In this document: positions 1-64,000 of the stretch, in pieces
Layout of the letters: each line of letters begins with the position of its first letter
Numbering within the stretch: position 1 is the stretch's first letter
Made by a program: the position numbers and the translations under genes
Notes under the pieces: generated by a model
Seen by the model: only the letters and a program-made list of their open reading frames with translations
The model's database searches: none
Told to the model about the DNA's origin: nothing
Assembly: GCA_018267955.1 (NCBI GenBank)
Contig: JAFDXL010000002.1
Span: 456,941 to 520,940, forward strand
Direction: 5' to 3'
Length of the DNA stretch: 64,000 bases
Source: Bacteroidota bacterium
GTDB taxonomy: Bacteria; Bacteroidota; Bacteroidia; Chitinophagales; Chitinophagaceae

Positions 1-289
1 ATACGATACCTGTTACCACCAGCGTGGTGAACAACATAGAATCGTAACGTACACCGTGATCTGAAGCAGATACGGGCAACATCTTATCTGAAAGTGCATT
101 GTGGCAAATAACAATGCCTATCATACCCGCTACAAAGAAAAGCAGGAACAAGAGGGCCATTGAGCGGTTTACTCTCCTGTTTATTTTTTCCTCGCCACGC
201 AGTACGGTGGAATATTCGCTGGCTTTAGCTATTTGGTATATGATAACAAATACCAGGCCTATCAATACTATTGTTAAAAATCCCGACAT
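1..289 (-). CDS. coxB: Cytochrome c oxidase subunit II, N-terminal part (cut by window edge)
   Basis: The frame opens at an ATG at 289 and runs off the left edge, giving 96 residues. It starts MSGFLTIVLIGLVFVI, a membrane helix, and then has a charged stretch and a second helix (about residues 43-62). The two-helix hairpin and the following LPVSASDHG segment match the N-terminus of Bacteroidota cytochrome oxidase subunit II. The copper-binding CuA domain would lie outside the window. It follows actF by 81 bases on the same strand. In this phylum Alternative Complex III commonly forms a supercomplex with the downstream oxidase, which supports the call. Only the first 96 residues are seen. Confidence 0.8.
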   Translation of the reverse strand, partial: MSGFLTIVLIGLVFVIIYQIAKASEYSTVLRGEEKINRRVNRSMALLFLLFFVAGMIGIVICHNALSDKMLPVSASDHGVRYDSMLFTTLVVTGIV

Positions 290-369
290 GGTCAGTGTTC
301 TTGTATTTAACTATTATTACTTTTTACTCTTACGTTTGCTCTGTAACAGGTTACAGGGAATATGGTCAA

Positions 370-1584
370 TTAGCTTTGGTGCAATATAGCTTCTTTCAGC
401 AGCGGGTGGTTGCTCGGTACCAAAGAAGACTTGGTAAGCATACGCGCCACGCTGAACATCATTACACCTGCAAAGCCTGCAAATATGCCGAGTTCGTACC
501 AGCTCAGGTGCCAGTGTTCTTTCAGCGGGCCAGGCATTGTCATGATGTAGAAATCAAGCCAGTGACCAAATATAATTGTCATTGCCATAAAGCTTACGGT
601 AAAGTAATTACGTTTACTTGGGCGCGACATCAATATCAATATCGGCATACAGAAGTTGATAATGAATGTTGCATACCAGATCATGGCATAAGGGCCATGT
701 TGGCGGATAACGAAATATGTAGTTTCTTCCGGTATGTTACTATACCATATCAGCATGTACTGCGCAAACCAGGTATAGGTCCAGAAGATACTGAATGCGA
801 ACATGAATTTACCAAGATCGTGCACGTGCTCTTTGCTCACTATTTCCATGTGGCCCTGATTCTTCAGGTAAACTACCCACAACAGGATCAGTGACATACC
901 GCTAACGAATGCACTACCGAAAGTGTACCAGCTAAACATAGTAGAATACCAGTGTGCATCGATGCTCATGATCCACATCCACGGAGTAGTACTCATTTGT
1001 GTAAGCGCGTAGATGAACAGGAACGCTGCAGACCATTTGAACATCAGCCAGTAATTTTTGGTGCTGTTTTTAGGAGCTGATTCCTGGGCGATAGATATAG
1101 CGCGGAACTTGCGTCCAACGAATGCCCACAGAGCAATTGTTACTACAGTGAACCCTACAAACATACCCGGATTCAGGAAGGAAGATTTACCTTTCAGTAT
1201 TTCATCATTGCCCGGTGTCACCCAGTGGTAGATAGGATTGTGGCCATCTATTTTGAACCCGAATGCTATCGCAAATAAGATGATGATCGTGATGAGCCCA
1301 AATACCCATACGTTGGCACCAATTGCCTCCGGTACTCTCTTATAAGCTACGATCCACGCACCCTGTGCCAGTGATGCTGCTGCCTGGATAAATATACAAG
1401 CTACGGACATCAGCAGGAAGAATACGCTGTTGTGCAGCAACACGATCCAGAAGCGTGTTTGTTCAAAATGGTCGCTGCTGCCCAGTAGGGTAACACCGCC
1501 AATTACCAGGGCAAGTATGCCGATGATGATCAATGCGAGGCTAGTGTTCCTTAATCGCGCCGGTATCTCAAAACGTTCGTTCAT
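370..1584 (-). CDS. actF: Alternative Complex III membrane subunit ActF
   Basis: A 404-residue polytopic membrane protein with about ten hydrophobic helices, starting MNERFEIPARLRNTS. It is the last gene of actABCDEF. ActF is an integral subunit of the quinol:cytochrome c oxidoreductase that replaces the bc1 complex in many Bacteroidota, and is a distant relative of the NrfD/PsrC-like ActC. It is assigned by position, length and membrane profile. ATG start at 1584, 50 bases after actE. Confidence 0.88.
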   Translation of the reverse strand: MNERFEIPARLRNTSLALIIIGILALVIGGVTLLGSSDHFEQTRFWIVLLHNSVFFLLMSVACIFIQAAASLAQGAWIVAYKRVPEAIGANVWVFGLITIIILFAIAFGFKIDGHNPIYHWVTPGNDEILKGKSSFLNPGMFVGFTVVTIALWAFVGRKFRAISIAQESAPKNSTKNYWLMFKWSAAFLFIYALTQMSTTPWMWIMSIDAHWYSTMFSWYTFGSAFVSGMSLILLWVVYLKNQGHMEIVSKEHVHDLGKFMFAFSIFWTYTWFAQYMLIWYSNIPEETTYFVIRQHGPYAMIWYATFIINFCMPILILMSRPSKRNYFTVSFMAMTIIFGHWLDFYIMTMPGPLKEHWHLSWYELGIFAGFAGVMMFSVARMLTKSSLVPSNHPLLKEAILHQS

Positions 1585-1634
1585 TTTTTAAACCTTATTA
1601 GAAGTACGTTTATAATTTTCTTCTGTTGTCAATT

Positions 1635-2300
1635 TTATTTCTTGCCTTCAGCTTTTGTATCAGCCTTAGGTTCTGTAGCCATAGCTACAACTTTAGCACT
1701 ATCTGTTGCAGCGGCGCCAAATGCAAATGCATCGCCACCATTGGCAGATTGTACTTTTTTGATGTAAGCGATCACCATCCAGCGTTGTTTTGTATCCAGC
1801 TGGCTGGCGTAAGAACCCATCATGTTCTTACCGTATTTAACCGCTGCATACATCTGGCCTACCGGCATATGCAGGTATTTACCATCTTTAAAGTTGGCAG
1901 GCATTGCCGCAAACTTACCGCTTGCATACAATGGACCCTGTCCATCCAGATTGGTACCATGGCATATACCGCAGTAGATATTAAACAGGCGCTTGCCTTC
2001 ATCCAGCTGTGCATCTGTAAAACGCAGAGATGTAGTGTACGTTTTATAAGCATTGGTATCGCCTTCCACCAGGTGGTCGGGCAATTCGTGGCCCATAGCT
2101 ATCGTACCGGCTACCGGCGGACGGCTTGTTTGGCTATCTGCAAAGTTGGGGTTAGCCGTGTATGCATCGTAAGCACGTGAGTAGACCATGTCCGGGGCGT
2201 ATGTTTTACCAGGGTTGCGACGGATGCTACCACTGTTACATGCCGTAAGTCCCAGTCCAGCCACCAGGCCCGCTACTACTATGCTTTTGGTTTTATTCAT
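1635..2300 (-). CDS. actE: Alternative Complex III monoheme cytochrome c lipoprotein ActE
   Basis: A 221-residue lipoprotein. The signal peptide ends in the lipobox LTAC with the lipidated cysteine at residue 21. One heme c site, CGICH, is at residues 110-114, followed by a Met-rich stretch (VGQMYAAVKYGKNMMGSY) that probably supplies the distal ligand. ActE is the single-heme electron exit subunit of the complex on the periplasmic face. The C-terminus is Ala/Lys-rich and low complexity. It lies between actD and actF. Confidence 0.92.
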   Translation of the reverse strand: MNKTKSIVVAGLVAGLGLTACNSGSIRRNPGKTYAPDMVYSRAYDAYTANPNFADSQTSRPPVAGTIAMGHELPDHLVEGDTNAYKTYTTSLRFTDAQLDEGKRLFNIYCGICHGTNLDGQGPLYASGKFAAMPANFKDGKYLHMPVGQMYAAVKYGKNMMGSYASQLDTKQRWMVIAYIKKVQSANGGDAFAFGAAATDSAKVVAMATEPKADTKAEGKK

Positions 2301-2391
2301 AAATTATTTAAAATTCAAAGTCAAGATTCAAAAAATTCAACCCTCCGGATCCTGCGCTTCTTTATTTTTTTACCTATTAACTATTATTCCG

Positions 2392-2976
2392 TTAGCCGTT
2401 TACCGTTGTATATTTCTCGTAAGGCTCTTCTTTATCGAAACGTCCGTACCACCATTCAGATTCAGCTATTTGTACTGAAGTTTCTACAGCGCCTGTTGTC
2501 TTCAGGAAATTGATGGCTTCCTGTTCGTTTGCATCGCTGATCTCCAGTGCCACTACAAACAAATCGTCAGACTGGCGTGGGTGGAAAACGTGTTTCTTAA
2601 CGCCCGGCATGATCTGGTTGAGGTAGCAGAACGTAAGCACCATACCTACTGCAGCAAACAACACTGTAAGCTCGAAAGTGATAGGTATGAACGCTGGCAA
2701 GGACCAGTGCGGCTTACCACCGAAATTGATAGGCCAGTCGCTGGTAAATATCCAGGACATAAACCCTACTGCAGTAGCGGTACCGGTGATACCATATATG
2801 AAACCTGCTACGTGAAGATCTGTTTCTTTAAGGCCCAGCGCATGGTCTAAACCGTGCACAGGGAACGGTGTATATACATCGTGCAGCTTAAAACCACTGT
2901 GACGTACCTTCTTCACCGCAGGAAACAGCACTTCCTCATCATTATAACAAGCAACTGCAAATTTCTTTATAGCCAT
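2392..2976 (-). CDS. actD: Alternative Complex III subunit ActD (DUF3341)
   Basis: 194 residues with two membrane helices (about 57-80 and 96-122) and soluble ends, the usual form of the DUF3341 subunit ActD. It has no cofactor motif. ActD packs against ActC in known structures. It starts MAIKKFAVACYNDEEVL, 44 bases downstream of actC, and is followed by actE. Confidence 0.9.
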   Translation of the reverse strand: MAIKKFAVACYNDEEVLFPAVKKVRHSGFKLHDVYTPFPVHGLDHALGLKETDLHVAGFIYGITGTATAVGFMSWIFTSDWPINFGGKPHWSLPAFIPITFELTVLFAAVGMVLTFCYLNQIMPGVKKHVFHPRQSDDLFVVALEISDANEQEAINFLKTTGAVETSVQIAESEWWYGRFDKEEPYEKYTTVNG

Positions 2977-3020
2977 TTTAATTTTTATTCAAAAAGTTAA
3001 AAGTCAAATTTCAAAATCTA

Positions 3021-4457
3021 CTAATGGTGCGCGTGCTCCAGTTCGTGTTTAAACTCTTCTGTGCTCTTAGCATCAATCGGCGCCATATCTTTCTTAAAGC
3101 TTTCACCTGATGTCTTCAATATAAACTTGATCTCAGCAATTGCTATCACAGGGAAATATTTAGCGAAGAGGAAGAAGCATGTAAAGAACAGGCCGAATGT
3201 ACCTACATAGAAGCCCATTTCTGTCCAGGTTGGGCTATAGTAAGTCCAGCTGCCCGGCAGATAGTCGCGGTACAGAGAAGTAACGATGATAACGAAACGC
3301 TCGAACCACATACCAATGTTCACCACGATAGACATTACGAAAGTGAATGGGATGTTACGACGCAGTTTCTTGAACCAGAACAACTGCGGAGATACCACGT
3401 TACAGGTCATCATTGCCCAGTAGCTCCACCAGTAAGGGCCCATGATACGCCATTTAAACGCATCCTGTTCGTACACCACCTGGCTATACCATGCCATGAA
3501 CAATTCTGTTAAGTATGCCACACCCACGATAGAACCGGTAAGTACAATTACCTTGTTCATAGCCTCGAGGTGACCTACAGTAATATAATCTTCAAGGCCC
3601 ATGATCTTACGGCAAACGATCAACAGCGTGTTCACCATTGCGAAGCCGGAGAAGATGGCACCCGCAACGAAGTATGGCGGGAAGATGGTAGTATGCCAAC
3701 CCGGGATAACCGAAGTAGCAAAGTCAAAAGATACGATCGTGTGTACAGAAAGTACCAGTGGTGTGCTTAAACCTGCAAGTACCAGTGATAATGCTTCGTG
3801 ACGTTGCCAGTTTTTAGCAGTACCTGTCCATCCGAAAGATGCCAGGCCATACAGGCGTTTGCGCAATTTTGTTTTAGCGCGGTCGCGGATGGTAGCAAAG
3901 TCAGGAACAAGGCCTGAATACCAGAATAATAAAGATACCGTGAAGTAAGTAGAGATCGCGAACACGTCCCACATCAGGGCCGAGTTGAAGTTTGGCCACA
4001 GCGGACCGCGGCTGTTGGGGTAAGGCAGTACGAAGAAGGCATCCCATACACGACCCATGTGGAAGATAGGGAACTGACCCGCGCACATTACCGCGAAGAT
4101 GGTCATCGCCTCAGCAGCACGGTTTACACCGGTACGCCAGCCCTGGCGGAAGAGTAAAAGGATAGCGGAGATAAGCGTACCGGCGTGACCGATACCCACC
4201 CACCATACGAAGTTGGTGATATCCCATCCCCAACCTACTGTACGGTTGATACCCCATACACCGATACCATAGTAAACTTCCCAAAACACCGAGAACACAC
4301 CCCAACCCAGCAGTAATACCGAGAAGAAGAAACCTACATACCACATACGGCCCGGTTTCTGCTCAATAGGGCGAACAATGTCTTCCGTAACCTGGTGATA
4401 ATTTTTCTCACCATCTACCAGCGGTTCCCGTACAAACGATTCGTACTTTAAATGCAT
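3021..4457 (-). CDS. actC: Alternative Complex III quinol-binding membrane subunit ActC (NrfD family)
   Basis: 478 residues with about ten hydrophobic helices, similar to the NrfD/PsrC family that carries the quinol site of the complex. Family-typical stretches include GWDITNFVWWVGIGHAGT and the histidine-rich end ELEHAHH. It follows actB by 93 bases. ActC is thought to oxidise menaquinol and pass electrons to the Fe-S clusters of ActB and then to the hemes of ActA and ActE. Confidence 0.93.
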   Translation of the reverse strand: MHLKYESFVREPLVDGEKNYHQVTEDIVRPIEQKPGRMWYVGFFFSVLLLGWGVFSVFWEVYYGIGVWGINRTVGWGWDITNFVWWVGIGHAGTLISAILLLFRQGWRTGVNRAAEAMTIFAVMCAGQFPIFHMGRVWDAFFVLPYPNSRGPLWPNFNSALMWDVFAISTYFTVSLLFWYSGLVPDFATIRDRAKTKLRKRLYGLASFGWTGTAKNWQRHEALSLVLAGLSTPLVLSVHTIVSFDFATSVIPGWHTTIFPPYFVAGAIFSGFAMVNTLLIVCRKIMGLEDYITVGHLEAMNKVIVLTGSIVGVAYLTELFMAWYSQVVYEQDAFKWRIMGPYWWSYWAMMTCNVVSPQLFWFKKLRRNIPFTFVMSIVVNIGMWFERFVIIVTSLYRDYLPGSWTYYSPTWTEMGFYVGTFGLFFTCFFLFAKYFPVIAIAEIKFILKTSGESFKKDMAPIDAKSTEEFKHELEHAHH

Positions 4458-4550
4458 AGCACTTTATTAGTAAAGTTCTTATTAATTGTTTCGGATTGCG
4501 GTATTACCCGCGCCCCATTTATTTTTCTATTACACCTTCAGGCAGCGCCT

Positions 4551-7500
4551 TTAGATGTGTTCTTTCATCATCCAGTCTGTTGCTTCGTTACCACCTACTA
4601 TCTTATCTGTGTTACGGATCTTAGACAGGTAGTTAACGTTTGGCAATGTGTGTATTTGTTCCAGTACGTAGAACACGCGTTCCTTGTTGTTCTTACGTAT
4701 CTGCGCTACCGCACTTTCAGGATCGTTTACGTTACCGAATACGATACAATCAGAAGCACAAGCCTGCTGACAAGCGGTCTTAGCTTCGCCATCCTTCATA
4801 GGGCGGCCGTCTTTTTTCGCAGTCAGTTTAGCATCCTGCAGACGTTGTACGCAGAAGCTACATTTTTCCATCACACCACGGCTACGAACGGTAACATCAG
4901 GGTTCAGCACCATGCGTGTCAGGTCGTCGTTCATACCATCGCGGCGGTAATCTTCGTACAGGTTGTCATCAAAGCAGTCAGCACCATTCCAGTCGAGCCA
5001 GTTGAAGTGACGTACTTTATAAGGACAGTTGTTAGCGCAATATTTAGTACCGATACAACGGTTATAAGCCATTTGGTTGAGGCCTTCAGAGCTGTGGTTG
5101 GTAGCAGACACCGGGCAAACGTTTTCGCAAGGAGCGTTATCGCAGTGCTGGCACATCATTGGCTGGAAGATAGTCTGGATAGTATCCGGCTCATCTGGGT
5201 TACCGCTAAAGTAACGATCGATGCGGATCCAGTGCATATCGTGCGACCTCATTACTTCCCTTTTACCAACAACAGATACGTTGTTTTCTGCCATACAACC
5301 TACCACGCAGGCACCGCAACCGGTACATGCAGTAAGATCGATAGACATACCCCAGTGGATACCCGGAGAAACGTATTCAGGATACAGTGTAGCATTCTTA
5401 CGGAAGCCTTCCTCATCCAGAAGCACGGCAGCACCTGCAGCAGCAGCCTTTTCAGGCTCTGTGTGCATGCTTTCTTCGTTAGCTTCTTCGCCCCATGGCT
5501 GATGGGTAAATGGACCTATTTCTTCTTTACGCTCTTCCAGCAGTTCGTTTGGATTCTTAGCAAACTCTTCGAGTGTAAATTCGTGAACAACCGCGCGGCC
5601 TTCATAGCTCATGTGTGTCTGAGTGATGGCCAGGTCGTAAGTCTTATCAGTTTTTTCGATGGTTACAGGAGCATGATAGCTAACCGTTTGGCCTACCATG
5701 TGCGTAAGCGGATAAACGTTTTTACCACCTATTTCGTTGCCCCATTTGTCGGTACCGCTTTTTGCAGCCATACCTACTTTAGCATCACGGCCATAACCTA
5801 CCGCTATTGCTACCACATCGTTATGCATACCGGGAACAGCTATTAGCGGAAGCAATACTTCCTGTCCGTTCACTTTCAGTTTGATAACGCGTTTAGCGGT
5901 ATCTACTTCTGTGATGCTGGTAAGCTCATTGCCCAGTTCTTTTGCTTTTTTAGGAGATACGCAAGCGTAGTTGTCCCAGGTAACTTTCGTCATTGGGTCA
6001 GGCATCTCGTGCAGCCATGGGTTGTTACTCCACATACCACCGTGGCCTATTGAGATCTTCTCGTATATCACCACTTCCATGCCATCTGTAGGCTTGGTAG
6101 GGATAGCAGAGATCGCTGTGCCTATATTACCGGCAAATGTAGCGCCGCCTGTTGGCATATCGCCGGCGGGTTCTACGATACCGTCCTGTAATGCTTTATC
6201 AAAATTGCTTTCGCCGCCCAGTTTGCTTGTCCAGTATTGCTTCCACATATCACCATAGGTGGTAGTAGCACCGGCCCACATCAACAGGCTATCCTGGTAT
6301 GCACGTGTTTTGAACAGCGGAGCGATACCCGGTTGCATCAGGCTGTAATAGCCTGTTTTAGGTTCTGCATCACCCCAACTTTCCAGGTAGTGATGGTTAG
6401 GAACCACGAACTTGCACTGCTGTGCAGTTTCGTCCATACGGTCTGCGAAAGATACCGTTACAGGAACTTTCTTCAGGCCTTCGGCAAATTTCTTGCCGTT
6501 GTACAGTTCATATACAGGGTTTACACCGTGTATCAGTACCGCACCTACCTGGCCATTGCTCATAGCCTCTGTAAGAGCAGCTACATCTGCATCTATACCT
6601 GCCCTGTAATTGCTGTTTACCGCCCAGTTGATCGTAGTGCCATTAGCACCGATCGCACTGTTGATAGCGTTAATTACAGTCTGAACATTTACATCGTTGC
6701 TGCCGCATACTACCATACCGTTGCCTTTCTTCAGATCAGCAGCAGCTTTGGTAACTAGTTCGTTCAGGCCCTTGGTGCTCAGTGAAGGAGCCGCGCCTGT
6801 AGTAACGGCATTATACAGCGCTACCGCTACCGCGCCCATTTCGCTAGGCTTGCAGGTAGCACGAACGTCTGCGCTGGCACCTGTAGTGGTATGGTGACCT
6901 TCTACATGGTAGTGGCGAGACATTTTAAGGTTCTTTGCAGTAACCTTACGTGTAGCAGCATATTGTTTAGAGAATTCTACCGGTGATAACCAGGTGCCGA
7001 GGAAATCTGCACCAAGACTTACGATAGTATCTGCTTTATCAAAATGATAAGAAGGCAGCGCACGTTTTCCGTAGCTGGCTTCGTTTGCCAATAACATACC
7101 ACTGTAAGAAACCGGATCGTAGATCACATGCTTAGCAGTAGGATATTTGGCGAGGAATTGATTGATAACTTCTTTTGTAGTAGGGCTAAGGATCGTTGAG
7201 GTAAGCAGGTAGATTGGTTGTGACGCGCTTGCCAAACCATCCTTCACCTGGCGATCGATAGCATCGAAAGTAGCCTCCTGTCCATCAACCATCGGCTGAC
7301 GCAGGCGGGCCTTATCGTACAGGCTCAGTACAGATGCCTGCACACGTGCCGATGTAGAACCTTTTGTTATAGAAGAAAGCGTGTTACCTTCTACTTTTAT
7401 CGGGCGGCCATCGCGTGTTTTGATAACAATAGCGCAATAATCGCCACCATCTACGAATGTAGAAGCGTAGTAGTTAGGAACACCCGGTACTATATCTTCC

Positions 7501-7739
7501 GGTTTTATTGCGTAAGGGATCACCCTGCGCACAGGCATTTCGCAACTTGCAGCCAAAGTAGCAGCAACGGTGCTGAAACCTAAGAATTTCAAAAAGTCGC
7601 GGCGGGGTGTAGTAGCATTCAGCAGGTTGTCGCTCATTTCAAACGGCAACGGCTCGCTAAACTCATTTGCTGCTACCTCTTGATGAGCTTCCGTATTGTT
7701 CAGCTCTTCGAGGCCCTTCCAATATTTTTTTTGACTCAT
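4551..7739 (-). CDS. actB: Alternative Complex III Fe-S/molybdopterin-like fusion subunit ActB
   Basis: 1062 residues. The N-terminus carries a Tat-like motif RRDFLKF (residues 46-52), then a hydrophobic segment ending LAASC, which looks like a lipobox at Cys66. The middle 650 residues resemble a molybdopterin oxidoreductase, a domain known to lack the cofactor in ActB. The C-terminal 270 residues are ferredoxin-like with four cysteine groups, including CTGCGACVVGC, CQHCDNAPCENVC and CIGTKYCANNCP. This matches the 3Fe-4S/4Fe-4S wiring of ActB. The fusion of the two domains is normal for the family. Confidence 0.95.
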   Translation of the reverse strand: MSQKKYWKGLEELNNTEAHQEVAANEFSEPLPFEMSDNLLNATTPRRDFLKFLGFSTVAATLAASCEMPVRRVIPYAIKPEDIVPGVPNYYASTFVDGGDYCAIVIKTRDGRPIKVEGNTLSSITKGSTSARVQASVLSLYDKARLRQPMVDGQEATFDAIDRQVKDGLASASQPIYLLTSTILSPTTKEVINQFLAKYPTAKHVIYDPVSYSGMLLANEASYGKRALPSYHFDKADTIVSLGADFLGTWLSPVEFSKQYAATRKVTAKNLKMSRHYHVEGHHTTTGASADVRATCKPSEMGAVAVALYNAVTTGAAPSLSTKGLNELVTKAAADLKKGNGMVVCGSNDVNVQTVINAINSAIGANGTTINWAVNSNYRAGIDADVAALTEAMSNGQVGAVLIHGVNPVYELYNGKKFAEGLKKVPVTVSFADRMDETAQQCKFVVPNHHYLESWGDAEPKTGYYSLMQPGIAPLFKTRAYQDSLLMWAGATTTYGDMWKQYWTSKLGGESNFDKALQDGIVEPAGDMPTGGATFAGNIGTAISAIPTKPTDGMEVVIYEKISIGHGGMWSNNPWLHEMPDPMTKVTWDNYACVSPKKAKELGNELTSITEVDTAKRVIKLKVNGQEVLLPLIAVPGMHNDVVAIAVGYGRDAKVGMAAKSGTDKWGNEIGGKNVYPLTHMVGQTVSYHAPVTIEKTDKTYDLAITQTHMSYEGRAVVHEFTLEEFAKNPNELLEERKEEIGPFTHQPWGEEANEESMHTEPEKAAAAGAAVLLDEEGFRKNATLYPEYVSPGIHWGMSIDLTACTGCGACVVGCMAENNVSVVGKREVMRSHDMHWIRIDRYFSGNPDEPDTIQTIFQPMMCQHCDNAPCENVCPVSATNHSSEGLNQMAYNRCIGTKYCANNCPYKVRHFNWLDWNGADCFDDNLYEDYRRDGMNDDLTRMVLNPDVTVRSRGVMEKCSFCVQRLQDAKLTAKKDGRPMKDGEAKTACQQACASDCIVFGNVNDPESAVAQIRKNNKERVFYVLEQIHTLPNVNYLSKIRNTDKIVGGNEATDWMMKEHI

Positions 7740-7812
7740 ATGGTTCGATCCGGTATAAATATTGTTTCCGAATATATTTTAAATGTATTTGATCAATATC
7801 TGTTTATCCAGA

Positions 7813-9081
7813 TTAGTAGTGACATTTTTGGCATTCTGTACCGCCGATGTCTTCTACTGTAACGCCTGTGCGTTTACCTGACTTCAACTCTTCGTGATAT
7901 TTTTCAAATATTGAATAATAGTTGTTGTTTGTGAACTGTACCTGTGTTTGGCGGTGACAGTTGATACACCAGCCCATAGACAGCGGAGCGAACTGATAAA
8001 CCTCGTCCATATCCTGGATCGGGCCGTGGCAACGCTGACACTGTACTTTGCCCACCAGCACGTGCTGAGAGTGGTTGAAGTAAACGTGGTCAGGCAAGTT
8101 GTGGATCTTCACCCATTTAACAGGTGTAGCCTTGATATTGCCTTTCTCGTCGCGGATGTATTCTTTCTTAACAGGATCCCAGCCGGCATATTTATACAGC
8201 TTTTGGATCTCTGCAGTACCATCTATCTTTTTACCTTCTGCAGTTACCAGCGGATGCTCTTCGTTGCCGGTGTATTCATTGATCTGTTTGTGGCAGTTCA
8301 TACAAATATTGGTAGAAGGCACCATTGCGTGGCGGCTCTTTTCAGCGCCTGCGTGGCAATACAAACAGTTGAGCTGGTTGATGCCCACGTGTACTTTGTG
8401 CGAATAGTAAATTGGTTGTAATGGCTGATAGTTTTGCTGGCGGCCCATTTCAATAGCGCCATTAGTGATCCAGTAACCTGCGAAGATGAATACCAGGATC
8501 ACCGTTATTGCGATCACAACTTTATTGCGATAGAAAGGAATTTCTTTAACGTTAGGAACGCCATCTTTTTCGTTAGCTACGCGTTTTAGGCCGCTGTTTA
8601 CACGCCACAGGATGAAGGCAAGGGTCAGCAGTATTACTGTAACCAGTGCATAGATCCAGTTGCCTGTAGAGCTGGTACCTTCTGGTTGCTCTGTTGCAGC
8701 GCCGGTACCTGCAGCAGGCCCTTTACTTGGCGGTTCTACAGAGTTTACATAAGTAACCACAGCATCGATCTCCTCGTCTGACAGACTAGGGAAAGACGTC
8801 ATCACTGTTGGCTTCCACTTATCGAATAGTTTTTGCGCGTACGCATCCTTAGCGATCATCGCAGAAGGATTGTGTACCCAGTTGTGCAACCATTCTTTGC
8901 TTGGCACACGTCCGTCCACGCCTTTCAGCGCAGGGCCGGTAGCATCTTTTAACGGGTTGTGGCAGCTCGCACAATTGGATTGGAATATGGCCTTACCGTC
9001 TGGCGCGGCTACGGCAGAGATGTTGCTAACGAATACGGTAAATACCAATGCAGTGAAGCATTGAACAATTTTCCGGAACAT
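7813..9081 (-). CDS. actA: Alternative Complex III multiheme cytochrome c subunit ActA, with an extra N-terminal heme domain
   Basis: The chosen start at 9081 (MFRKIVQCFTALVF) gives a normal signal peptide; the frame stays open 105 bases further upstream. The 422-residue product has six CxxCH heme motifs: CASCH (37-41) in an N-terminal monoheme cytochrome c domain, then two membrane helices (about 140-160 and 190-212), then CLYCH, CMNCH, CQRCH, CINCH and a last CQKCH at the extreme C-terminus. The last five form the classic pentaheme ActA domain. The N-terminal domain is an additional fused cytochrome c. It is the first gene of the act operon. Confidence 0.93.
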   Translation of the reverse strand: MFRKIVQCFTALVFTVFVSNISAVAAPDGKAIFQSNCASCHNPLKDATGPALKGVDGRVPSKEWLHNWVHNPSAMIAKDAYAQKLFDKWKPTVMTSFPSLSDEEIDAVVTYVNSVEPPSKGPAAGTGAATEQPEGTSSTGNWIYALVTVILLTLAFILWRVNSGLKRVANEKDGVPNVKEIPFYRNKVVIAITVILVFIFAGYWITNGAIEMGRQQNYQPLQPIYYSHKVHVGINQLNCLYCHAGAEKSRHAMVPSTNICMNCHKQINEYTGNEEHPLVTAEGKKIDGTAEIQKLYKYAGWDPVKKEYIRDEKGNIKATPVKWVKIHNLPDHVYFNHSQHVLVGKVQCQRCHGPIQDMDEVYQFAPLSMGWCINCHRQTQVQFTNNNYYSIFEKYHEELKSGKRTGVTVEDIGGTECQKCHY

Positions 9082-9150
9082 CGGCTTAATAGATTCTGAC
9101 ACTAGGATTAATTTTTTGAAAATTAACGTTCCTTTTAGACAAAGCGAGGG

Positions 9151-9158
9151 CGAAATTA
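9151..9158 (-). promoter_or_regulatory. Probable promoter -7 box of the act operon
   Basis: On the minus strand the sequence is TAATTTCG, one base off the Bacteroidota -7 consensus TAnnTTTG. It lies 70 bases upstream of the actA ATG at 9081, in a 257-base non-coding stretch (9082-9338). No other perfect -7 box is seen there. Confidence 0.45.
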
Positions 9159-9338
9159 CAACACAAAGCCGAAAGTTTATACACATTTGTTAAAAAATGT
9201 TTTTCAATGCTGGCAAGGGTTTCAGAGGATATTTGAATTCTGACAATTTGTTTTTGTCACCTGTTTGTAATTGAAAAACGCCTTTTGGTTTAATGTGGTT
9301 TTAATCTAAATATATAATGCGCACTCGCTTATCTATAA

Positions 9339-10127
9339 TTAAATACTACCGGTACGCCCCCCATCTACGGGTATGCTGGTACCATTGACATAGGCCGCCG
9401 CAGGAGAGGCTAAAAATGCCACCACCGCTGCTATCTCTTCGGGCTTGCCAAAGCGTTTTGCAGGAATTTCTTTCAGCATTTCTTTTTCCACTTCATCCAC
9501 ACTGGCCCCGGTTTTGTTCACCTTATTGCTGATAATACCCTCTAAACGCGCCGTAGCCGTAGCGCCGGGCAGTACATTGTTTACAGTAATACCAAAAGGA
9601 GCCAGCTCATTGGCCATCGTCTTGGCCCAGCTAGCCACTGCACCACGTATAGTATTAGATACGCCCAGGTTCTTCAACGGTATCTTTACCGAGGTAGATA
9701 TTATATTAATGATACGCCCAAAGCCAGCGGCCTTCATGCCGGGCATTACCAGGCGGGTAATGATATGGTTACAGATAAGGTGCTGGTTGAAAGCAGCCAG
9801 GAACTGATCAGGCTGCGCCTCTGCAATAGGCCCTGCTGCGGGGCCGCCGCTGTTGTTCACCAATATATGTACCGTGTTCTCTGCAGTAAAAGCGGCTACC
9901 ACAGATTGTACCTGGTCGGTACTGCTGAAATCGGCCACAAGATATTTGTGATGCTGCCCGCGAGATACATCGAGCTTAGCGATGGCCTCTTTCAATGCAG
10001 CTTCGTTGCGCGCTATCAATACGCAGCTGGCACCCATTGATGCCAGCTCTGCAGCACTGGCAAAGCCTATACCCTGGGTACTGCCCGCTACAAGTGCGGT
10101 TTTCCCCTCGAGGTTGAGTGAAAACAT
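9339..10127 (-). CDS. SDR-family oxidoreductase lacking the YxxxK catalytic pair
   Basis: 262 residues with the short-chain dehydrogenase Rossmann fold: cofactor motif GSTQGIGFA (about 15-23), NNSGG (the NNAG equivalent), an active-site-region Ser in ISTSVK, and the C-terminal SIPVDGGRTGSI typical of 3-oxoacyl-ACP reductase-like members. The catalytic YxxxK is replaced: the aligned segment reads SNTIRGAVASW, so Tyr becomes Asn and Lys becomes Gly. A BKR-like SDR subgroup with this SN..R signature exists, so this is probably a family trait rather than decay. The substrate is unknown. A perfect 15-bp inverted repeat ends 10 bases before the start codon. Confidence 0.85.
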   Translation of the reverse strand: MFSLNLEGKTALVAGSTQGIGFASAAELASMGASCVLIARNEAALKEAIAKLDVSRGQHHKYLVADFSSTDQVQSVVAAFTAENTVHILVNNSGGPAAGPIAEAQPDQFLAAFNQHLICNHIITRLVMPGMKAAGFGRIINIISTSVKIPLKNLGVSNTIRGAVASWAKTMANELAPFGITVNNVLPGATATARLEGIISNKVNKTGASVDEVEKEMLKEIPAKRFGKPEEIAAVVAFLASPAAAYVNGTSIPVDGGRTGSI

Positions 10128-10136
10128 AATAAGAAT

Positions 10137-10175
10137 GGTTTTGAGCAGGCTAAGTTACGCAGCCTGCTCAAAACC
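10137..10175 (-). promoter_or_regulatory. Perfect 15-bp inverted repeat between receiver gene and SDR gene
   Basis: GGTTTTGAGCAGGCT at 10137-10151 is exactly complementary to 10161-10175, with a 9-base loop. It lies 60 bases after the receiver gene stop and 10 bases before the SDR ATG. It lacks a T-run on the minus strand, so it may be a terminator without a tail, an operator, or a stem in the SDR leader. Confidence 0.6.
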
Positions 10176-10235
10176 TACAGACGTATTTATACATTGCGGC
10201 TTATTAAATCTTAAACGTGGCTGATAAAGAGTTGC

Positions 10236-10670
10236 TTATAGTTGCGGGTCTTTCTTTTCCGGCTGGAGTGTTATTTCCTTCAGGCGATCAAAGGTCAGGG
10301 GTTTATTCAAAAACCGATAAACATAGGGGTTCGCCAGGGCCAGTTTCATATCTTCTTCGTGCAGCGAGGTGGTAAGCATCATAATGATGCAATGCTTCTT
10401 TATTGTTTCGGGCAGCTCCTTATATTTCTCCAGGAATTCAAAACCGTTCATCTCTGGCATATTAATATCAAGGAAAATCAATTCCGGCAATTCTTCGGGG
10501 TGGTCCTTGCCCGCCATAAGATAATCGAGTGCATCAAGGGCAGATTCTACGCTTATGATATCTTCTGCAAACGAGTACTTTTTGATCACTCTTTCTGCGA
10601 CATACCGATCGACATACGTATCATCAACTATCATTACTCGCTTGTATGGTACGTTCAGGGGTTGTTCCAT
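10236..10670 (-). CDS. Stand-alone receiver (REC) domain protein
   Basis: 144 residues forming a single response-regulator receiver domain and no output domain. Visible elements are the acidic pair in VMIVDDTYVD, the phospho-acceptor Asp68 in LIFLDINMP, the conserved Thr in MMLTTS and Lys in FLNKPLTF. It is the last gene of a FIST / kinase / receiver operon, 14 bases after the kinase. CheY-like proteins of this type usually act by protein-protein contact. It closely resembles the receiver at 17685-18092. Confidence 0.92.
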   Translation of the reverse strand: MEQPLNVPYKRVMIVDDTYVDRYVAERVIKKYSFAEDIISVESALDALDYLMAGKDHPEELPELIFLDINMPEMNGFEFLEKYKELPETIKKHCIIMMLTTSLHEEDMKLALANPYVYRFLNKPLTFDRLKEITLQPEKKDPQL

Positions 10671-10684
10671 TGTTATTTTTTGTT

Positions 10685-12934
10685 TTAGTGATTTTGCAAA
10701 TTGGGAATCCGAACGGTAAAGGAAGAACCAATACCGGGTGTAGAATCAAGAGTTATATGCCCGCCAAGCTTTGCAGTAGCTTCCCTGACGAGGTATAAGC
10801 CAAGGCCGGAACCTACGGAAGATTTGGACACCCTGTAGAACATATCGAACACTTTCTCCTGCTTGTCTTTACTGATGCCGATTCCGTTGTCCTTTACTAT
10901 TATTTCCGCGCCTTCCGGCTTTAGCTCTACCGATACATGTACATATGGATCGTCGGCCATATCATTAGCATACCTGATGCCATTAGATACCAGGTTATTG
11001 AGAATGATGGCGATTCTTCCTTTATCAGAAATAAACTCCTTGTGACCGGATATATGGGTATGTACATTTACTCTTTTCTTTTTCCCGAGGCCTTCGCTCA
11101 TGAATTTGATGTTCTCCGTTACATCCCGCATCAGATCATGAAAATCTATTTGCTGCTTCCGCACCTCTAACCGTGCATTGCGCGAGTATTCGAGTATATC
11201 CACTATAAATCCATCGAGCTTTCTGATGCTCCTCCGTATCATATCCAGGTGCGTCAGCATATCCCCATCTTCTGTTTCTGTAAGCGCCAGCTCTACAACG
11301 CCCATCATAGAAGATAAGGGCGCACGCAGATCGTGTGAAACGCTGTAGACAAATTTATCGAGCTCCGTGTTTGTCTTTTGCAGGTCTTCATTGGCAGCCT
11401 TCAGCGCATCTTCATATTGCCTGCGTTGCGTAATATCCCTGAAGTTGATAACGATACCTTGTACAATATCATCCTCCAGCAGATTGATCGTGGTGCCTTC
11501 GCACCATATATAAGTTCCATCTTTCCTTACCCTCCTGTAAATAATATTATGTGGAACACCCGGGTTACTATACACTTTCTGCTTGTATTGCAGGAGCATC
11601 TCCCGTTCATCAGGATGGCCGAATTCTATAACATTTACACCCAATACTTCTTCGGGTGTAAATCCTGTGATCTTGTTCAGGGAATTGCTGGCGTAAACGA
11701 TCTCATAATCTGCATTAAGTACCAGGATAGCATCCGCACTGTTTTGTATCAGCGAGCGAAACTTCTGTTCATTATCCCGCACCGCCATTTCCGCTTCCTT
11801 TCGCTTGGTGATGTCTGAGGTGATACCATCGATACGTATCAGTTCACCATCTACAACAGTAGGCGTTATCTTACTTTCTACCCATTTAATATCTCCGTGT
11901 TTGGTCTGTATCCTGTATTCCTGCACGATGGGGTTACCCTGCCGCATCGTGGCATCATTGCCATAGATCACCTGTTTATCTTCCTCCAATATCACGTCGA
12001 ACCAGAGGTTAGAATTCTTTGCAAAATCGCGAATGGTGTAACCGTATATTTTTTCGCAAGCGCTGGACATCTGCAACAGCTCAAAAGTTTTCATATCTAC
12101 AGTGAAGAAAACCTCCTGCATGTTCTCGAACAGGGTGCGTATCTCGTTATTTACTTTTATTAGTTTTTCGCGTGTTTTTCTCCTGTCCGTAACATCCTGT
12201 ATGGTGCCTATCATGCGGTTTGCCCTGTTTGTGCGGCTATGGACAAGCCTCGATTGCTCATAAACTACCTTCTCGGTGCCGTCGGGCAGCAACAGGCGGT
12301 ATTCCAGTTCATACGCGCTGCTTTCGATGATAGCTTTTCGTATCTTCTCGCGTACCAAAGGAAGATCTTCCGGATGTACCCTGCTAAATAATAACTCACT
12401 CGTTACCATTACAGACCTGGGCTCGAAACCGAAAATGCGATAGGTCTCATCTGACCAATACAGCTTTATATTATCCGCAGTACTTGTATCCGGCATATCC
12501 AGCTCCCAGCTCCCGATATGCGCTATCTGTTGAGATGCCTCCAGGTGGGCCTGGTGTTTTTTTCTTTCACGCTCTGCATCTTTACGTTTCTGTGTTTCCT
12601 GCTTCAGCATTTCTGCTACCTGGCCAAGTTTTCTATAATCTGACCCTGTTATCTTTTTCTCCTCCTGTTCCTCATTAAGATTAAAAAGCGATTCCTGCAG
12701 GGATTGATAGATGGCTTTGTTGTCCTCCTCTACCTCCTGCTTTAGCCTGTTGTTCAACTCTATCATCTCTTTGGAGCTGATCTCAATAGAACGCTCCAGC
12801 ATCCTGCGATCCTTTTCATAATGATCGTAAGACTCACTGACGACTTTCAGAAAATCCTTTAGTTCGGCGGAGACCTTCTCTGCATTATCCCCAAATAACT
12901 TTACTAATTGCCTTCGCAACAACTTATTAAACAT
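10685..12934 (-). CDS. PAS-repeat sensor histidine kinase
   Basis: About 749 residues from ATG 12934; a TTG at 12967 would add 11. In order: an N-terminal helical region and coiled coil (to about 140), three PAS/PAC units (about 140-255, 265-380, 385-505), a linker helix, the HisKA H-box SVSHDLRAPLSSMMG, and a HATPase domain with VKDNGIGIS and GSGLGLYLV. It has no membrane segment, so it is cytoplasmic. It sits between a FIST sensor gene and a receiver gene with very short gaps. That suggests a pathway in which FIST binds a small ligand, modulates this kinase and phosphorylates the receiver. The gene order supports this; it is not proven. Confidence 0.92.
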   Translation of the reverse strand: MFNKLLRRQLVKLFGDNAEKVSAELKDFLKVVSESYDHYEKDRRMLERSIEISSKEMIELNNRLKQEVEEDNKAIYQSLQESLFNLNEEQEEKKITGSDYRKLGQVAEMLKQETQKRKDAERERKKHQAHLEASQQIAHIGSWELDMPDTSTADNIKLYWSDETYRIFGFEPRSVMVTSELLFSRVHPEDLPLVREKIRKAIIESSAYELEYRLLLPDGTEKVVYEQSRLVHSRTNRANRMIGTIQDVTDRRKTREKLIKVNNEIRTLFENMQEVFFTVDMKTFELLQMSSACEKIYGYTIRDFAKNSNLWFDVILEEDKQVIYGNDATMRQGNPIVQEYRIQTKHGDIKWVESKITPTVVDGELIRIDGITSDITKRKEAEMAVRDNEQKFRSLIQNSADAILVLNADYEIVYASNSLNKITGFTPEEVLGVNVIEFGHPDEREMLLQYKQKVYSNPGVPHNIIYRRVRKDGTYIWCEGTTINLLEDDIVQGIVINFRDITQRRQYEDALKAANEDLQKTNTELDKFVYSVSHDLRAPLSSMMGVVELALTETEDGDMLTHLDMIRRSIRKLDGFIVDILEYSRNARLEVRKQQIDFHDLMRDVTENIKFMSEGLGKKKRVNVHTHISGHKEFISDKGRIAIILNNLVSNGIRYANDMADDPYVHVSVELKPEGAEIIVKDNGIGISKDKQEKVFDMFYRVSKSSVGSGLGLYLVREATAKLGGHITLDSTPGIGSSFTVRIPNLQNH

Positions 12935-12971
12935 TTGCAACGGTGTTCTTTTATTTTGCTGTTCCAATAGT

Positions 12972-14114
12972 TTACTTACCCTCTCTGTATGTAGTTATAG
13001 TCATTGTTTGATTATGCAGTTCACCTTGTATAAAATCGGATAATGGTGAAATCTCTCGGTAAGAATAAAAGCCCGTGATAGCTATATCGTTGCCATATAC
13101 GGCGCGCACCACTTCTACCTCTTCCTCTATCCGCTGATCGAGCACCAGCTTTCTGCCCACACAGCTAATAAGCAATGCCAGCTCGGGGGCTTGTCCCTGC
13201 CCGATGATACTGTTAGCAGCCGCCTGCGATGCGCCATCTATCAACCGGTCGAAATTAGCTTTCATCATCTGGGCATAGGCGCCTTTGGGCATATTCCCGG
13301 CAAACGTCATACTCCTATCCTCATCGTTAACGGCCAGTATAGTCCTTACTACAGTATGTTCGGAATCAGACAGCCGAACATTGAGCGGGAATAATAATGC
13401 AGAGCCGGGCAGCTCATCGGCATACTCGCCCAGGTATAGTTTATATACATCGAGCGCGGGCTTGCCATCCAGTTCATATAGCACATTGCCATCAGAAGCC
13501 GTTATCAGCCGTTCGATGCCGAAGGTATCCCATCCGCCTACGCTGCCATAGCCTATCTGCAGCGCATCTCCATAAAAGCCTATAGCGGCGGCTTTGCCTT
13601 CCGCAGGCGCCGCGTTCAGGCCTACCAGTGTACGCTCAAAACGTGCGCCATCACCTGCCAGTCCGCCTGTTATAATAACATCACCGGGCAAAAACTCCCG
13701 AAGCCCTGCTACAAGATCGCTGCCATTTACATTATGCCCATCGGAAATTACCAGCAGGCTGCGCAAGCTGGCTGTATCAAACTCTGATGCCAGGTTATAC
13801 CCTGCTTTAAAACTACTTTGACTCTTATCGATATCTATAACTGCTACCCTTACCAGGGTGTTGTCAAAACTTATGGCAGTAAGCGCAATGGTTTCGTCAT
13901 TGACCTGCAGGTCAATGATCTCTCCCGAGGTAGAACTCATCAGGATATCAGCCTTAGGATATTGCAGTTTTATTTGCGCATATATATCGGGATCCGATAA
14001 AATGAAACGGCTGCCAAAAACGAGCACTAAGCGGTAATCATCCGCCAATAATGCTTCCGTTTTAATGATCTCCCATCCCTTATCTCCTGTGTATTTTTTT
14101 TGTTGAACTTTCAT
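12972..14114 (-). CDS. FIST domain signal-transduction protein
   Basis: The start at 14114 (MKVQQKKYTGDKGW) is preferred; the frame is open 54 bases further but is A/T-rich there. The product has 380 residues: a FIST N domain (about 20-215, with VFGSRFILSDPD and GGLAGDGARF) followed by a FIST C domain (about 220-370, ending FYSYREISPL). FIST proteins are predicted small-ligand sensors that work with histidine kinases or diguanylate cyclases. The following kinase starts within 40 bases of its stop, so they are probably co-transcribed. Confidence 0.9.
   Translation of the reverse strand: MKVQQKKYTGDKGWEIIKTEALLADDYRLVLVFGSRFILSDPDIYAQIKLQYPKADILMSSTSGEIIDLQVNDETIALTAISFDNTLVRVAVIDIDKSQSSFKAGYNLASEFDTASLRSLLVISDGHNVNGSDLVAGLREFLPGDVIITGGLAGDGARFERTLVGLNAAPAEGKAAAIGFYGDALQIGYGSVGGWDTFGIERLITASDGNVLYELDGKPALDVYKLYLGEYADELPGSALLFPLNVRLSDSEHTVVRTILAVNDEDRSMTFAGNMPKGAYAQMMKANFDRLIDGASQAAANSIIGQGQAPELALLISCVGRKLVLDQRIEEEVEVVRAVYGNDIAITGFYSYREISPLSDFIQGELHNQTMTITTYREGK
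13897..13918. repeat. Perfect 22-bp palindrome inside the FIST gene
   Basis: The sequence TCATTGACCTG is followed directly by its exact reverse complement, with no loop. It lies within the FIST coding region. A perfect 22-bp palindrome is unlikely by chance in 64 kb, but coding constraint may contribute. Confidence 0.6.
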
Positions 14115-14344
14115 CGAATTATTAAGTTCATATGTTAAACTAACACTTATTAAACAAAATAAAAACACATAATTTTTATTCTATATTAATTATTCATTAT
14201 TAGCAAAATAGAATCTAATTCCCCGTAAGGATCAACGTATTAAGAGGATAGAAAGGAGGGAAATAAATAGGTATGATATACTAAAAATACGAAATCATTT
14301 GAATAAAACCTATGGATTTTTGAAATTAAGGATAATTATATCCC

Positions 14345-15970
14345 TTATTGTTTTTCGATGCGGAAGCTCTTTGTATTAGTATCGTTATCAGCGAGCTGTA
14401 ATAAATAGATACCCGGCAGCAAGGCTGCGATGTTGATTGTTTCTTTTTCCGATGCCGCCGTTTTGCTAAGCAATACTTTGCCTGCGACATCAACTACACG
14501 AATGGCTGTGCCAGTGCTGATATGATCTACCGTTATTGTATTGTGTGCCGGGTTGGGATATGCAGTCGCCTGTATAGCAGACTTGCCTGTGATGTTGATG
14601 CCTGTTACATCTGCGATCCTGCCGAAGAAGAGATTGCGTGTATTGGTACTATTTACTAAGCTGTGGAAACCGAAAACTGCATTAGCGCCGCTATAAGTTC
14701 CAATAGTATATATCCCCTCACCGGCACTGCACATACCGCCAAAGTTGGTGCCGAATCTTCCTCCCCCTGCAAGTGCCCAATTGAACGTACCTGTTGGATT
14801 GAACTGTGCTGTATAAATATTGGGACCTGCGTCGGTGAGTATGTGGCTACCATTGAACATGAGCTTGTCGTGAAAATTTCCTCCTGTATTAATATTGCCA
14901 TTATCATCAACAATAATGTCCGTTGCGAAATATTCATAAGTGCCGGCCGATAGCGTATTGCCCGGACCACCAAATCTCTTTACCCAAAGAGCAGCACCGC
15001 TGCTATCGTATTTGGCAACAAACAACTGGCCAAAATAATCCGGCAAGGAAGATACGTTGCCAAAATTCACTGTGTCTTCCGCTTCACCGGTAACGTATAT
15101 GTTAGTTCCATTTTTATCTGCTGCTATAGCGTTTGCCATTGCGGCTCCTCCTGAGGTTGTTTTTGCCCAAATAATATCTCCTGAGGGCGTATATTTAATG
15201 ATCAACGCGCTTGTAAACCTCTTTGGGTTTACTAACAACGTTCCATCATCTAACATAACGCTGTCGCTACCACAAAAACCGGATGCGTAGATATTACCAG
15301 CTACGTCTGTTGCTACTGAAAGAATATCAGCCTGCCCCTTTTTGAAGAGAAACTTTTCAAGCAGAAGATCACCTGACGCATTGTAACGCACCATATAAGT
15401 GCCCGACCCGGAAACAATATTTCCACCAAAATTTATATCATCTCCTAAATGTGTATTGGCTACAACAGTTACGTTACTATTTTCGTCAACAGAACAATTA
15501 TGAATAATTATTTCGTCAACTGTATTACCACCTCCTCTTGCCCAAATTATATTTCCTGCAGTATCGAATTTTGCAATAAAAATACCTGCAGGGCTTATAC
15601 TGTCGCTGTCAATAGTACAGGGATACTTTAAGGTACCGTTTATGTATATGCTGCCGTCCTTCGCGCTAACAATACTACGGGTTTCTACCGCATTACCCCC
15701 CGGCAATAGTTTTGACCAAAGACAGGTACCATCCGCCGTGTACTTTGCTATAAATGATCCGTCGCTCAATTGCTGCGATCCTATCGTTGCAGTACTATCA
15801 ATAACACCCACGGTATACACATATCCATTGGCATCTGCACATACATCTGTTCCTGCCTCCAATGCAAGCGAAGAGGCCCCTTGTGCCCATTGCCAGCCGG
15901 GAGTAAAAGGCTGTGCTGATAACATGCCGAAGCTAACAATCGAGAAAAGAATGAATAGATACTTTTTCAT
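14345..15970 (-). CDS. T9SS-exported repeat (propeller-like) protein 1
   Basis: 541 residues with an N-terminal signal peptide (MKKYLFILFSIVSFG...LSA). About seven SBBP-like repeats follow, with recurring phrases such as 'FIAKYTADGTCLWSK', 'FDTAGNIIWARG' and 'YTPSGDIIWAK', each preceded by a DxxGNxY element. It ends in a T9SS type A sorting domain that begins AYPNPAHNTITVDH and ends FRIEKQ. It is probably a secreted or surface beta-propeller of unknown role. It is 20 bases downstream of a paralogue with the same layout, and the pair probably arose by tandem duplication. Confidence 0.88.
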   Translation of the reverse strand: MKKYLFILFSIVSFGMLSAQPFTPGWQWAQGASSLALEAGTDVCADANGYVYTVGVIDSTATIGSQQLSDGSFIAKYTADGTCLWSKLLPGGNAVETRSIVSAKDGSIYINGTLKYPCTIDSDSISPAGIFIAKFDTAGNIIWARGGGNTVDEIIIHNCSVDENSNVTVVANTHLGDDINFGGNIVSGSGTYMVRYNASGDLLLEKFLFKKGQADILSVATDVAGNIYASGFCGSDSVMLDDGTLLVNPKRFTSALIIKYTPSGDIIWAKTTSGGAAMANAIAADKNGTNIYVTGEAEDTVNFGNVSSLPDYFGQLFVAKYDSSGAALWVKRFGGPGNTLSAGTYEYFATDIIVDDNGNINTGGNFHDKLMFNGSHILTDAGPNIYTAQFNPTGTFNWALAGGGRFGTNFGGMCSAGEGIYTIGTYSGANAVFGFHSLVNSTNTRNLFFGRIADVTGINITGKSAIQATAYPNPAHNTITVDHISTGTAIRVVDVAGKVLLSKTAASEKETINIAALLPGIYLLQLADNDTNTKSFRIEKQ

Positions 15971-15990
15971 AGCAGTGGAATTAAATGCGA

Positions 15991-17604
15991 TTATTGTTTT
16001 AGCATGTGAAGCGTTGATATATTCTTAGCATTATCAGTGAGCCGTAACCAATAAGTACCCGATGGTATCGTTGCAGTATTTAATAGCGCGGAAGTACCAG
16101 TGGTTATTGTTTCGTTTAATATACGGCCATACACATCGAGTAACTGAACGTTTGTACCAATTGCAATATTGCTGACAATGATCTTATCGGTAAAAGGATT
16201 GGGATATGCATGCGCATTGATAGTAGAAGACTTAGCAATGCCAGTAATGTTGCCTATACGGGCAACGTAGATACTTGATAATGTAAGGCTGTCGTGTACA
16301 TCGAGATAATTGAAGGTAGCACTTCTTTTGAAGCTGCCTGCTACGGATACTCCGTAGGCATCTGCTGCTACACCGGTTACCCATACAGCGTAATTCCCGG
16401 TAGCCATTTGTACCCAGTTCAAAGTACCGGTGCTGCTATATTGTGCTGCATATATCCTATCTGCATTGTAAGAAGGGATAGCAGGTGCAGCGCCAAATTG
16501 TATGGCCTCATTACAATAGCCTGCAAACGAGATATTGCCATCCGGGCCTGCGCCAATTGCGTTTAACGTTGCATTGGTATCAATAGTACTTATTGTATTT
16601 ATCCAAACACCATGCAACTGGCTATCTATGCAGGCAACAAATAGTTTGGCATCTGCAGCGGGTGTAGCACTAAGGTCACCAAGATCTGCAATACCTGATG
16701 ATGTTCCGGAAACGATAACACGGCCCTGTCCATCGCAGGTTAGTGCAGAACAGGTAAGCGGGCTACTGTTGCCATATATCTGTTTCAGACGCCTGAAAGA
16801 AAGGTCAGAACCAAATGAATAGAGATAACCATTGTAGCCTAATGTATTTGAATTGACCACTACTGTGTTACCTATCCACAGAGAATCGCTGAACGAACCT
16901 GCGATATACCCATTGCCTTTATCATCTATTGCTATACCTGCAATACTGCAAAAATAACCTGTGCGCGTGCCGCTCACTCCAATGGGACTACCATTCTGAT
17001 CATATGCGCTCAATAACAAACCATTACCTGTTAGCAGACGAGATTGAACAGTTGCATCTCCCCGATGCACTGTTGCCATCACTACATCGTTCTGTGTGTT
17101 GGTAGCCAGGTAGGTAGCGTAATAATAGATACTGTTAGATCTTACATCTCCTTTTGCCCATACCACTCCTCCGTCTTCATCGAGCCGTGCTATAAAAACA
17201 GAGCCTTCTGATTTGCGAACGATAAAGGTATCTATCAATATGTCCTGGGTATAATTGCCTGCAATGTATACGCCACCTGTTTTGCTTATTGTAATGCTTG
17301 AAGGATATGTAGTTCCGCTACCGTATTGCCTTGCCCATAACAAATTACCCGAGGCTGAATATTTGACAACTACTGTATGACCCAAACTTGCCGAAAGCCT
17401 GGTGCTGCCAAACCAGACATCAGCGTTCCTAAGATCACCTAATACGTAGGTATTGCCTGCTGCATCAGAAACTACACCCCTTGAAAAAATAGAACCAGGG
17501 TATAATATATCGGCTTTGCCGGATGCTGCCCACTGCCAGCCTGTTTGTGCAAAAGAGGATGTTTGAAAAATTATAACCGCCAGGGCGAGTAGAAAGCTCT
17601 TCAT
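15991..17604 (-). CDS. T9SS-exported repeat (propeller-like) protein 2
   Basis: 537 residues: signal peptide (MKSFLLALAVIIFQTSSFAQ), a GWQWA start shared with its neighbour, SBBP-like repeats (VVVKYSASGNLLWARQ, FIARLDEDGGVVWAKG, AAQYSSTGTLNWVQ), then a T9SS sorting domain with AHAYPNPFTDKIIVSN and a last segment TLHMLKQ. It is paralogous to the next gene and probably in one operon with it. The role of these exported propeller proteins is unknown. Confidence 0.88.
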   Translation of the reverse strand: MKSFLLALAVIIFQTSSFAQTGWQWAASGKADILYPGSIFSRGVVSDAAGNTYVLGDLRNADVWFGSTRLSASLGHTVVVKYSASGNLLWARQYGSGTTYPSSITISKTGGVYIAGNYTQDILIDTFIVRKSEGSVFIARLDEDGGVVWAKGDVRSNSIYYYATYLATNTQNDVVMATVHRGDATVQSRLLTGNGLLLSAYDQNGSPIGVSGTRTGYFCSIAGIAIDDKGNGYIAGSFSDSLWIGNTVVVNSNTLGYNGYLYSFGSDLSFRRLKQIYGNSSPLTCSALTCDGQGRVIVSGTSSGIADLGDLSATPAADAKLFVACIDSQLHGVWINTISTIDTNATLNAIGAGPDGNISFAGYCNEAIQFGAAPAIPSYNADRIYAAQYSSTGTLNWVQMATGNYAVWVTGVAADAYGVSVAGSFKRSATFNYLDVHDSLTLSSIYVARIGNITGIAKSSTINAHAYPNPFTDKIIVSNIAIGTNVQLLDVYGRILNETITTGTSALLNTATIPSGTYWLRLTDNAKNISTLHMLKQ

Positions 17605-17684
17605 AGGTATTGTGCATTGGGTATGCTAATTTACTATGCAAAATATCTGCCTGCGTATGGGCTATGTCATGCCTGTGCCATAAA

Positions 17685-18092
17685 TCACAGGAGGGTTCTT
17701 ACTTCGCTGAGCCTTTCAAAGGTCAGGGGCTTATTTACAAACTGCTTTACATAAGGGCTGCGGCCGGCATTTGCTATATCTTCTGGGTTGATGGAGGATG
17801 TAAGCATAATGATCACCATTTGCTCTTTGATATCGTCACTGAGTGATTCGTATTGTTCCAGGAATTCAAAACCATTCATCCCGGGCATGTTGATATCAAG
17901 AAATATCATTTGTGGCAGTTTGTTGCCGGATGCCTGCAAGTAATCAAGCGCATCTGCACCGGAGCCCATTTTGATGATTTGTGTGGCAAAACTGTGTCTT
18001 GTCATCATACGCTCTGCTATATACCTGTCTATCTCTGTATCGTCGATGACCATAACGGTAGATAAAGGGTTCATTATACGACTGTCTTGCAT
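17685..18092 (-). CDS. Stand-alone receiver (REC) domain protein
   Basis: About 135 residues; ATG starts at 18092 and 18074 are both possible, while the frame also extends to a GTG at 18125. It carries the acidic pair in VMVIDDTEID, phospho-acceptor Asp in MIFLDINMPGMNG, Thr/Ser in MLTSS and Lys in FVNKPLTFERL. It is strongly similar to the receiver at 10236-10670, so the two are probably paralogues. It has no kinase next to it. Confidence 0.88.
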   Translation of the reverse strand: MQDSRIMNPLSTVMVIDDTEIDRYIAERMMTRHSFATQIIKMGSGADALDYLQASGNKLPQMIFLDINMPGMNGFEFLEQYESLSDDIKEQMVIIMLTSSINPEDIANAGRSPYVKQFVNKPLTFERLSEVRTLL

Positions 18093-18608
18093 GATTTTGT
18101 CTGCGTGTTTTTTAAGTACAGCCACCCATTAGGTTTTAGCTGCACTTCAATTTAACAATAATTTTTGTTCCACGTTAATATACCTGTGGCTAAACACGGG
18201 ATTTATCATACATAAAACCGTGCCATCCCCGGCTATTTTGTTTGTTTGCAGTGCTTTTTTATAGTTTGCTCGCTTCGCTGTAATAATTCCAGTGTATAGA
18301 ACCAGATAGGAACCAGCTTATAGGTTACGGACGCTAAGGTAGTGGCTTACAGGGCGTATCTCTATGACTTGCATCAACCTAAAAGATGTTTTAAATCACC
18401 CATCGGAGGGTTTTGTCTTTTATTCCTATATTTGTGCAGAGCGTACCCCGGTACTATTGCAGTCCTCTCTTATTTATAGCTGCACCACGTATCAAAACAA
18501 TTCAGTAGCGTCGCTACACATCCAATCAAATGCGTTCAGCCGAAAGGCAATAAGGGATCTGATCCCTGTAATGACTTTTATTTTTTAAATCTTTTTTGAA
18601 CAACAACA
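18093..18608. other. Non-coding stretch with a perfect -7 box at 18427-18434
   Basis: About 500 bases between divergent genes with no convincing gene. On the plus strand TATATTTG (18427-18434) is a perfect TAnnTTTG promoter box. If it drives DUF4290-murA, the leader would be about 170 bases. That leader contains a small stem at about 18550-18566 (AGGGAT/ATCCCT). I see no known riboswitch. Confidence 0.5.
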
Positions 18609-19310
18609 ATGGAATATAATACTACGCGCAGCAAAATGCTGATGCCCGAATACGGACGTAATGTGCAAAGAATGGTGGAATACCTGGTTACCATAGAAGA
18701 CAGGGCCCGCCGCCTGAGCAATGCCGAAGCCATCATAGAACTGATGGGTACGCTAAACCCCCATCTTAAAACCATAGAAGATTATAAGCACAAGCTTTGG
18801 GATCACCTGTACCAGATGACTGATTTTACCCTTGATGTGGATAGCCCCTACCCGCCGCCAACGCGCGAGCAGGTATTTAAAAAACCAGAAGTGCTGCCTT
18901 ACCCGCAGGGCAAAATAGGACATCGCCACTTTGGCAAGAACCTGGAGCAATTGATAGAAAAAGCATTGAAAGAAACAGACCCCGAAAAACGCCAGGGCTG
19001 CGTACAGATAATTGGCTACTACATGAAGCTGGCCTATACCAACTGGCATAAAGAGCCTGTGCACGATGATATGATACGTACCGAGCTGGCTACCCTTACC
19101 AATGGCCAACTGATATACGAACCGGGCGGTTACCGTGTGTATTTTGATGCACGTGCCAACTTCAAACAGCAAAACAGCAACAATAATAACCGCAACCGTA
19201 ACAATCGTGGCGGTGGTGGTGGCGGCAACCGCAATGGTGGCGGCGGTAGCTATAACAATGGTGGCGGATTCAACAAAAACCGTAAATTCAACAAGAACAA
19301 GAATAAGTAA
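18609..19310 (+). CDS. DUF4290 family protein
   Basis: 233 residues. Residues 1-180 match the Bacteroidota-specific DUF4290 domain (MEYNTTRSKMLMPEYGRNVQRM start, YPQGKIGHRHFGKNLE, MKLAYTNWHKEPVHDD). The last 50 residues are low complexity: an Asn/Arg run, Gly-rich repeats and a Lys/Asn tail. This resembles RNA-binding RGG-like tails, but no function is known. Its stop codon is 2 bases before murA, so the two are co-transcribed; this pairing is common in the phylum. Confidence 0.9.
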   Translation: MEYNTTRSKMLMPEYGRNVQRMVEYLVTIEDRARRLSNAEAIIELMGTLNPHLKTIEDYKHKLWDHLYQMTDFTLDVDSPYPPPTREQVFKKPEVLPYPQGKIGHRHFGKNLEQLIEKALKETDPEKRQGCVQIIGYYMKLAYTNWHKEPVHDDMIRTELATLTNGQLIYEPGGYRVYFDARANFKQQNSNNNNRNRNNRGGGGGGNRNGGGGSYNNGGGFNKNRKFNKNKNK

Positions 19311-19312
19311 TC

Positions 19313-20620
19313 ATGGCATCTGCTTTTGAGATCATTGGCGGACGTAAACTCAGTGGCACCATTACCCCGCAGGGTGCCAAGAACGAGGCCCTGCAGGTGC
19401 TTTGCGCTGCATTGCTTACAGACGAGCCTGTAACCTTTACCAATGTACCGGATATACTGGATGTGAATACGCTGATAGAAGTATTGGCAGATATGAACGT
19501 GCAGGTAAGCCGCCCCGAACCGGGTACGGTGGTATTGCAGGCTACAGACATCAATACAGAATATTTTACAGACCGCAGTTTCCAGAAGAAATCGGGTAAG
19601 CTGCGTGGCGCTGTGATGCTGGCCGGCCCTATGCTGGCACGCTTTCGCAAGGCGCATATACCCCAGCCGGGGGGCGATAAGATAGGCCGCCGCAGGCTGG
19701 ATACGCATATACGTGGTTTTGAGAAACTGGGTGTGCAGTTTGACTATGATGCCGATATGGGGCTCTTTAGCCTTGATGGCAGCAAACTGCGCGGTGCTTA
19801 TATATTGCTGGAGGAACCCTCCGTTACCGGCACTGCTAACATAGTAATGGCGGCCGTACTTGCAGAGGGCATTACCACCATATACAATGCAGCCTGCGAG
19901 CCTTATGTGCAGCAGCTATGTACCATGCTCAACAGTATGGGCGCGCGCATCAGCGGCATTGGCAGCAATATGATCACGATAGAAGGGGTGACGAAGCTAC
20001 ACGGCTGCAAACACCGTATGCTGGCCGATATGATAGAAGTAGGCTCTTTTATAGGGCTTGCCGCTATGACCCAAAGTGAGCTCACCATCCGCAATGCAGA
20101 TGTAGCGCACCTGGGCATTATCCCCGATACGTTTGAGCGGCTGGGCATACAACTGCAGGTGCAGGGCAATGATATACACATACCTGCGCAGGATCAATAC
20201 AGGATACAGAAATTTATAGACGGATCTATACTGACTGTGTATGACCATCCCTGGCCGGGTTTTACACCCGATCTGTTGAGTATTATATTAGTAACCGCTA
20301 CCCAGGCAAAAGGCACGGTGCTGGTACACCAGAAGATGTTTGAAAGCCGCCTGTTCTTTGTAGATAAGCTGATAGAGATGGGTGCGCAGATAGTGCTGTG
20401 CGATCCGCACAGGGCGGTAGTAATAGGGCTGGACAGGCAGGTATCGCTGAGAGGCATTACCATGGCTAGCCCGGATATACGTGCCGGTGTGGCGCTTTTG
20501 ATAGCAGCACTGAGCGCACGTGGCAAGAGCACCATACAGAATATAGAACAGATAGACCGTGGCTACGAACGCATAGACGAACGCCTGAATGCACTGGGTG
20601 CAGAGATCAGGAGGGTATAA
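19313..20620 (+). CDS. murA: UDP-N-acetylglucosamine 1-carboxyvinyltransferase MurA, with Asp in place of the fosfomycin-target Cys
   Basis: 435 residues, the normal length, for the first committed step of peptidoglycan synthesis (PEP transfer to UDP-GlcNAc). Visible motifs are TPQGAKNEAL near the N-terminus (catalytic Lys in KNE), the loop PGGDKIG, and a C-terminal RGYERIDERLNALGAEI. The active-site loop has Asp122 where E. coli has Cys115. That substitution is known to retain activity and to block covalent inactivation by fosfomycin in other bacteria. It directly follows DUF4290. Confidence 0.97.
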   Translation: MASAFEIIGGRKLSGTITPQGAKNEALQVLCAALLTDEPVTFTNVPDILDVNTLIEVLADMNVQVSRPEPGTVVLQATDINTEYFTDRSFQKKSGKLRGAVMLAGPMLARFRKAHIPQPGGDKIGRRRLDTHIRGFEKLGVQFDYDADMGLFSLDGSKLRGAYILLEEPSVTGTANIVMAAVLAEGITTIYNAACEPYVQQLCTMLNSMGARISGIGSNMITIEGVTKLHGCKHRMLADMIEVGSFIGLAAMTQSELTIRNADVAHLGIIPDTFERLGIQLQVQGNDIHIPAQDQYRIQKFIDGSILTVYDHPWPGFTPDLLSIILVTATQAKGTVLVHQKMFESRLFFVDKLIEMGAQIVLCDPHRAVVIGLDRQVSLRGITMASPDIRAGVALLIAALSARGKSTIQNIEQIDRGYERIDERLNALGAEIRRV

Positions 20621-20650
20621 CGGCTTATCGGTTACCCCATAAAAAAATGG

Positions 20651-20674
20651 ATGGCGCGGAATAATCCGCGCCAT
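20651..20674 (+). terminator. Hairpin terminator of murA
   Basis: ATGGCGCGGA / TCCGCGCCAT, 10-bp perfect stem with a 4-base loop, 30 bases after the murA stop. The T-run is weak. The rest of the 317-base gap to 20938 holds no gene that I can see. Confidence 0.7.
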
Positions 20675-20887
20675 CATCATTATAACCCACCTATAAATCA
20701 ATAACCTGTCACACCAATCTGCACAAATCTAATTTTCCATTTTGCTTGTTTAACTAAATCCGCTCTAACAGTACAAAGATACGATACCCGAACTTGTACA
20801 TACAACAGTAATATTCTATACCACCTTAAGCAGCATTGATAGTTGGCAAAAAATGACAATATCATTACACAGATTCCACTAATGAAA

Positions 20888-20911
20888 AAGGGCTACCCGA
20901 TGGTAGCCCTT
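20888..20911 (-). terminator. Hairpin terminator of the outer-membrane protein gene
   Basis: AAGGGCTACC / GGTAGCCCTT with loop CGAT. Read on the minus strand it is followed by a T-run, 26 bases after the stop codon at 20938. Confidence 0.8.
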
Positions 20912-20937
20912 GTGTATGTTGTAGTGTCTGAAATAAC

Positions 20938-21936
20938 CTAGAATAGTAGCGTGTGCTGACCAAAATAGTAGGTGAAGCGCGGCATGATCACCCACTGGCG
21001 CTGTGTACCGTCAGGACGAACAGCACGGGTAACCAGTGGTATAGCACCTGAAACATCGAGCTTGCAGGAACCATAACGGCCAAAGCGGATGAACGCATTA
21101 CCGGTAAGATTCATAGAGAAGCCGTGAGAATCTTTGATATTCTGCCAGCCATAGAACGGATCCATATACAGATCATCATGCACATGGTAGAAGCCGAGGG
21201 CGCCGGCGGTAAAGCCTGCACGGTTGCCTGTAAGGTGGCCTTCTACACGCATCATCGCATCGCCATAGCGATATAGCTTGCGGCCTACGGTGTAGTCGCT
21301 GCTGCTGTAGATAGGATCGTTGAAATAAGAAAGGCCGGTATAATCGTTCTGATTGTAGCGGATGATAGCCTGCTGGTAACCTGCAGCAATGCTCAGGTAT
21401 TCCTTCCAGGTAAAGTTAACGCCTGCCAGCGCTTCTGTGCTACCCATACTGCTCTGGTAGCTCATAGGCAGCGGGCGGCTGCGTGTATCGCTCAGGTTGG
21501 CAGTGGTCATACCAAACTGCAGGCCTGCGGTGGCTTGTATGGTCCAGTTTTCAGGGTCTGCCATCAGGAAGTGGGTATAGGAAACACCCAGGTCTCCAAG
21601 GCCCCATTTATTGCCCAGCTCGCCACTTGCAGATACAAAAGGTATGCGTATATGGAAATAGCCCATGGTAGCATCAGATGCTATGGGAGCAATGATCTCG
21701 GCCTGCGGAATATTGTATTTCACATCCTTTTCGCCACGGGCGAAGGTGTTGCTTACACTGAATTGCACCTTGTTAGATTCGTATTCGTCCTCTGTAACAA
21801 TGGTAGCTGCACCAGAGCGCATAGCACCCAATTGCGATAAACCCGGGTCGCTTTCTCCCTGTGCTTTGGCAGTGGATACTGCGCCAAAGGATACAGCGGC
21901 TGAAAGGCAAATGGCTGTCAGGTATCTCATGTTCAT
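20938..21936 (-). CDS. Secreted outer-membrane beta-barrel-like protein
   Basis: 332 residues from ATG 21936. The longer frame from a TTG at 21954 would overlap a perfect promoter box, so it is rejected. A signal peptide (MNMRYLTAICLSAAVSFGA...AKA) is followed by alternating aromatic/polar strands, and the end is WVIMPRFTYYFGQHTLLF with a terminal aromatic typical of barrels. It resembles Bacteroidota transporter-like or MetA-pathway-of-phenol-degradation-like barrel proteins. The specific role is unknown. Confidence 0.75.
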   Translation of the reverse strand: MNMRYLTAICLSAAVSFGAVSTAKAQGESDPGLSQLGAMRSGAATIVTEDEYESNKVQFSVSNTFARGEKDVKYNIPQAEIIAPIASDATMGYFHIRIPFVSASGELGNKWGLGDLGVSYTHFLMADPENWTIQATAGLQFGMTTANLSDTRSRPLPMSYQSSMGSTEALAGVNFTWKEYLSIAAGYQQAIIRYNQNDYTGLSYFNDPIYSSSDYTVGRKLYRYGDAMMRVEGHLTGNRAGFTAGALGFYHVHDDLYMDPFYGWQNIKDSHGFSMNLTGNAFIRFGRYGSCKLDVSGAIPLVTRAVRPDGTQRQWVIMPRFTYYFGQHTLLF

Positions 21937-21951
21937 TTTAATAGATTGTCT

Positions 21952-21959
21952 CAAATATA
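21952..21959 (-). promoter_or_regulatory. Perfect -7 box (TATATTTG) of the barrel protein gene
   Basis: TATATTTG on the minus strand matches TAnnTTTG and lies 15 bases before the chosen ATG at 21936. It decides the start against the upstream TTG. Confidence 0.7.
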
Positions 21960-22083
21960 ATTTTATAAACGTAAAAATTAGAGTGTTTACGCATTTTTTT
22001 TGCCATAGGTGCTATTGGCAGCGGCGGGTAGCTGCCAGGGGGTAGTGATATATGGGAGAAATATTGTATTTGGGAGGAGGGGC

Positions 22084-22311
22084 TTATCGCCTTTTCATTT
22101 GAAAGAAGGCGTTGAAAATATGTGGTGGTAGTTCATCCCGAACATCGCGGATGCGGTGATGTTTTAACCATACAAGAAAATCATCCGGGTTGTCCGGCTC
22201 GTGCCGGATGACCTGACCATTTTTTAGAGAGATGATGAAGATGCCAACGGAATAGATATAGGCGGAGAGTTCGGGGGCTTTGTATTCAAAGCCGTCAAAA
22301 TTATACGTCAT
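22084..22311 (-). CDS. Small unknown protein, C-box-associated
   Basis: 75 residues from ATG 22311 (MTYNFDGFEYKAPELSAYIY). I do not recognise the family. It has a KNGQVIRHEPDN beta-hairpin-like centre and a basic end MKRR. A copy of the 35-bp C-box (22347-22381) lies 36 bases upstream of its start, so it is probably controlled by the XRE protein encoded at 22743. It lies 57 bases after the stop of the 100-residue unknown gene on the same strand. Confidence 0.65.
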   Translation of the reverse strand: MTYNFDGFEYKAPELSAYIYSVGIFIISLKNGQVIRHEPDNPDDFLVWLKHHRIRDVRDELPPHIFNAFFQMKRR

Positions 22312-22346
22312 GGTTTGGTGATTTAGGAAATGAAAGTAAGAAAAAT

Positions 22347-22381
22347 ATGACACTTATAGTCCGGTAACTTATAAGCCACAT
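22347..22381. promoter_or_regulatory. C-box operator, copy A
   Basis: A 35-bp element with two related cores, ACTTATAGTCC and ACTTATAAGCC, 15 bp apart. It is 31/35 identical to copy B at 22690-22724. The GACTnnnAGTC-like symmetry and the spacing match published restriction-modification controller (C-protein) operators such as that of Esp1396I, as I recall them. It lies upstream of the gene at 22084-22311 and overlaps the last bases of the gene at 22369. Confidence 0.75.
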
Positions 22382-22671
22382 TTTATTTTTTGTAAGAATG
22401 CGCTAATATCCATTTCCGTTGCTGGTTCATCTGTTGGAAATATTCCTATATACTCGTGAAATAGGTGATCTAATTCATCATCCCAAGCAAAATAGTGTAG
22501 GTCTTTTAATCCCCATTCTGCAGGGTAAAACCATTCATTATCGATGAGCTGCTTCCGTATCTGTTCGTCAACTTTTGCAAGGTCCATTGCCGACGGATTG
22601 CTAAATATTACTTCTCCAAACTGCTTGTAGTTGGCTCCATCCCTGTATAAGTATTCAAACCTGATATTCAT
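22369..22671 (-). CDS. Small unknown acidic protein, divergent from the controller gene
   Basis: 100 residues from ATG 22671 (MNIRFEYLYRDGANYKQFG); the open frame upstream would run through the C-box. It is rich in acidic and aromatic residues (WFYPAEWGLKDLHYFAWDDELDHLFHEY). No methyltransferase motifs are present and I do not recognise the family. C-box B lies 18 bases upstream of its start, between it and the divergent controller gene. Confidence 0.7.
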   Translation of the reverse strand: MNIRFEYLYRDGANYKQFGEVIFSNPSAMDLAKVDEQIRKQLIDNEWFYPAEWGLKDLHYFAWDDELDHLFHEYIGIFPTDEPATEMDISAFLQKIKCGL

Positions 22672-22689
22672 TGTGTCAAATATAACATT

Positions 22690-22724
22690 ATGACACTTAA
22701 AGTCCGTTGACTTAAAAGCCACAT
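22690..22724. promoter_or_regulatory. C-box operator, copy B, between divergent genes
   Basis: A 35-bp element with cores ACTTAAAGTCC and ACTTAAAAGCC at 15-bp spacing. It is centred in the 71-base gap between the divergent starts at 22671 and 22743, 18 bases from each. This is where a C protein would autoregulate its gene and control the opposite one. Confidence 0.8.
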
Positions 22725-22742
22725 GCCAATACTTTGTGCTAG

Positions 22743-22964
22743 ATGGATATTAAGGATAAAGTAGGCCAGCGCATTAAAGAATTGAGACATGAATTGGGCA
22801 TATCCCAAGAAGCACTCGGCAACAAAGCCGGTGTAGACCGAACCTATGTAACCGATGTAGAAAACGGCAGAAGAAATGTATCTGTAGAGATACTGAAAAA
22901 ACTCGTTGCCGCCCTCGAAGTATCCATCCAAGAATTTTTCACCGCTAAAGAGTTTAAAAAATAA
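22743..22964 (+). CDS. XRE-type controller (C) protein
   Basis: 73 residues, a single helix-turn-helix domain: GQRIKELRHELGISQEALGNK followed by the recognition helix region AGVDRTYVTDVENGRRN and a dimer helix EILKKLVAALEVS. Its size and the DRTY..D.E...RN pattern match the C proteins of type II restriction-modification systems. It has a C-box directly upstream and the nuclease gene 3 bases downstream, the usual C-R order. C proteins act as dimers that first activate and then repress, delaying nuclease production after entry into a cell. Confidence 0.85.
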   Translation: MDIKDKVGQRIKELRHELGISQEALGNKAGVDRTYVTDVENGRRNVSVEILKKLVAALEVSIQEFFTAKEFKK

Positions 22965-22967
22965 TCT

Positions 22968-23981
22968 ATGCTACCTAAACTATTACCAAATCAAAAAGTA
23001 TTTGTTGAAATCACTAATCCAGTACATGGCGGGGAGGGATGGAAATTCGGGACATGTTTATGGAGCCCACAGAAAGATAACGGGGGTGCTGCAGCCTGGA
23101 AACTAATGGAAGAGATAAATCCCGGAGATATTATCATACATTTTTTAAAACTAAGAATAAGAGAATATTTCCTCTATGGGTTTTCAATAGCCGACAGCAA
23201 ACTAATTAAAACTAACGATAGACCGCCGAATCCAGGTAAGTGGGATAAAGGACCATACCAAAGGATTAATCTTGGAGAATTTAAAGAATTAAATACTCCC
23301 GTTTCCGTCAAAGAAATCTTTGATGCACATCGTAAAGAACTGATTAAAATATTAGATGTTGTAGAGCAACGTCAATTTTATGTTCTAGATAAAAACGATC
23401 TTCTAAAAATGCAGCAAGCTTATATTGTTGCTTGCGAAAACTCTTTATATGTCTTACTAAATAAATACTTTGCAGCAAATGAGACGGGCGCTCAAGAAGT
23501 AGATGTTATTTACAAAGTAAAAGCGGACAATAAAATTGTTGTAGAAGAAACTGAAGAGACTGAAAATGAGCCAACTCCTTCTGATATAGCTCCACCAGGT
23601 AAAAAAGATGCAAAAGTATCAAGGTTTATACGTGATACAAAACTTTCCAGAACCTTAAAGAAAAAACACCAGTGGAAGTGTCAAGTATGCGGGGAACACA
23701 TACTACTTCCCAGTAAAAATCTATACGCAGAAGGGCATCATATACAACCATTAGGTAATAAGCATAATGGATTAGATGTAAAAGGAAATATCCTTATTGT
23801 TTGTCCTAATCACCACGCGGAGTTCGATTATGGTTCGATAGCAATAAATCCAGGAACAATGAAGATTGAGCACGTTGATGAAACAAACCGATGGCATGGC
23901 AAAAAACTTGCTTATAATAGAGCAGATATAGACAAAATGTTTTTAGAATATCATTATGAGATGATCTTTAAAAAACTATAA
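22968..23981 (+). CDS. HNH endonuclease with N-terminal PUA/EVE-like domain (probable modification-dependent restriction enzyme)
   Basis: 337 residues. Residues about 10-118 look like a PUA/EVE-superfamily reader: CLWSPQKDNGGAAAWKLM, PGDIIIHF, then YFLYGFS, with Trp/Tyr at 25, 32, 44, 92 and 97 that could line a base pocket. A helical segment (120-170) and an acidic linker follow. The HNH nuclease is at 235-290: CQVC (238-241), EGHHIQPL (His257-His258), NILIVCPNHH. The coding sequence is visibly AT-rich relative to flanking genes. No methyltransferase is adjacent. PUA/SRA/EVE-HNH fusions are known type IV enzymes that cut modified DNA, so that is the preferred reading. Confidence 0.85.
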   Translation: MLPKLLPNQKVFVEITNPVHGGEGWKFGTCLWSPQKDNGGAAAWKLMEEINPGDIIIHFLKLRIREYFLYGFSIADSKLIKTNDRPPNPGKWDKGPYQRINLGEFKELNTPVSVKEIFDAHRKELIKILDVVEQRQFYVLDKNDLLKMQQAYIVACENSLYVLLNKYFAANETGAQEVDVIYKVKADNKIVVEETEETENEPTPSDIAPPGKKDAKVSRFIRDTKLSRTLKKKHQWKCQVCGEHILLPSKNLYAEGHHIQPLGNKHNGLDVKGNILIVCPNHHAEFDYGSIAINPGTMKIEHVDETNRWHGKKLAYNRADIDKMFLEYHYEMIFKKL

Positions 23982-23997
23982 CCCTAGTGTGTTTATT

Positions 23998-24597
23998 ATG
24001 ACAAAATCGAATGATAAAATACGACGAGTCTTTTACCACGAATTAGGCCATTTTGTTGCAGGCATTTTAAACAACAAGCTATGCGGTGAACCTAAGCCGG
24101 TAAAATTCTATATTGAATACAATACACAAAGGGATGATTATACTGGTGGTGTAACTTCTAATAAAAATATTAGCCCAGGAGCACTTCCTATAGGCTGCCT
24201 TTCTAAGCAATTAGTGTCTTTAGTATATGGATGTATGTTTCAATTCTACTTACTCGATATATCGTACAAAGAGATAGATAATTGCTTTAATGGTGGCAAT
24301 GGAAAATATGATGCTGATCATTATAAATCATTTGCAACAGCTCATATATCAACAATGCAACTTATTCAACTTAGAGAAGTACAGGATAAATACTTTGAAA
24401 AAATATTCAATGAAAAATTGCTTGAAGAGTTTCGCATTAATCATGACAAATACTTAGTGCAAGAAGGAGAAAACTATACCATTGATATTAAAGAACTAGA
24501 AAAAGATCTTCAGGATAGCATAGAAAAGCATTTAAATGTTTATAAAGGTTTTGTCACTGACCAACAAGACCTAATAAATAGTTTGGTAAAAAAATAA
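23998..24597 (+). CDS. Minimal HExxH metallopeptidase (FtsH/M41-like)
   Basis: 199 residues from ATG 23998; a GTG at 23989 is the alternative. It begins with the zinc motif HELGH at residues 14-18, then an M41-like stretch KPVKFYIEYN...YTGGVTSN, and a possible third ligand Asp in NGKYDADHYK (about 100). It has no AAA domain and no membrane helix, so it is a lone peptidase domain plus a helical tail. ImmA/M78 peptidases also carry HELGH, but the sequence after the motif fits M41 better. It is 16 bases after the HNH gene and probably in the same operon. Confidence 0.7.
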   Translation: MTKSNDKIRRVFYHELGHFVAGILNNKLCGEPKPVKFYIEYNTQRDDYTGGVTSNKNISPGALPIGCLSKQLVSLVYGCMFQFYLLDISYKEIDNCFNGGNGKYDADHYKSFATAHISTMQLIQLREVQDKYFEKIFNEKLLEEFRINHDKYLVQEGENYTIDIKELEKDLQDSIEKHLNVYKGFVTDQQDLINSLVKK

Positions 24598-24987
24598 TCC
24601 TGACAAACTGACAATGCACAATAAATAACTTAACAACAATTACTAATTACTCATACCCATAAACACAAACCCACAATCGTCGTTTAAGCAAAAATGAATT
24701 CGCCATTTTGCATTGGTGTGCAAAAAAACACATAAAAATCTGTTCTTGCTCTGCAGTAGGGGCAGGTGGTGGGTTGGTCGTTGAGTAGGTAGATTTCCAT
24801 GTGTAAAACTAAGATTCTCGCATCTTCTACCATTTGCTTTTAAGCCACGTACATCATCTACCTAAAGCATTACTGCACACAAAAAAAGGTTGCCTGATTT
24901 CTAGCCTTATCTAGCCAAATGCAAAAAAAGCTAGCCTTAGCTACCAAAGAAAGAAAGAAAAGAAAGAAAGAGAGAAAGAAAATAGTT
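24598..24987. other. AT-rich non-coding stretch
   Basis: About 390 bases with no convincing gene. It holds a near-duplicate CTAGCCTTAtCTAGCC (24901-24916) / CTAGCCTTAgCTACC (24931-24945) and then a purine-rich tetranucleotide tract. It may be the right-hand edge of the accessory island. Confidence 0.6.
24946..24983. repeat. AAAG simple repeat tract
   Basis: About 38 bases of imperfect (AAAG)n, purine only on the plus strand. Such tracts can vary in length by slippage. It lies upstream of the gene at 25102. Confidence 0.8.
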
Positions 24988-25024
24988 AGAGACTATCGTC
25001 TCTGTCAAAAACTATCGTTTTGAC
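24988..25024. promoter_or_regulatory. Twin hairpins with identical TATC loops
   Basis: AGAGAC-TATC-GTCTCT (24988-25003) is followed directly by GTCAAAAAC-TATC-GTTTTGAC (25004-25024, one bulged A). The stems differ in sequence, yet both close with C-G on the same four-base loop. They lie 38 bases upstream of a perfect -7 box. Confidence 0.6.
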
Positions 25025-25062
25025 GAGGGAAAAATTTATTTTAGAATTTTGTTTTTCTGTCG

Positions 25063-25070
25063 TAATTTTG
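25063..25070 (+). promoter_or_regulatory. Perfect -7 box (TAATTTTG)
   Basis: Matches TAnnTTTG, 31 bases before the ATG at 25102 of the membrane PAS protein. Confidence 0.6.
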
Positions 25071-25101
25071 TTGTACCTAACTATCACTTAATTCTGTCAC
25101 T

Positions 25102-26559
25102 ATGGCTCTCATAGTTGTTGCCTTGTATGGCTCATTTTTCCTGTTACTGCTCTCTGCGTTATTATCCACGGCATGGTCGTTACAGCTGCTCCGTATGCAT
25201 CCCGTTACCGGCATGTACCCAGCTATAGCAGTACCCGTTCGTCTCTTCCGCAGGCACAGTTATTGCGCAATAACAGGTACGGCAACTCTTGGCAGAAAAA
25301 CATATACTTTACGAGTTGTTGATTTTAGTATATTGACAATCAATCGTTTAAATTCACTACTATTGAACATTTGGCGCCCCTACGTTAAAACGTTGATGAC
25401 TAACTGCCTCGGCAACGAAGCGGAGGACAATAGCATCTACTACTGGCGAAACAGGTTGTTTGTACAGATACTGGTTTACCTGCTACCCTTTAGCATACTG
25501 GCATTGATACCCGGCGTGTGGGCATCCATCAACAATAAGTACTATACGCTGGCAGCGGCAGATGCTGTTACCTTCGTTATACTGGCATGGATCTCCTTCA
25601 GTAAAAGACCGGCGATGTACACGCGCAAAAAGTTATTCCTGGCACTTGTATACCTTATCGCTTACTCGCTGTTTTATTACCTTGGTTCCTATGGCCCGGG
25701 GATGCTGTACTTTTTGATGGGCACCCTGTTTGCTGCCCTGATATTTTCGGGCAACGAAGCCTACTGGTCTGTAGCGCTCAATACTTTGATCTGTGCACTC
25801 TTTGGCATTGGCATCTACTACCACTCGGCACACGTGCACCTGAGTATGCGCTATTCTCCGGAAACATGGATAGCGGTATCGTCGAACCTGGTGATGCTGA
25901 GCCTGGTAATAGCCGTGCTGACACCACGCCTGTTTCAGAAGATGGAAGAGAGCAACAAGCTGTACGAGAAGTTAGCACGTATTACCAGTGATACCATCTG
26001 GCAATGGGATATTGCGAAGGATCATATGCACTACAATACGGGCATCTATGGCATGTTTGGCTACCTGCCGTCAGAAACAGGCAGCACGCAAAGATGGTGG
26101 ATGGAGCGCATCCACCCCGAAGACAGGGAACGTGTAGAGCAGGAGTTCAGCACATTTTTTCAGCATAGCAATTTTCTGCAGGTAGAGTACCGCTTTCTCT
26201 GCGCCGATGGTACGTACAAATATGTTACCAACCGTGCTACCGTGATGTATGACAAAACAGGTGGCCGCATGAAGAAGATGGTGGGCACCCTGCAGGATAC
26301 CAGCAAGCTAAGGAATTACATCAACGCGATAGAACAGCAGAATAACCGCCTGCGGGAGATAGCATGGATGCAATCGCACGAGGCACGGGGGCCGGTAGCT
26401 ACCATACTGGGCTTGTCGGCCTTACTGGATGCTTCGAAGATACCGGATGTGGAAACCGGGAAAATAATAGATGGCATCGTATCATCGGCCAACAACCTGG
26501 ATGAAGTGATCCGCAAGATCAACGATATGACGGGCAGGATAGAAGAAGTGCGGGCGTAG
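25102..26559 (+). CDS. Membrane PAS protein with DHp-like helix but no ATPase domain
   Basis: 485 residues from ATG 25102, which fits the upstream -7 box; a later ATG at 25396 (MTNCLGNEAEDNSIYYWRNRLF) resembles the usual start of this family and may be real. It has about six membrane helices (110-280), a PAS fold (about 290-405, with IWQWDIAKDHMHYNTGIYGMFGY), and an H-box-like end MQSHEARGPVATILGLSALL. It stops about 55 residues later, without any HATPase domain. It could be a phosphotransfer or decoy partner rather than an active kinase. Coding composition is normal again from here on. Confidence 0.8.
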   Translation: MALIVVALYGSFFLLLLSALLSTAWSLQLLRMHPVTGMYPAIAVPVRLFRRHSYCAITGTATLGRKTYTLRVVDFSILTINRLNSLLLNIWRPYVKTLMTNCLGNEAEDNSIYYWRNRLFVQILVYLLPFSILALIPGVWASINNKYYTLAAADAVTFVILAWISFSKRPAMYTRKKLFLALVYLIAYSLFYYLGSYGPGMLYFLMGTLFAALIFSGNEAYWSVALNTLICALFGIGIYYHSAHVHLSMRYSPETWIAVSSNLVMLSLVIAVLTPRLFQKMEESNKLYEKLARITSDTIWQWDIAKDHMHYNTGIYGMFGYLPSETGSTQRWWMERIHPEDRERVEQEFSTFFQHSNFLQVEYRFLCADGTYKYVTNRATVMYDKTGGRMKKMVGTLQDTSKLRNYINAIEQQNNRLREIAWMQSHEARGPVATILGLSALLDASKIPDVETGKIIDGIVSSANNLDEVIRKINDMTGRIEEVRA

Positions 26560-26587
26560 ATTAGCTACATGAATCCATTCTTATTCG

Positions 26588-26595
26588 TAGTTTTG
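26588..26595 (+). promoter_or_regulatory. Perfect -7 box (TAGTTTTG) of the toxin-antitoxin pair
   Basis: Lies only 4 bases before the mntA ATG at 26600, so the mRNA would be leaderless or nearly so. Confidence 0.6.
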
Positions 26596-26599
26596 AGCT

Positions 26600-26890
26600 A
26601 TGGCATTTCGTCAGGAAATATTGAGCACACTAAAACAGGCAAAAAATGTTTTGTCGGACCGGTATGGAATACAGGCCCTGGCATTGTTTGGCTCGTATAG
26701 CCGTGAAGATGCAAATACAGATAGCGATGTAGACATCCTGGTAGAACTAAAGAACCCAATAGGTATCAGGTTTATTGACCTTGCAGACGAACTGGAAACA
26801 TTGCTACACAGAAAGGTGGATCTGGTTTCCCGAAAAGGTATCAAGCCAAAATATTTCGCATCTATAGAGCCGGATCTGATTTATGTCTAA
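26600..26890 (+). CDS. mntA: MntA-type nucleotidyltransferase antitoxin
   Basis: 96 residues of the minimal nucleotidyltransferase fold. The motif GSYSREDANTDSDVDILVE (about 31-49) contains the GSx10DxD catalytic signature. MntA proteins add AMP groups to the HepT partner and neutralise it. Its end overlaps the hepT start by 8 bases, which indicates translational coupling. It may serve as an anti-phage or plasmid-stability module. Confidence 0.9.
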   Translation: MAFRQEILSTLKQAKNVLSDRYGIQALALFGSYSREDANTDSDVDILVELKNPIGIRFIDLADELETLLHRKVDLVSRKGIKPKYFASIEPDLIYV

Positions 26891-27218
26891 ACGGGATACA
26901 TTATTACTTCTGGAAGATATACTGGCGGCTGCAGGTAAGATATTGACTTACACTATAGGTATGTCTTACGATGATTTTATTTCAGACGATAAAACCATTG
27001 ATGCAGTAGTTCGTAATTTTGAAATAATCGGCGAAGCTGCCAATCGTGTACCGGAAGACTACAAATTAGAACATCCAGAAATAGAATGGCGTCGGATGAT
27101 TGGCCTCCGCAACCGTATTATACATGAATATTTTGGAATAGATTACGAAATAGTGTGGCAGATTATACAGGAAAACATTCCGGAATTGCAGGAACGCGTT
27201 CAGCAAACCCTCAAATAA
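26883..27218 (+). CDS. hepT: HepT-like RNase toxin
   Basis: 111 residues, all-helical HEPN fold. The catalytic RX4-6H motif with the modified tyrosine is present as RNRIIHEYF (about 77-85), so the toxin appears intact. It pairs with the overlapping mntA. HepT toxins are RNases, held inactive by AMPylation of the tyrosine in this motif. Confidence 0.9.
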   Translation: MSKRDTLLLLEDILAAAGKILTYTIGMSYDDFISDDKTIDAVVRNFEIIGEAANRVPEDYKLEHPEIEWRRMIGLRNRIIHEYFGIDYEIVWQIIQENIPELQERVQQTLK

Positions 27219-27225
27219 TCTTACA

Positions 27226-27564
27226 ATGAGCAAGAAAAACAAACCCCGCCCAGATGGCCTTGTATATAGCACCAATAACGATTACTATAACGACTACCCG
27301 GACGAACCTGCCGGCGAAACGCTGCCTAAAGAAAAGCAAAAGCTGCGTGTAAAGCTGGATACCAAACAACGCGCCGGTAAGGTGGTAACACTGGTAGAGG
27401 GTTTTGTCGGCACCGATGAAGACCTGGAAGCATTGGGCAAGCAACTAAAGACCAAATGCGGTGCGGGTGGTAGCGCTAAGGATGGCCTTATACTGGTGCA
27501 GGGAGATTATCGCGAAAAGATGATCGGCTGGCTGAAGGATTGGGGGTACGGGTTGACAAAGTAA
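27226..27564 (+). CDS. SUI1/eIF1-like translation factor (YciH family)
   Basis: 112 residues: a variable N-terminus (DGLVYSTNN...) and a SUI1 domain at about 35-110 with KQRAGKVVTLVEGFVG, LKTKCGAGGSAKDGLILVQGDYREK. Bacterial SUI1 proteins bind the small ribosomal subunit and influence initiation fidelity. It starts 7 bases after hepT, but is probably a core gene that the toxin pair landed beside. Confidence 0.93.
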   Translation: MSKKNKPRPDGLVYSTNNDYYNDYPDEPAGETLPKEKQKLRVKLDTKQRAGKVVTLVEGFVGTDEDLEALGKQLKTKCGAGGSAKDGLILVQGDYREKMIGWLKDWGYGLTK

Positions 27565-27762
27565 AAATTCAAAATTCAAAAGCCAAAAGTAAAAAGTTAG
27601 AAGGGCGGAAATTCTAATATCTAATTTCTAAATCCTAAATACTTTAGATCGCGAGTGTTTACCACCTCCCCCTCGTGCCTCGGGTACTCCTATAAACAGG
27701 AGGAGAGGTTAAAGGTTTACAGTAGGCGGTAGGCAGTCTTTCTGCTCATTTTATTGACATCG
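27565..27762. other. Non-coding stretch before the octamer array
   Basis: About 200 bases with no gene seen. It includes an A/T-rich segment (AAAATTCAAAATTCAAAAGCC) after the SUI1 stop and no clear hairpin terminator. Confidence 0.5.
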
Positions 27763-27898
27763 CATTGCCACATTACCGCATTGCCACATTATCGAATTGC
27801 CACATTATCGAATTGCCACATTATCGAATTGTCGAATTGTCGCATTACCGCATTGTCACATTGTCGAATTATCGAATTGTCTAATCCGCGAATTGTCC
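27763..27898 (+). repeat. Tandem octamer array, 17 units, abutting a promoter
   Basis: Seventeen consecutive 8-base units of consensus MATTRYCR, for example CATTGCCA, CATTACCG, CATTATCG, AATTGCCA, AATTGTCG. The 8-base register is never broken from 27763 to 27898. It ends directly at the -7 box of the next gene. Shorter arrays of the same type lie at 29980-30019, 39854-39885 and 40275-40306. It is open in one frame, but that peptide is a repeat artefact. Confidence 0.9.
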
Positions 27899-27906
27899 TA
27901 TTTTTG
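27899..27906 (+). promoter_or_regulatory. Perfect -7 box (TATTTTTG) of the transketolase half gene
   Basis: Matches TAnnTTTG and itself occupies the 18th octamer slot of the array. It lies 21 bases before the ATG at 27928. Confidence 0.65.
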
Positions 27907-27927
27907 CGCCTCATATCAGCAATATCA

Positions 27928-28890
27928 ATGATACAGGACATTCAAATACTGAACGAGAAGGAAACACGTGGTGGATTTGGTGAAGGCATAGCAGAGGTAG
28001 CCCGCCGTAACGAAAACGTGGTAGCGCTTACTGCAGACCTTGCGGGCTCACTGAAGCTCAACGAGTTTATCAAACAGTTTCCCGAGCGTTTTGTACAATG
28101 CGGTATCGCTGAGGCAAATATGATAGGTGTTGCTGCCGGTATGACCATCGGTGGTAAGATTCCCTACACTACTACATTCGCCAATTTCTCTACCAGCCGT
28201 GTGTACGACCAGATTCGCCAGTCTGTTGCCTATAGCGACAAGAATGTAAAGATCTGCGCTTCTCACGCCGGGCTTACACTGGGCGAGGATGGCGCTACCC
28301 ACCAGGTGCTGGAAGATATTGGTATGATGAAGATGCTGCCGGGTATGACGGTGATCGTTCCCTGCGATTTTAACCAAACCAAAGCTGCTACTATTGCTAT
28401 TGCAGATCATCAAGGCCCGGTATACCTGCGTTTCGGTCGCCCTAAGTGGCCAAACTTTACTGCCGAAGATCAGAAATTCGAAATAGGTAAGGCACAAGTA
28501 CTGGCAGAGGGTAAAGACATCAGCATATTTGCCTGCGGCCACCTGGTATGGCTGGCTGTAGAAGCTGCAAAAGCGCTGGAAGCTAAGGGCATCAGCGTAG
28601 AATTAATTAATATTCACACCATCAAGCCGCTGGATGAAGAAGCGGTATTGAAATCTATACAAAAAACAGGCTGCATCGTTACTGCCGAAGAGCACCAGGC
28701 TAATGGTGGCCTCGGCGATAGCATTGCGCAGGTAGCAGGCAAGCACCACCCGGTACCGCACGAATATGTAGCGGTAAACGATACATTCGGCGAAAGCGGA
28801 CAGCCTAAAGAATTGCTGAAGAAATACGGCCTTTCTACAGAAGCGATCATCGCTGCGGCAGAAAAAGCATTGGCCAGGAAAAAAGCTTAA
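27928..28890 (+). CDS. Transketolase C-terminal subunit
   Basis: 320 residues from ATG 27928 (MIQDIQILNEKETRGGFGEG); the longer open frame upstream is the octamer repeat. It contains the transketolase pyrimidine-binding domain (LAGSLKLNEF, CGIAEANMIGVAAGMTIGG, SHAGLTLGEDGATHQVLEDI) and the C-terminal domain (YLRFGRPKWP, EEHQANGGLGDSIAQV). This is the C-terminal half of a split transketolase of the pentose phosphate pathway. The N-terminal half, usually the gene just upstream, is not in this window. Confidence 0.92.
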   Translation: MIQDIQILNEKETRGGFGEGIAEVARRNENVVALTADLAGSLKLNEFIKQFPERFVQCGIAEANMIGVAAGMTIGGKIPYTTTFANFSTSRVYDQIRQSVAYSDKNVKICASHAGLTLGEDGATHQVLEDIGMMKMLPGMTVIVPCDFNQTKAATIAIADHQGPVYLRFGRPKWPNFTAEDQKFEIGKAQVLAEGKDISIFACGHLVWLAVEAAKALEAKGISVELINIHTIKPLDEEAVLKSIQKTGCIVTAEEHQANGGLGDSIAQVAGKHHPVPHEYVAVNDTFGESGQPKELLKKYGLSTEAIIAAAEKALARKKA

Positions 28891-28951
28891 CAAGAGCTTT
28901 GGTAATTCTGGTACAGTTTTGTAGGCATATCTCTTATTCTTTTAATCAAGT

Positions 28952-29389
28952 ATGAGAAAACTATTTGGCCTCTTTCTTATTGCACTGGTAGCATCGTGCG
29001 CCAGTCCAAAGGACCTGGAATACCAGGATGTTAAGAATTTCAGCGTTAGCAAGATCAGCCTCAACCCCGAAATAGGGATGGATGTGCAGTTTTATAATCC
29101 CAATAAATATGGCATGACGCTGAAGGATGCCAATATAGACCTGTACATTAACGATAAGCTGGTAGGCCATGCCTATACCGAGGATAAATACAAGGTACCT
29201 GCTGCTGATACTTTTTTACTGCCGGTAAAACTGGCTGCCGATCTATCGGGTGTATTGCACAATGCACTGCAACTGATGAGTAATCGCGAGGTAACAGTAA
29301 AGCTGCGCGGTAGCGTTAAAGCCGGCAAAGGGGTATTGGTACCCATTCCCATCAATTACGAGGGCAAGAAGAAGCTGAATGTGTTTTAA
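28952..29389 (+). CDS. LEA type 2 (WHy) family lipoprotein
   Basis: 145 residues. Signal peptide with lipobox VASC (Cys16), then one LEA14-like Ig-type domain: VSKISLNPEIGMDVQFYNPNKYGMTLKDANIDLYIND. It is probably an outer-membrane-anchored periplasmic protein. The function of bacterial members is poorly known. Confidence 0.85.
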   Translation: MRKLFGLFLIALVASCASPKDLEYQDVKNFSVSKISLNPEIGMDVQFYNPNKYGMTLKDANIDLYINDKLVGHAYTEDKYKVPAADTFLLPVKLAADLSGVLHNALQLMSNREVTVKLRGSVKAGKGVLVPIPINYEGKKKLNVF

Positions 29390-29395
29390 TAACAA

Positions 29396-29415
29396 AAGCC
29401 CGCTTAGGCGGGCTT
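29396..29415. terminator. Bidirectional hairpin terminator
   Basis: AAGCCCGC / GCGGGCTT with loop TTAG, between the convergent LEA protein and dcd genes. Confidence 0.85.
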
Positions 29416-29434
29416 ACTAATTATGAGAGGTTAA

Positions 29435-29971
29435 TTAAAACTCATTCTTCCACATCATGCTTTCTATAGGCTTGTTGGGCTGGTTGCCGTATTTGGCATT
29501 GCGTTTCTGGTTATACTTCACTTCTATCTCGCCATCTACCGGGAAGTAGATCAGCTGGCCTATAGGCATACCTTTGTATATCTTCACCGGTTGCTTTACA
29601 GATATCTCCAGCGTCCAGTTACCACAGAAGCCCACATCTCCCTTACCTGCGGTTGCATGTATATCTATACCAAGGCGACCTGTGCTTGATTTACCTTCAA
29701 GGAATGGTACGTGTGCATGTGTCTCCGTGTATTCCATTGTTACACCCAGGTAAAAGATGTGCGGATATAACACAAACCCATCTTCCGGAATTTCGAAGCA
29801 TTCTATAGTGTTGTGCTTTTTAGCATCCAGTATATGTTCTTTGTAAGTAGCAAGGGTAGATCCAAGATGCACATCGTAGCTATTGCTGCCCAAACAATCG
29901 CGCTTATAAGGTTCTATTTTGATAGTACCTTTTTCCATTTCTTCGAGTATGCGCTTATCAGAAAGTATCAT
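29435..29971 (-). CDS. dcd: dCTP deaminase
   Basis: 178 residues from ATG 29971 (MILSDKRILEEMEKG). It converts dCTP to dUTP for thymidylate synthesis. The family core is present: LGSNSYDVHLG, GKSSTGRLGIDIHATAG with the catalytic region, and GDVGFCGNWTLEI with the catalytic Glu. A perfect promoter box ends 5 bases before the ATG, which fixes the start and implies a near-leaderless mRNA. An octamer array lies just upstream. Confidence 0.96.
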   Translation of the reverse strand: MILSDKRILEEMEKGTIKIEPYKRDCLGSNSYDVHLGSTLATYKEHILDAKKHNTIECFEIPEDGFVLYPHIFYLGVTMEYTETHAHVPFLEGKSSTGRLGIDIHATAGKGDVGFCGNWTLEISVKQPVKIYKGMPIGQLIYFPVDGEIEVKYNQKRNAKYGNQPNKPIESMMWKNEF

Positions 29972-29976
29972 GGGGG

Positions 29977-29984
29977 CAAATATA
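29977..29984 (-). promoter_or_regulatory. Perfect -7 box (TATATTTG) of dcd
   Basis: Minus strand, separated from the dcd ATG by only five C residues. Confidence 0.7.
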
Positions 29985-30019
29985 ATGTGATGATTTGATG
30001 ATTCGCTAATGCGATAATG
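29980..30019 (-). repeat. Octamer array upstream of dcd, 5 units
   Basis: On the minus strand: CATTATCG, CATTAGCG, AATCATCA, AATCATCA, CATTATAT, each exactly 8 bases, running into the -7 box. Confidence 0.75.
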
Positions 30020-30075
30020 GGTACAAAAATTAATGTTTGTATTATGTGAATTGCAGCATGTCACATGGCATTTTT

Positions 30076-31347
30076 TTACCTGTATTTGCCGAGGGATAGC
30101 CTTAATTGTACACCTGCACCAAAACCCTGGAAACTTGCCACTGCATTGCTAACATGCAATGGGTTTCCTTTATAGGCTTCAAACGGCATGTACATGGCGT
30201 AGATGTCAAACCCCATCCGGTGGTTGAACCGTAAGCCAATACCCGACTCCAACTGGTAAAAAGGATTGCCCGGAAACGGACCATTCCCCTGCAGCCTGAA
30301 GCCACCCAGTAATGCCAGGTGCGCTAATATATTCATATTACCTGCCGGGTTAGATATATAATTGAATCCAAACCCAAAGCTTCCATGTATTCCACCGGCC
30401 CTATAGACATCTTTGTTCTGGGTAGCAGTAAATCCTCCGACTCCTGTTCTTGCCAGGATGGAAGCAAACGTATTTTTTCGCTTTGAATTGAACATGAGGT
30501 CAACTCCTATTTGATATAACCCGGCGTGACTGATAGAGTAGCTGCCGCTATAATTGGCAAATGGTTTCGGAAATAAGAGGTTGCCCCCTGCAATAATATC
30601 CAGGTAAGGTTTACTTTTCCTTTCGTTTAATATTTTAGCCGAGGCTTTTCTTTCCACACTCATTTTGTGTGTTTCTGCCATCCTGTTTTCTATTTTGGCT
30701 ACGCGGCTGGGTTTTAAATCTTTTATGCCCGGCAATATCATACTTACACTGGCCTGCCAGCTGTGTAATGTATAGTTGTTAACGGGTACTATATAATCAG
30801 TTACATTTCCATACTTACCAAACGGTTTGATGAATTTAACCCCGATGGTAAACCTATTAGATAATAAAACTCCAGCCGACGCTTCTGTATAAGCTTTAAT
30901 TTGTGTTCTTCTATTGCTTTGGAAATCCTGGTCAGATACTACCATAGGACCGGCAGCTGCGCTAAATCGCAATCCGAAACTACGGGACAACGCCAGCCTG
31001 TATTGAACGCCAACCGGTAAAGCTATCATCAGCCATTGGTATTGATAAGTCCGGATGCTGGTATCAATATAAGGAGGGTAGGAAATGCTTCTGAAATTTT
31101 CTTCGTGGCTGGTAATTGAATTCATTCCAATTCTCAAGCCGTAAGAAAAGGTAAGGGGCCGGGAGTTTTTATTTCCCAATACATCCAATCCTATTCCTGC
31201 GGCCCATCGTTTTGATACGGAGAACGTGTTTACCTTCTGTTCTACCAGGTGTTCTTTAAGTATGCCACCGCTTGCATCTAGTTCTACCCCCGGTTGGGCA
31301 AATGAAATCATAGGCATACAGAGTAATAGTAACAGGTAACGCATCAT
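30076..31347 (-). CDS. Outer-membrane beta-barrel-like protein
   Basis: 423 residues with a signal peptide (MMRYLLLLLCMPMISFAQ). Two barrel-like halves flank a charged central segment (about 215-245, KIENRMAETHKMSVERKASAKILNE). Strand-like motifs include FSYGLRIGMNSI and a last segment VQLRLSLGKYR. It is probably an outer-membrane protein of unknown cargo. It ends 104 bases upstream of the dcd start on the same strand. Confidence 0.7.
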   Translation of the reverse strand: MMRYLLLLLCMPMISFAQPGVELDASGGILKEHLVEQKVNTFSVSKRWAAGIGLDVLGNKNSRPLTFSYGLRIGMNSITSHEENFRSISYPPYIDTSIRTYQYQWLMIALPVGVQYRLALSRSFGLRFSAAAGPMVVSDQDFQSNRRTQIKAYTEASAGVLLSNRFTIGVKFIKPFGKYGNVTDYIVPVNNYTLHSWQASVSMILPGIKDLKPSRVAKIENRMAETHKMSVERKASAKILNERKSKPYLDIIAGGNLLFPKPFANYSGSYSISHAGLYQIGVDLMFNSKRKNTFASILARTGVGGFTATQNKDVYRAGGIHGSFGFGFNYISNPAGNMNILAHLALLGGFRLQGNGPFPGNPFYQLESGIGLRFNHRMGFDIYAMYMPFEAYKGNPLHVSNAVASFQGFGAGVQLRLSLGKYR

Positions 31348-31389
31348 AGGTAGTAGTTTATTTGCTTATACCAAGTAGTATGCCAAAAA

Positions 31390-31425
31390 TCGCTCATCAT
31401 CACATCAGCTAATCAGCTAATTTTA
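31390..31425 (+). promoter_or_regulatory. Short octamer array and -7-like box before the PPTase gene
   Basis: Two exact 8-base units CAGCTAAT (31406-31421) preceded by degenerate ones, merging into TAATTTTA (31418-31425), one base off TAnnTTTG. The ATG at 31431 follows 5 bases later. Confidence 0.5.
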
Positions 31426-31430
31426 CACCC

Positions 31431-32075
31431 ATGCCTTTGTACCGCGAATGGAGCAGCGATCCTTACAGCCTTGCCGCCATCTGGAAGATAGAAGAGCCGG
31501 AAAGCTTTTTCCTGGAGCGTACAGGCTTACCACCTTTAGATATTAAAGCAGAAAAACGCAGGATAGAACGTGCAGCCGGCAGGTTCCTGCTAAAACATCT
31601 TAAAGAAGATTTTCCCTTACTGAATATAAAGCCCGATGAGTATGATAAACCGCGGGTAGATAATAACGAGTACTATTTTTCTATCTCACACTCATGGCCC
31701 TATGTGGCTGCAGTGGTGAGCCCGTATGTAGAATGTGGTATTGATATACAATGCTGGCACCCACGCATGGAGGCCCTGCAGCATAAATTCCTCTCAGATT
31801 ATGAACAAGGGCTGATGCGGGGAGATAGTCAGCTCATAACACTTGCATGGTGTGTAAAGGAGGCAGCCTATAAATGGCAGGGCAGGCGCGGGGTAGAGTT
31901 TGCCGACCATATGAATATCCGGAAGATCGAACAAAATAATCATGATTTTCATATTAATATTTTCATGCAGTTGACTGACCCCCAAATGGAAATTTTATCA
32001 CAAGGGATTGTAAAACAGGATTTTGCATGTGCCTACGTTGTTCATAACCGGATTTTTCATCCGTTTATAAAATAA
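31431..32075 (+). CDS. 4'-phosphopantetheinyl transferase superfamily protein
   Basis: 214 residues. It shows the Sfp/AcpT-type signatures: YFSISHSWPYVAAVVS, CGIDIQ (usually GVDIE) and WCVKEAAYKW with the Mg-binding Glu and Lys. It transfers phosphopantetheine from CoA to carrier proteins. GIDIQ replaces the usual last Glu by Gln, so the metal site is slightly altered. No carrier or synthase gene is nearby, so the partner is probably the general fatty-acid ACP or a distant cluster. Confidence 0.88.
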   Translation: MPLYREWSSDPYSLAAIWKIEEPESFFLERTGLPPLDIKAEKRRIERAAGRFLLKHLKEDFPLLNIKPDEYDKPRVDNNEYYFSISHSWPYVAAVVSPYVECGIDIQCWHPRMEALQHKFLSDYEQGLMRGDSQLITLAWCVKEAAYKWQGRRGVEFADHMNIRKIEQNNHDFHINIFMQLTDPQMEILSQGIVKQDFACAYVVHNRIFHPFIK

Positions 32076-32122
32076 AACATAATTATTTTAATATTTAATA
32101 AATTCTGAATTTTGAACAAAAA

Positions 32123-32155
32123 TTTGGATGGGACTTCTAAATTTATTTAGATTTG
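32123..32155 (+). promoter_or_regulatory. Full promoter of glnN (-33 TTTG, -7 TAGATTTG)
   Basis: TTTG at 32123-32126 and TAGATTTG at 32148-32155 are separated by 21 bases, close to the Bacteroidota consensus. The -7 box overlaps a TTG that could be taken as a start, so the true start is the ATG at 32171. Confidence 0.75.
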
Positions 32156-32170
32156 CAAAAAAATAATTCA

Positions 32171-34363
32171 ATGTCATCACTTCGTTATCTCGCACTGCAA
32201 GAAATGGCTTCCGAAGGCAAAAAGGTAGCCCACTATGGTGGTAAAAGAGTTACCTCCATGTTTGCCAGCAACGTATTTACCGGTCGCGCTATGCGCGAAT
32301 ACCTGAGCGACGAGGCTTATAAAAGCCTGATGAACTCAGCTAAATCGGGCACCAAGATAGACCGTAAGATGGCAGACCAGATAGCTGCAGGTATGAAAGC
32401 CTGGGCAGAAGAACGTGGCGTAACCCACTTCACACACTGGTTTCAACCGCTTACCGGCACTACTGCAGAAAAACACGATTCTTTCTTTACTATTAAAAGT
32501 GATGGCACCGCTATAGAAATATTTGACGGTGATGCATTGATACAGCAGGAACCTGATGCGAGCAGTTTTCCTAACGGTGGTATCCGTGCTACATTTGAGG
32601 CCCGTGGTTATACCGCATGGGATCCTTCTTCCCCGGCTTTCATTATGGAAGCAGGCCACGGTAAAACACTGTGCATCCCTACTATATTCATAGCTTACAA
32701 TGGCGAATCGCTTGACTATAAAGCACCATTGCTCAAGTCTATCGCGGCGCTGGATAAAGCGGCTGTAGATGTTTGCCACTATTTTGATAAGAACGTTACC
32801 AAAGTAACAGCTACACTGGGCTGGGAACAGGAATACTTTGTAGTAGACGAAACACTGGCTAATGCACGCCCCGACCTGGTAATGTGCGGACGTACACTTG
32901 TAGGCCATTCTCCTGCAAAAGGACAACAACTGGAAGATCACTACTTCGGTTCTATACCTGACCGTGTATATGAGTTCATGCAGGACTTTGAACAGGAATC
33001 TTACAAACTGGGTATTCCCCTGCGTACACGCCACAACGAGGTAGCGCCGGGCCAGTTTGAATGTGCTCCTATATTTGAAGAAGTGAACATAGCAGTAGAC
33101 CATAACTCGCTGCTGATGGACGTGATGAACAAAGTAGCAAAACGCCACAAGCTGAAAGTATTGCTGCACGAAAAACCATTTGCCGGCGTAAACGGTAGTG
33201 GTAAGCACAATAACTGGAGCCTTGCTACAGATACAGGCGTAAACCTGCTGGCACCGGGTAAAACACCGCGTACCAACCTGATGTTCCTTACCTTCTTTGT
33301 AAACGCCATCAAAGCGGTACACGATCATGCAGACCTGCTGCGTGCAGCCATAGCATCTGCTAATAACGATCACCGCCTGGGTGCTAACGAAGCTCCTCCT
33401 GCCATCATCTCTGTATATGTAGGTAAATACCTGACAGAGGTACTGGATGAAATAGAAACAAGGGTAAAAGATAAATTCAGCGAGCAGGATGAAGTAATCC
33501 TGAAGCTGGATATACATAAGCAGATACCTGAACTGCTGATGGACAATACAGACCGTAACCGTACCAGTCCGTTCGCGTTCACCGGTAATAAATTCGAGTT
33601 CCGTGCCGTGGGCTCTACAGCAAACTGCGGTTCTCCGATGACGGTACTGAACACCATCATGGCCGAAAGCCTGAAGAACTTCAAACGTGATGTAGATGCA
33701 CTGATAGAAAAAGGCGAGAAGAAAGAAGTAGCGCTGATGCACGTACTGCGTGATTATATCACCAAATCAAAGAACATACGCTTTGAAGGTGATAACTATA
33801 GCGATGCCTGGGCAGAAGAGGCTAAGAAACGCGGCCTGAGCAATTTCAAAACTACTCCGGAAGCGCTGGATGCATTTGTTACAGAATCAGCTAAGAAAGT
33901 ATTCTTTAACAATGGCATCTATACCAACCGCGAACTGGAAGCACGCCACGAAATACTGCTGGAAGAATATGTGAAGAAAGTACAGATTGAGGCACGTATA
34001 CTGGGTTATATAGCTACCAACCACATTTTGCCTGCTGCCATCAGCTACCAGAATGTATTGGCCGAGAATGTAATGAAACTGAAAGAACTGGGATTGGGCG
34101 AAGCCAGCTATAAAGCACAGCTGAACCTGCTGCAGGTTATCAGCGGACACATTCAGAAGATCAATGACAATGTGGAAGCAATGATCGAAGCGCGTAAGCG
34201 TGCTAACAATACAGATGATATGCACAAACGTGCCGGCCTGTACTGCAACGAAGTGAAAACTTACTTCGATGAGATACGTTATCACTCAGACAAGCTGGAG
34301 CTTGTTGTTGATGATAAAACATGGCCGCTGCCTAAATACCGCGAATTACTTTACTTACGCTAA
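32171..34363 (+). CDS. glnN: Glutamine synthetase type III
   Basis: 730 residues, the length of the large type III enzyme, starting MSSLRYLALQEMASEGKKV. It makes glutamine from glutamate and ammonia with ATP. Visible motifs include LGWEQEYFVVDE, the NGSGKHNNWSLAT loop (NG(S)GxHxN), and RNRTSPFAFTGNKFEFRAVGS. It has a full promoter upstream and a strong terminator downstream, so it is probably a single-gene unit. A long open frame on the opposite strand is a shadow. Confidence 0.97.
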   Translation: MSSLRYLALQEMASEGKKVAHYGGKRVTSMFASNVFTGRAMREYLSDEAYKSLMNSAKSGTKIDRKMADQIAAGMKAWAEERGVTHFTHWFQPLTGTTAEKHDSFFTIKSDGTAIEIFDGDALIQQEPDASSFPNGGIRATFEARGYTAWDPSSPAFIMEAGHGKTLCIPTIFIAYNGESLDYKAPLLKSIAALDKAAVDVCHYFDKNVTKVTATLGWEQEYFVVDETLANARPDLVMCGRTLVGHSPAKGQQLEDHYFGSIPDRVYEFMQDFEQESYKLGIPLRTRHNEVAPGQFECAPIFEEVNIAVDHNSLLMDVMNKVAKRHKLKVLLHEKPFAGVNGSGKHNNWSLATDTGVNLLAPGKTPRTNLMFLTFFVNAIKAVHDHADLLRAAIASANNDHRLGANEAPPAIISVYVGKYLTEVLDEIETRVKDKFSEQDEVILKLDIHKQIPELLMDNTDRNRTSPFAFTGNKFEFRAVGSTANCGSPMTVLNTIMAESLKNFKRDVDALIEKGEKKEVALMHVLRDYITKSKNIRFEGDNYSDAWAEEAKKRGLSNFKTTPEALDAFVTESAKKVFFNNGIYTNRELEARHEILLEEYVKKVQIEARILGYIATNHILPAAISYQNVLAENVMKLKELGLGEASYKAQLNLLQVISGHIQKINDNVEAMIEARKRANNTDDMHKRAGLYCNEVKTYFDEIRYHSDKLELVVDDKTWPLPKYRELLYLR

Positions 34364-34375
34364 TAACATGATAAG

Positions 34376-34393
34376 GCCCCGCAAACGCGGGGC
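34376..34393 (+). terminator. Terminator of glnN
   Basis: GCCCCGC / GCGGGGC with loop AAAC, followed by TTTGTTTTT, 12 bases after the stop. Confidence 0.92.
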
Positions 34394-34415
34394 TTTGTTT
34401 TTAAATACAGTTTCT

Positions 34416-35021
34416 ATGAACAAAGAATACACCATACGTTTTATTACTGCAGATGATGCAGCAGCTGCACTGGAAGTATATGCACCTTATGTGCTGAGCA
34501 CTGCTATTAGCTTTGAATACGAAGTGCCATCCGTTGCAGACTTTCGCGATAAGATAGAAAAGATAACCGCACAATACCCCTGGCTGGTATGCTGCTGCAA
34601 TGGCGAAATAATAGGCTATGCTTACGGTAGCACACACCGTGACAGGAAGGGTTATCAATGGTCGCCGGAATCGACGGTGTATATGAAAGAAGATCACCAT
34701 CGCAAGGGCATTGCACGCGTACTCTACAGTGCCTTGTTTGAGATGCTGAGATTGCAGGGCTATTACAGCGTTTATGCGGGAGTGCTATCTACCAACATGA
34801 AGAGTGTTGCTTTTCATAAAGCGGCAGGCTTTGAAGAGATCGGGCTGTTTCGCAACATAGGGTACAAGCTGGGTGAATGGCATAGCAACCTGTGGCTGCA
34901 ATATTTCCTGCGCAATCATTTACTGGAAGAGCCGGACACGCCGGTAAGCGTATGCGAGTTAAAGCACACAGAATCCTTTAAAAAGATAATGGCAGAAGCA
35001 AACAAGGGGCTGTTACTTTAG
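34416..35021 (+). CDS. GNAT acetyltransferase (phosphinothricin acetyltransferase-like)
   Basis: 201 residues from ATG 34416, just after the glnN terminator. GNAT acetyl-CoA site: VYMKEDHHRKGIARVLYSAL. The pattern AISFEYEVPSV near the N-terminus and FHKAAGFEEIGLFRNIGYKLGEWHSNLWLQ near the C-terminus match the Pat/MddA type, which acetylates methionine sulfone or phosphinothricin-like substrates. It overlaps the convergent gene at 35018 by 4 bases. Confidence 0.88.
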   Translation: MNKEYTIRFITADDAAAALEVYAPYVLSTAISFEYEVPSVADFRDKIEKITAQYPWLVCCCNGEIIGYAYGSTHRDRKGYQWSPESTVYMKEDHHRKGIARVLYSALFEMLRLQGYYSVYAGVLSTNMKSVAFHKAAGFEEIGLFRNIGYKLGEWHSNLWLQYFLRNHLLEEPDTPVSVCELKHTESFKKIMAEANKGLLL

Positions 35022-35365
35022 TCAACTAAGTTTCGGTTGCAATAAGTGTCTTTTTCAAAGTCCATAACGTTCATGGATATCACAGGCACATCAGGAAACA
35101 TCTTCTTTAGCTGTGTAATGATGCGTTTGGAAAGATCTGCCTTTTGTTCTGTGTTTCGGCCTTGCATAATGTAACCGAAGACGTGAATGAAATCGTCCTG
35201 TGTTCTGCCAGCGGTATAGTATTCATAGGGTCGGATGCGTACTTTAATATCGCCATCGCGAAACAGTTTGGTAGCTTCTGCAGTGTCATGAACAGAGAGA
35301 ATGATCTCTTCGGGTGATCTTTGTTTTAGTATTCCTGCAGAGCAATCAATAACGAAATGTGGCAT
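35018..35365 (-). CDS. 5-carboxymethyl-2-hydroxymuconate isomerase-like tautomerase
   Basis: 115 residues starting MPHFVIDCSAGIL. Pro2 would be the catalytic base after Met removal, as in the tautomerase superfamily. The length and the ending MNVMDFEKDTYCNRN match the HpaF-type family. No homoprotocatechuate pathway genes are nearby, so the substrate is uncertain. Confidence 0.82.
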   Translation of the reverse strand: MPHFVIDCSAGILKQRSPEEIILSVHDTAEATKLFRDGDIKVRIRPYEYYTAGRTQDDFIHVFGYIMQGRNTEQKADLSKRIITQLKKMFPDVPVISMNVMDFEKDTYCNRNLVD

Positions 35366-35457
35366 GGGTGGTTAATTAAACATCAAACTTCCTTCAATAA
35401 ATTAGGATTACGCTAATTTAGTATTGTGATATTAAAGGTCACCTATTTTCAAATACA

Positions 35458-35931
35458 ATGAGCAAACACCACCACTACACCGCAACCATCCGATGGACGG
35501 GCAATAACGGAACCGGGACATCGCGCTACGATGCTTATGAACGCAGCCATATATGGTCCATAGCAGGCAAGCCTGATATTGAATGTTCTTCGGACGCACC
35601 TTTTCGTGGAGATGTCACCAAACATAATCCGGAAGATATGTTACTGGCATCCTTATCCAGTTGCCATATGCTTTGGTACCTGCACTTGTGTGCCGATGCA
35701 GGCATCATCGTTACACACTATGCAGATAATCCCACAGGACGCATGTTACAAACAGATACCGGCGGTGGTTATTTTGAGGAGGTAATGCTGAACCCTGTGG
35801 TGACTGTAACGGATGAAGCCATGATACCAAGAGCTATGGAGCTGCATGACGAGGCCCATGCGCATTGTTTTATTGCAAATTCTATGAAGTTTCCTGTGTT
35901 GCATACACCTATCTGCGTAGCACATAAATGA
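35458..35931 (+). CDS. OsmC family protein
   Basis: 157 residues with the OsmC/Ohr layout: ASLSSCHMLWYLHLCADAG (first redox Cys in SSCH) and AHCFIANSMKFPV (second Cys). These proteins reduce organic hydroperoxides through the Cys pair. It carries YxxAYERSHIWSIAGKP near the N-terminus, typical of the YhfA/OsmC subgroup. Confidence 0.9.
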   Translation: MSKHHHYTATIRWTGNNGTGTSRYDAYERSHIWSIAGKPDIECSSDAPFRGDVTKHNPEDMLLASLSSCHMLWYLHLCADAGIIVTHYADNPTGRMLQTDTGGGYFEEVMLNPVVTVTDEAMIPRAMELHDEAHAHCFIANSMKFPVLHTPICVAHK

Positions 35932-36396
35932 TCAGTCGCTGCCAACAGGTATTCCCCCGGCGGTCCATTGACTTATTTGTTTTTGTTTTTCAGGATGTTG
36001 TAATACAGCCTGGGTTTCAGTATTTACCACGCAGAAACTCATGATATGGAATTCATCGGTATTGATATGATGGGTATGATCGTCCGGATTCAACTCCATA
36101 AAATAGCCTAATACCTTCACAATGTCACCTGTACGGTTCTTTTTCCCGGTATAATCCACCATTGCACCTATGCCAATGGTTTTATTACTGCCAATATCCA
36201 GGAAATAATAAGGCTTTGCATGTGATCGTCGAACTTCTTTGATGGTTCCCCTAACTGCTACAATTTTTCCCACCCATAAGGTTGGATATTTTTTTGCGAT
36301 ACAAAATGAATCTGCATCAAAATTTAAAGGATATTTTTCCTGGGCATTACAATAAGCATTGACTGTCAGTATCAATACCGATAATATAAATTTCAT
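35932..36396 (-). CDS. Secreted protein with OB-fold-like domain
   Basis: 154 residues from ATG 36396 (MKFILSVLILTVNAYCNAQ, a signal peptide). The middle (WVGKIVAVRGTIKEVRR...TGDIVKVLGYFM) looks like a tOB/OB-fold nucleic-acid- or ligand-binding fold. I do not recognise the exact family. Its stop directly abuts the convergent OsmC gene. Confidence 0.65.
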   Translation of the reverse strand: MKFILSVLILTVNAYCNAQEKYPLNFDADSFCIAKKYPTLWVGKIVAVRGTIKEVRRSHAKPYYFLDIGSNKTIGIGAMVDYTGKKNRTGDIVKVLGYFMELNPDDHTHHINTDEFHIMSFCVVNTETQAVLQHPEKQKQISQWTAGGIPVGSD

Positions 36397-36507
36397 ATGC
36401 AACTCTCCCGTATAACCTACTAATATAATAATTTGTCTTATACAAGACAATATTCTAAAAATCCAAATAAGTATTTTGCAAGTATATAATAAGTAGAAAG
36501 TCCCCTA

Positions 36508-37209
36508 ATGAAACGGATCATCCCCAAACATCATCTTGCCATACGTTGGTTTCATTGGATCAATTTCCCCATGCTAACCATTATGATATGGAGCGGACTC
36601 TTGATATACTGGGCGCATGATGTATATCATATCAACATTGGTAAAGCGACTGTTTTCAAATTTTTCCCTAAAGGGCTATATACTTCTTTAGGCATTCCCC
36701 ATCACCTGGCTGAGGGCATGGCTTATCATTTCCTGTTTATGTGGGCCTTTATCCTTAATGGTTTGCTCTATGTGCTGTATACGCTTGTATCGGGCGAATG
36801 GCGGCATCTTTGGCCCGAACGTACATCTTTTCGCGAGGCATGGCAGGTGGTGCTTTATGATCTGCACCTACGTAAAGAACAGCCTTCGTTTGATAAATAT
36901 AATGCTGCACAGCGTATTGCTTATACAGCTATTATATTTATGGGAATGGGCTCTGTAATTACAGGTTTTGCCATCTACAAGCCGGTGCAGCTCAATTGGC
37001 TCTGCGCACTCTGCGGTGGCTATGAAGCTGCGCGCCTCGAACATTTTATACTGGTCATTGGCTATTGCCTCTTTTTCCTGGTGCATATATTCCAGGTCAT
37101 CAAAACAGGGTGGAACAATTTTCGCGGCATGGTGGCAGGTTTTGAGGTAGTCAACGAGCCGGACCAATTAACCACTACTACAAACGATACACATGAGCAA
37201 AACGCCTAA
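36508..37209 (+). CDS. Cytochrome b561-type membrane subunit
   Basis: 233 residues with four or five membrane helices and heme-ligand candidates HHLAIRWFHWINFP (His15), GMAYHFLFMW and LEHFILVIGYCLFFLVHIFQV. It resembles the di-heme cytochrome b of formate dehydrogenase or thiosulfate reductase, and MsrQ-like partners. It overlaps the next gene by 17 bases. It probably passes quinol electrons to that molybdoenzyme. Confidence 0.85.
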   Translation: MKRIIPKHHLAIRWFHWINFPMLTIMIWSGLLIYWAHDVYHINIGKATVFKFFPKGLYTSLGIPHHLAEGMAYHFLFMWAFILNGLLYVLYTLVSGEWRHLWPERTSFREAWQVVLYDLHLRKEQPSFDKYNAAQRIAYTAIIFMGMGSVITGFAIYKPVQLNWLCALCGGYEAARLEHFILVIGYCLFFLVHIFQVIKTGWNNFRGMVAGFEVVNEPDQLTTTTNDTHEQNA

Positions 37210-37951
37210 GAAAAAAGAGCCGCTCACCATAGAGCAGAAGATAACGCGCCGCACCCTGCTATCGCTAGGCACATTGATAGCATTGGATGTGATAGGCATT
37301 GGCATCTGGAAGGTATTGCGCAAAGAATCATACAAAGACGGTGTGCAAAAGACCTTACGTAAGGGGCTGGACGTAAACGAACGCATATTCAGTACTACCT
37401 TCAGCGAAGGAAGAAAGGCAAAGGAATATAGCATTGCAGAGGCGGCAAAGAATGTACGGGTGAACGGCCATGTTGGTCTTGATAAACAAAATGAGGACTG
37501 GACATTGCAGGTGATGCGCACACAAGGCGAGCCTTTATCCATTACCCTCGATCAATTGAAAGCGTTGCCTAAAACGGAGGTGATCTTCGATTTTAAATGC
37601 ATAGAGGGCTGGAGCCAGGTATCGCACTGGGGTGGTGTACGTTTCAGCGATTTTGTAAAGGCTTTTGATCTCACTGCCGGGTCGGCCATGAACTATGTAG
37701 GGCTACAGACACCAGACAAACAATATTATGTGGGTATTGACATGCCCAGTGCTATGCAGGAACAAACTATATTGGCCTATGAAGTGAATGGTGCACCCCT
37801 GCCACCGGAGCATGGTTACCCTTTAAGGCTCATCATACCGGTAAAGTATGGCATTAAGCACCTGAAGCGCATAGGCACTATTTTCTTCAGCAACGACAAG
37901 CCTGCAGATTACTGGGCAGAAAGAGGTTATGATTATTTCTCGGGTTTGTAG
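37193..37951 (+). CDS. Molybdopterin-dependent oxidoreductase (sulfite oxidase/MsrP-like)
   Basis: 252 residues. N-terminal anchor or Tat-like segment ITRRTLLSLGTLIALDVIG, then a sulfite-oxidase fold with the molybdenum ligand Cys136 in FDFKCIEGWSQVSHWGG. The ending RLIIPVKYGIKHLKRIG is typical of the family. Together with the overlapping cytochrome b it forms a two-gene reductase unit. The substrate (methionine sulfoxide or another oxide) is not shown by the sequence. Its last codons lie in a 22-bp sequence that is repeated at 38330. Confidence 0.88.
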   Translation: MSKTPKKKEPLTIEQKITRRTLLSLGTLIALDVIGIGIWKVLRKESYKDGVQKTLRKGLDVNERIFSTTFSEGRKAKEYSIAEAAKNVRVNGHVGLDKQNEDWTLQVMRTQGEPLSITLDQLKALPKTEVIFDFKCIEGWSQVSHWGGVRFSDFVKAFDLTAGSAMNYVGLQTPDKQYYVGIDMPSAMQEQTILAYEVNGAPLPPEHGYPLRLIIPVKYGIKHLKRIGTIFFSNDKPADYWAERGYDYFSGL

Positions 37952-37953
37952 CA
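37932..37953. repeat. 22-bp direct repeat, left copy
   Basis: Perfect repeat of 38330-38351, starting ATTATTTCTCGGG. The left copy spans the last codons and stop of the molybdoenzyme gene. The two copies bracket the lipoprotein gene. Confidence 0.9.
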
Positions 37954-37959
37954 AGTCGT

Positions 37960-38286
37960 TCACCGCTTAATGTCATCCCCATCACACTGTTGGTAGAATA
38001 TTGTTGTATCAGAGCCTTGTATTAATAAATACTGCAGGGTCCCTGCTTTTTTCAAAATAACATCACCAACTTCAATCTTGTTGAAAATTTTTATGTTATC
38101 CAAAAGATATTTCTGACCGTCATCCAATACTACTCTGGGTTGGCCTCTTTCAGAGCTATCAAAAAATTTCTTTACAACTTTACCATCGTAAGCATGATTT
38201 TTCTCATTTCGCCGATACCATTCCGGACAGCTAATATAATCACAAGAGGAAACAAGAACCAATAATATAAAAACAAAAGCTTTCAT
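37960..38286 (-). CDS. Small lipoprotein of unknown function, inside a repeat-bracketed insertion
   Basis: 108 residues with signal peptide and lipobox VSSC (Cys15). The rest (KVVKKFFDSSERGQPRVVLDDGQKYLLDNI) looks like a small beta domain. The coding sequence is AT-richer than its neighbours. It lies entirely between two perfect 22-bp repeats and reads opposite to both flanking genes, so it was probably inserted. Confidence 0.7.
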   Translation of the reverse strand: MKAFVFILLVLVSSCDYISCPEWYRRNEKNHAYDGKVVKKFFDSSERGQPRVVLDDGQKYLLDNIKIFNKIEVGDVILKKAGTLQYLLIQGSDTTIFYQQCDGDDIKR

Positions 38287-38329
38287 TTACGATATGGATT
38301 TCTCAAATTTATGATTTAAATCGGGGACA

Positions 38330-38351
38330 ATTATTTCTCGGGTTTGTAGCA
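38330..38351. repeat. 22-bp direct repeat, right copy
   Basis: Identical to 37932-37953, 398 bases downstream. It is followed by CATATTTG (7/8 of a -7 box) and then the GNAT gene, so the right copy probably marks the ancestral junction between the molybdoenzyme gene and its former neighbour. Confidence 0.9.
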
Positions 38352-38360
38352 TATTTGTGT

Positions 38361-38798
38361 ATGGCCATTATACGATCATACACAACTGCAGACCGCGACG
38401 CGATTATAGAGTTATTTCTCTTAAACACACCTGCTTTCTTTTGCGAAGAAGAGCAGCAAGACCTGGAACGTTTCCTGGACAATGAAATTGAAAACTTATT
38501 TGTGGCCGAAGAAGATGGAGTGGTGGTAGCTTGCGGAGGATCTAACATTAAAGAGAATACCGGCTTCCTGTCCTGGTATATTGTACACCCCGATCACCAG
38601 GGCAAAGGACTGGGCAAGATACTGGCGCTGCATAACCTTACTATTTTGCAAGCCAATGCTGATCTTGATAATATAGAAGTAAGAACATCCCAGCTCGTAT
38701 ATCCATTCTACGAAAAGCTGGGATTCAAATTAATAGGTACGCAAGACCACTATTGGGGTCAGAACATGCACCTATACCATATGAGGCTGCAGGATTAA
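38361..38798 (+). CDS. GNAT family N-acetyltransferase
   Basis: 145 residues from ATG 38361 (MAIIRSYTTADRDAIIELF). It has the acetyl-CoA loop DHQGKGLGKILALH and the C-terminal YPFYEKLGFKLIG. The substrate is unknown. Confidence 0.88.
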   Translation: MAIIRSYTTADRDAIIELFLLNTPAFFCEEEQQDLERFLDNEIENLFVAEEDGVVVACGGSNIKENTGFLSWYIVHPDHQGKGLGKILALHNLTILQANADLDNIEVRTSQLVYPFYEKLGFKLIGTQDHYWGQNMHLYHMRLQD

Positions 38799-38956
38799 GG
38801 ATGCAACAGTGGGCTATCGTAACCCAGCAACAGCTCCTCGTTTTCTTTTTCCACCCTTCTCAGCATGCGCTCGTACTTGATGGATTCGATCAGTTTGTTT
38901 ACCTGTGCTACAGGCACATTTACCACACTTTTAGCTGTTTTGATAACTTCTTTCAT
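38795..38956 (-). CDS. Small hypothetical protein
   Basis: 53 residues from ATG 38956 (MKEVIKTAKSVVNVPVAQVN). It is basic, helical and has no known domain. It overlaps the GNAT stop by 4 bases. The upstream open frame is discounted because it lacks a good start. It is a weak call. Confidence 0.4.
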   Translation of the reverse strand: MKEVIKTAKSVVNVPVAQVNKLIESIKYERMLRRVEKENEELLLGYDSPLLHP

Positions 38957-39156
38957 ATTGTGTTTCGTTTGTTTGATGATGTAAAAATGCAACTGATAGT
39001 TGCAGTTTAGAAGAAACAGGCAAGCTGTTAACTGCAGTTTTACAAACCGTTTACATGCCGTTAACAAGCGGTGCCGGGGAGAGATATATTAAACATTCCC
39101 AAATAGCTTATCTCCTCAGTGGCTAATTGCCTATTTTAGCAAAAATTTTCCGACTG

Positions 39157-39855
39157 ATGAATAAAGTAGTAGCTAACGCAGATGAGGCTATTAAGGATAT
39201 AGAATCGGGCATGACATTGATGCTGGGTGGCTTCGGATTGTGTGGTATTCCTGAAAACTGTATTGCAGCGCTTGTACGCAAAGGAGTCAATAACCTTACC
39301 TGCATCTCTAACAATGCAGGAGTAGATGACTTCGGCATTGGCCTGTTATTGCAAAAAAAGCAGGTGAAAAAAATGATCTCTTCCTATGTAGGTGAGAATG
39401 CAGAATTTGAAAGGCAACTGCTGAGCGGCGAACTGGAAGTAGAACTGATACCACAGGGTACCCTGGCAACGCGCTGCATGGCAAGTGGTTACGGCATGCC
39501 TGCTGTTTACTTGCTGGCAGGTGTGGGCACTGAAGTTGCCGAAGGCAAAGAAACCAGAAACTTCAACGGTAAAGATTATTTACTGGAATACGCGTTCGAT
39601 TCAGACTACGCGATCGTAAAAGCATGGAAGGGCGATACGATGGGCAACCTTGTATTTAAAGAAACAGCCCGTAACTTCAACCCTATGATGGCGATGGCAG
39701 GTAAGATAACCATTGCAGAGGTAGAAGAACTGGTACCAGCAGGCGAACTGGATCCGAATGAGATACACACTCCGGGCATATATGTACGCCACATTTTCCA
39801 GGGTAGTAATTATGAAAAACGTATCGAACAAAGAACTGTAAGAAAACGTAGTTAA
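39157..39855 (+). CDS. scoA: 3-oxoacid CoA-transferase subunit A
   Basis: 232 residues from ATG 39157 (MNKVVANADEAIKDIESG). Family motifs: LMLGGFGLCGIPENCI, TCISNNAG, and the oxyanion region EVELIPQGTLATR. It forms a heteromer with ScoB (40324) and moves CoA from succinyl-CoA to acetoacetate. It is separated from scoB by an inserted unit of about 470 bases. Confidence 0.95.
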   Translation: MNKVVANADEAIKDIESGMTLMLGGFGLCGIPENCIAALVRKGVNNLTCISNNAGVDDFGIGLLLQKKQVKKMISSYVGENAEFERQLLSGELEVELIPQGTLATRCMASGYGMPAVYLLAGVGTEVAEGKETRNFNGKDYLLEYAFDSDYAIVKAWKGDTMGNLVFKETARNFNPMMAMAGKITIAEVEELVPAGELDPNEIHTPGIYVRHIFQGSNYEKRIEQRTVRKRS

Positions 39856-39885
39856 TGCGGTAATAGGACAATGCGGTAATGCGGC
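39854..39885 (-). repeat. Octamer array, left flank of the inserted four-helix gene
   Basis: On the plus strand AATGCGGT, AATAGGAC, AATGCGGT, AATGCGGC, four units of 8 bases. This is the reverse complement of the MATTRYCR octamers on the right flank (40275-40306). It starts at the scoA stop codon. Confidence 0.75.
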
Positions 39886-39909
39886 AATGATCTTTTAGTT
39901 AATAAGACA

Positions 39910-40267
39910 ATGAAACCAGAATACCAGAACAACCCGATCGTAAAGCATACAATCGAATTCTCCGTTAATGATTATTCGATATGCTGAGACACTTGAAATG
40001 GACAGAAAATATATCATTGCCAGGCAACTACTAAAAAGTGGTACTTCTATCGGGGCGAATGTAATAGAAGCTCAAAGTGCTGAAAGCAAAGCTGATTTTA
40101 TACATAAATTGAAAATTGCAGATAAAGAAGCACATGAAACATGGTATTGGATGTACCTATGCCAACATTCGGAGGGATATCATTATGACAGATCTCTTGC
40201 TCAAAAACTTGATGAAATCATGAGACTATTGAATGCTATCATTAAAACAGGTAAAACGAATTCATAA
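39910..40267 (+). pseudogene. Four-helix-bundle (23S rRNA IVP-like) gene with a +1 frameshift
   Basis: The first reading frame (39910-39987) gives MKPEYQNNPIVKHTIEFSVN and then hits a stop. The rest continues one base out of frame from 39968: IIRYAETLEMDRKYIIARQ, LLKSGTSIGANVIEAQSAE and so on, to 40267. Joined, they make a normal family member of about 118 residues, so one extra base near 39970 broke it. The second part could still start at the ATG 39968. Alternatives are a sequencing error or programmed shifting. It is inserted between scoA and scoB. Confidence 0.8.
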
Positions 40268-40274
40268 TTATAAA

Positions 40275-40306
40275 CATTGCCGCATTGCCGTATTATCGCA
40301 TTGCCG
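40275..40306 (+). repeat. Octamer array, right flank of the inserted four-helix gene
   Basis: CATTGCCG, CATTGCCG, TATTATCG, CATTGCCG, in exact 8-base register. Inverted relative to the left flank. Confidence 0.75.
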
Positions 40307-40323
40307 CATTTATTTAACTAAAC

Positions 40324-40980
40324 ATGGGCTTAAATAAAGAACAAATAGCACAACGCATAGCAAAGGAACTACAGGATGGTTACTATGTGAACCTTGGTAT
40401 AGGTATACCTACACTGGTAGCTAATTATATACCCGAAGGCGTAAACGTAGTATTACAGAGCGAGAACGGCTTGCTGGGTATGGGGCCGTTCCCTTTTGAA
40501 GGCGAAGAAGATCCGGACTTGATCAATGCCGGTAAGCAAACCATCACTACCCTGCCCGGCTCTGTATTCTTTGACAGCGCCATGAGCTTCGGTATGATAC
40601 GTGCAGGCAAGGTAGATCTTACTGTACTGGGCGCTATGGAAGTGGCAGACAATGGTGATATTGCCAACTGGAAGATACCTGGCAAAATGGTAAAAGGCAT
40701 GGGTGGCGCTATGGATCTGGTTGCTGCCGCTAAAAACATCATCGTGGCTATGCAGCATACCAATCCTAAAGGAGAGAGTAAGCTGTTGCATAAATGTACC
40801 TTACCGCTAACGGGCGTTAAGTGCATTAAAAAAGTAGTTACAGATCTTGGTGTGTTTGACATTACGCCGGATGGCTTTCGCTGCCTGGAATATGCGCCGG
40901 GGGTAACTATTGACGAGATCAAAGCTAAAACTGCGGGCAGGCTTACTATAGCTGATGATGTTAAAGAAATAGCGCTTTAA
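40324..40980 (+). CDS. scoB: 3-oxoacid CoA-transferase subunit B
   Basis: 218 residues. The catalytic glutamate lies in VLQSENGLLGMGPFP, and IGIPTLVANYIPEGV is the usual N-terminal motif. It pairs with scoA upstream. Its stop overlaps the next ATG by one base. Confidence 0.95.
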   Translation: MGLNKEQIAQRIAKELQDGYYVNLGIGIPTLVANYIPEGVNVVLQSENGLLGMGPFPFEGEEDPDLINAGKQTITTLPGSVFFDSAMSFGMIRAGKVDLTVLGAMEVADNGDIANWKIPGKMVKGMGGAMDLVAAAKNIIVAMQHTNPKGESKLLHKCTLPLTGVKCIKKVVTDLGVFDITPDGFRCLEYAPGVTIDEIKAKTAGRLTIADDVKEIAL

Positions 40981-41324
40981 TGAAATTGCTGGTATATCAT
41001 AATGGCGAATGCAGCAAATGCCAAAGCCTTACCGAGTTATTGCAATCAAAGGGTGCGGAGGTAGAATACAAGTTTTACTTGCATGAACCATTAACTACTG
41101 ACGAGTTGAAAGAGCTGCTGCAAAAACTGCAGCTACCTGTTGAGGCTATCCTGCGGACTTCGGAGCCTTTGTTTACAGCTCAATTTGAAGGCAAGGAGTT
41201 GCGTGAAGATGAATGGCTGCAGGCAATAATAGATAACCCAATATTATTGCAGCGGCCGATAGTGATAAATGGTGATAAAGCAGTTATCGCCAGACCCGCC
41301 GAAAAAGTGTTAGAGATATTATAA
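40980..41324 (+). CDS. ArsC/Spx-family thioredoxin-fold protein
   Basis: 114 residues starting MKLLVYHNGECSKCQSLTELL. The CSKC motif replaces the CxxS typical of many ArsC proteins. It ends IVINGDKAVIARPAEKVLEIL, the conserved RP-containing tail of arsenate reductase-like proteins. It is coupled to scoB by overlapping stop and start. The true substrate is not evident. Confidence 0.85.
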   Translation: MKLLVYHNGECSKCQSLTELLQSKGAEVEYKFYLHEPLTTDELKELLQKLQLPVEAILRTSEPLFTAQFEGKELREDEWLQAIIDNPILLQRPIVINGDKAVIARPAEKVLEIL

Positions 41325-41345
41325 AACCCTCTGCAAAGAGGGTTT
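41324..41345 (+). terminator. Terminator of the sco operon
   Basis: AAACCCTCT / AGAGGGTTT with loop GCAA, followed by CTTTTTTT. Confidence 0.92.
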
Positions 41346-41364
41346 CTTTTTTTATTTTCACCTG

Positions 41365-42474
41365 ATGAAAGCATTGATATGTTGTTTACTCGCCTTGTGC
41401 TCTTTCCGGGTTGCTAATGCACAACAGAAATCTGAAGAGCAGTTGGTAAACAAAATCATGCAGTGCTTTGCCAATCATGATGACTCTGCCTACGCCTCTC
41501 TGTTCCCCAGTTTTGATACACTCTGGAATATAGCGCAGCAATACCACGATACCGATGTGATATCGGCCCGGCGCATCAATAATATCCGCAGCAACCCGCA
41601 ACGGTTACAACAGTTCGATCCCAAATTCAATCCCCGCATTATTGCCGATTTTGATACCCTGTATGCAAAAGGAAGGGATTCAGGTATCCACTGGAGCGAC
41701 CTCTTGCTGGCACGCTACAACCTTGAAAAAGCAATGCTGCCACGCGAACTGATAGGTTTTGAAAAAGTAGTGCCCTTCAGACTGCAGGGCTACATTTTTG
41801 TACAGGACCTACTTACCCGGCGTATCTATTGCATGGCTATAAAAGATGTACATGGCATCAATGGCAAATGGTATGGCGGGCATGTGGTGAATATACTGGA
41901 GGCAGAAAGCATTGATGAGTATTACGATAAGTTGGCAAAAGAACGGAAGGTGCTGAAGGATATGCTGCTGGTACAGATGTATGGCGATGATACCGCAGGG
42001 CTGGCAGAAGACAGCGCGGCATTGCGTGCTAAAGCAAGGCTGGATGCTATAGCTGCTGCACGAAAGGCGGCAAAACAAGATGAGGACGAGGAAGAAAAAT
42101 CACCGGTGGTAACCAACGAGGTAGTAGAGCGTAAACTATATGTAGGCACTTTTGATAAAGAAGTAGGGTTGGAATTATACATCCGCAGCCTGAAAGGAAG
42201 CTGCCCCGAAACTATTTGCGGTTGGGATGCCCTTTATAAATTTGAAGATCAGGACGAATGGGTGCGGCTGGAGGTGACCAAAGGTAAAAACGGCAAGCTG
42301 CTATTTAGTGAAGATGAGGCCGAGATGGAACTCACTTTTAAAAACGGCACTGCCATTGGTGAATGGACCTCGGCAAAGGAGAAAACCACCTTTGAAATTC
42401 AGCTAACCGAAAAGAGGGAAGTCAAGAACCGCAAGCTCTTCCAACTCGATCAGATGCTGGAAGATTCGGAATAA
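41365..42474 (+). CDS. Secreted protein of unknown function
   Basis: 369 residues with a signal peptide (MKALICCLLALCSFRVANA). An N-terminal globular part (about 20-185) is joined through an Ala/Lys/Asp/Glu-rich linker (about 215-250) to a C-terminal beta-type domain with two cysteines (GSCPETICGWDALYKF). I do not recognise a family. Confidence 0.7.
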   Translation: MKALICCLLALCSFRVANAQQKSEEQLVNKIMQCFANHDDSAYASLFPSFDTLWNIAQQYHDTDVISARRINNIRSNPQRLQQFDPKFNPRIIADFDTLYAKGRDSGIHWSDLLLARYNLEKAMLPRELIGFEKVVPFRLQGYIFVQDLLTRRIYCMAIKDVHGINGKWYGGHVVNILEAESIDEYYDKLAKERKVLKDMLLVQMYGDDTAGLAEDSAALRAKARLDAIAAARKAAKQDEDEEEKSPVVTNEVVERKLYVGTFDKEVGLELYIRSLKGSCPETICGWDALYKFEDQDEWVRLEVTKGKNGKLLFSEDEAEMELTFKNGTAIGEWTSAKEKTTFEIQLTEKREVKNRKLFQLDQMLEDSE

Positions 42475-42477
42475 CTA

Positions 42478-43428
42478 TTATTGCTGCAATTTCTTTTTAA
42501 ACGCCGCTATCTTCTCCGGCTGGTTTACGGTAGCGTTGGTTATCATCAAAGAAAAATGTTCTGCGCATATCTCTTCGGGGTGCAGCATATATGGTGTATT
42601 GGTGCCTATCTGTTTCAGTATTGTTGGTTCATCTGATATCTCCTTTACTATGGCAAACCCATCGGGTGTCAGCTGCGCTGTTTTATGTTCATCATCACCG
42701 GTGAGCATCAGCAGGCCTACTTTTACATATTCTTCAAATACCTTTCCTGTTTCATAGTCTTTCTTGCTATACAATACAAGGGTCATATCCTTACCGTTTA
42801 CGGTTATGTAATGAGCTACAACGGGGCAATCAGGATTGGTGATATTACGGTTGCCCATCGGGTGTGCCAGCGCTATCGGATTACATTTCTTAAAGCCGAA
42901 GATCTGGTACAATTCATCACGCTTTTGTGGATTGTAGCGCGAGAACACATGGAATAATTCATGTGCTGCCAGCCCTGTAGTAATACCCAGCACCGAAGGG
43001 TTTAAAATAATACAGCTATCGCGGGTATAGCCTTCCGCTTCAAATTCTTCTTTGGTATCGCTTTTCAGCAGGTAGATGCGCGATGGCAGCTTCATTGTTA
43101 TCTTATTATCCATGCAATACTTGCTGATCTCTTCAAAAGCTTTACGGATATTAGAAACTTCAGCTACAGACCAATTCTCCACCTGCTTCTGTGCAAATGG
43201 CAGGTAATCCTTCCAGGTAGCGTTGGTTCCCAACCGGCTTTGTATATCAAACCGGGAAAACTTCTCCGGGTACCCATCGTCCTTGCCTATCACGCCCGCA
43301 GCTTCGTTGCTGTCTGTCACTACTATGACGCTACCCATAAACGGAATGTCTATATGTGCAGCAAGCAACCTGTTAGCTGTAAACAGCAGTAATAATAAAA
43401 TAAGCGGGAATCGTGATCTATTAGCCAT
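42478..43428 (-). CDS. Secreted protein with HExxH motif
   Basis: 316 residues from ATG 43428 (MANRSRFPLILLLLLFTANRLLA, signal peptide). It contains GLAAHELFHVFSRYNP, an HExxH zinc-metallopeptidase-like motif, in the middle. No third ligand can be assigned with confidence. It is a possible periplasmic metallopeptidase, convergent with the gene before it. Confidence 0.65.
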   Translation of the reverse strand: MANRSRFPLILLLLLFTANRLLAAHIDIPFMGSVIVVTDSNEAAGVIGKDDGYPEKFSRFDIQSRLGTNATWKDYLPFAQKQVENWSVAEVSNIRKAFEEISKYCMDNKITMKLPSRIYLLKSDTKEEFEAEGYTRDSCIILNPSVLGITTGLAAHELFHVFSRYNPQKRDELYQIFGFKKCNPIALAHPMGNRNITNPDCPVVAHYITVNGKDMTLVLYSKKDYETGKVFEEYVKVGLLMLTGDDEHKTAQLTPDGFAIVKEISDEPTILKQIGTNTPYMLHPEEICAEHFSLMITNATVNQPEKIAAFKKKLQQ

Positions 43429-43587
43429 ATCGCCTGTAAAAATAATACCTATTACATTAGATACTATAACCTGGGAAAAGGTTACCAATACTTGCAGATT
43501 GTTTTATTCGCAGGATGGAATTTCATTATACGGCTATTGCCAACATATTATTGGCAGGATGCTAACAAGCCGTAACTTTATTACCCG

Positions 43588-45129
43588 ATGAATAATACTA
43601 AAATGGAACAACCGGCTATTAAGACGTTTGGTGAACTGAAAAAAGCAGGCTACAAGCCTAAAAGTGTAAAGGAAGAGGTAAGGGAGAATCTTATTAAAGC
43701 GATACAGCAAAAGCACAATCCATTCACAGGCATACTGGGTTATGAAGATACCGTAATACCGGATGTGGAAAGGGCATTGTTATCGCGGCATAATATATTG
43801 TTCCTGGGCCTGCGCGGCCAGGCAAAGACACGTATGGCGCGTGAAATGGTGAACCTGTTGGATGAATGGATACCGGTGATAGAAGGCAGTGAGATCAATG
43901 ACGATCCTTTTGCACCCATCTCTGTGTACGCCCGCAACCTGCTGGAAGAAAAAGGGGATGATGCCCCTATTGCATGGCTGCATCGCAGCCAGCGCTATGG
44001 AGAAAAACTGGCTACACCCGATGTATCTGTAGCAGACCTTATTGGGGACGTAGACCCCATAAAAGCAGCCAACCTGCGCCTGAGCTTTGCCGATGAGCGG
44101 GTGTTGCACTATGGCATCATACCACGTTCGCACAGGGGTATATTCGTTATCAATGAATTGCCCGATCTGCAGGCACGCATACAGGTGTCGCTCTTCAACA
44201 TACTGCAGGAAGGTGATATACAGATAAGGGGCTTCAAACTGCGTATGCCTTTGGATATACTCTTTGTATTTACCGCCAACCCTGAGGACTATACCAATCG
44301 TGGCAGTATCGTTACACCATTGAAAGACCGTATAGAAAGCCAGATCGTTACACACTATCCTAAAACGGTAGAGGTTTCAAGGTCTATTACCGAGCAGGAA
44401 GCAGATGTGCTGGAAGAACAGTTGAAGAAAGTAGAAGTGCCCGACCTGGTGAAGCTGCTGGTAGAAGAGATAGCTATGGAAGCACGCAAGAGTGAATTTG
44501 TGGATCAGAAAAGTGGTGTATCTGCGAGGCTTACTATATCGGCTTACGAAAATCTTATCAGCACAGCAGAACGCAGGGCCATATACGATGGCCAGGCAAA
44601 GACCATGGTGCGTATTGCCGACTTTATTGGTGTGATACCATCCATCACCGGTAAGATAGAGCTGGTGTACGAAGGCGAGCAGGAAGGCCCTACCAATGTA
44701 GCTTATCGCTTATTAGGACAAGGTATCCGTGCTTTGTTTACAAGGTATTTCCCTGATCCGCAGACCTTCAAGAAAAGCGGGCGCAGTATAGAAAAGGCCA
44801 AAGCAAAATCCAATCCATATCAAACTATTATAGATTGGTTTGGCAATGGCAATGAACTGTTATTGCTGCAGGATGAAACCGATGAAGGATACCGCAATAG
44901 CCTGTACCAGGTAGATGGCTTATATGGTGCTGTAAAGCAGTACTACCCAACTGCCGATGATGCGCAAACGCTGCTGTTGATGGAATTCTTGTTGCATGGA
45001 CTGTCTGAGTTTTCGCTCATCAGCAAAAAAGGTGTAGAAGCCGGCGGGTATTCTTTTGGCGATATACTAGGCAGCATGATGAACATGAACTTTGGCGGCG
45101 ATACAGATGAAGACGAAGAAGACTTTTAA
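43588..45129 (+). CDS. MoxR/ChlI-type AAA ATPase
   Basis: 513 residues. A variant Walker A GLRGQAKT (74-81) follows FTGILGYEDTVIPDVERALL; then RGIFVINELPDLQARIQVSLFNILQEGD (Walker B and sensor region) and FVFTANPEDYTNRGSIVTPLKDR. This matches the magnesium chelatase subunit I-like proteins. They usually work with a VWA-domain partner, which is not adjacent here. No chlorophyll genes are present, so it is not a true chelatase. Confidence 0.88.
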   Translation: MNNTKMEQPAIKTFGELKKAGYKPKSVKEEVRENLIKAIQQKHNPFTGILGYEDTVIPDVERALLSRHNILFLGLRGQAKTRMAREMVNLLDEWIPVIEGSEINDDPFAPISVYARNLLEEKGDDAPIAWLHRSQRYGEKLATPDVSVADLIGDVDPIKAANLRLSFADERVLHYGIIPRSHRGIFVINELPDLQARIQVSLFNILQEGDIQIRGFKLRMPLDILFVFTANPEDYTNRGSIVTPLKDRIESQIVTHYPKTVEVSRSITEQEADVLEEQLKKVEVPDLVKLLVEEIAMEARKSEFVDQKSGVSARLTISAYENLISTAERRAIYDGQAKTMVRIADFIGVIPSITGKIELVYEGEQEGPTNVAYRLLGQGIRALFTRYFPDPQTFKKSGRSIEKAKAKSNPYQTIIDWFGNGNELLLLQDETDEGYRNSLYQVDGLYGAVKQYYPTADDAQTLLLMEFLLHGLSEFSLISKKGVEAGGYSFGDILGSMMNMNFGGDTDEDEEDF

Positions 45130-45148
45130 GATACAGATCACATAAAGG

Positions 45149-45175
45149 AAAGCTCCGCCTTTAATGCGGGGCTTT
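45149..45175 (+). terminator. Terminator of the AAA ATPase gene
   Basis: AAGCTCCGC / GCGGGGCTT stem with one G-U pair and a T-run. Confidence 0.85.
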
Positions 45176-45185
45176 TTCTTTTATA

Positions 45186-45193
45186 TAACTTTG
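45186..45193 (+). promoter_or_regulatory. Perfect -7 box (TAACTTTG) of arfB
   Basis: Matches TAnnTTTG, 8 bases before the arfB ATG at 45202. Confidence 0.65.
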
Positions 45194-45201
45194 CCAACCT
45201 G

Positions 45202-45594
45202 ATGCACAATTTCAGCACTGAAATATTTTATAAAACTGCCCGCAGTGGGGGTAAGGGTGGTCAAAACGTAAACAAAGTGGAGACCATGGTAGAGGCATGG
45301 TGGCATGTAGCGGGATCTCATGCATTTACCCCTGAGCAGAAAGAACTGATACAAACTAAACTGGCCAATCGCATTAATAAAGAAGGCTACCTGCTGGTAC
45401 GCAGCAGCGAAAGCCGCTCGCAGCTGGAGAATAAGGAGATAGCCCGCAAAAAGATGGAGGAGCTGGTAGCAAAGAGCCTTGTAGTTCCTAAAAAGCGCAA
45501 ACCTACCAAACCGGGCAAAGCGGCAAAAGAAAAGCGCCTGGAATCCAAGCGCCGTGAATCTGTTAAAAAAGAGATGCGAAGAAAAGACTGGTAG
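45202..45594 (+). CDS. arfB: Alternative ribosome-rescue hydrolase ArfB
   Basis: 130 residues. The peptidyl-tRNA hydrolysis motif is SGGKGGQNVNKVET (GGQ at about 19-21), and a Lys/Arg-rich C-terminal tail follows (PKKRKPTKPGKAAKEKRLE), which enters the mRNA channel of stalled ribosomes. No stop-codon recognition domain is present. The usual size for ArfB. Confidence 0.93.
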   Translation: MHNFSTEIFYKTARSGGKGGQNVNKVETMVEAWWHVAGSHAFTPEQKELIQTKLANRINKEGYLLVRSSESRSQLENKEIARKKMEELVAKSLVVPKKRKPTKPGKAAKEKRLESKRRESVKKEMRRKDW

Positions 45595-45597
45595 CTG

Positions 45598-46131
45598 TTA
45601 GCGTGCTACATGCGCACGTATCATCCAGGCCATTTTCTCGTGTTGCTCCATAATACCGGTTAGGAAGTCTGCCGTACCTGCATCCTCATACTTATCATCT
45701 ATTTTATCAATAGCATCCCTTGTAGTGCGGATGATAGCTTCATGATCGGCCAGCAACATCTTTAGCATTGCTACCGCTGATATCTGCCCAATTTCTTCTT
45801 TCAGCCTTGTTTTGTCCAGGTACTGGCGCATGCTGCCCATAGCCAGGTGGCCTATCTTGCGTATGCGTTCTGCTACTGCGTCTATCATCTCTGCCAGCTC
45901 GCCATATTGCTCCTCAAAGAATTTGTGCAGTACGCCAAATTCCATGCCTTCTACATTCCAGTGAAAGTTGCGGGTTTTGATGTAGAGCAGGTTCTCATCT
46001 GCCAGTAGCAGCTGTAGTTCTGCCGCTATTGCCGACCTGTTAGCATTGCTGATGCCAATGTTTACATTGCTGTCAATAGCCTTTGCAGGTGCGCTGTTGG
46101 CTTTTGCTTTAGCATTTTTTGCTTTTGCCAT
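45598..46131 (-). CDS. dps: Dps ferritin-like DNA-protection protein
   Basis: 177 residues: a Lys/Ala-rich N-terminal tail (MAKAKNAKAKANSAPAKA) that could bind DNA, then the Dps four-helix fold with ferroxidase motif TRNFHWNVEGMEF and EMIDAVAERIRKIG. It forms dodecamers that oxidise iron with peroxide. It is convergent with arfB, with a 3-base gap. Confidence 0.95.
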   Translation of the reverse strand: MAKAKNAKAKANSAPAKAIDSNVNIGISNANRSAIAAELQLLLADENLLYIKTRNFHWNVEGMEFGVLHKFFEEQYGELAEMIDAVAERIRKIGHLAMGSMRQYLDKTRLKEEIGQISAVAMLKMLLADHEAIIRTTRDAIDKIDDKYEDAGTADFLTGIMEQHEKMAWMIRAHVAR

Positions 46132-46143
46132 GGGTGTTTTGTT

Positions 46144-46710
46144 TTATGGATGATTAAGAATGAATTCAATGGTTCGCGGATAAAAATAATGTTCCAGCCT
46201 GTGTATCTTCTGTGCAAGTGTATCTGCCGTGTCATTGCTATGCACAGGGCATCTTGCCTGCACTATGATATTGCCGCTATCATACACTTCGTTTACATAA
46301 TGGATTGAGATACCGGACTCTTCTTTAGCATCTGCAATTACGGCATTATGCACGTGGTGTCCATACATGCCTTTGCCGCCGTATGATGGCAGCAGGGCAG
46401 GGTGTATATTGATGATCTTATTGGGGAATGCATGAATTACCGCATCGGGTATCTTCCATAAGAAGCCCGCCAGCACTATCAATGATGGGTTATATTCCTG
46501 CAGTTGCTCTATAAACAGCGCTTCTTTAAAAGTTTGCTTATCGATAACCAGGAACGGGATGTGCTCATAACGGGCTATCTCCAGCACGCCGGCATCTGCT
46601 TTATTGGTAACGATGAGCGATACCTTGGCCTTGCCTGTATTTCTGAAATAATCTATAATAGCCTGTGCGTTAGATCCCCGTCCGGATGCAAATATGATAA
46701 TCGAATGCAT
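46144..46710 (-). CDS. purN: Phosphoribosylglycinamide formyltransferase
   Basis: 188 residues. Family motifs: IIIFASGRGSNAQAI, LAGFLWKIPDAVIHAFPNKIINIHPALLPSYGGKGMYG, and SGISIHYVNEVYDSGNIIVQ with the catalytic Asn-His-Asp set. It uses formyl-THF to formylate GAR in purine synthesis. It lies 12 bases upstream of dps on the same strand. Confidence 0.95.
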   Translation of the reverse strand: MHSIIIFASGRGSNAQAIIDYFRNTGKAKVSLIVTNKADAGVLEIARYEHIPFLVIDKQTFKEALFIEQLQEYNPSLIVLAGFLWKIPDAVIHAFPNKIINIHPALLPSYGGKGMYGHHVHNAVIADAKEESGISIHYVNEVYDSGNIIVQARCPVHSNDTADTLAQKIHRLEHYFYPRTIEFILNHP

Positions 46711-46778
46711 GATGCTGCAAATGTAAGAACTGTTATTGCTCTAAACTATGTTATTTGTTTGCTGCGTAACTTAGCCCT

Positions 46779-47165
46779 ATGAGTACCGAGAAACTGAGAA
46801 TAGATAAATACCTATGGGCGATACGTGTGTTTAAAACGCGCACACTGGCCACAAAGGCCATAGATGAGGGAAAGGTAAAGATGAATGGTGCCTCTTTAAA
46901 ACCATCGAAGGTAGTGGGCATTGGCGATATATATGATATTAAAACCCCTGCCCGTAAGTGGACCATAGAGGTTACAGGGCTGCTACACAACCGCGCCGGT
47001 TACGAAGAAGCTATTAAGTATTATGTAGATAAAACAAGCGAAGAGGATCAGCAGCTGAATAAATATACAGGCAGCAGCTTCTATACCGGCAAGCGCCTAA
47101 GCAAAACAGGCCGCCCGTCTAAGAAACAACGGCGCGACCTGGAAGATTTTATGGATACGGAATAA
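46779..47165 (+). CDS. S4-domain RNA-binding protein (Hsp15-like)
   Basis: 128 residues. The S4 fold at about 5-65 (LRIDKYLWAIRVFKTRTLATKAI, VKMNGASLKPSKVVGIGD) is followed by a basic tail ending GRPSKKQRRDLEDFMDTE. It is similar to Hsp15, which recognises stalled 50S subunits with attached tRNA. Confidence 0.92.
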   Translation: MSTEKLRIDKYLWAIRVFKTRTLATKAIDEGKVKMNGASLKPSKVVGIGDIYDIKTPARKWTIEVTGLLHNRAGYEEAIKYYVDKTSEEDQQLNKYTGSSFYTGKRLSKTGRPSKKQRRDLEDFMDTE

Positions 47166-47166
47166 A

Positions 47167-48207
47167 CTAGTAGAGCGTAGAGAAATCCCAGTCGCTAACT
47201 TTTGTCCAGTTATCTCCGTTATTGAAGCTTTTGTATAATCCCTTATCTGTAGCGGCATATACGTAGTTAGCGCTTGTGCCGCTCTTGTAATAATCGTACT
47301 TAGCTACCAGGGAACGTACTATGGCATTGCTTGGCAAGCCTGCGTTCGCTGCTACAAAGTTTGTTTGCCCAACAGTCAGCCTGTAAATACCATGGTTAGT
47401 ACCTACCAGTATGCATTGGTCAAATGGTGCCACAGCGCAAAGATTAGCTGTACCTGCAGGTATGCCGGTAAATTGCTGCCAGCTGCCGCCATGGTTAGCA
47501 CTGTAAAATATATCTGATGTATCAGCTATTACTAAAATGGTATTGGCAAGATGCGAAACAAAGTAATGTAAAGATGGCGATGAAGAACTGATAGCCGTAC
47601 CCGGAGCCCACCTGGATGATACCGGGTTGTCTGTAAGGTAAACTGTTTTAGATGCTTCGTCAAAAGCTACGGCAAAACCGTCGTTGAGCATTGTAAAAGA
47701 TGTGATCTTAACACTTCCCACATCTACCCCTTCCGCAAACCCATTGTCAGGGAACCACAGCGAATCATTATCACCATGACTGTTGCTGTAACACATAGGG
47801 TTGCTACTGGCAAAAGTAGAGCCTGCAAAATACAAACGGTTATATTTTGGCCAGTTAAGGAACATCGTATTACCGTCGGATGGCCTGTCTCGCTGAACAA
47901 GTGCTGTATTCGGAGTACCACCCACACTAAACTTTATGGTATGCACTCCATTCTGGCAATAGATAAGGTTGTTGCCCGAAGCCACCATACCTATAACGGG
48001 TATATCATCCGGTCCTTTTACATTTTTATACGAGTACCCATCGTTGGTATTGTATATCATACCAGACTGTAAGGCAGCGTACATGCTATATGGCTTGGAG
48101 ATAACTTCGTTATTATCGTCTGGCAGTATAGTAGGCTTGCATCCTTGTAATGCAGATGCCAATATTACCACCATTCCCAGTTTATAGAAAAGGGTACGAT
48201 TGTTCAT
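47167..48207 (-). CDS. Propeller-like lipoprotein
   Basis: 346 residues. Signal peptide with lipobox LQGC (Cys23). Later repeats such as DIFYSANHGGSWQQFTG and GLYKSFNNGDNWTKV carry the Asp-box (S-x-D/N-x-G-x-x-W) of sialidase/YCF48-like propellers. It is probably exported to the outer membrane. The ligand is unknown. Confidence 0.8.
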   Translation of the reverse strand: MNNRTLFYKLGMVVILASALQGCKPTILPDDNNEVISKPYSMYAALQSGMIYNTNDGYSYKNVKGPDDIPVIGMVASGNNLIYCQNGVHTIKFSVGGTPNTALVQRDRPSDGNTMFLNWPKYNRLYFAGSTFASSNPMCYSNSHGDNDSLWFPDNGFAEGVDVGSVKITSFTMLNDGFAVAFDEASKTVYLTDNPVSSRWAPGTAISSSSPSLHYFVSHLANTILVIADTSDIFYSANHGGSWQQFTGIPAGTANLCAVAPFDQCILVGTNHGIYRLTVGQTNFVAANAGLPSNAIVRSLVAKYDYYKSGTSANYVYAATDKGLYKSFNNGDNWTKVSDWDFSTLY

Positions 48208-48333
48208 CTAAAATTAATTTTCATCAAGTTTATAAAAAATAGTTAACAAATCAAAGGTTTTATCCCTAAATAGAGACAGCCTTAGAAAATGTTCGGTTTG
48301 AATAAATTAATATATTAACCTATAATTAATGTA

Positions 48334-50028
48334 TTAGCGATAAGCCACTTGCTGTTGGTCCACCTGCTTTGCCATACGGGATGCATAATCCATCAGGATA
48401 AGAAGTGCGTTATTTTCTTTATCCATAAAATTAACATACAGGTTGTATTCAAAAGCCTCACCGTTGTATTTGCCGCCGTTGAAGGTAACATTGCTTAGCA
48501 ATCCCTTGCTTTGCAGCAGCTTATTAGCTTGGTCGGGGTCGGCAGCAACAGCAGGATCCACATTGGCCAGCATCGCCTGCACATCAAAGAACAGCCCGAA
48601 CGGATAACCTTTTACTGATTTGGCTTCCGGGGCACGTTGCTGGTTTTTAAAACTGCCATTCAGGTAACTTTCTGCATTTTCAAGCTTATTGCTGGCCACC
48701 AGTTCTTTATCGGTAACAGTTATAAACGCAGGGCTGGCGCTTACGCCTATTGTATAATGCCCGGGGCTCTGCATTGTCAGCAGCTTCTCAGAAACAGCCA
48801 GCTGCAACAACCGGTCAAAATTTTCCTTCTTGCCTATTTTGATGGCATACAGGTAATCTATATCAGAATTGGTAGTATGCATCTCCTGCTGCCCGGGAAA
48901 CAGGCTATCTGCAGGTATGGTGTATGCCTTCATGCTGAAGTTATTAAGCGCGGCAACCATATCGCCCGAAAAGGCATCCAGTATATATTCTGTATTAATA
49001 TTCTTATCGGCAAGCGCGGCATTGGCAAGGCCGGTAACGTTAGTCTTATCCAGCATTTGCTTCATGGCTTTGGGTGATAAGTGCCATGCCAGTAACAGAT
49101 CCAGCGCGGTAGATGGCATGCGCTCTATCATATCATTATCAGCGCTTTGGTCGCCAAATTCCTTTAGTATGTTTTTAAGGTCTTCAGCTGCATAATATTG
49201 CACATTGGCTTTGATCCTGCCCTTTTCAAAATCTATACCTCCTGCCATTGCAGCGTCTTTCCATATGGTGTTAGATAAGGAAAGTCCGCCCGTCATATCC
49301 GCTGTCACGTATTCATTCATCAGCACGTCGTAGTTCACCCAAACGGTAATATCATGCCCTTTGCTTTCCAGCTCTTTAAAATGCTTTACGGTAGTAATGC
49401 TGTTATCCTTAGGGTTGGCAAATGCTTTATCCATCTCCGCTATCATAGCAGGCTCGTCCACTTTACGTTCTTCTGTCATTGCCATAAGGCTGCTATCCAT
49501 GCCCTGCATACTCTCTGCATCCAAATGATTGTAGGGATCCTGCTGCATAGGCTGGTACATAACGTTCATTACCATCAGTACTTTGTCAGTCCAGCCGGCA
49601 TAAACATTCTTACCGATAAAGGCTTCCTTGCGGTCTTTCTGCTGTTTTACTACCGTTTCGGGCAATAGTTTTTTCAGGTAAGCTTCCCATTTAGAGGCGC
49701 TTTCCAGGGGCAGTATGGCTGTTAGCTTATTACCGCCGTCAAACCGCTTATCGGTCTTCAGATACACATAATAGGTGCTCATACCTTTGATGCCGCTCTG
49801 AGCCATATCTTTAAACAGGCCGGTATCTACCCCGCCCTTCTTCAGCTCATCAAGTATTTTATTGCCCCAAAGTGCATCCCAGGCTATTTTTTTACCGAGC
49901 TCGTTGGTATTGAGGCCCACTACTACGGCCGCGTCTTTAGGTATATAGTTAACATGTTCCGGCGCTTTGTTGCAGGCGGCAAAAGCAGTGGCTACGATCA
50001 ATAGCAGGGTAAGTATCCTGGTACGCAT
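48334..50028 (-). CDS. DUF4836 family lipoprotein
   Basis: 564 residues with lipobox FAAC (Cys18) and the Bacteroidota DUF4836 layout, starting with APEHVNYIPKDAAVVVGLNTNELG. Function is unknown. It is a stand-alone gene bounded by a terminator upstream. Confidence 0.88.
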   Translation of the reverse strand: MRTRILTLLLIVATAFAACNKAPEHVNYIPKDAAVVVGLNTNELGKKIAWDALWGNKILDELKKGGVDTGLFKDMAQSGIKGMSTYYVYLKTDKRFDGGNKLTAILPLESASKWEAYLKKLLPETVVKQQKDRKEAFIGKNVYAGWTDKVLMVMNVMYQPMQQDPYNHLDAESMQGMDSSLMAMTEERKVDEPAMIAEMDKAFANPKDNSITTVKHFKELESKGHDITVWVNYDVLMNEYVTADMTGGLSLSNTIWKDAAMAGGIDFEKGRIKANVQYYAAEDLKNILKEFGDQSADNDMIERMPSTALDLLLAWHLSPKAMKQMLDKTNVTGLANAALADKNINTEYILDAFSGDMVAALNNFSMKAYTIPADSLFPGQQEMHTTNSDIDYLYAIKIGKKENFDRLLQLAVSEKLLTMQSPGHYTIGVSASPAFITVTDKELVASNKLENAESYLNGSFKNQQRAPEAKSVKGYPFGLFFDVQAMLANVDPAVAADPDQANKLLQSKGLLSNVTFNGGKYNGEAFEYNLYVNFMDKENNALLILMDYASRMAKQVDQQQVAYR

Positions 50029-50082
50029 GAAAATTATTTATGACAAAATTAGATATAAAATCAACCGGTATGTAAATAAAAA

Positions 50083-50115
50083 ATATCCCGTTGTAACCAT
50101 CTTACAACGGGATAT
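50083..50115 (-). terminator. Terminator of the DUF3127 gene
   Basis: A 14-bp perfect stem (ATATCCCGTTGTAA and its complement) with loop CCATC, 36 bases after the stop at 50152, followed on the minus strand by T/A. Confidence 0.88.
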
Positions 50116-50151
50116 ATATCGTACCAACATCCAAAATGTTACAACCAGGCC

Positions 50152-50571
50152 TTAGAAAGGCAGATCGTCTGCATTTTCAGGAGATGGATTGTAGAAATTA
50201 TTACCACTTTGGGCAGGTGCATTGTTATAAGCAGGTGCTGCGTTAGGCTGTGCATAGCCGCCTTGTGCAGGCATGCCTGCACCTGCAGCTTCTATACGCC
50301 AAGCATCCAGGTTAGTGATGTAGTTTACTTTACCATCTTTTTCCCAGCGGTTGCCTTTGATGTTAAAGCTCACTTTTATCATATCTCCTTCATTAAAACG
50401 ATCCAGTATATCACATTTATTTTGAACCAACTGCATCTTAGCAAAGTTGGTATAGGTATTGCCGTTGATATCTTCTGCCAGCTCCATTACAAACTCACGC
50501 TTTCTGAACTTATCACTTACCACTTGTGTAGGATTTTTGACAATTAATTTGCCGGTTACTTCTAAACTCAT
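50152..50571 (-). CDS. DUF3127 OB-fold protein with SSB-like tail
   Basis: 139 residues. The first 85 (MSLEVTGKLIVKNPTQ...KVNYITNLDAWRIE) are the DUF3127 domain, an OB-fold single-strand-binding type. A Gly/Ala/Gln/Asn-rich linker and the acidic tip NADDLPF follow, as in SSB proteins that recruit repair partners through DDxPF. It may act in DNA repair or replication; that is inference from the tail. Confidence 0.88.
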   Translation of the reverse strand: MSLEVTGKLIVKNPTQVVSDKFRKREFVMELAEDINGNTYTNFAKMQLVQNKCDILDRFNEGDMIKVSFNIKGNRWEKDGKVNYITNLDAWRIEAAGAGMPAQGGYAQPNAAPAYNNAPAQSGNNFYNPSPENADDLPF

Positions 50572-50653
50572 TTTTCTTAATTTTTAAAAACTTTTATATA
50601 AATACGTAGATGCAAAGATACTAAGATACGGAGGGTAGGCGTAAAATAAAAAA

Positions 50654-50667
50654 GTGCCCGGAGGCAC
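50654..50667 (-). terminator. Short hairpin terminator
   Basis: GTGCC / GGCAC with loop CGGA, followed on the minus strand by TTTTTT, 31 bases after the stop of the 78-residue gene. Confidence 0.65.
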
Positions 50668-50697
50668 GTTCATATTGTTTGTTTGCTTATATATATA

Positions 50698-50934
50698 CTA
50701 ATATCCTTTATTCATAATTGCCGCTGCCAGTTCCGATTCCAGCTGCAGCAGGTGGCGGCTTAGCAGGTTGTGATAGAGTATTTGCCATTTGTCTTCTATC
50801 TTACTCATGAAAAAAGATCTTGCACCCGGCATATCATTACTGATAAAGAAAACAGCGTCGCTGCTCCTTAGTACCAGTTTTTCGAAAATAAAGCTATAAG
50901 CCCCTATTTCCTTAGTAAAAGTTTCACTCCTCAT
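50698..50934 (-). CDS. Small hypothetical protein
   Basis: 78 residues from ATG 50934, with no family that I recognise. A predicted helical C-terminus (LLSRHLLQLESELAAAIMNKGY). It has its own terminator, which supports expression. The 227 bases upstream (50935-51161) hold no gene. Confidence 0.55.
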   Translation of the reverse strand: MRSETFTKEIGAYSFIFEKLVLRSSDAVFFISNDMPGARSFFMSKIEDKWQILYHNLLSRHLLQLESELAAAIMNKGY

Positions 50935-51161
50935 TGCAAAGCCCAGGATTGTTTAATGTGGTGATATGTGGCATTTACCGGGAATATAATGCCCTCTCTT
51001 ATCTCTTATTCAGAAAAACACAGTAAATGTATAAAGCCATGATAATATTACTTGTAGTATAAATTCTATCGGTGCATTAATGCAGAAATATTGAAATTCG
51101 CATTGTTTTTGTCTGGATACTATCTTAAAAACCTACCTCAAATCCGGGCATGTGGGGATAA

Positions 51162-51770
51162 ATGCACAACAGGATATTAATTGCCGACGATCATAGTATG
51201 ATACGGAAGGGTATCAAACTATTGCTCCAAACGCACCTTGGTATTACCGAAGTGTATGAAGTGGCAACAGGTAGCGGGGTAATGCAGGAGTTGCGCGAAA
51301 GAGAATATTCTCACGTCATCCTGGATATTATACTGTCAGACTGTACCTGCCTCGAGATCATACCAAATATACAACAACTGTATCCCGAGCTGAAGATCAT
51401 GGTATTTTCTATGCTGAACGGCGCTGTATATGGAGAGGCGCTCAAGCAGTATAAAATATTCTATTATCTAGAAAAGACTACCAAGGAAGAAGACACTATC
51501 AGCTTCCTGGATGAGTTTATCAATCACTATAAACCAATACCTAATACATCATCCGGACAAACATTTATTAATCCGTTCAACCAGTTATCCCCAAGAGAGC
51601 TGGAAGTATTGCATTATATGCTCAATGGCTATGGAACAAAGGATATATCATCCACGCTAAACCTAAGGATGACTACAGTATCTACATTAAAAAACAGGAT
51701 ATTTGATAAAACAATGACAAGTAACCTGAAAGAGTTGATGCAACTTGCATCGCTATACAATGTAAACTAA
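51162..51770 (+). CDS. NarL/FixJ-type response regulator
   Basis: 202 residues. Receiver domain with ILIADDHSMIRKG, phospho-acceptor Asp55 in HVILDIILSD and a conserved Lys (LEKTTKEED). It is followed by a LuxR HTH at about 140-195 (LSPRELEVLHYMLNGYGTKDISSTLN). It lies 15 bases upstream of the kinase gene and is probably its cognate regulator. Confidence 0.92.
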   Translation: MHNRILIADDHSMIRKGIKLLLQTHLGITEVYEVATGSGVMQELREREYSHVILDIILSDCTCLEIIPNIQQLYPELKIMVFSMLNGAVYGEALKQYKIFYYLEKTTKEEDTISFLDEFINHYKPIPNTSSGQTFINPFNQLSPRELEVLHYMLNGYGTKDISSTLNLRMTTVSTLKNRIFDKTMTSNLKELMQLASLYNVN

Positions 51771-51785
51771 ACCACAACCATTACT

Positions 51786-52664
51786 ATGCTTAAAATGCCC
51801 TGGTACCAAAATACCTGGTTTATCATCAGCCTGTTGTTATTTGCCTTGGGCTATGTTACGATAGTATTGATAATAAGAGCTAAGAGATTCATCATCAGGC
51901 AAAATGTATTGCGCGCACTGGTAGAGCGGAAGACAAAAGAACTGATGAAGAAAACCGAGGAACTGGAAAAGAACGACCTGATAAAAACACGCCTGATATC
52001 GATCATCAGCCACGATATCATTACACCATTACGATTCCTGCACATGGCCTGCAAAAATCTGATAGAAAGTAATGGCAGTATGAGCGAGGCCCTGAAACTG
52101 GAAACCATGACCGAGATAGCCAATACATCGCGCGAGCTGGAAATGCTATCTACCAACATCATGAACTGGATAAAATACCAGAACGAGAACAGGCAACTGC
52201 TACGTGAAGAAGTACGCCTGCCCGATATGATACAACAGGTATTCGGCGTGCTCAATGGTATGGCCCGGCAAAAAAATATTGTGCTTAGTAACGGCGTACC
52301 TCATGATTTTACCGTGTGCCAATATGCAGAGCCGCTACGCATTATACTCTATAACCTGGTGGTCAACGCCCTCAATTTTATGGAAAAGGGCCATATCACC
52401 ATAGCTGCCCGCAACCTGCGTCATGGGGTACTTATTGAGGTAAAGGACGAGGGCTTTGGCATGAGTAAAGAACAGATCAATAATATACTGGACGACCAGT
52501 TTATCGTCTCATCAACCAATGCCGATGGAAGAAAAGGCAATGGGCTGGGCTATCTCATCATAAAAGACCTGCTGCGTGTTACGGAAGGCAACTTTACGAT
52601 CAAAAGCGCCAGGAACAAGGGTACTACCATTAAACTGTTTTTCCCGAATCAATTGGTGGCATAA
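51786..52664 (+). CDS. Short sensor histidine kinase without sensor domain
   Basis: 292 residues. It begins MLKMPWYQNTWFIISLLLFALGY, a single membrane helix preceded by a PWYQ.W motif that in hybrid two-component regulators follows a Y_Y_Y domain. A coiled coil, the H-box ISIISHDIITPLRFLHMA and HATPase motifs (VKDEGFGMS, GNGLGYLIIKDLL) follow. There is no extracellular part. It looks like the C-terminal half of a propeller-type hybrid kinase. The upstream gap codes for nothing that would restore it. Confidence 0.9.
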   Translation: MLKMPWYQNTWFIISLLLFALGYVTIVLIIRAKRFIIRQNVLRALVERKTKELMKKTEELEKNDLIKTRLISIISHDIITPLRFLHMACKNLIESNGSMSEALKLETMTEIANTSRELEMLSTNIMNWIKYQNENRQLLREEVRLPDMIQQVFGVLNGMARQKNIVLSNGVPHDFTVCQYAEPLRIILYNLVVNALNFMEKGHITIAARNLRHGVLIEVKDEGFGMSKEQINNILDDQFIVSSTNADGRKGNGLGYLIIKDLLRVTEGNFTIKSARNKGTTIKLFFPNQLVA

Positions 52665-52668
52665 AAAA

Positions 52669-52689
52669 AGCACCTCGTAAAGAGGTGCT
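52669..52689. terminator. Bidirectional terminator between kinase and tRNA-His
   Basis: AGCACCTC / GAGGTGCT with loop GTAAA, with an A-run before it. Confidence 0.85.
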
Positions 52690-52695
52690 GTAAAG

Positions 52696-52770
<75 letters not shown>

Positions 52771-52897
52771 ATGATTCGTTTGGGAGTGCGAAAATAAGTA
52801 TTTTTCAGAATTGCACGTTAGTTTTTTAAAGATTTCCATTTTAAATATTGGTATTGCAGCAGGTATAGTTTTAACAAAATATCCATTTGTCAACACT

Positions 52898-52905
52898 TAT
52901 ATTTG
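52898..52905 (+). promoter_or_regulatory. Perfect -7 box (TATATTTG)
   Basis: 18 bases before the ATG at 52924. Confidence 0.65.
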
Positions 52906-52923
52906 CGCACTAATTTCGGATAA

Positions 52924-53613
52924 ATGATAAAAAGACTGGTTGTAGCTGCGCTTCTGGCTTTGCCTGTGTGGGCACAAGCTCAGGATGTAGAAAAAGGCAG
53001 CAATGTAACAGCAAGTGTAAAAAAACCCTCGCGCGATTTTTTAATGCTTTCTTTGGGCTACAATGGATGGGTAAAACCCGATAGCATCCAGACCAAAGGT
53101 TTGGGCAGAACAGCCCATGTAGATGTTTGCTACGATTTTCCTATCAAAAAGACACACCTCAGCTTTGCAGCAGGTATTGGTATAGGAGCTTCCAACATCT
53201 ACCTCAACGACCAGATATTACTGAATACAGACACCTTTACGGCAGCACGCTTTGTGCCCGAAACTACCAATTACAAAAGGTATAAGCTTACTACTACTTA
53301 TTTAGAGGCACCTTTTGAATTGCGCTATTTCGCTAATAAAGATAACCGCAACAAAGGTTTCAAAGCCGCAGTTGGTATGCGTGTAGGTACGCTTATCTCT
53401 GCCCACGTAAAAGGCAGACTGGATTCTACAAAAGTGAACTACAAAGAAAACAGTAAAAAATACCTGAGCCCATGGCAGTTTGAAGCCACGCTGCGCTTAG
53501 GCTATGGCAACTTCTCCATCTTCGGTGCTTACAATATCACCCCATTGTTTAAGGATGGACAGGGGCCATTGATAACACCATATTCTATAGGTCTTACTAT
53601 TACAGGATTGTAG
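52924..53613 (+). CDS. Outer-membrane beta-barrel (PorT-like) protein
   Basis: 229 residues with a signal peptide (MIKRLVVAALLALPVWAQAQ). Strand-like segments follow (FLMLSLGYNGWV, LSFAAGIGIGASNIYL, LEAPFELRYFANKD, FSIFGAYNITPLF). It ends PYSIGLTITGL. This is the OMP_b-brl family common in Bacteroidota. Function unknown. Confidence 0.82.
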   Translation: MIKRLVVAALLALPVWAQAQDVEKGSNVTASVKKPSRDFLMLSLGYNGWVKPDSIQTKGLGRTAHVDVCYDFPIKKTHLSFAAGIGIGASNIYLNDQILLNTDTFTAARFVPETTNYKRYKLTTTYLEAPFELRYFANKDNRNKGFKAAVGMRVGTLISAHVKGRLDSTKVNYKENSKKYLSPWQFEATLRLGYGNFSIFGAYNITPLFKDGQGPLITPYSIGLTITGL

Positions 53614-53634
53614 AAATTCATTCGCTAATATTTC

Positions 53635-53659
53635 AAAAGCACCCTTGATGGGTGCTTTT
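53635..53659. terminator. Bidirectional terminator
   Basis: AAAAGCACCC / GGGTGCTTTT with loop TTGAT. It reaches the stop codon of the convergent gene at 53659. Confidence 0.88.
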
Positions 53660-54495
53660 TATTTTTCTTTTAGCAGATCCCTTACAATATAACCGGCATT
53701 ATTAAAAAGAACATAAGGCTCTGTATGCAACTGGCCGGAATATCTCAGCATTCCCTTCTTATCATAAATCAGCACTTTTGGGAAAAAAGGTATCTGCCAT
53801 TCATCCGACCCAATGGCGTAAAGCTTATTAAAGCTGTACTTTTTCAATCTATTGAACGACCATTGAGGTGTAGTGTCTTTTATAGGTATATAAACAGAGG
53901 TAAACTTTACATTGCTGTCATTGCTGAATTTCATTGCTAAACTCCCCCAATCTGGCAGCTTTTTTTCACATATTGCACACGACCGCGACCAAAAATATAA
54001 GACAGAAACTTTCCCTTTATTGGCAGCCAGGTTTACAGTGTCATTGGCAGAATTTACCAATGGCAACAATATCCGCGTATCATTTTCCCGAATACATGTA
54101 CCGGATATATACCCGGTATAATTTGGATAGGCAATGTATGCAACACCGGCCAATAACAAAGTTGGTAAGGCAAACGAGAAAACTTTATTAGGTAAGGAGT
54201 AAACAATAAACCCCAGTATTGCTGCTAACGGAATTGCAACGGGAATCATTTTAAACCCATCATCTGCAACTACAAATATTAGCAAGCCAAACAGCAGGCC
54301 CGGCACATAAACAAACAGGAATAATTGATTGTACCTAAGCTGCGGGAAAAAGATCCTGTAAATAATGCTTGCAGAAAAATATGCTATCCCTGTCAGGAAA
54401 AAACGATGATAGCACTGCATCGGACTAGTACCGATGAAAATTGCGAGGCAGATGATGGAGGCAAGTACAAGGTGTAGAGGTGGTTTATTTTTCAT
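53659..54495 (-). CDS. Membrane protein with TlpA-like thioredoxin domain
   Basis: 278 residues from ATG 54495; the frame reaches a TTG at 54507. Four or five hydrophobic helices (about 5-125) are followed by a periplasmic thioredoxin-like domain (about 150-270) with VLYFWSRSCAICEKKLPDW, a CxxC (CAIC) redox site. It may handle disulfides or cytochrome maturation. It lies 4 bases after rnz on the same strand. Confidence 0.82.
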   Translation of the reverse strand: MKNKPPLHLVLASIICLAIFIGTSPMQCYHRFFLTGIAYFSASIIYRIFFPQLRYNQLFLFVYVPGLLFGLLIFVVADDGFKMIPVAIPLAAILGFIVYSLPNKVFSFALPTLLLAGVAYIAYPNYTGYISGTCIRENDTRILLPLVNSANDTVNLAANKGKVSVLYFWSRSCAICEKKLPDWGSLAMKFSNDSNVKFTSVYIPIKDTTPQWSFNRLKKYSFNKLYAIGSDEWQIPFFPKVLIYDKKGMLRYSGQLHTEPYVLFNNAGYIVRDLLKEK

Positions 54496-54499
54496 AGTG

Positions 54500-55402
54500 C
54501 TATACAAGGTACGTATTCCCTTCTATGCTAGCCTCCACATTTTCAAATATTGCGGCGGCTTCTGCTGCAAATTCCAGTGGGTCTTTGTATTTAGATGAAT
54601 AATGCCCCAGCAGCAGCTTTTTGGCATTGCTCATCCTGGCTATCTCTGCTGCCTGCTTTGCGGTGCAGTGATAGCGTGCGGTTGCTTTATCGGCATCTTT
54701 CTCCAGGTAAGTGCTTTCATGATATATCATATCTGCATCCCTGGTGTACGGCAGGTAGCTGTCCGTAAAAATAGTATCTGCACAATAGGCATAGGTTTTA
54801 GGATGAGGGCCTATATCCGTTACCCATTCGTTCTTTATAATGGTACCGTCCATCCGTTCATAATCAAATCCCTGCTTCAATTTATCATAATAGTAACGTG
54901 GTATCTCATACTCACGGCATTTGTCCGGCAAGAGTTTTCTGCCGCGGGTTTTGCTGGTCACCTTAAAGCCGTAGCAGGGTATGCGATGCTCAACCGGGAA
55001 AGATTCTACAGAAAAACTCTCATTGTCTATAAGCATACCGCCACCATCGGGCAGCGCATGAAAGTGGAAAGGATAGGAAAGTTCTGTATCTGCAGTTGAT
55101 TGTATCTGGTCTATAATAGGCTGCAAGGCTGCCGGTGCATACAAGTGCAGCGGAGCTACACGGCCCAGCAGGCTCATACTGTTTATTAGCCCCGGCAACC
55201 CAAAATAGTGGTCGCCATGCATATGGCTGATGAAAATATGGTGCAGGTTACGCGTACGCAGCCCATACTTATGCATTTGCACCTGCGTTCCTTCCCCGCA
55301 ATCTATTAAAAGCATCTCGCCCCAAACCTGCAACGCCTGCGCGGTAGGATGCCTGCCAAAGGCCGGCAATGCAGAGTTATTACCTAATATCGTTACTTTC
55401 AT
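54500..55402 (-). CDS. rnz: Ribonuclease Z
   Basis: 300 residues. Metallo-beta-lactamase motif ISHMHGDHYFGLPG (HxHxDH), then YHESTYLEKD, and LLGHYSSKYKDP. It matures tRNA 3' ends, needed here because the tRNA-His gene lacks CCA. Confidence 0.95.
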   Translation of the reverse strand: MKVTILGNNSALPAFGRHPTAQALQVWGEMLLIDCGEGTQVQMHKYGLRTRNLHHIFISHMHGDHYFGLPGLINSMSLLGRVAPLHLYAPAALQPIIDQIQSTADTELSYPFHFHALPDGGGMLIDNESFSVESFPVEHRIPCYGFKVTSKTRGRKLLPDKCREYEIPRYYYDKLKQGFDYERMDGTIIKNEWVTDIGPHPKTYAYCADTIFTDSYLPYTRDADMIYHESTYLEKDADKATARYHCTAKQAAEIARMSNAKKLLLGHYSSKYKDPLEFAAEAAAIFENVEASIEGNTYLV

Positions 55403-55424
55403 TCAACAGAGGCCCTAATTGGCT

Positions 55425-55799
55425 TTACTCTTCCTTAAATAAATCTCGTTCCAGTATTTCCATACTCACAATATCTATAGCTTCCTGCATGGTGGGGGCA
55501 ATGTTTATCAGCAGGTCCAGTTCCTTTTCTTTCACTTTTGTCCAAAGATTGTCATTTAATTGCGTGTATACAATAGACTGGTCGTTGCTGTAGCAATCCT
55601 GGTGCAACGCTACCAGCCCTTCAAATGACGCAATGTCCGCATCCGTGCATTCGTTTAGGTCAATAATGAAATTCTCGCTGCCACTTTCGGTAAGTTCGGC
55701 ACATTTCTTAGTAAGTGCTGCTGTCAAATTAGCATCCAGCGGTGCATTCACAGGAGCGATAATAAAATATGTCGGTTTGGTATCAATTTTGAACTGCAT
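55425..55799 (-). CDS. STAS-domain protein
   Basis: 124 residues from ATG 55799 (MQFKIDTKPTYFIIAPVN). A STAS-type fold, as in anti-sigma factor antagonists: NFIIDLNECTDADIASFEGLVALHQ, where the phosphorylated Ser of other members would sit near DADIAS. It lies 22 bases upstream of rnz. The target is unknown. Confidence 0.75.
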   Translation of the reverse strand: MQFKIDTKPTYFIIAPVNAPLDANLTAALTKKCAELTESGSENFIIDLNECTDADIASFEGLVALHQDCYSNDQSIVYTQLNDNLWTKVKEKELDLLINIAPTMQEAIDIVSMEILERDLFKEE

Positions 55800-55997
55800 A
55801 GAATAACGACGTAATTTTTGTGGTTTTAATAAACCGGCATTGTGCTCTAAATTAACATATCCGCTGTACAAATTCTTTCGTATATTTAGATAGAACACTG
55901 CGGACAACAAAGTAAAAACGCAATACTGATATAGCAAAACCCAATATTATTACAACCGCTACAATCATTAATTTTATTAAAACAAAGGAACTGATTC

Positions 55998-58547
55998 ATG
56001 GATTCTAATTTCTCACCAAAAGTAAAGGAGATCATTTCCTACAGCCGCGAGGAAGCCTTAAGGCTGGGTAATGATTTCATAGGCACCGAGCACCTGCTGC
56101 TGGGCCTTATCAGGGATGGTGAAGGGATGGCTATACGGGTACTGCAAACTATGCAGGTAGACCTGTTTGATCTTAGGAAGGAACTGGAGGGCGCGATCAA
56201 AGACAAAAGCAACAAACCCCTTTCCAACATCAACAGCCTGCCACTTACCAAACAGGCTGAAAAAGTAATTCGCATCACGGTATTGGAAGCCAAGGCGCTG
56301 AAGAGCCCGACGGTGGAAACCGAGCACCTGATGCTATCTATTTTAAAGAACAAAGAAAACGTAGCAACCCAAATATTACATCAATACCAGGTTGATTATG
56401 AACGTTTTAAAGATGAATTAAGCATTCTGCAGGGCGATAGCCCACGTGGCGCAGCTGATTATAACGATCCGGGAGGCGAAGAGTTTGATGATGATGATGA
56501 AAGGAAACAATTTCAGCAACGCCGCCAGGCAGGCAATTCAAAATCCAAAACTCCGGTACTGGATAATTTTGGACGCGACATTACCAAACTTGCGGAATTG
56601 GGGAATTTAGACCCCATTGTAGGCCGCGAAGAAGAGATCGAACGTGTATCGCAGATCCTCTCCCGCCGCAAAAAGAATAACCCGATACTGATCGGTGAAC
56701 CTGGTGTGGGTAAAACCGCCATAGTAGAAGGCCTTGCCTTACGCATCGTACAGCGCAAAGTATCCCGCGTACTGTTCGATAAACGCGTGATCAGCCTTGA
56801 CCTCGCTGCACTGGTAGCAGGTACCAAATATCGTGGCCAGTTCGAAGAAAGGATGAAAGCCATCATGAACGAACTGGAAAAGAACCGCGACGTGATCCTG
56901 TTTATCGACGAGATACATACGATTGTGGGTGCAGGTGGTGCTTCCGGTTCGCTGGATGCTTCCAACATCTTTAAACCAGCCCTTGCCCGTGGCGATCTCC
57001 AATGCATCGGCGCTTCTACTTTGGATGAATACCGTATGTACATCGAGAAAGACGGTGCGCTCGACCGCCGCTTTCAGAAGGTACTGGTAGAACCACCAAG
57101 TGTAGAAGAAACTATTACTATCTTAAACAATATCCGTTCTAAATACGAAGACTTCCACAACGTAACCTATGATCAGGATGCGATAGAAGCCTGCGTAAAA
57201 TTGAGCGACCGTTATATGACCGACCGCCTGTTGCCCGATAAAGCAATAGACGTGATGGACGAAGTAGGCGCACGTGTGCACCTCAAGAATATCAACGTGC
57301 CTGAGAATATACTGGAGCTGGAGAAGAAGATAGAAGACATCAAGCAAGAGAAGAATAAGGTAGTAAAAAGCCAGCGTTTTGAAGAAGCTGCAGCACTGCG
57401 TGACAAAGAAAAACGCCTGGGTGAAGAACTGGAAAAAGCGAAGGCAGAATGGGAAGAGGAAGCCAAGCATAAACGTTTCCCGATACACGAAGAGCATATT
57501 GCTGAGGTGATCAGCATGATGACAGGTATACCTGTTATGCGCATGGTGGAAGCGGAAAGCGCTAAACTGCGTCGCATGGGCGATGACCTGAAAGGCGCAG
57601 TGGTTGGGCAGGATGAAGCGATCGCTAAAGTGGTGAAAGCCATACAGCGTAACCGTGTAGGCCTTAAAGATCCACGCAAGCCAATTGGTTCATTCATATT
57701 CCTCGGCCCTACAGGTGTAGGTAAAACCGAACTGGCACGTGCATTAGCACGCTACATGTTTGACAGTGATGATGCGCTGATACGTGTAGATATGAGTGAA
57801 TACATGGAAAAATTCTCGCTCAGCCGCCTGATAGGTGCGCCTCCGGGATATGTTGGTTATGAAGAAGGTGGACAGCTTACAGAAAAAGTACGCCGCAAAC
57901 CATATAGCGTGGTATTGCTGGATGAAATAGAAAAAGCTCACCCCGATATCTTCAACATACTGCTGCAGGTACTGGATGACGGACAGCTTACCGATGGCCT
58001 TGGCCGTAAGGTAGACTTCAAGAATACACTCATCATCATGACATCTAATATTGGTGTACGCCAGTTGAAAGATTTTGGTGCAGGTGTAGGTTTTGCAACA
58101 GCCACCAAAGTGGAAAATGCAGAAGACCTGAGCAAGGGTGTTATTGAAAAAGCGCTGAAACGCACTTTCTCTCCTGAGTTCCTGAACCGTATCGACGATG
58201 TGATCATCTTCAACTCACTGGATGAAAACCACATTGCGCAGATCATCGACATCATCATGAAAGATGTGATGAAACGCCTCAATACGCTGGGCTTCTCATT
58301 AGAGTTAACGCCAGGTGCCAAGAAGTTCATTGCAGAGAAAGGATATGATGCGCAGTTTGGTGCACGTCCGCTGCACAGGGCTATACAGAAATACCTGGAA
58401 GACCCGCTGGCAGAAGAGATGCTGAATCACCGCATCAAAGAAGGCGATACAGTTATGGCTGACTATAGCGAAGACGAGAAGAAGATCGTCTTTACGATCA
58501 ATCATAGCCCGGCTAAGAAAGAAGAGCCGGCAGCTCCTAAAGAGTAA
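55998..58547 (+). CDS. clpC: ATP-dependent Clp protease ATPase ClpC
   Basis: 849 residues: Clp_N repeats (about 1-145), AAA1 with Walker A GEPGVGKT (about 232-239) and [12 protein letters not shown], a UVR/middle coiled coil (about 435-480), AAA2 with GPTGVGKT, and a D2-small domain ending in a charged tail [11 protein letters not shown]. It unfolds substrates for ClpP. An [23 protein letters not shown] stretch is diagnostic of the family. Confidence 0.96.
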
Positions 58548-58564
58548 TTTTAGACAGAAATATA

Positions 58565-58596
58565 AAAAAGCGGGTAACTGATGTTACCCGCTTTTT
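58565..58596. terminator. Terminator of clpC
   Basis: AAAAAGCGGGTAAC / GTTACCCGCTTTTT with loop TGAT, a 14-bp stem. Confidence 0.93.
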
Positions 58597-59753
58597 TATT
58601 GCAATTGCATACGCTGCACAAATGCAGGTTTCAGCAGCTCTTTTATTTGTGTATATGGTATAAAGAAGGAAGCTATACCATAAGCATACGCAGCTATCTC
58701 ATAAGGATTGTACACAAAGGTGATGCCTGTATTAGTTATGTAAAAGTTGCCATTGGGCATTACCCTGTCTGTCAGCAGTCCGTCACTCAGTTTGCCACCT
58801 GCTGGTATATCAAACGCTTTACGGGCTTGCTTCTCCAGTATAGTTTGCAGTTTCACAGAATCTACGGTCATAATGTCCTCTAGCTTCCATAGCTTTTTGT
58901 TCTGCATATCCATATTCAGGTAGCTTACTCCATAGTTGCCATGCGCCCCGCCTGAGTAATCGCTAAAGTTAGATTCTACTATCAGCCATCCGTTATCATT
59001 ATACAGTACGGGCATAGATATCCCCTGGTAATAATTGTTAAAAGCTTCCGATAGCAAAGTATCATCCACATCTGCAAGTTCTCTTTTATACCCGGCTGCG
59101 TAACTATCTATTTGTGTTTGCACACATTGATCCAGAGATGCCTCCGGCATTTTATCACATCCAAGTTCCTGGTGGATGCACTTATTGAAGAAATCTGTTT
59201 CCTCTTTCGTAGAGTGCTGCAGTACTAATACCTGGTACGATACGGTCGCTACGGCTCTTGCCTTGCCTCTTTGATAAGGAATTGAATCTTCTTTAGCCCA
59301 TATCCCTAAATGATAGCTTCCTTGCGGATAGTCCTCTTTGAGACTGATATCGTAAGTCTTCTTACCATCGGCGCTCGTCCATTTACCAATTATTGTGTTG
59401 CCATCATATACAAACTTCCAATGCGGCTGCGTATCACTGTTTTTCTCTTCAGGGTCTTCGTCAACAAGATATCCATTCTGTACAGTAGAATCAGGCAGTA
59501 TATACAACCCTATTGGCTTTCCTTGCTTCACATAATAATAACTGCCGGATATTGTGGCATAAGCATGTTTGCCCATCTGCAGATTAAGTACCACGGGCTG
59601 ACCGGCAATAGTGCCCGAAAAACGCTTGTATGCTTCTGCCTGGCGGGATGTATCCTGTGTAGTTATTACGGCAGCGGTTGGTTGCTTCTTGTTTTCACTA
59701 TTGCAGGAAACAGTAGCTACAAGAAGCAACAGCAATGCGAAGGCTGTTCTCAT
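58596..59753 (-). CDS. DUF3298-type lipoprotein
   Basis: 385 residues with lipobox VSC (Cys17). The C-terminal half carries the DUF3298/PdaC-like pattern FVYNPYEIAAYAYGIASFFIPY and LSEAFNNYYQGISM. The N-terminal half is a separate beta domain (GTIAGQPVVLNLQMGK...). Likely outer-membrane anchored; role unknown. Confidence 0.82.
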   Translation of the reverse strand: MRTAFALLLLLVATVSCNSENKKQPTAAVITTQDTSRQAEAYKRFSGTIAGQPVVLNLQMGKHAYATISGSYYYVKQGKPIGLYILPDSTVQNGYLVDEDPEEKNSDTQPHWKFVYDGNTIIGKWTSADGKKTYDISLKEDYPQGSYHLGIWAKEDSIPYQRGKARAVATVSYQVLVLQHSTKEETDFFNKCIHQELGCDKMPEASLDQCVQTQIDSYAAGYKRELADVDDTLLSEAFNNYYQGISMPVLYNDNGWLIVESNFSDYSGGAHGNYGVSYLNMDMQNKKLWKLEDIMTVDSVKLQTILEKQARKAFDIPAGGKLSDGLLTDRVMPNGNFYITNTGITFVYNPYEIAAYAYGIASFFIPYTQIKELLKPAFVQRMQLQ

Positions 59754-59786
59754 AAAGTGCAGATTATACGTAAAGATACGGTCGTA

Positions 59787-60239
59787 TCAGTTAACGCTTA
59801 TTATTGTAAAAGTTCTCCCATTTAACGCATAGGTATCACCTGCTCTTTTGCCCTTCAGTTGCGCACCCAGCGGCGAATCCATGGAGATAGCGTAATACTT
59901 TACTCCATCTACCATCAATTGTCCTGCACCAACGGCTATATAAAAATATCCGCTGTTTGTTTGCACTACACTACCCGGCACCACGACATCGTTTGTCTTT
60001 TCTGTATCTATTTGTTTCAGTACCTGCTCCTGTGCTTTGGCAGCTTGCAGCCTGGTTGTATTCAGATCTATTTCCTGCTGCATCATTTCACGGGCAGTTT
60101 CATACTTGTCTCCAGCACTGCTCTTGGTTTCATTGGCAGCAGCTTCTCTCGCATCAGCAATAAGCTCTTCTGCATTTTTTATAGTTGCTGTAATATGTGC
60201 AAGGCACAGGTTATAGAGTGTTTGTTTGATCGAAGACAC
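59787..60239 (-). CDS. Gre-like protein (GreA/GreB C-terminal domain)
   Basis: 150 residues from a GTG start at 60239; no ATG is available in frame near it. A coiled-coil N-terminal half (TATIKNAEELIADAREAAANE) is joined to a Gre C-terminal fold with MDSPLGAQLKGKRAGDTYALNGRTFTI. It lacks the full GreA N-terminal tip, so it may bind the polymerase secondary channel without cleavage activity. These are common in Bacteroidota. Confidence 0.75.
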   Translation of the reverse strand: MSSIKQTLYNLCLAHITATIKNAEELIADAREAAANETKSSAGDKYETAREMMQQEIDLNTTRLQAAKAQEQVLKQIDTEKTNDVVVPGSVVQTNSGYFYIAVGAGQLMVDGVKYYAISMDSPLGAQLKGKRAGDTYALNGRTFTIISVN

Positions 60240-60253
60240 GCCGCAAGATACAA

Positions 60254-60277
60254 AAAGACCACCTTTCGGTGGCCTTT
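60254..60277 (-). terminator. Terminator of nrdJ
   Basis: Minus-strand RNA: AAAGGCCACC / GGTGGTCUUU with loop GAAA, one G-U pair, followed by UUUG. Confidence 0.88.
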
Positions 60278-60304
60278 CGATCTATATAGATGGGTTAACA
60301 TTCA

Positions 60305-63300
60305 TTAACTGCAACCTGTGGTAGTACCACAGTTAGGGCACATATAGCAAGTACCGTTGCGCAGGGTAATGTTACCGCAGTTGCGGCATACGGGTGCATC
60401 TGCACTGGTACCCATCATCTTCTTCACATCTGCAGAGTTTTGCATCGCCGCTACTGGCTTAGGAGCCACATTTACATTCTTTTGTTTTTGTACCTGTGGG
60501 GCAGGGGCTGTTACGCGTACCTGCGATAATTCCTGTTGAGCAGCTGTTTCATCCTCTGCCTGTTGCTGCATTTTTTCAGGATCCTGAACATGCACCAGGT
60601 CGCTGCGATCCAGGTATTCATAAGCCAGCAGGCGGAATACGAAGTCGAGTACTGATGTAGCTGATTTGATATTCGGGTGATCTACGATACCTGCTGGTTC
60701 AAAGCGGGTAAATGTAAACTTATCAACAAACTCATCCAGCGGCACACCATATTGCAGGCCTATAGATACTGCTATGGCAAAGCTGTTCATCAGGCTACGC
60801 ATAGTAGCACCTTCTTTGGCCATATCCAGGAATATTTCACCCAGTGTACCATCGCCGTATTCACCGGTACGTACGAAGAGTGGCTGGCCGCCTACTTTTG
60901 CTTTGATGGTATAACCACGGCGTTTTGCAGGTAACTGTTTACGCTCTACTATACGGCTCAGTTCGCGTTTCAACTGCGTATCAGGGCTTGCCTGTACACG
61001 CTTGTTCACTTCTTCCAGCAGTTCGTCTATGGTCAGTGCACCCATATCTACTATAGTGCTTGGCTCTTCTGCTTCTTCTTTTGTTTCTTCTTTTTTCTTT
61101 TTATCGCTCTTGTTGCTCAGTGGCTGGCTCAGTTTAGATCCATCGCGGTACAATGCACAAGCTTTGATGCCCAGTTGCCAGCTCAGCATATAGCAGTCTT
61201 TGATCTCGTCTACAGTAGCTTCGTTTGGCAGGTTGATGGTCTTAGAAATAGCGCCGCTGATGAATGGCTGTGTAGCGCCCATCATACGGATGTGGCCGTG
61301 AGCATGGATGTAGCGTTCGCCTTTCTTACCGCACTTGTTAGCGCAGTCGAACACCGGTAAGTGTTCTGCTTTCAGATACGGAGCGCCTTCTATCATCATA
61401 GTACCACATACATAGTCGTTAGCGGCATCTATTTGTTCGTCAGTGAAACCAAGAGATTCCAGCAGGTTGAAGTCAGGCGCGAAATATTGTTCCGGTGTGA
61501 AGCCCAGGCGTTTCAGGCATTCTTCGCCCAGTGTATAAGCGTTGAATACAAAGCCTATTTCAAATGCGCTTTCTACAGCAGCATCCAGTTTTTTCAGTTC
61601 TTCTGCTATAAATCCTTTTTCACTCAGTGTCTCGTGATTGATATAAGGAGCGCCTGCAAATGTTGCATGGCCTTTAGCATATTTTACGATCGCATCAACT
61701 TCTTCCGGTTTGTAACCCAGTTTCTTCAATGCGGTTGGTATAGACTGGTTGATGATCTTGAAATAACCACCACCGGAAAGTTTCTTGAATTTAACCAGTG
61801 CAAAGTCAGGCTCGATACCGGTAGTATCGCAATCCATTACCAGGCCTATGGTACCAGTAGGTGCAATAACGGTAGCCTGTGCATTGCGATAGCCATGTTT
61901 TTCACCCATTTGTACTGCATCGTCCCATGCTTTGGTAGCAGCCTTCAGCATATAGTCAGGGCAATATTTTGCATTGATGCCCATTGGCTTTGTTTCCAGG
62001 CCTTCGTAAGCATCGGCAGCATCGTATGCAGCAGCACGGTGGTTGCGCATTACACGCAGCATGTGCTTTTTATTTTCTTCGTAGCGTGGGAAGGCACCCA
62101 GTGCAGCTGCCATCTCTGCAGATGTTTTGTAGGCAACACCGTTCATAATAGCGGTGATAGCGCCTGCAATAGCGCGGGCTTCTTCACTGTCGTAAGCAAT
62201 GCCGCTCACCATCAGCATAGAACCGAGGTTAGCATATCCAAGGCCCAGTGTACGGTAATCGTAGCTCAGTTGCGCTACTTCCGGAGAAGGGAACTGCGCC
62301 ATTAGTACAGATACTTCCAGTACTACTGTCCACAGGCGAACCATATATTCAAAACCTGCCACATCAAATGTGGTAGTGTCTTCGTTGAAGAAACGACGTA
62401 GGTTCAGGGATGCCAGGTTACATGCTGTGTTGTCCAGGAACATGTATTCAGAGCATGGGTTGGATGCACGGATCGGGCCACCTTCAGGGCAGGTATGCCA
62501 TTCGTTGATGGTGGTATCGTATTGTGTACCCGGATCTGCACAACGCCATGCAGCGTAAGCTATTTTATCCCACAGGGCATTAGATGAGATGGTCTTCATC
62601 GTTTTGCCGGTGCTGCGTGCGGTCATTTCCCAATCTTCGTTATTAGCCAGGCGGCGGAAGAATTCGTTAGGGATACGAACGGAGTTATTAGAGTTTTGGC
62701 CGGAAACGGTGCGATAGGCTTCCCCTTCGTAGTCAGATGCATAGCCTGCTGCGATCAGGGCAGCAACTTTCTTTTCTTCTTCTACCTTCCAGTCAATGAA
62801 TTCTGTGATCTCAGGATGATCCAGGTCGAGGCACACCATTTTAGCGGCACGACGTGTTGTACCACCGCTTTTTATAGCGCCTGCAGCACGGTCACCTATT
62901 TTCAGGAAGCTCATCAGACCGCTGGATGTACCACCACCACTCAGTTTTTCGCCTTCTGCACGGATGCTGGAGAAGTTGGTACCTACACCGGAACCGTATT
63001 TGAAGATACGTGCCTCACGCACCCACAGATCCATGATACCACCTTCGTTCACCAGGTCGTCATCTACACTTAATATAAAGCAGGCGTGCGGCTGAGGGCG
63101 CTCATAAGCATTTTTAGAACGCTCCAGGTTGCCGGTAACAGGATCTACATAATAGTGGCCCTGTGCCTTACCATCAATGCCATAGCTGTTATAAAGGCCG
63201 GTATTGAACCATTGCGGAGAGTTTGGAGCGCAGCTTTGTTGCAATATGCTATATACAAGCTCATCATAAAATACCTGTGCATCCTGCTCAGATGCAAAAT

Positions 63301-63622
63301 AGCCATATTTAAAGCCCCATGTACGCCAGCAATCTGCCAGGCGGTGCGCTACCTGTTTAATAGAGGTTTCCCTGCCCAGGCTGCCGTCTGCCTGCGGAAC
63401 ACCTGCTTTACGGAAATACTTTTGCGCTAATATATCCGTAGCTATCTGCGACCAATGTTTCGGAACTTCCACATCGGTCATCTCAAATACTTTTTCACCG
63501 TTTGGGTTACGGATCACCGAGGTACGGTAATCGTACTCAAACATATCAAATGCACTAACGCCGTCATGCGTATAGTGACGCTGAAACTGGAGGCCGGCTC
63601 CCTTCTGTTGTTTCGCAGCCAT
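60305..63622 (-). CDS. nrdJ: Adenosylcobalamin-dependent ribonucleotide reductase (class II)
   Basis: 1105 residues, the full length of NrdJ. Motifs: NSPQWFNTGLYNSYG, GSGVGTNFSSIR, RASNPCSEYMFLDNTACNLASLNLRRF (catalytic Cys), and APTGTIGLVMDCDTTGIEPDFALV. A C-terminal zinc-ribbon-like tail CRNCGNITLRNGTCYMCPNCG passes reducing equivalents to the site. No second RNR is in the window. Two perfect DnaA boxes lie about 90-130 bases upstream of the start. Confidence 0.96.
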   Translation of the reverse strand: MAAKQQKGAGLQFQRHYTHDGVSAFDMFEYDYRTSVIRNPNGEKVFEMTDVEVPKHWSQIATDILAQKYFRKAGVPQADGSLGRETSIKQVAHRLADCWRTWGFKYGYFASEQDAQVFYDELVYSILQQSCAPNSPQWFNTGLYNSYGIDGKAQGHYYVDPVTGNLERSKNAYERPQPHACFILSVDDDLVNEGGIMDLWVREARIFKYGSGVGTNFSSIRAEGEKLSGGGTSSGLMSFLKIGDRAAGAIKSGGTTRRAAKMVCLDLDHPEITEFIDWKVEEEKKVAALIAAGYASDYEGEAYRTVSGQNSNNSVRIPNEFFRRLANNEDWEMTARSTGKTMKTISSNALWDKIAYAAWRCADPGTQYDTTINEWHTCPEGGPIRASNPCSEYMFLDNTACNLASLNLRRFFNEDTTTFDVAGFEYMVRLWTVVLEVSVLMAQFPSPEVAQLSYDYRTLGLGYANLGSMLMVSGIAYDSEEARAIAGAITAIMNGVAYKTSAEMAAALGAFPRYEENKKHMLRVMRNHRAAAYDAADAYEGLETKPMGINAKYCPDYMLKAATKAWDDAVQMGEKHGYRNAQATVIAPTGTIGLVMDCDTTGIEPDFALVKFKKLSGGGYFKIINQSIPTALKKLGYKPEEVDAIVKYAKGHATFAGAPYINHETLSEKGFIAEELKKLDAAVESAFEIGFVFNAYTLGEECLKRLGFTPEQYFAPDFNLLESLGFTDEQIDAANDYVCGTMMIEGAPYLKAEHLPVFDCANKCGKKGERYIHAHGHIRMMGATQPFISGAISKTINLPNEATVDEIKDCYMLSWQLGIKACALYRDGSKLSQPLSNKSDKKKKEETKEEAEEPSTIVDMGALTIDELLEEVNKRVQASPDTQLKRELSRIVERKQLPAKRRGYTIKAKVGGQPLFVRTGEYGDGTLGEIFLDMAKEGATMRSLMNSFAIAVSIGLQYGVPLDEFVDKFTFTRFEPAGIVDHPNIKSATSVLDFVFRLLAYEYLDRSDLVHVQDPEKMQQQAEDETAAQQELSQVRVTAPAPQVQKQKNVNVAPKPVAAMQNSADVKKMMGTSADAPVCRNCGNITLRNGTCYMCPNCGTTTGCS

Positions 63623-63710
63623 GGGTAATAAATTATGTTTGTTAAAGATTATTTAAATCGAAAGTTGGAATAGCGAAAATATCTAAAAGACTATTCAGCG
63701 GGAAAAGAAG

Positions 63711-63756
63711 TAATCAACCCTTTGTGGATAACCCGTAATCAACATTTTGTGGATAA
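63711..63756. promoter_or_regulatory. Two DnaA boxes in a 25-bp direct repeat upstream of nrdJ
   Basis: TTGTGGATAA at 63722-63731 and at 63747-63756, each the reverse of the perfect box TTATCCACAA. They sit in a repeated unit TAATCAACnnTTTGTGGATAA (63711-63731 and 63736-63756). The remainder of the stretch 63623-63924 shows only A/T-rich sequence and a TATTTTCG (-7-like) on the minus strand. Confidence 0.8.
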
Positions 63757-63924
63757 AGTTACGAAATTTTCAGGACTCTTTACCATAGCCGCTTTCGGGT
63801 GCTTTTCCTCATCCAACGCGCATTTTAGGGAATTTACCAGCTTGATTTTTACAAATATTTTCCCTATTAAATAAAGAGAATGACCAGATAGTTACCTCCG
63901 CAATTATTTAATATATAAATAAAA

Positions 63925-63954
63925 AAACAGCCGGCTTATCAAGGCCGGCTGTTT
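63925..63954 (-). terminator. Terminator of the gene entering from the right edge
   Basis: AAACAGCCGGC / GCCGGCTGTTT with an 8-base loop, followed on the minus strand by TTTTT, 20 bases after the stop at 63975. Confidence 0.88.
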
Positions 63955-63974
63955 ATGTCAATAAATATTAAAAA

Positions 63975-64000
63975 TTACTCAATCACCAACTTCTGCATCG
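63975..64000 (-). CDS. C-terminal end of a probable T9SS-sorted protein (cut by window edge)
   Basis: The last seven full codons read MQKLVIE and then a stop, the usual last residues (KLVIE) of a type A T9SS sorting domain. Its own terminator follows. Too short for a firm product call. Confidence 0.5.

Follow-up and report, generated by a model that had tools for sequence, protein, structure and literature searches.

Organization of the locus

Within the window (the whole stretch of DNA that was analysed, 64 kb in length), five genes are arranged around two copies of a C-box operator, as follows:

22743..22964, + strand: C-type controller protein (C), 73 aa, XRE/HTH_3, with Pfam, PDB and PADLOC matches
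22968..23981, + strand: predicted EVE-HNH nuclease, 337 aa, with EVE/PUA at about 11-165 and HNH at about 217-300
23998..24597, + strand: HExxH protein, 199 aa, 16 bases 3' of the nuclease gene
22369..22671, - strand: divergent partner, 100 aa, acidic, without family, conserved in related cassettes
22084..22311, - strand: 75-aa protein from a many-copy family within the bacterial family, with operator 1 upstream
22690..22724, + strand: C-box operator 2 (O_L + O_R), between the divergent 100-aa gene and the C gene
22347..22381, + strand: C-box operator 1, 5' of the 75-aa gene and extending into the 3' end of the 100-aa gene

The ATG of the nuclease (22968) lies 3 bases past the C stop codon, and the first ATG of the HExxH gene is at 23998, the listed open reading frame beginning at a GTG at 23989. 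The ATG starts of the two small minus-strand genes (22671 and 22311) are downstream of the operators, which corrects an earlier listing. A preliminary description of the locus had reported a 73-aa C-type controller with a 35-bp operator directly upstream, an HNH nuclease gene starting only 3 bases further on, the operator also at the two small minus-strand genes and no methyltransferase motif in the five products. All of this was borne out: the controller and its operator by profile, PDB and matrix matches, the nuclease by the position of its ATG and an HNH_2 match over cut-off, the operator copies at 22347-22381 and 22690-22724, and the last point by a Pfam search in which none of the five products matched a methyltransferase family. 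Products P0002, P0004 and P0005 matched no Pfam family even at E values up to 1.

Controller protein and operators

The C protein was matched by Pfam HTH_3 (61 bits) and by the PADLOC Control_protein profile (8.3e-18), and its best solved relatives in the PDB search were C.BclI (1.5e-13) and C.AhdI (2.4e-12). It has the features of its class, namely an HTH_3 protein of 70-80 aa related to known C proteins, with a tandem C-box operator upstream of its own gene. According to our own mapping, residues T34, Y35 and R44 align with the C.Esp1396I contacts T36, Y37 and R46, and the fourth contact residue, S52, is replaced by Ile.

Scored with a matrix derived from the operators of four relatives only, sites 22690-22724 and 22347-22381 reached 58.1 and 44.5 bits, respectively; with the window's own copy in the matrix the values were 60.5 and 45.5, and the next-best (third) site of the window scored -1.4. 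When up to 3 mismatches to a 30-base operator pattern were allowed, the 4.18-Mb genome (98% complete) contained these two sites and no others, and a reversed control pattern had 0 occurrences; a degenerate operator pattern gave no match in viral contigs. The right half of operator 2 overlaps a TTG (22707-22709) situated 20 bases before TACTTTG (22730-22736), a pair that resembles the Bacteroidota -33/-7 promoter pair. Before the 100-aa gene, a -7-like element, TATATTTG, is found at 22677-22684 (- strand), just outside the left C-box; since this promoter-like element abuts the C-box, early expression of the 100-aa gene followed by repression by C would be expected.

Related cassettes and exchange of effectors

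Five cassettes were found, that of the window and those in G218, G266, G221 and G094. The C proteins of the other four are 73-79% identical to that of the window, their small genes show 44-51% identity to the 100-aa one, and the operators differ by 0-2 mismatches in 30 bases. Operator 22690-22724 is nearly invariant in all five, within flanking sequence that has diverged, and no operator copy other than that between the small gene and C was detected in the other cassette loci. The effector differs among them: EVE-HNH in the window, SRA-HNH in G221 (HNH 30.6 bits; SAD_SRA 27.8 bits, below its cut-off of 30.7), and an SLFN-g3 helicase (PDC-S41) in the remaining ones (813 bits for L075 and 829 bits for L079, the two that were scanned; L076 is 66% identical to L075). 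The module of C, operator and small gene is reused with unrelated effectors.

In the congener G221 the cassette lies upstream of SUI1-transketolase-LEA genes, as in the window, and other genes are present at the same site in G094, G169 and G265; the G221 cassette is at a contig end, so nothing is visible beyond its small gene. The sample covers one bacterial family, with three of the cassettes from one genus. Within the bacterial family, the queries were the two small proteins, not C (one weak match across the join of a fused query was excluded; G102, E 0.0016). In the controller tree, the support for the cassette group was 23/0 on 73 columns, from which a single origin is not demonstrable.

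A predicted modification-reading nuclease

The nuclease carries an HNH catalytic domain (HNH_2, 34.2 bits against a cut-off of 21), whose closest match was TagI (1.3e-17). Its N-terminal half, for which the preliminary description had proposed reading of modified bases and suggested a fold comparison, had no Pfam match, and looks like an EVE (PUA-superfamily) sensor domain based on Foldseek and profile matches. The best PDB match of the predicted structure was VcaM4I (7.6e-8, probability 1.00), accompanied by MJECL36, THYN1, other EVE proteins and the McrB N-domain, and the profile match to VcaM4I was 2.4e-8 over the whole chain, in two weak pieces (E 0.007 and 0.04). The model itself is moderate (mean pLDDT 61, pTM 0.50) and not superposable as a whole on VcaM4I (TM 0.32-0.37, rmsd about 20); EVE domains alone gave target TM values of 0.56-0.69. 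W22-S23-P24 of VcaM4I aligns with W32-S33-P34 of the nuclease, a stretch invariant in six proteins, and P24 of VcaM4I lines the base pocket.

This N-domain also heads AAA proteins in L041 and L042, followed there by DUF2357-PDDEXK_7 (McrC-like) proteins. No relative of P0001 was detected in genome contigs or viral contigs with P0001 as the sole query, relatives being found only after the switch to a two-sequence alignment query. Among the EVE-HNH relatives, 7/8 are without an adjacent methyltransferase; L040 shares its cluster with a C5-methyltransferase, and the phage-borne L054 has a weak methyltransferase match 2.9 kb away. By extension from VcaM4I as regards modification dependence, the effector is probably a modification-dependent, type IV-like EVE-HNH endonuclease.

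The divergent 100-aa protein as conserved partner

The conserved partner in the cassette is the divergent 100-aa gene, not the peptidase. Both small proteins had been put forward as new parts of the system; that at 22369-22671 is conserved, and that at 22084-22311 is not. The 100-aa protein (pI 4.5; family alignment of 10 sequences) had no family match in four libraries and accompanies nuclease or helicase effectors of at least five kinds, which makes it a candidate regulator of stand-alone restriction nucleases.

Several properties of this protein would suit a toxin-antitoxin-like pair, in which the small protein holds an abortive-infection nuclease that is released on infection, C balances the two and modification reading is secondary. 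The small gene is at most one gene away from nuclease or helicase-type genes in 20/20 loci (the five cassettes, including that of the window, and 15 others; fragment L146 and plasmid locus L168 were excluded), 14 of the 15 non-cassette loci have it overlapping its neighbour or no more than about 110 bases away from that gene on the same strand, and the relatives are acidic (pI 4.4-5.1 in 8/8 measured). Nevertheless, the partner folds are unrelated (HNH, PLD-helicase, SLFN-g3), so that it would be unusual for a single protein to inhibit all of them directly, and the fold search with the small protein gave no match (best E 0.41); we consider such a pair rather unlikely.

Search for methyltransferases

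Neither the 64-kb window nor the 11-18 kb around the other four cassettes yielded a methyltransferase in profile and sequence searches, and a Pfam scan of 14 further cassette neighbours gave none. The pairing of methyltransferase and nuclease that marks type II systems was seen in 0/5 cassettes; as in type IV systems, no cognate methyltransferase was found at the window or the four related cassettes. A regular adjacent methyltransferase in homologous loci, which the preliminary description had named as contrary evidence, was likewise seen in none of the five. The searches for amino-type methyltransferases used single sequences, with which distant members can be missed, and the positive controls were largely the sequences behind the profiles; independent control matches came from L142 (two C5 genes), from L141 (one N6 gene) and, for D12, only from a cross-match at 8e-9. 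A 130-aa SPPY open reading frame in L167, located 1.4 kb past the effector and raised by a motif scan, had no Pfam family and was set aside. In the 4.18-Mb genome, a search covering C5 and PF01555 families found one C5-methyltransferase gene, about 255 kb away and without an operator copy, and no PF01555 gene.

More distant controllers were surrounded differently. Eleven of the 20 distant matches beyond the window were fetched and examined, and a methyltransferase was present within about 3 kb in 11/11, a contrast that is not a clean comparison, since the two sets came from different queries, the small gene for the cassettes and C for the distant loci. Loci L134-L138 and L144, considered as methyltransferase-free systems, were ruled out by Pfam matches to C5-methyltransferases. 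These surroundings are what a decayed type II system would predict, where a methyltransferase once in the divergent position has been lost and C is a relic; the same applies to a 206-aa HpaII-like open reading frame flanking the G218 cassette (PF09561, 78 bits, profile positions 202-328 of 359), possibly a type II remnant, and to a relative of the small protein on a plasmid (35%, 3e-5), encoded directly 3' of a cytosine methyltransferase. Yet five cassettes with three unrelated effectors have kept operator, C and small gene intact with no methyltransferase, and the EVE and SRA effector domains are known from modification readers that need none. Given that the searches around all five cassettes turned up no methyltransferase, decay is not favoured, and we regard it as improbable.

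HExxH protein and 75-aa protein

The label "M41-like" given earlier to the HExxH protein was not supported: Pfam, NCBIfam and PHROG gave no match to M41 or another peptidase family, the best PDB profile match had an E value of 0.38, and what is left is the HExxH motif. Neither was the trio of C, HNH and HExxH genes conserved, as the protein is absent from all four other cassettes (0/4), and at E 1e-4 a search of 326 genomes of the phylum returned no match outside the window. Four other full-length relatives sit elsewhere (five weak or split rows in G086, G197, G052 and G193 were excluded). Because relatives were found only in unrelated places, the protein was dropped as a core part; it is probably a co-transcribed accessory and not a conserved part. 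A new proteolysis-triggered system with the peptidase as effector or activator, to which the spacing of only 16 bases from the nuclease gene, one relative (L047) that ends an McrBC-type operon and an HExxH motif kept in 5/5 aligned relatives could point, is very improbable in view of these absences and of the 3/4 other full-length relatives that lie, as judged by eye, away from defence genes. The 75-aa family (22084-22311) is common within the bacterial family, with no fixed neighbour seen in the loci displayed.

Proposed function of the cassette

Gene order, homology, operator conservation, effector exchange and the absence of any methyltransferase found nearby are established for these cassettes. 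The reading we prefer (probability of about 0.7) is a cassette free of methyltransferase, with C setting the dose of a risky nuclease and the 100-aa protein taking the place of the methyltransferase in the circuit, perhaps as a brake. By analogy with VcaM4I, the EVE domain would flip and read a modified base of incoming DNA (probably cytosine), and the HNH domain would then cut this DNA. At low concentration, a C dimer on the left C-box would activate the C-nuclease promoter; at higher concentration, a second dimer on the right C-box, over the -33-like element, would shut it off, and the outcome would be a self-limiting dose of a nuclease unsafe when abundant. The 100-aa protein would first be made upon entry and later repressed by C, and most likely restrains or assists the nuclease.

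The usual explanation for C proteins is that methylation has to precede cleavage. Here, delayed expression might be required because the host carries the target modification, a possibility raised by the one C5-methyltransferase gene of the genome. Dose control would be a simpler account than delay, given that the EVE-HNH enzyme TspA15I reportedly cleaves any DNA once its concentration is high (PMC7897488). More tentatively, and with doubt prevailing, C, its operator and the acidic 100-aa protein could form a general safety switch behind which nucleases are swapped, an early antidote replacing the methyltransferase.

Comparison with known systems

The type IV enzymes VcaM4I and TspA15I likewise have an N-terminal EVE sensor, a C-terminal HNH domain, the W-S-P pocket stretch and no cognate methyltransferase; unlike them, the cassette has a C gene preceding the nuclease, a divergent gene for the 100-aa protein and an HNH domain closest to that of TagI. 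The available passages on VcaM4I mention neither a C protein nor a divergent 100-aa gene ("controller" occurs 0 times). In the relatives, the same C and operator come with SRA-HNH nucleases or the PADLOC candidate PDC-S41 (SLFN-g3 helicase) as effector, and neither is connected to a C protein in the literature passages and listings examined.

As regards regulation, PvuII-type systems (PMC3850674) resemble the cassette in that C and the nuclease form one operon, C is preceded by tandem C-boxes and a divergent gene lies on the other side, whereas in the cassette the divergent gene encodes a 100-aa protein without family instead of a methyltransferase, and the nuclease is predicted to read modifications. 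Esp1396I likewise has a 35-bp O_L+O_R operator of similar sequence (PMC3758141), and its C protein has 3/4 of the tested DNA-contact residues in common with that of the cassette; its M gene, in contrast, is convergent, with an O_M site of its own (PMC4041747). Conservation of a C circuit in the absence of a methyltransferase would mean that the switch has another purpose, probably dose control, and the cassette offers a direct test of this idea for C proteins.

Layout of the locus and exchange of effectors

The conserved partner of the C-type controller is a divergent gene with a 100-aa product (the small gene), and the locus in which both lie comprises the following features.

22084-22311 (-): short gene, 75-aa product
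22347-22381: C-box-type operator, 35 bases
22369-22671 (-): short gene, conserved 100-aa product
22690-22724: C-box-type operator, 35 bases
22743-22964 (+): C-type controller gene, 73 codons, with HTH_3, PADLOC and C.BclI/C.AhdI matches
22968-23981 (+): HNH nuclease gene, starting 3 bases after the controller gene
23998-24597 (+): HExxH gene, 199 aa, 16 bases beyond the nuclease gene

The preliminary description of a C gene with a 35-bp operator and a nuclease 3 bases on was confirmed by these coordinates, by the controller matches (HTH_3, 61 bits; PADLOC control proteins, 8.3e-18; solved relatives C.BclI and C.AhdI) and by the operator scores. The sites at 22690-22724 and 22347-22381 reached 58.1 and 44.5 bits, respectively, with a matrix derived solely from four relatives, and the third-best site in the window scored -1.4 with a matrix that included the window's own operator copy. 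Searching the 4.18-Mb genome with the 30-base operator pattern (up to 3 mismatches) yielded two sites, both at the cassette.

The small gene was found in 10 of 288 family genomes, the window counted. At four of the other nine loci (G218, G266, G221 and G094) it faced away from a controller sharing 73-79% identity with that of the window, with the same operator between the two genes (0-2 mismatches in 30 bases); neither controller nor operator was seen at the remaining five family small-gene loci (L077, L080-L083). The effector behind the controller differed among these cassettes: three carried SLFN-g3 helicase proteins (663-680 aa, PADLOC candidate PDC-S41), that of L076 being typed by 66% identity to L075 (the G218 locus) and not by profile scan, while G221 carried a 238-aa SRA-HNH protein, with an SRA match of 27.8 bits, under the family cut-off of 30.7. 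Comparison of operator regions showed an almost constant operator block among cassettes, with diverging flanks. The controller side retained TTG-N20-TACyTTGT, which we take to fit the Bacteroidota -33/-7 pattern, the right C-box then covering the -33 element. Towards the small gene, the left C-box is directly bordered by a TAnnTTTG-like element in the window and, in a less perfect form, in the relatives (by eye).

In G221, a congener whose contig stops at the small gene, the SRA-HNH cassette is followed downstream by the SUI1, transketolase-like and LEA genes that also follow the window's cassette. In the same place, the controller and small genes have been retained and the nuclease swapped. 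Between cassette and SUI1 there is a 147-aa gene in G221, and a MASE11-PAS histidine kinase plus a nucleotidyltransferase/HepT pair in the window. Other genes precede SUI1-transketolase-LEA in G094, G169 and G265; the G094 cassette is located elsewhere, and neither G169 nor G265 gave a small-gene match in the family genome search. The window pair (26600-27218; nucleotidyltransferase PF01909, 51.8 bits; HepT-like HEPN gene PF01934, 112.6 bits) is likely of the toxin-antitoxin type, and a similar pair was noticed by eye near the small-protein locus L082.

The small protein outside the cassettes

Among 390 phylum genomes, the small protein was present in nine other genomes at E 1e-10, and window-type controllers and operators were absent from these nine loci. 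A nuclease or helicase-type gene was adjacent or one gene off in all 20 small-protein loci (the window, nine family, nine phylum and one viral contig).

Neighbours of the small protein in 20 loci
EVE-HNH: 1
SRA-HNH: 1
SLFN-g3: 4
PLD-ResIII helicase: 2 (L131, L077)
HNH protein with WT[RK][DE] motif at its start: 11
NO-VEIN C-terminal-domain protein behind a UvrD-PDDEXK helicase: 1 (L145)

The WT[RK][DE] HNH proteins were typed by family profiles for L080 and L083 and by shared N-terminal sequence for the rest; in L082 the gene is split across two frames. In L077, a Nudix-like gene lies between the small gene and the helicase, which scored 698 bits with a PADLOC type IV model. The small protein was acidic (pI 4.4-5.1 in all eight measured), its model (pLDDT 79, from two sequences) had no PDB match (best E 0.41), and no relatives occurred in the phage collection. 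An Erythrobacter plasmid carries a further relative (35%, 3e-5) directly after a cytosine methyltransferase, so the small protein is not confined to methyltransferase-free loci. The plasmid cluster (L168 3703-7212, NZ_CP031358.1) comprises the methyltransferase, the relative, two unknown genes and a restriction endonuclease.

The nuclease

The C-terminal half of the nuclease matched HNH_2 (34.2 bits), with TagI as the closest protein (1.3e-17), and the N-terminal half had no Pfam match. A six-sequence profile retrieved VcaM4I at 2.4e-8 over the whole chain, in two weak pieces (0.007 and 0.04). The structural comparison proposed in the preliminary description was run on an AlphaFold model (mean pLDDT 61, pTM 0.50; blocks of 67-92 up to residue 130) and placed VcaM4I first (7.6e-8, probability 1.00), with a TM of only 0.32-0.37 across two domains, followed by EVE proteins (target TM 0.56-0.69), including THYN1 with 5mC DNA, and by a McrB N-domain.

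The N-domain was present in 6 of 395 phylum genomes, the window's own counted. In two genomes (L041, L042) it heads an AAA protein, with AAA domains at or slightly below the cut-off, followed by a DUF2357-PDDEXK_7 protein; in our reading these pairs resemble McrBC-type systems. Eight EVE-HNH relatives were surveyed over 8-14 kb apiece (L039, L040, L043, L044, L051-L054). Six had no methyltransferase nearby, L040 had a C5 enzyme in the cluster, and L054, 47% identical overall and located on a viral contig, had a weak methyltransferase match 2.9 kb off. No ORF matched the window's controller at E 1e-6 in any of the eight, L040 having a different XRE gene. Given the HNH and EVE matches and this survey, the nuclease is best filed as a predicted EVE-HNH modification-dependent enzyme.

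A second EVE-HNH gene stands alone in the same genome (L044 5850-6809, contig C8; 319 aa, HNH_2 26 bits). The L040 row (667-7956) contains an XRE gene, a C5-methyltransferase, ParB-like and helicase-like genes (both by eye), an unknown gene and EVE-HNH, possibly one larger system combining methylation with the reading of modified DNA.

Methyltransferases

As the preliminary description held, none of the five products of the locus matched a methyltransferase. Searches with a C5-methyltransferase profile built from eight sequences, and with single sequences of four N6/N4 types, detected none in the window (64 kb), the 11-18 kb surrounding the remaining four cassettes or the 15 other small-protein loci; the positive controls were largely the sequences used to build the profiles. 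A Pfam scan extended to 14 more neighbours of the four cassettes likewise gave no methyltransferase, and an HpaII-like ORF in G218 only (L075 3004-3624; 206 aa, PF09561, profile 202-328 of 359), overlapping the small-gene end.

More distant controllers (43-53% identity) gave 20 matches in 390 phylum genomes. All 11 loci fetched had a methyltransferase within about 3 kb by Pfam: C5 in L134-L139 and L144, N6_N4 in L140, D12 in L141 and L143, and N6_Mtase in L142. Three (L139, L140, L142) had an operator-like site before the controller. The difference (0/5 cassettes vs. 11/11 distant loci; Fisher's test, p = 2.3e-4) is overstated by this value, because the cassettes are related and were found via the small gene, and the distant loci via the controller.

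The host genome has one C5-methyltransferase, with PF00145 over half of the profile, and no PF01555 gene. The former is solitary (L164 5399-6448, contig C3), with ArdC-like and primase-like genes alongside (by eye). It is thus possible that the host DNA contains m5C, which would be open to recognition by an EVE reader.

Peptidase and 75-aa gene

The HExxH protein had four other full-length relatives among 288 family genomes, and a search of 326 phylum genomes gave no match other than the window's; the motif was retained in all five. The gene was absent from the other four cassettes, so the C/HNH/HExxH trio, for which the preliminary description suggested a neighbourhood search, is not conserved. 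One relative ends a row (L047 6498-11673) with an AAA/McrB-like protein, McrC (PF10117, 211 bits) and a DUF559 gene, so that type IV systems may have this peptidase family as a mobile accessory; the other three lie apart from defence genes (by eye). Members of the 75-aa family are frequent in the bacterial family (two genomes had 10 and 12 matches), with no shared neighbour in the loci displayed.

Proposed mechanism and comparison with known systems

C proteins bound at O_L activate, and they repress once O_R is occupied as well (PMC8053105, PMC4041747). The C switch would most plausibly limit nuclease dose, because protective methylation is not required by a type IV enzyme. TspA15I, an EVE-HNH enzyme, reportedly cuts any DNA when highly concentrated, and the HNH domain of VcaM4I is reported to be toxic by itself (PMC7897488). 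The small protein may be the early brake, which is a moderately supported guess.

Searches of open-licence literature, which misses most subscription papers and preprints, gave no C-controlled type IV nuclease, so an earlier description may exist; SLFN-g3 and HpaII were also covered. C proteins are reported from type II systems and from a single type I system (PMC7641849, PMC12707154, PMC11090510, PMC8281217, PMC3874152). In PvuII-like systems, the methyltransferase is divergent from C and nuclease (PMC3850674); the cassette copies this layout, but the 100-aa gene holds the methyltransferase's place.
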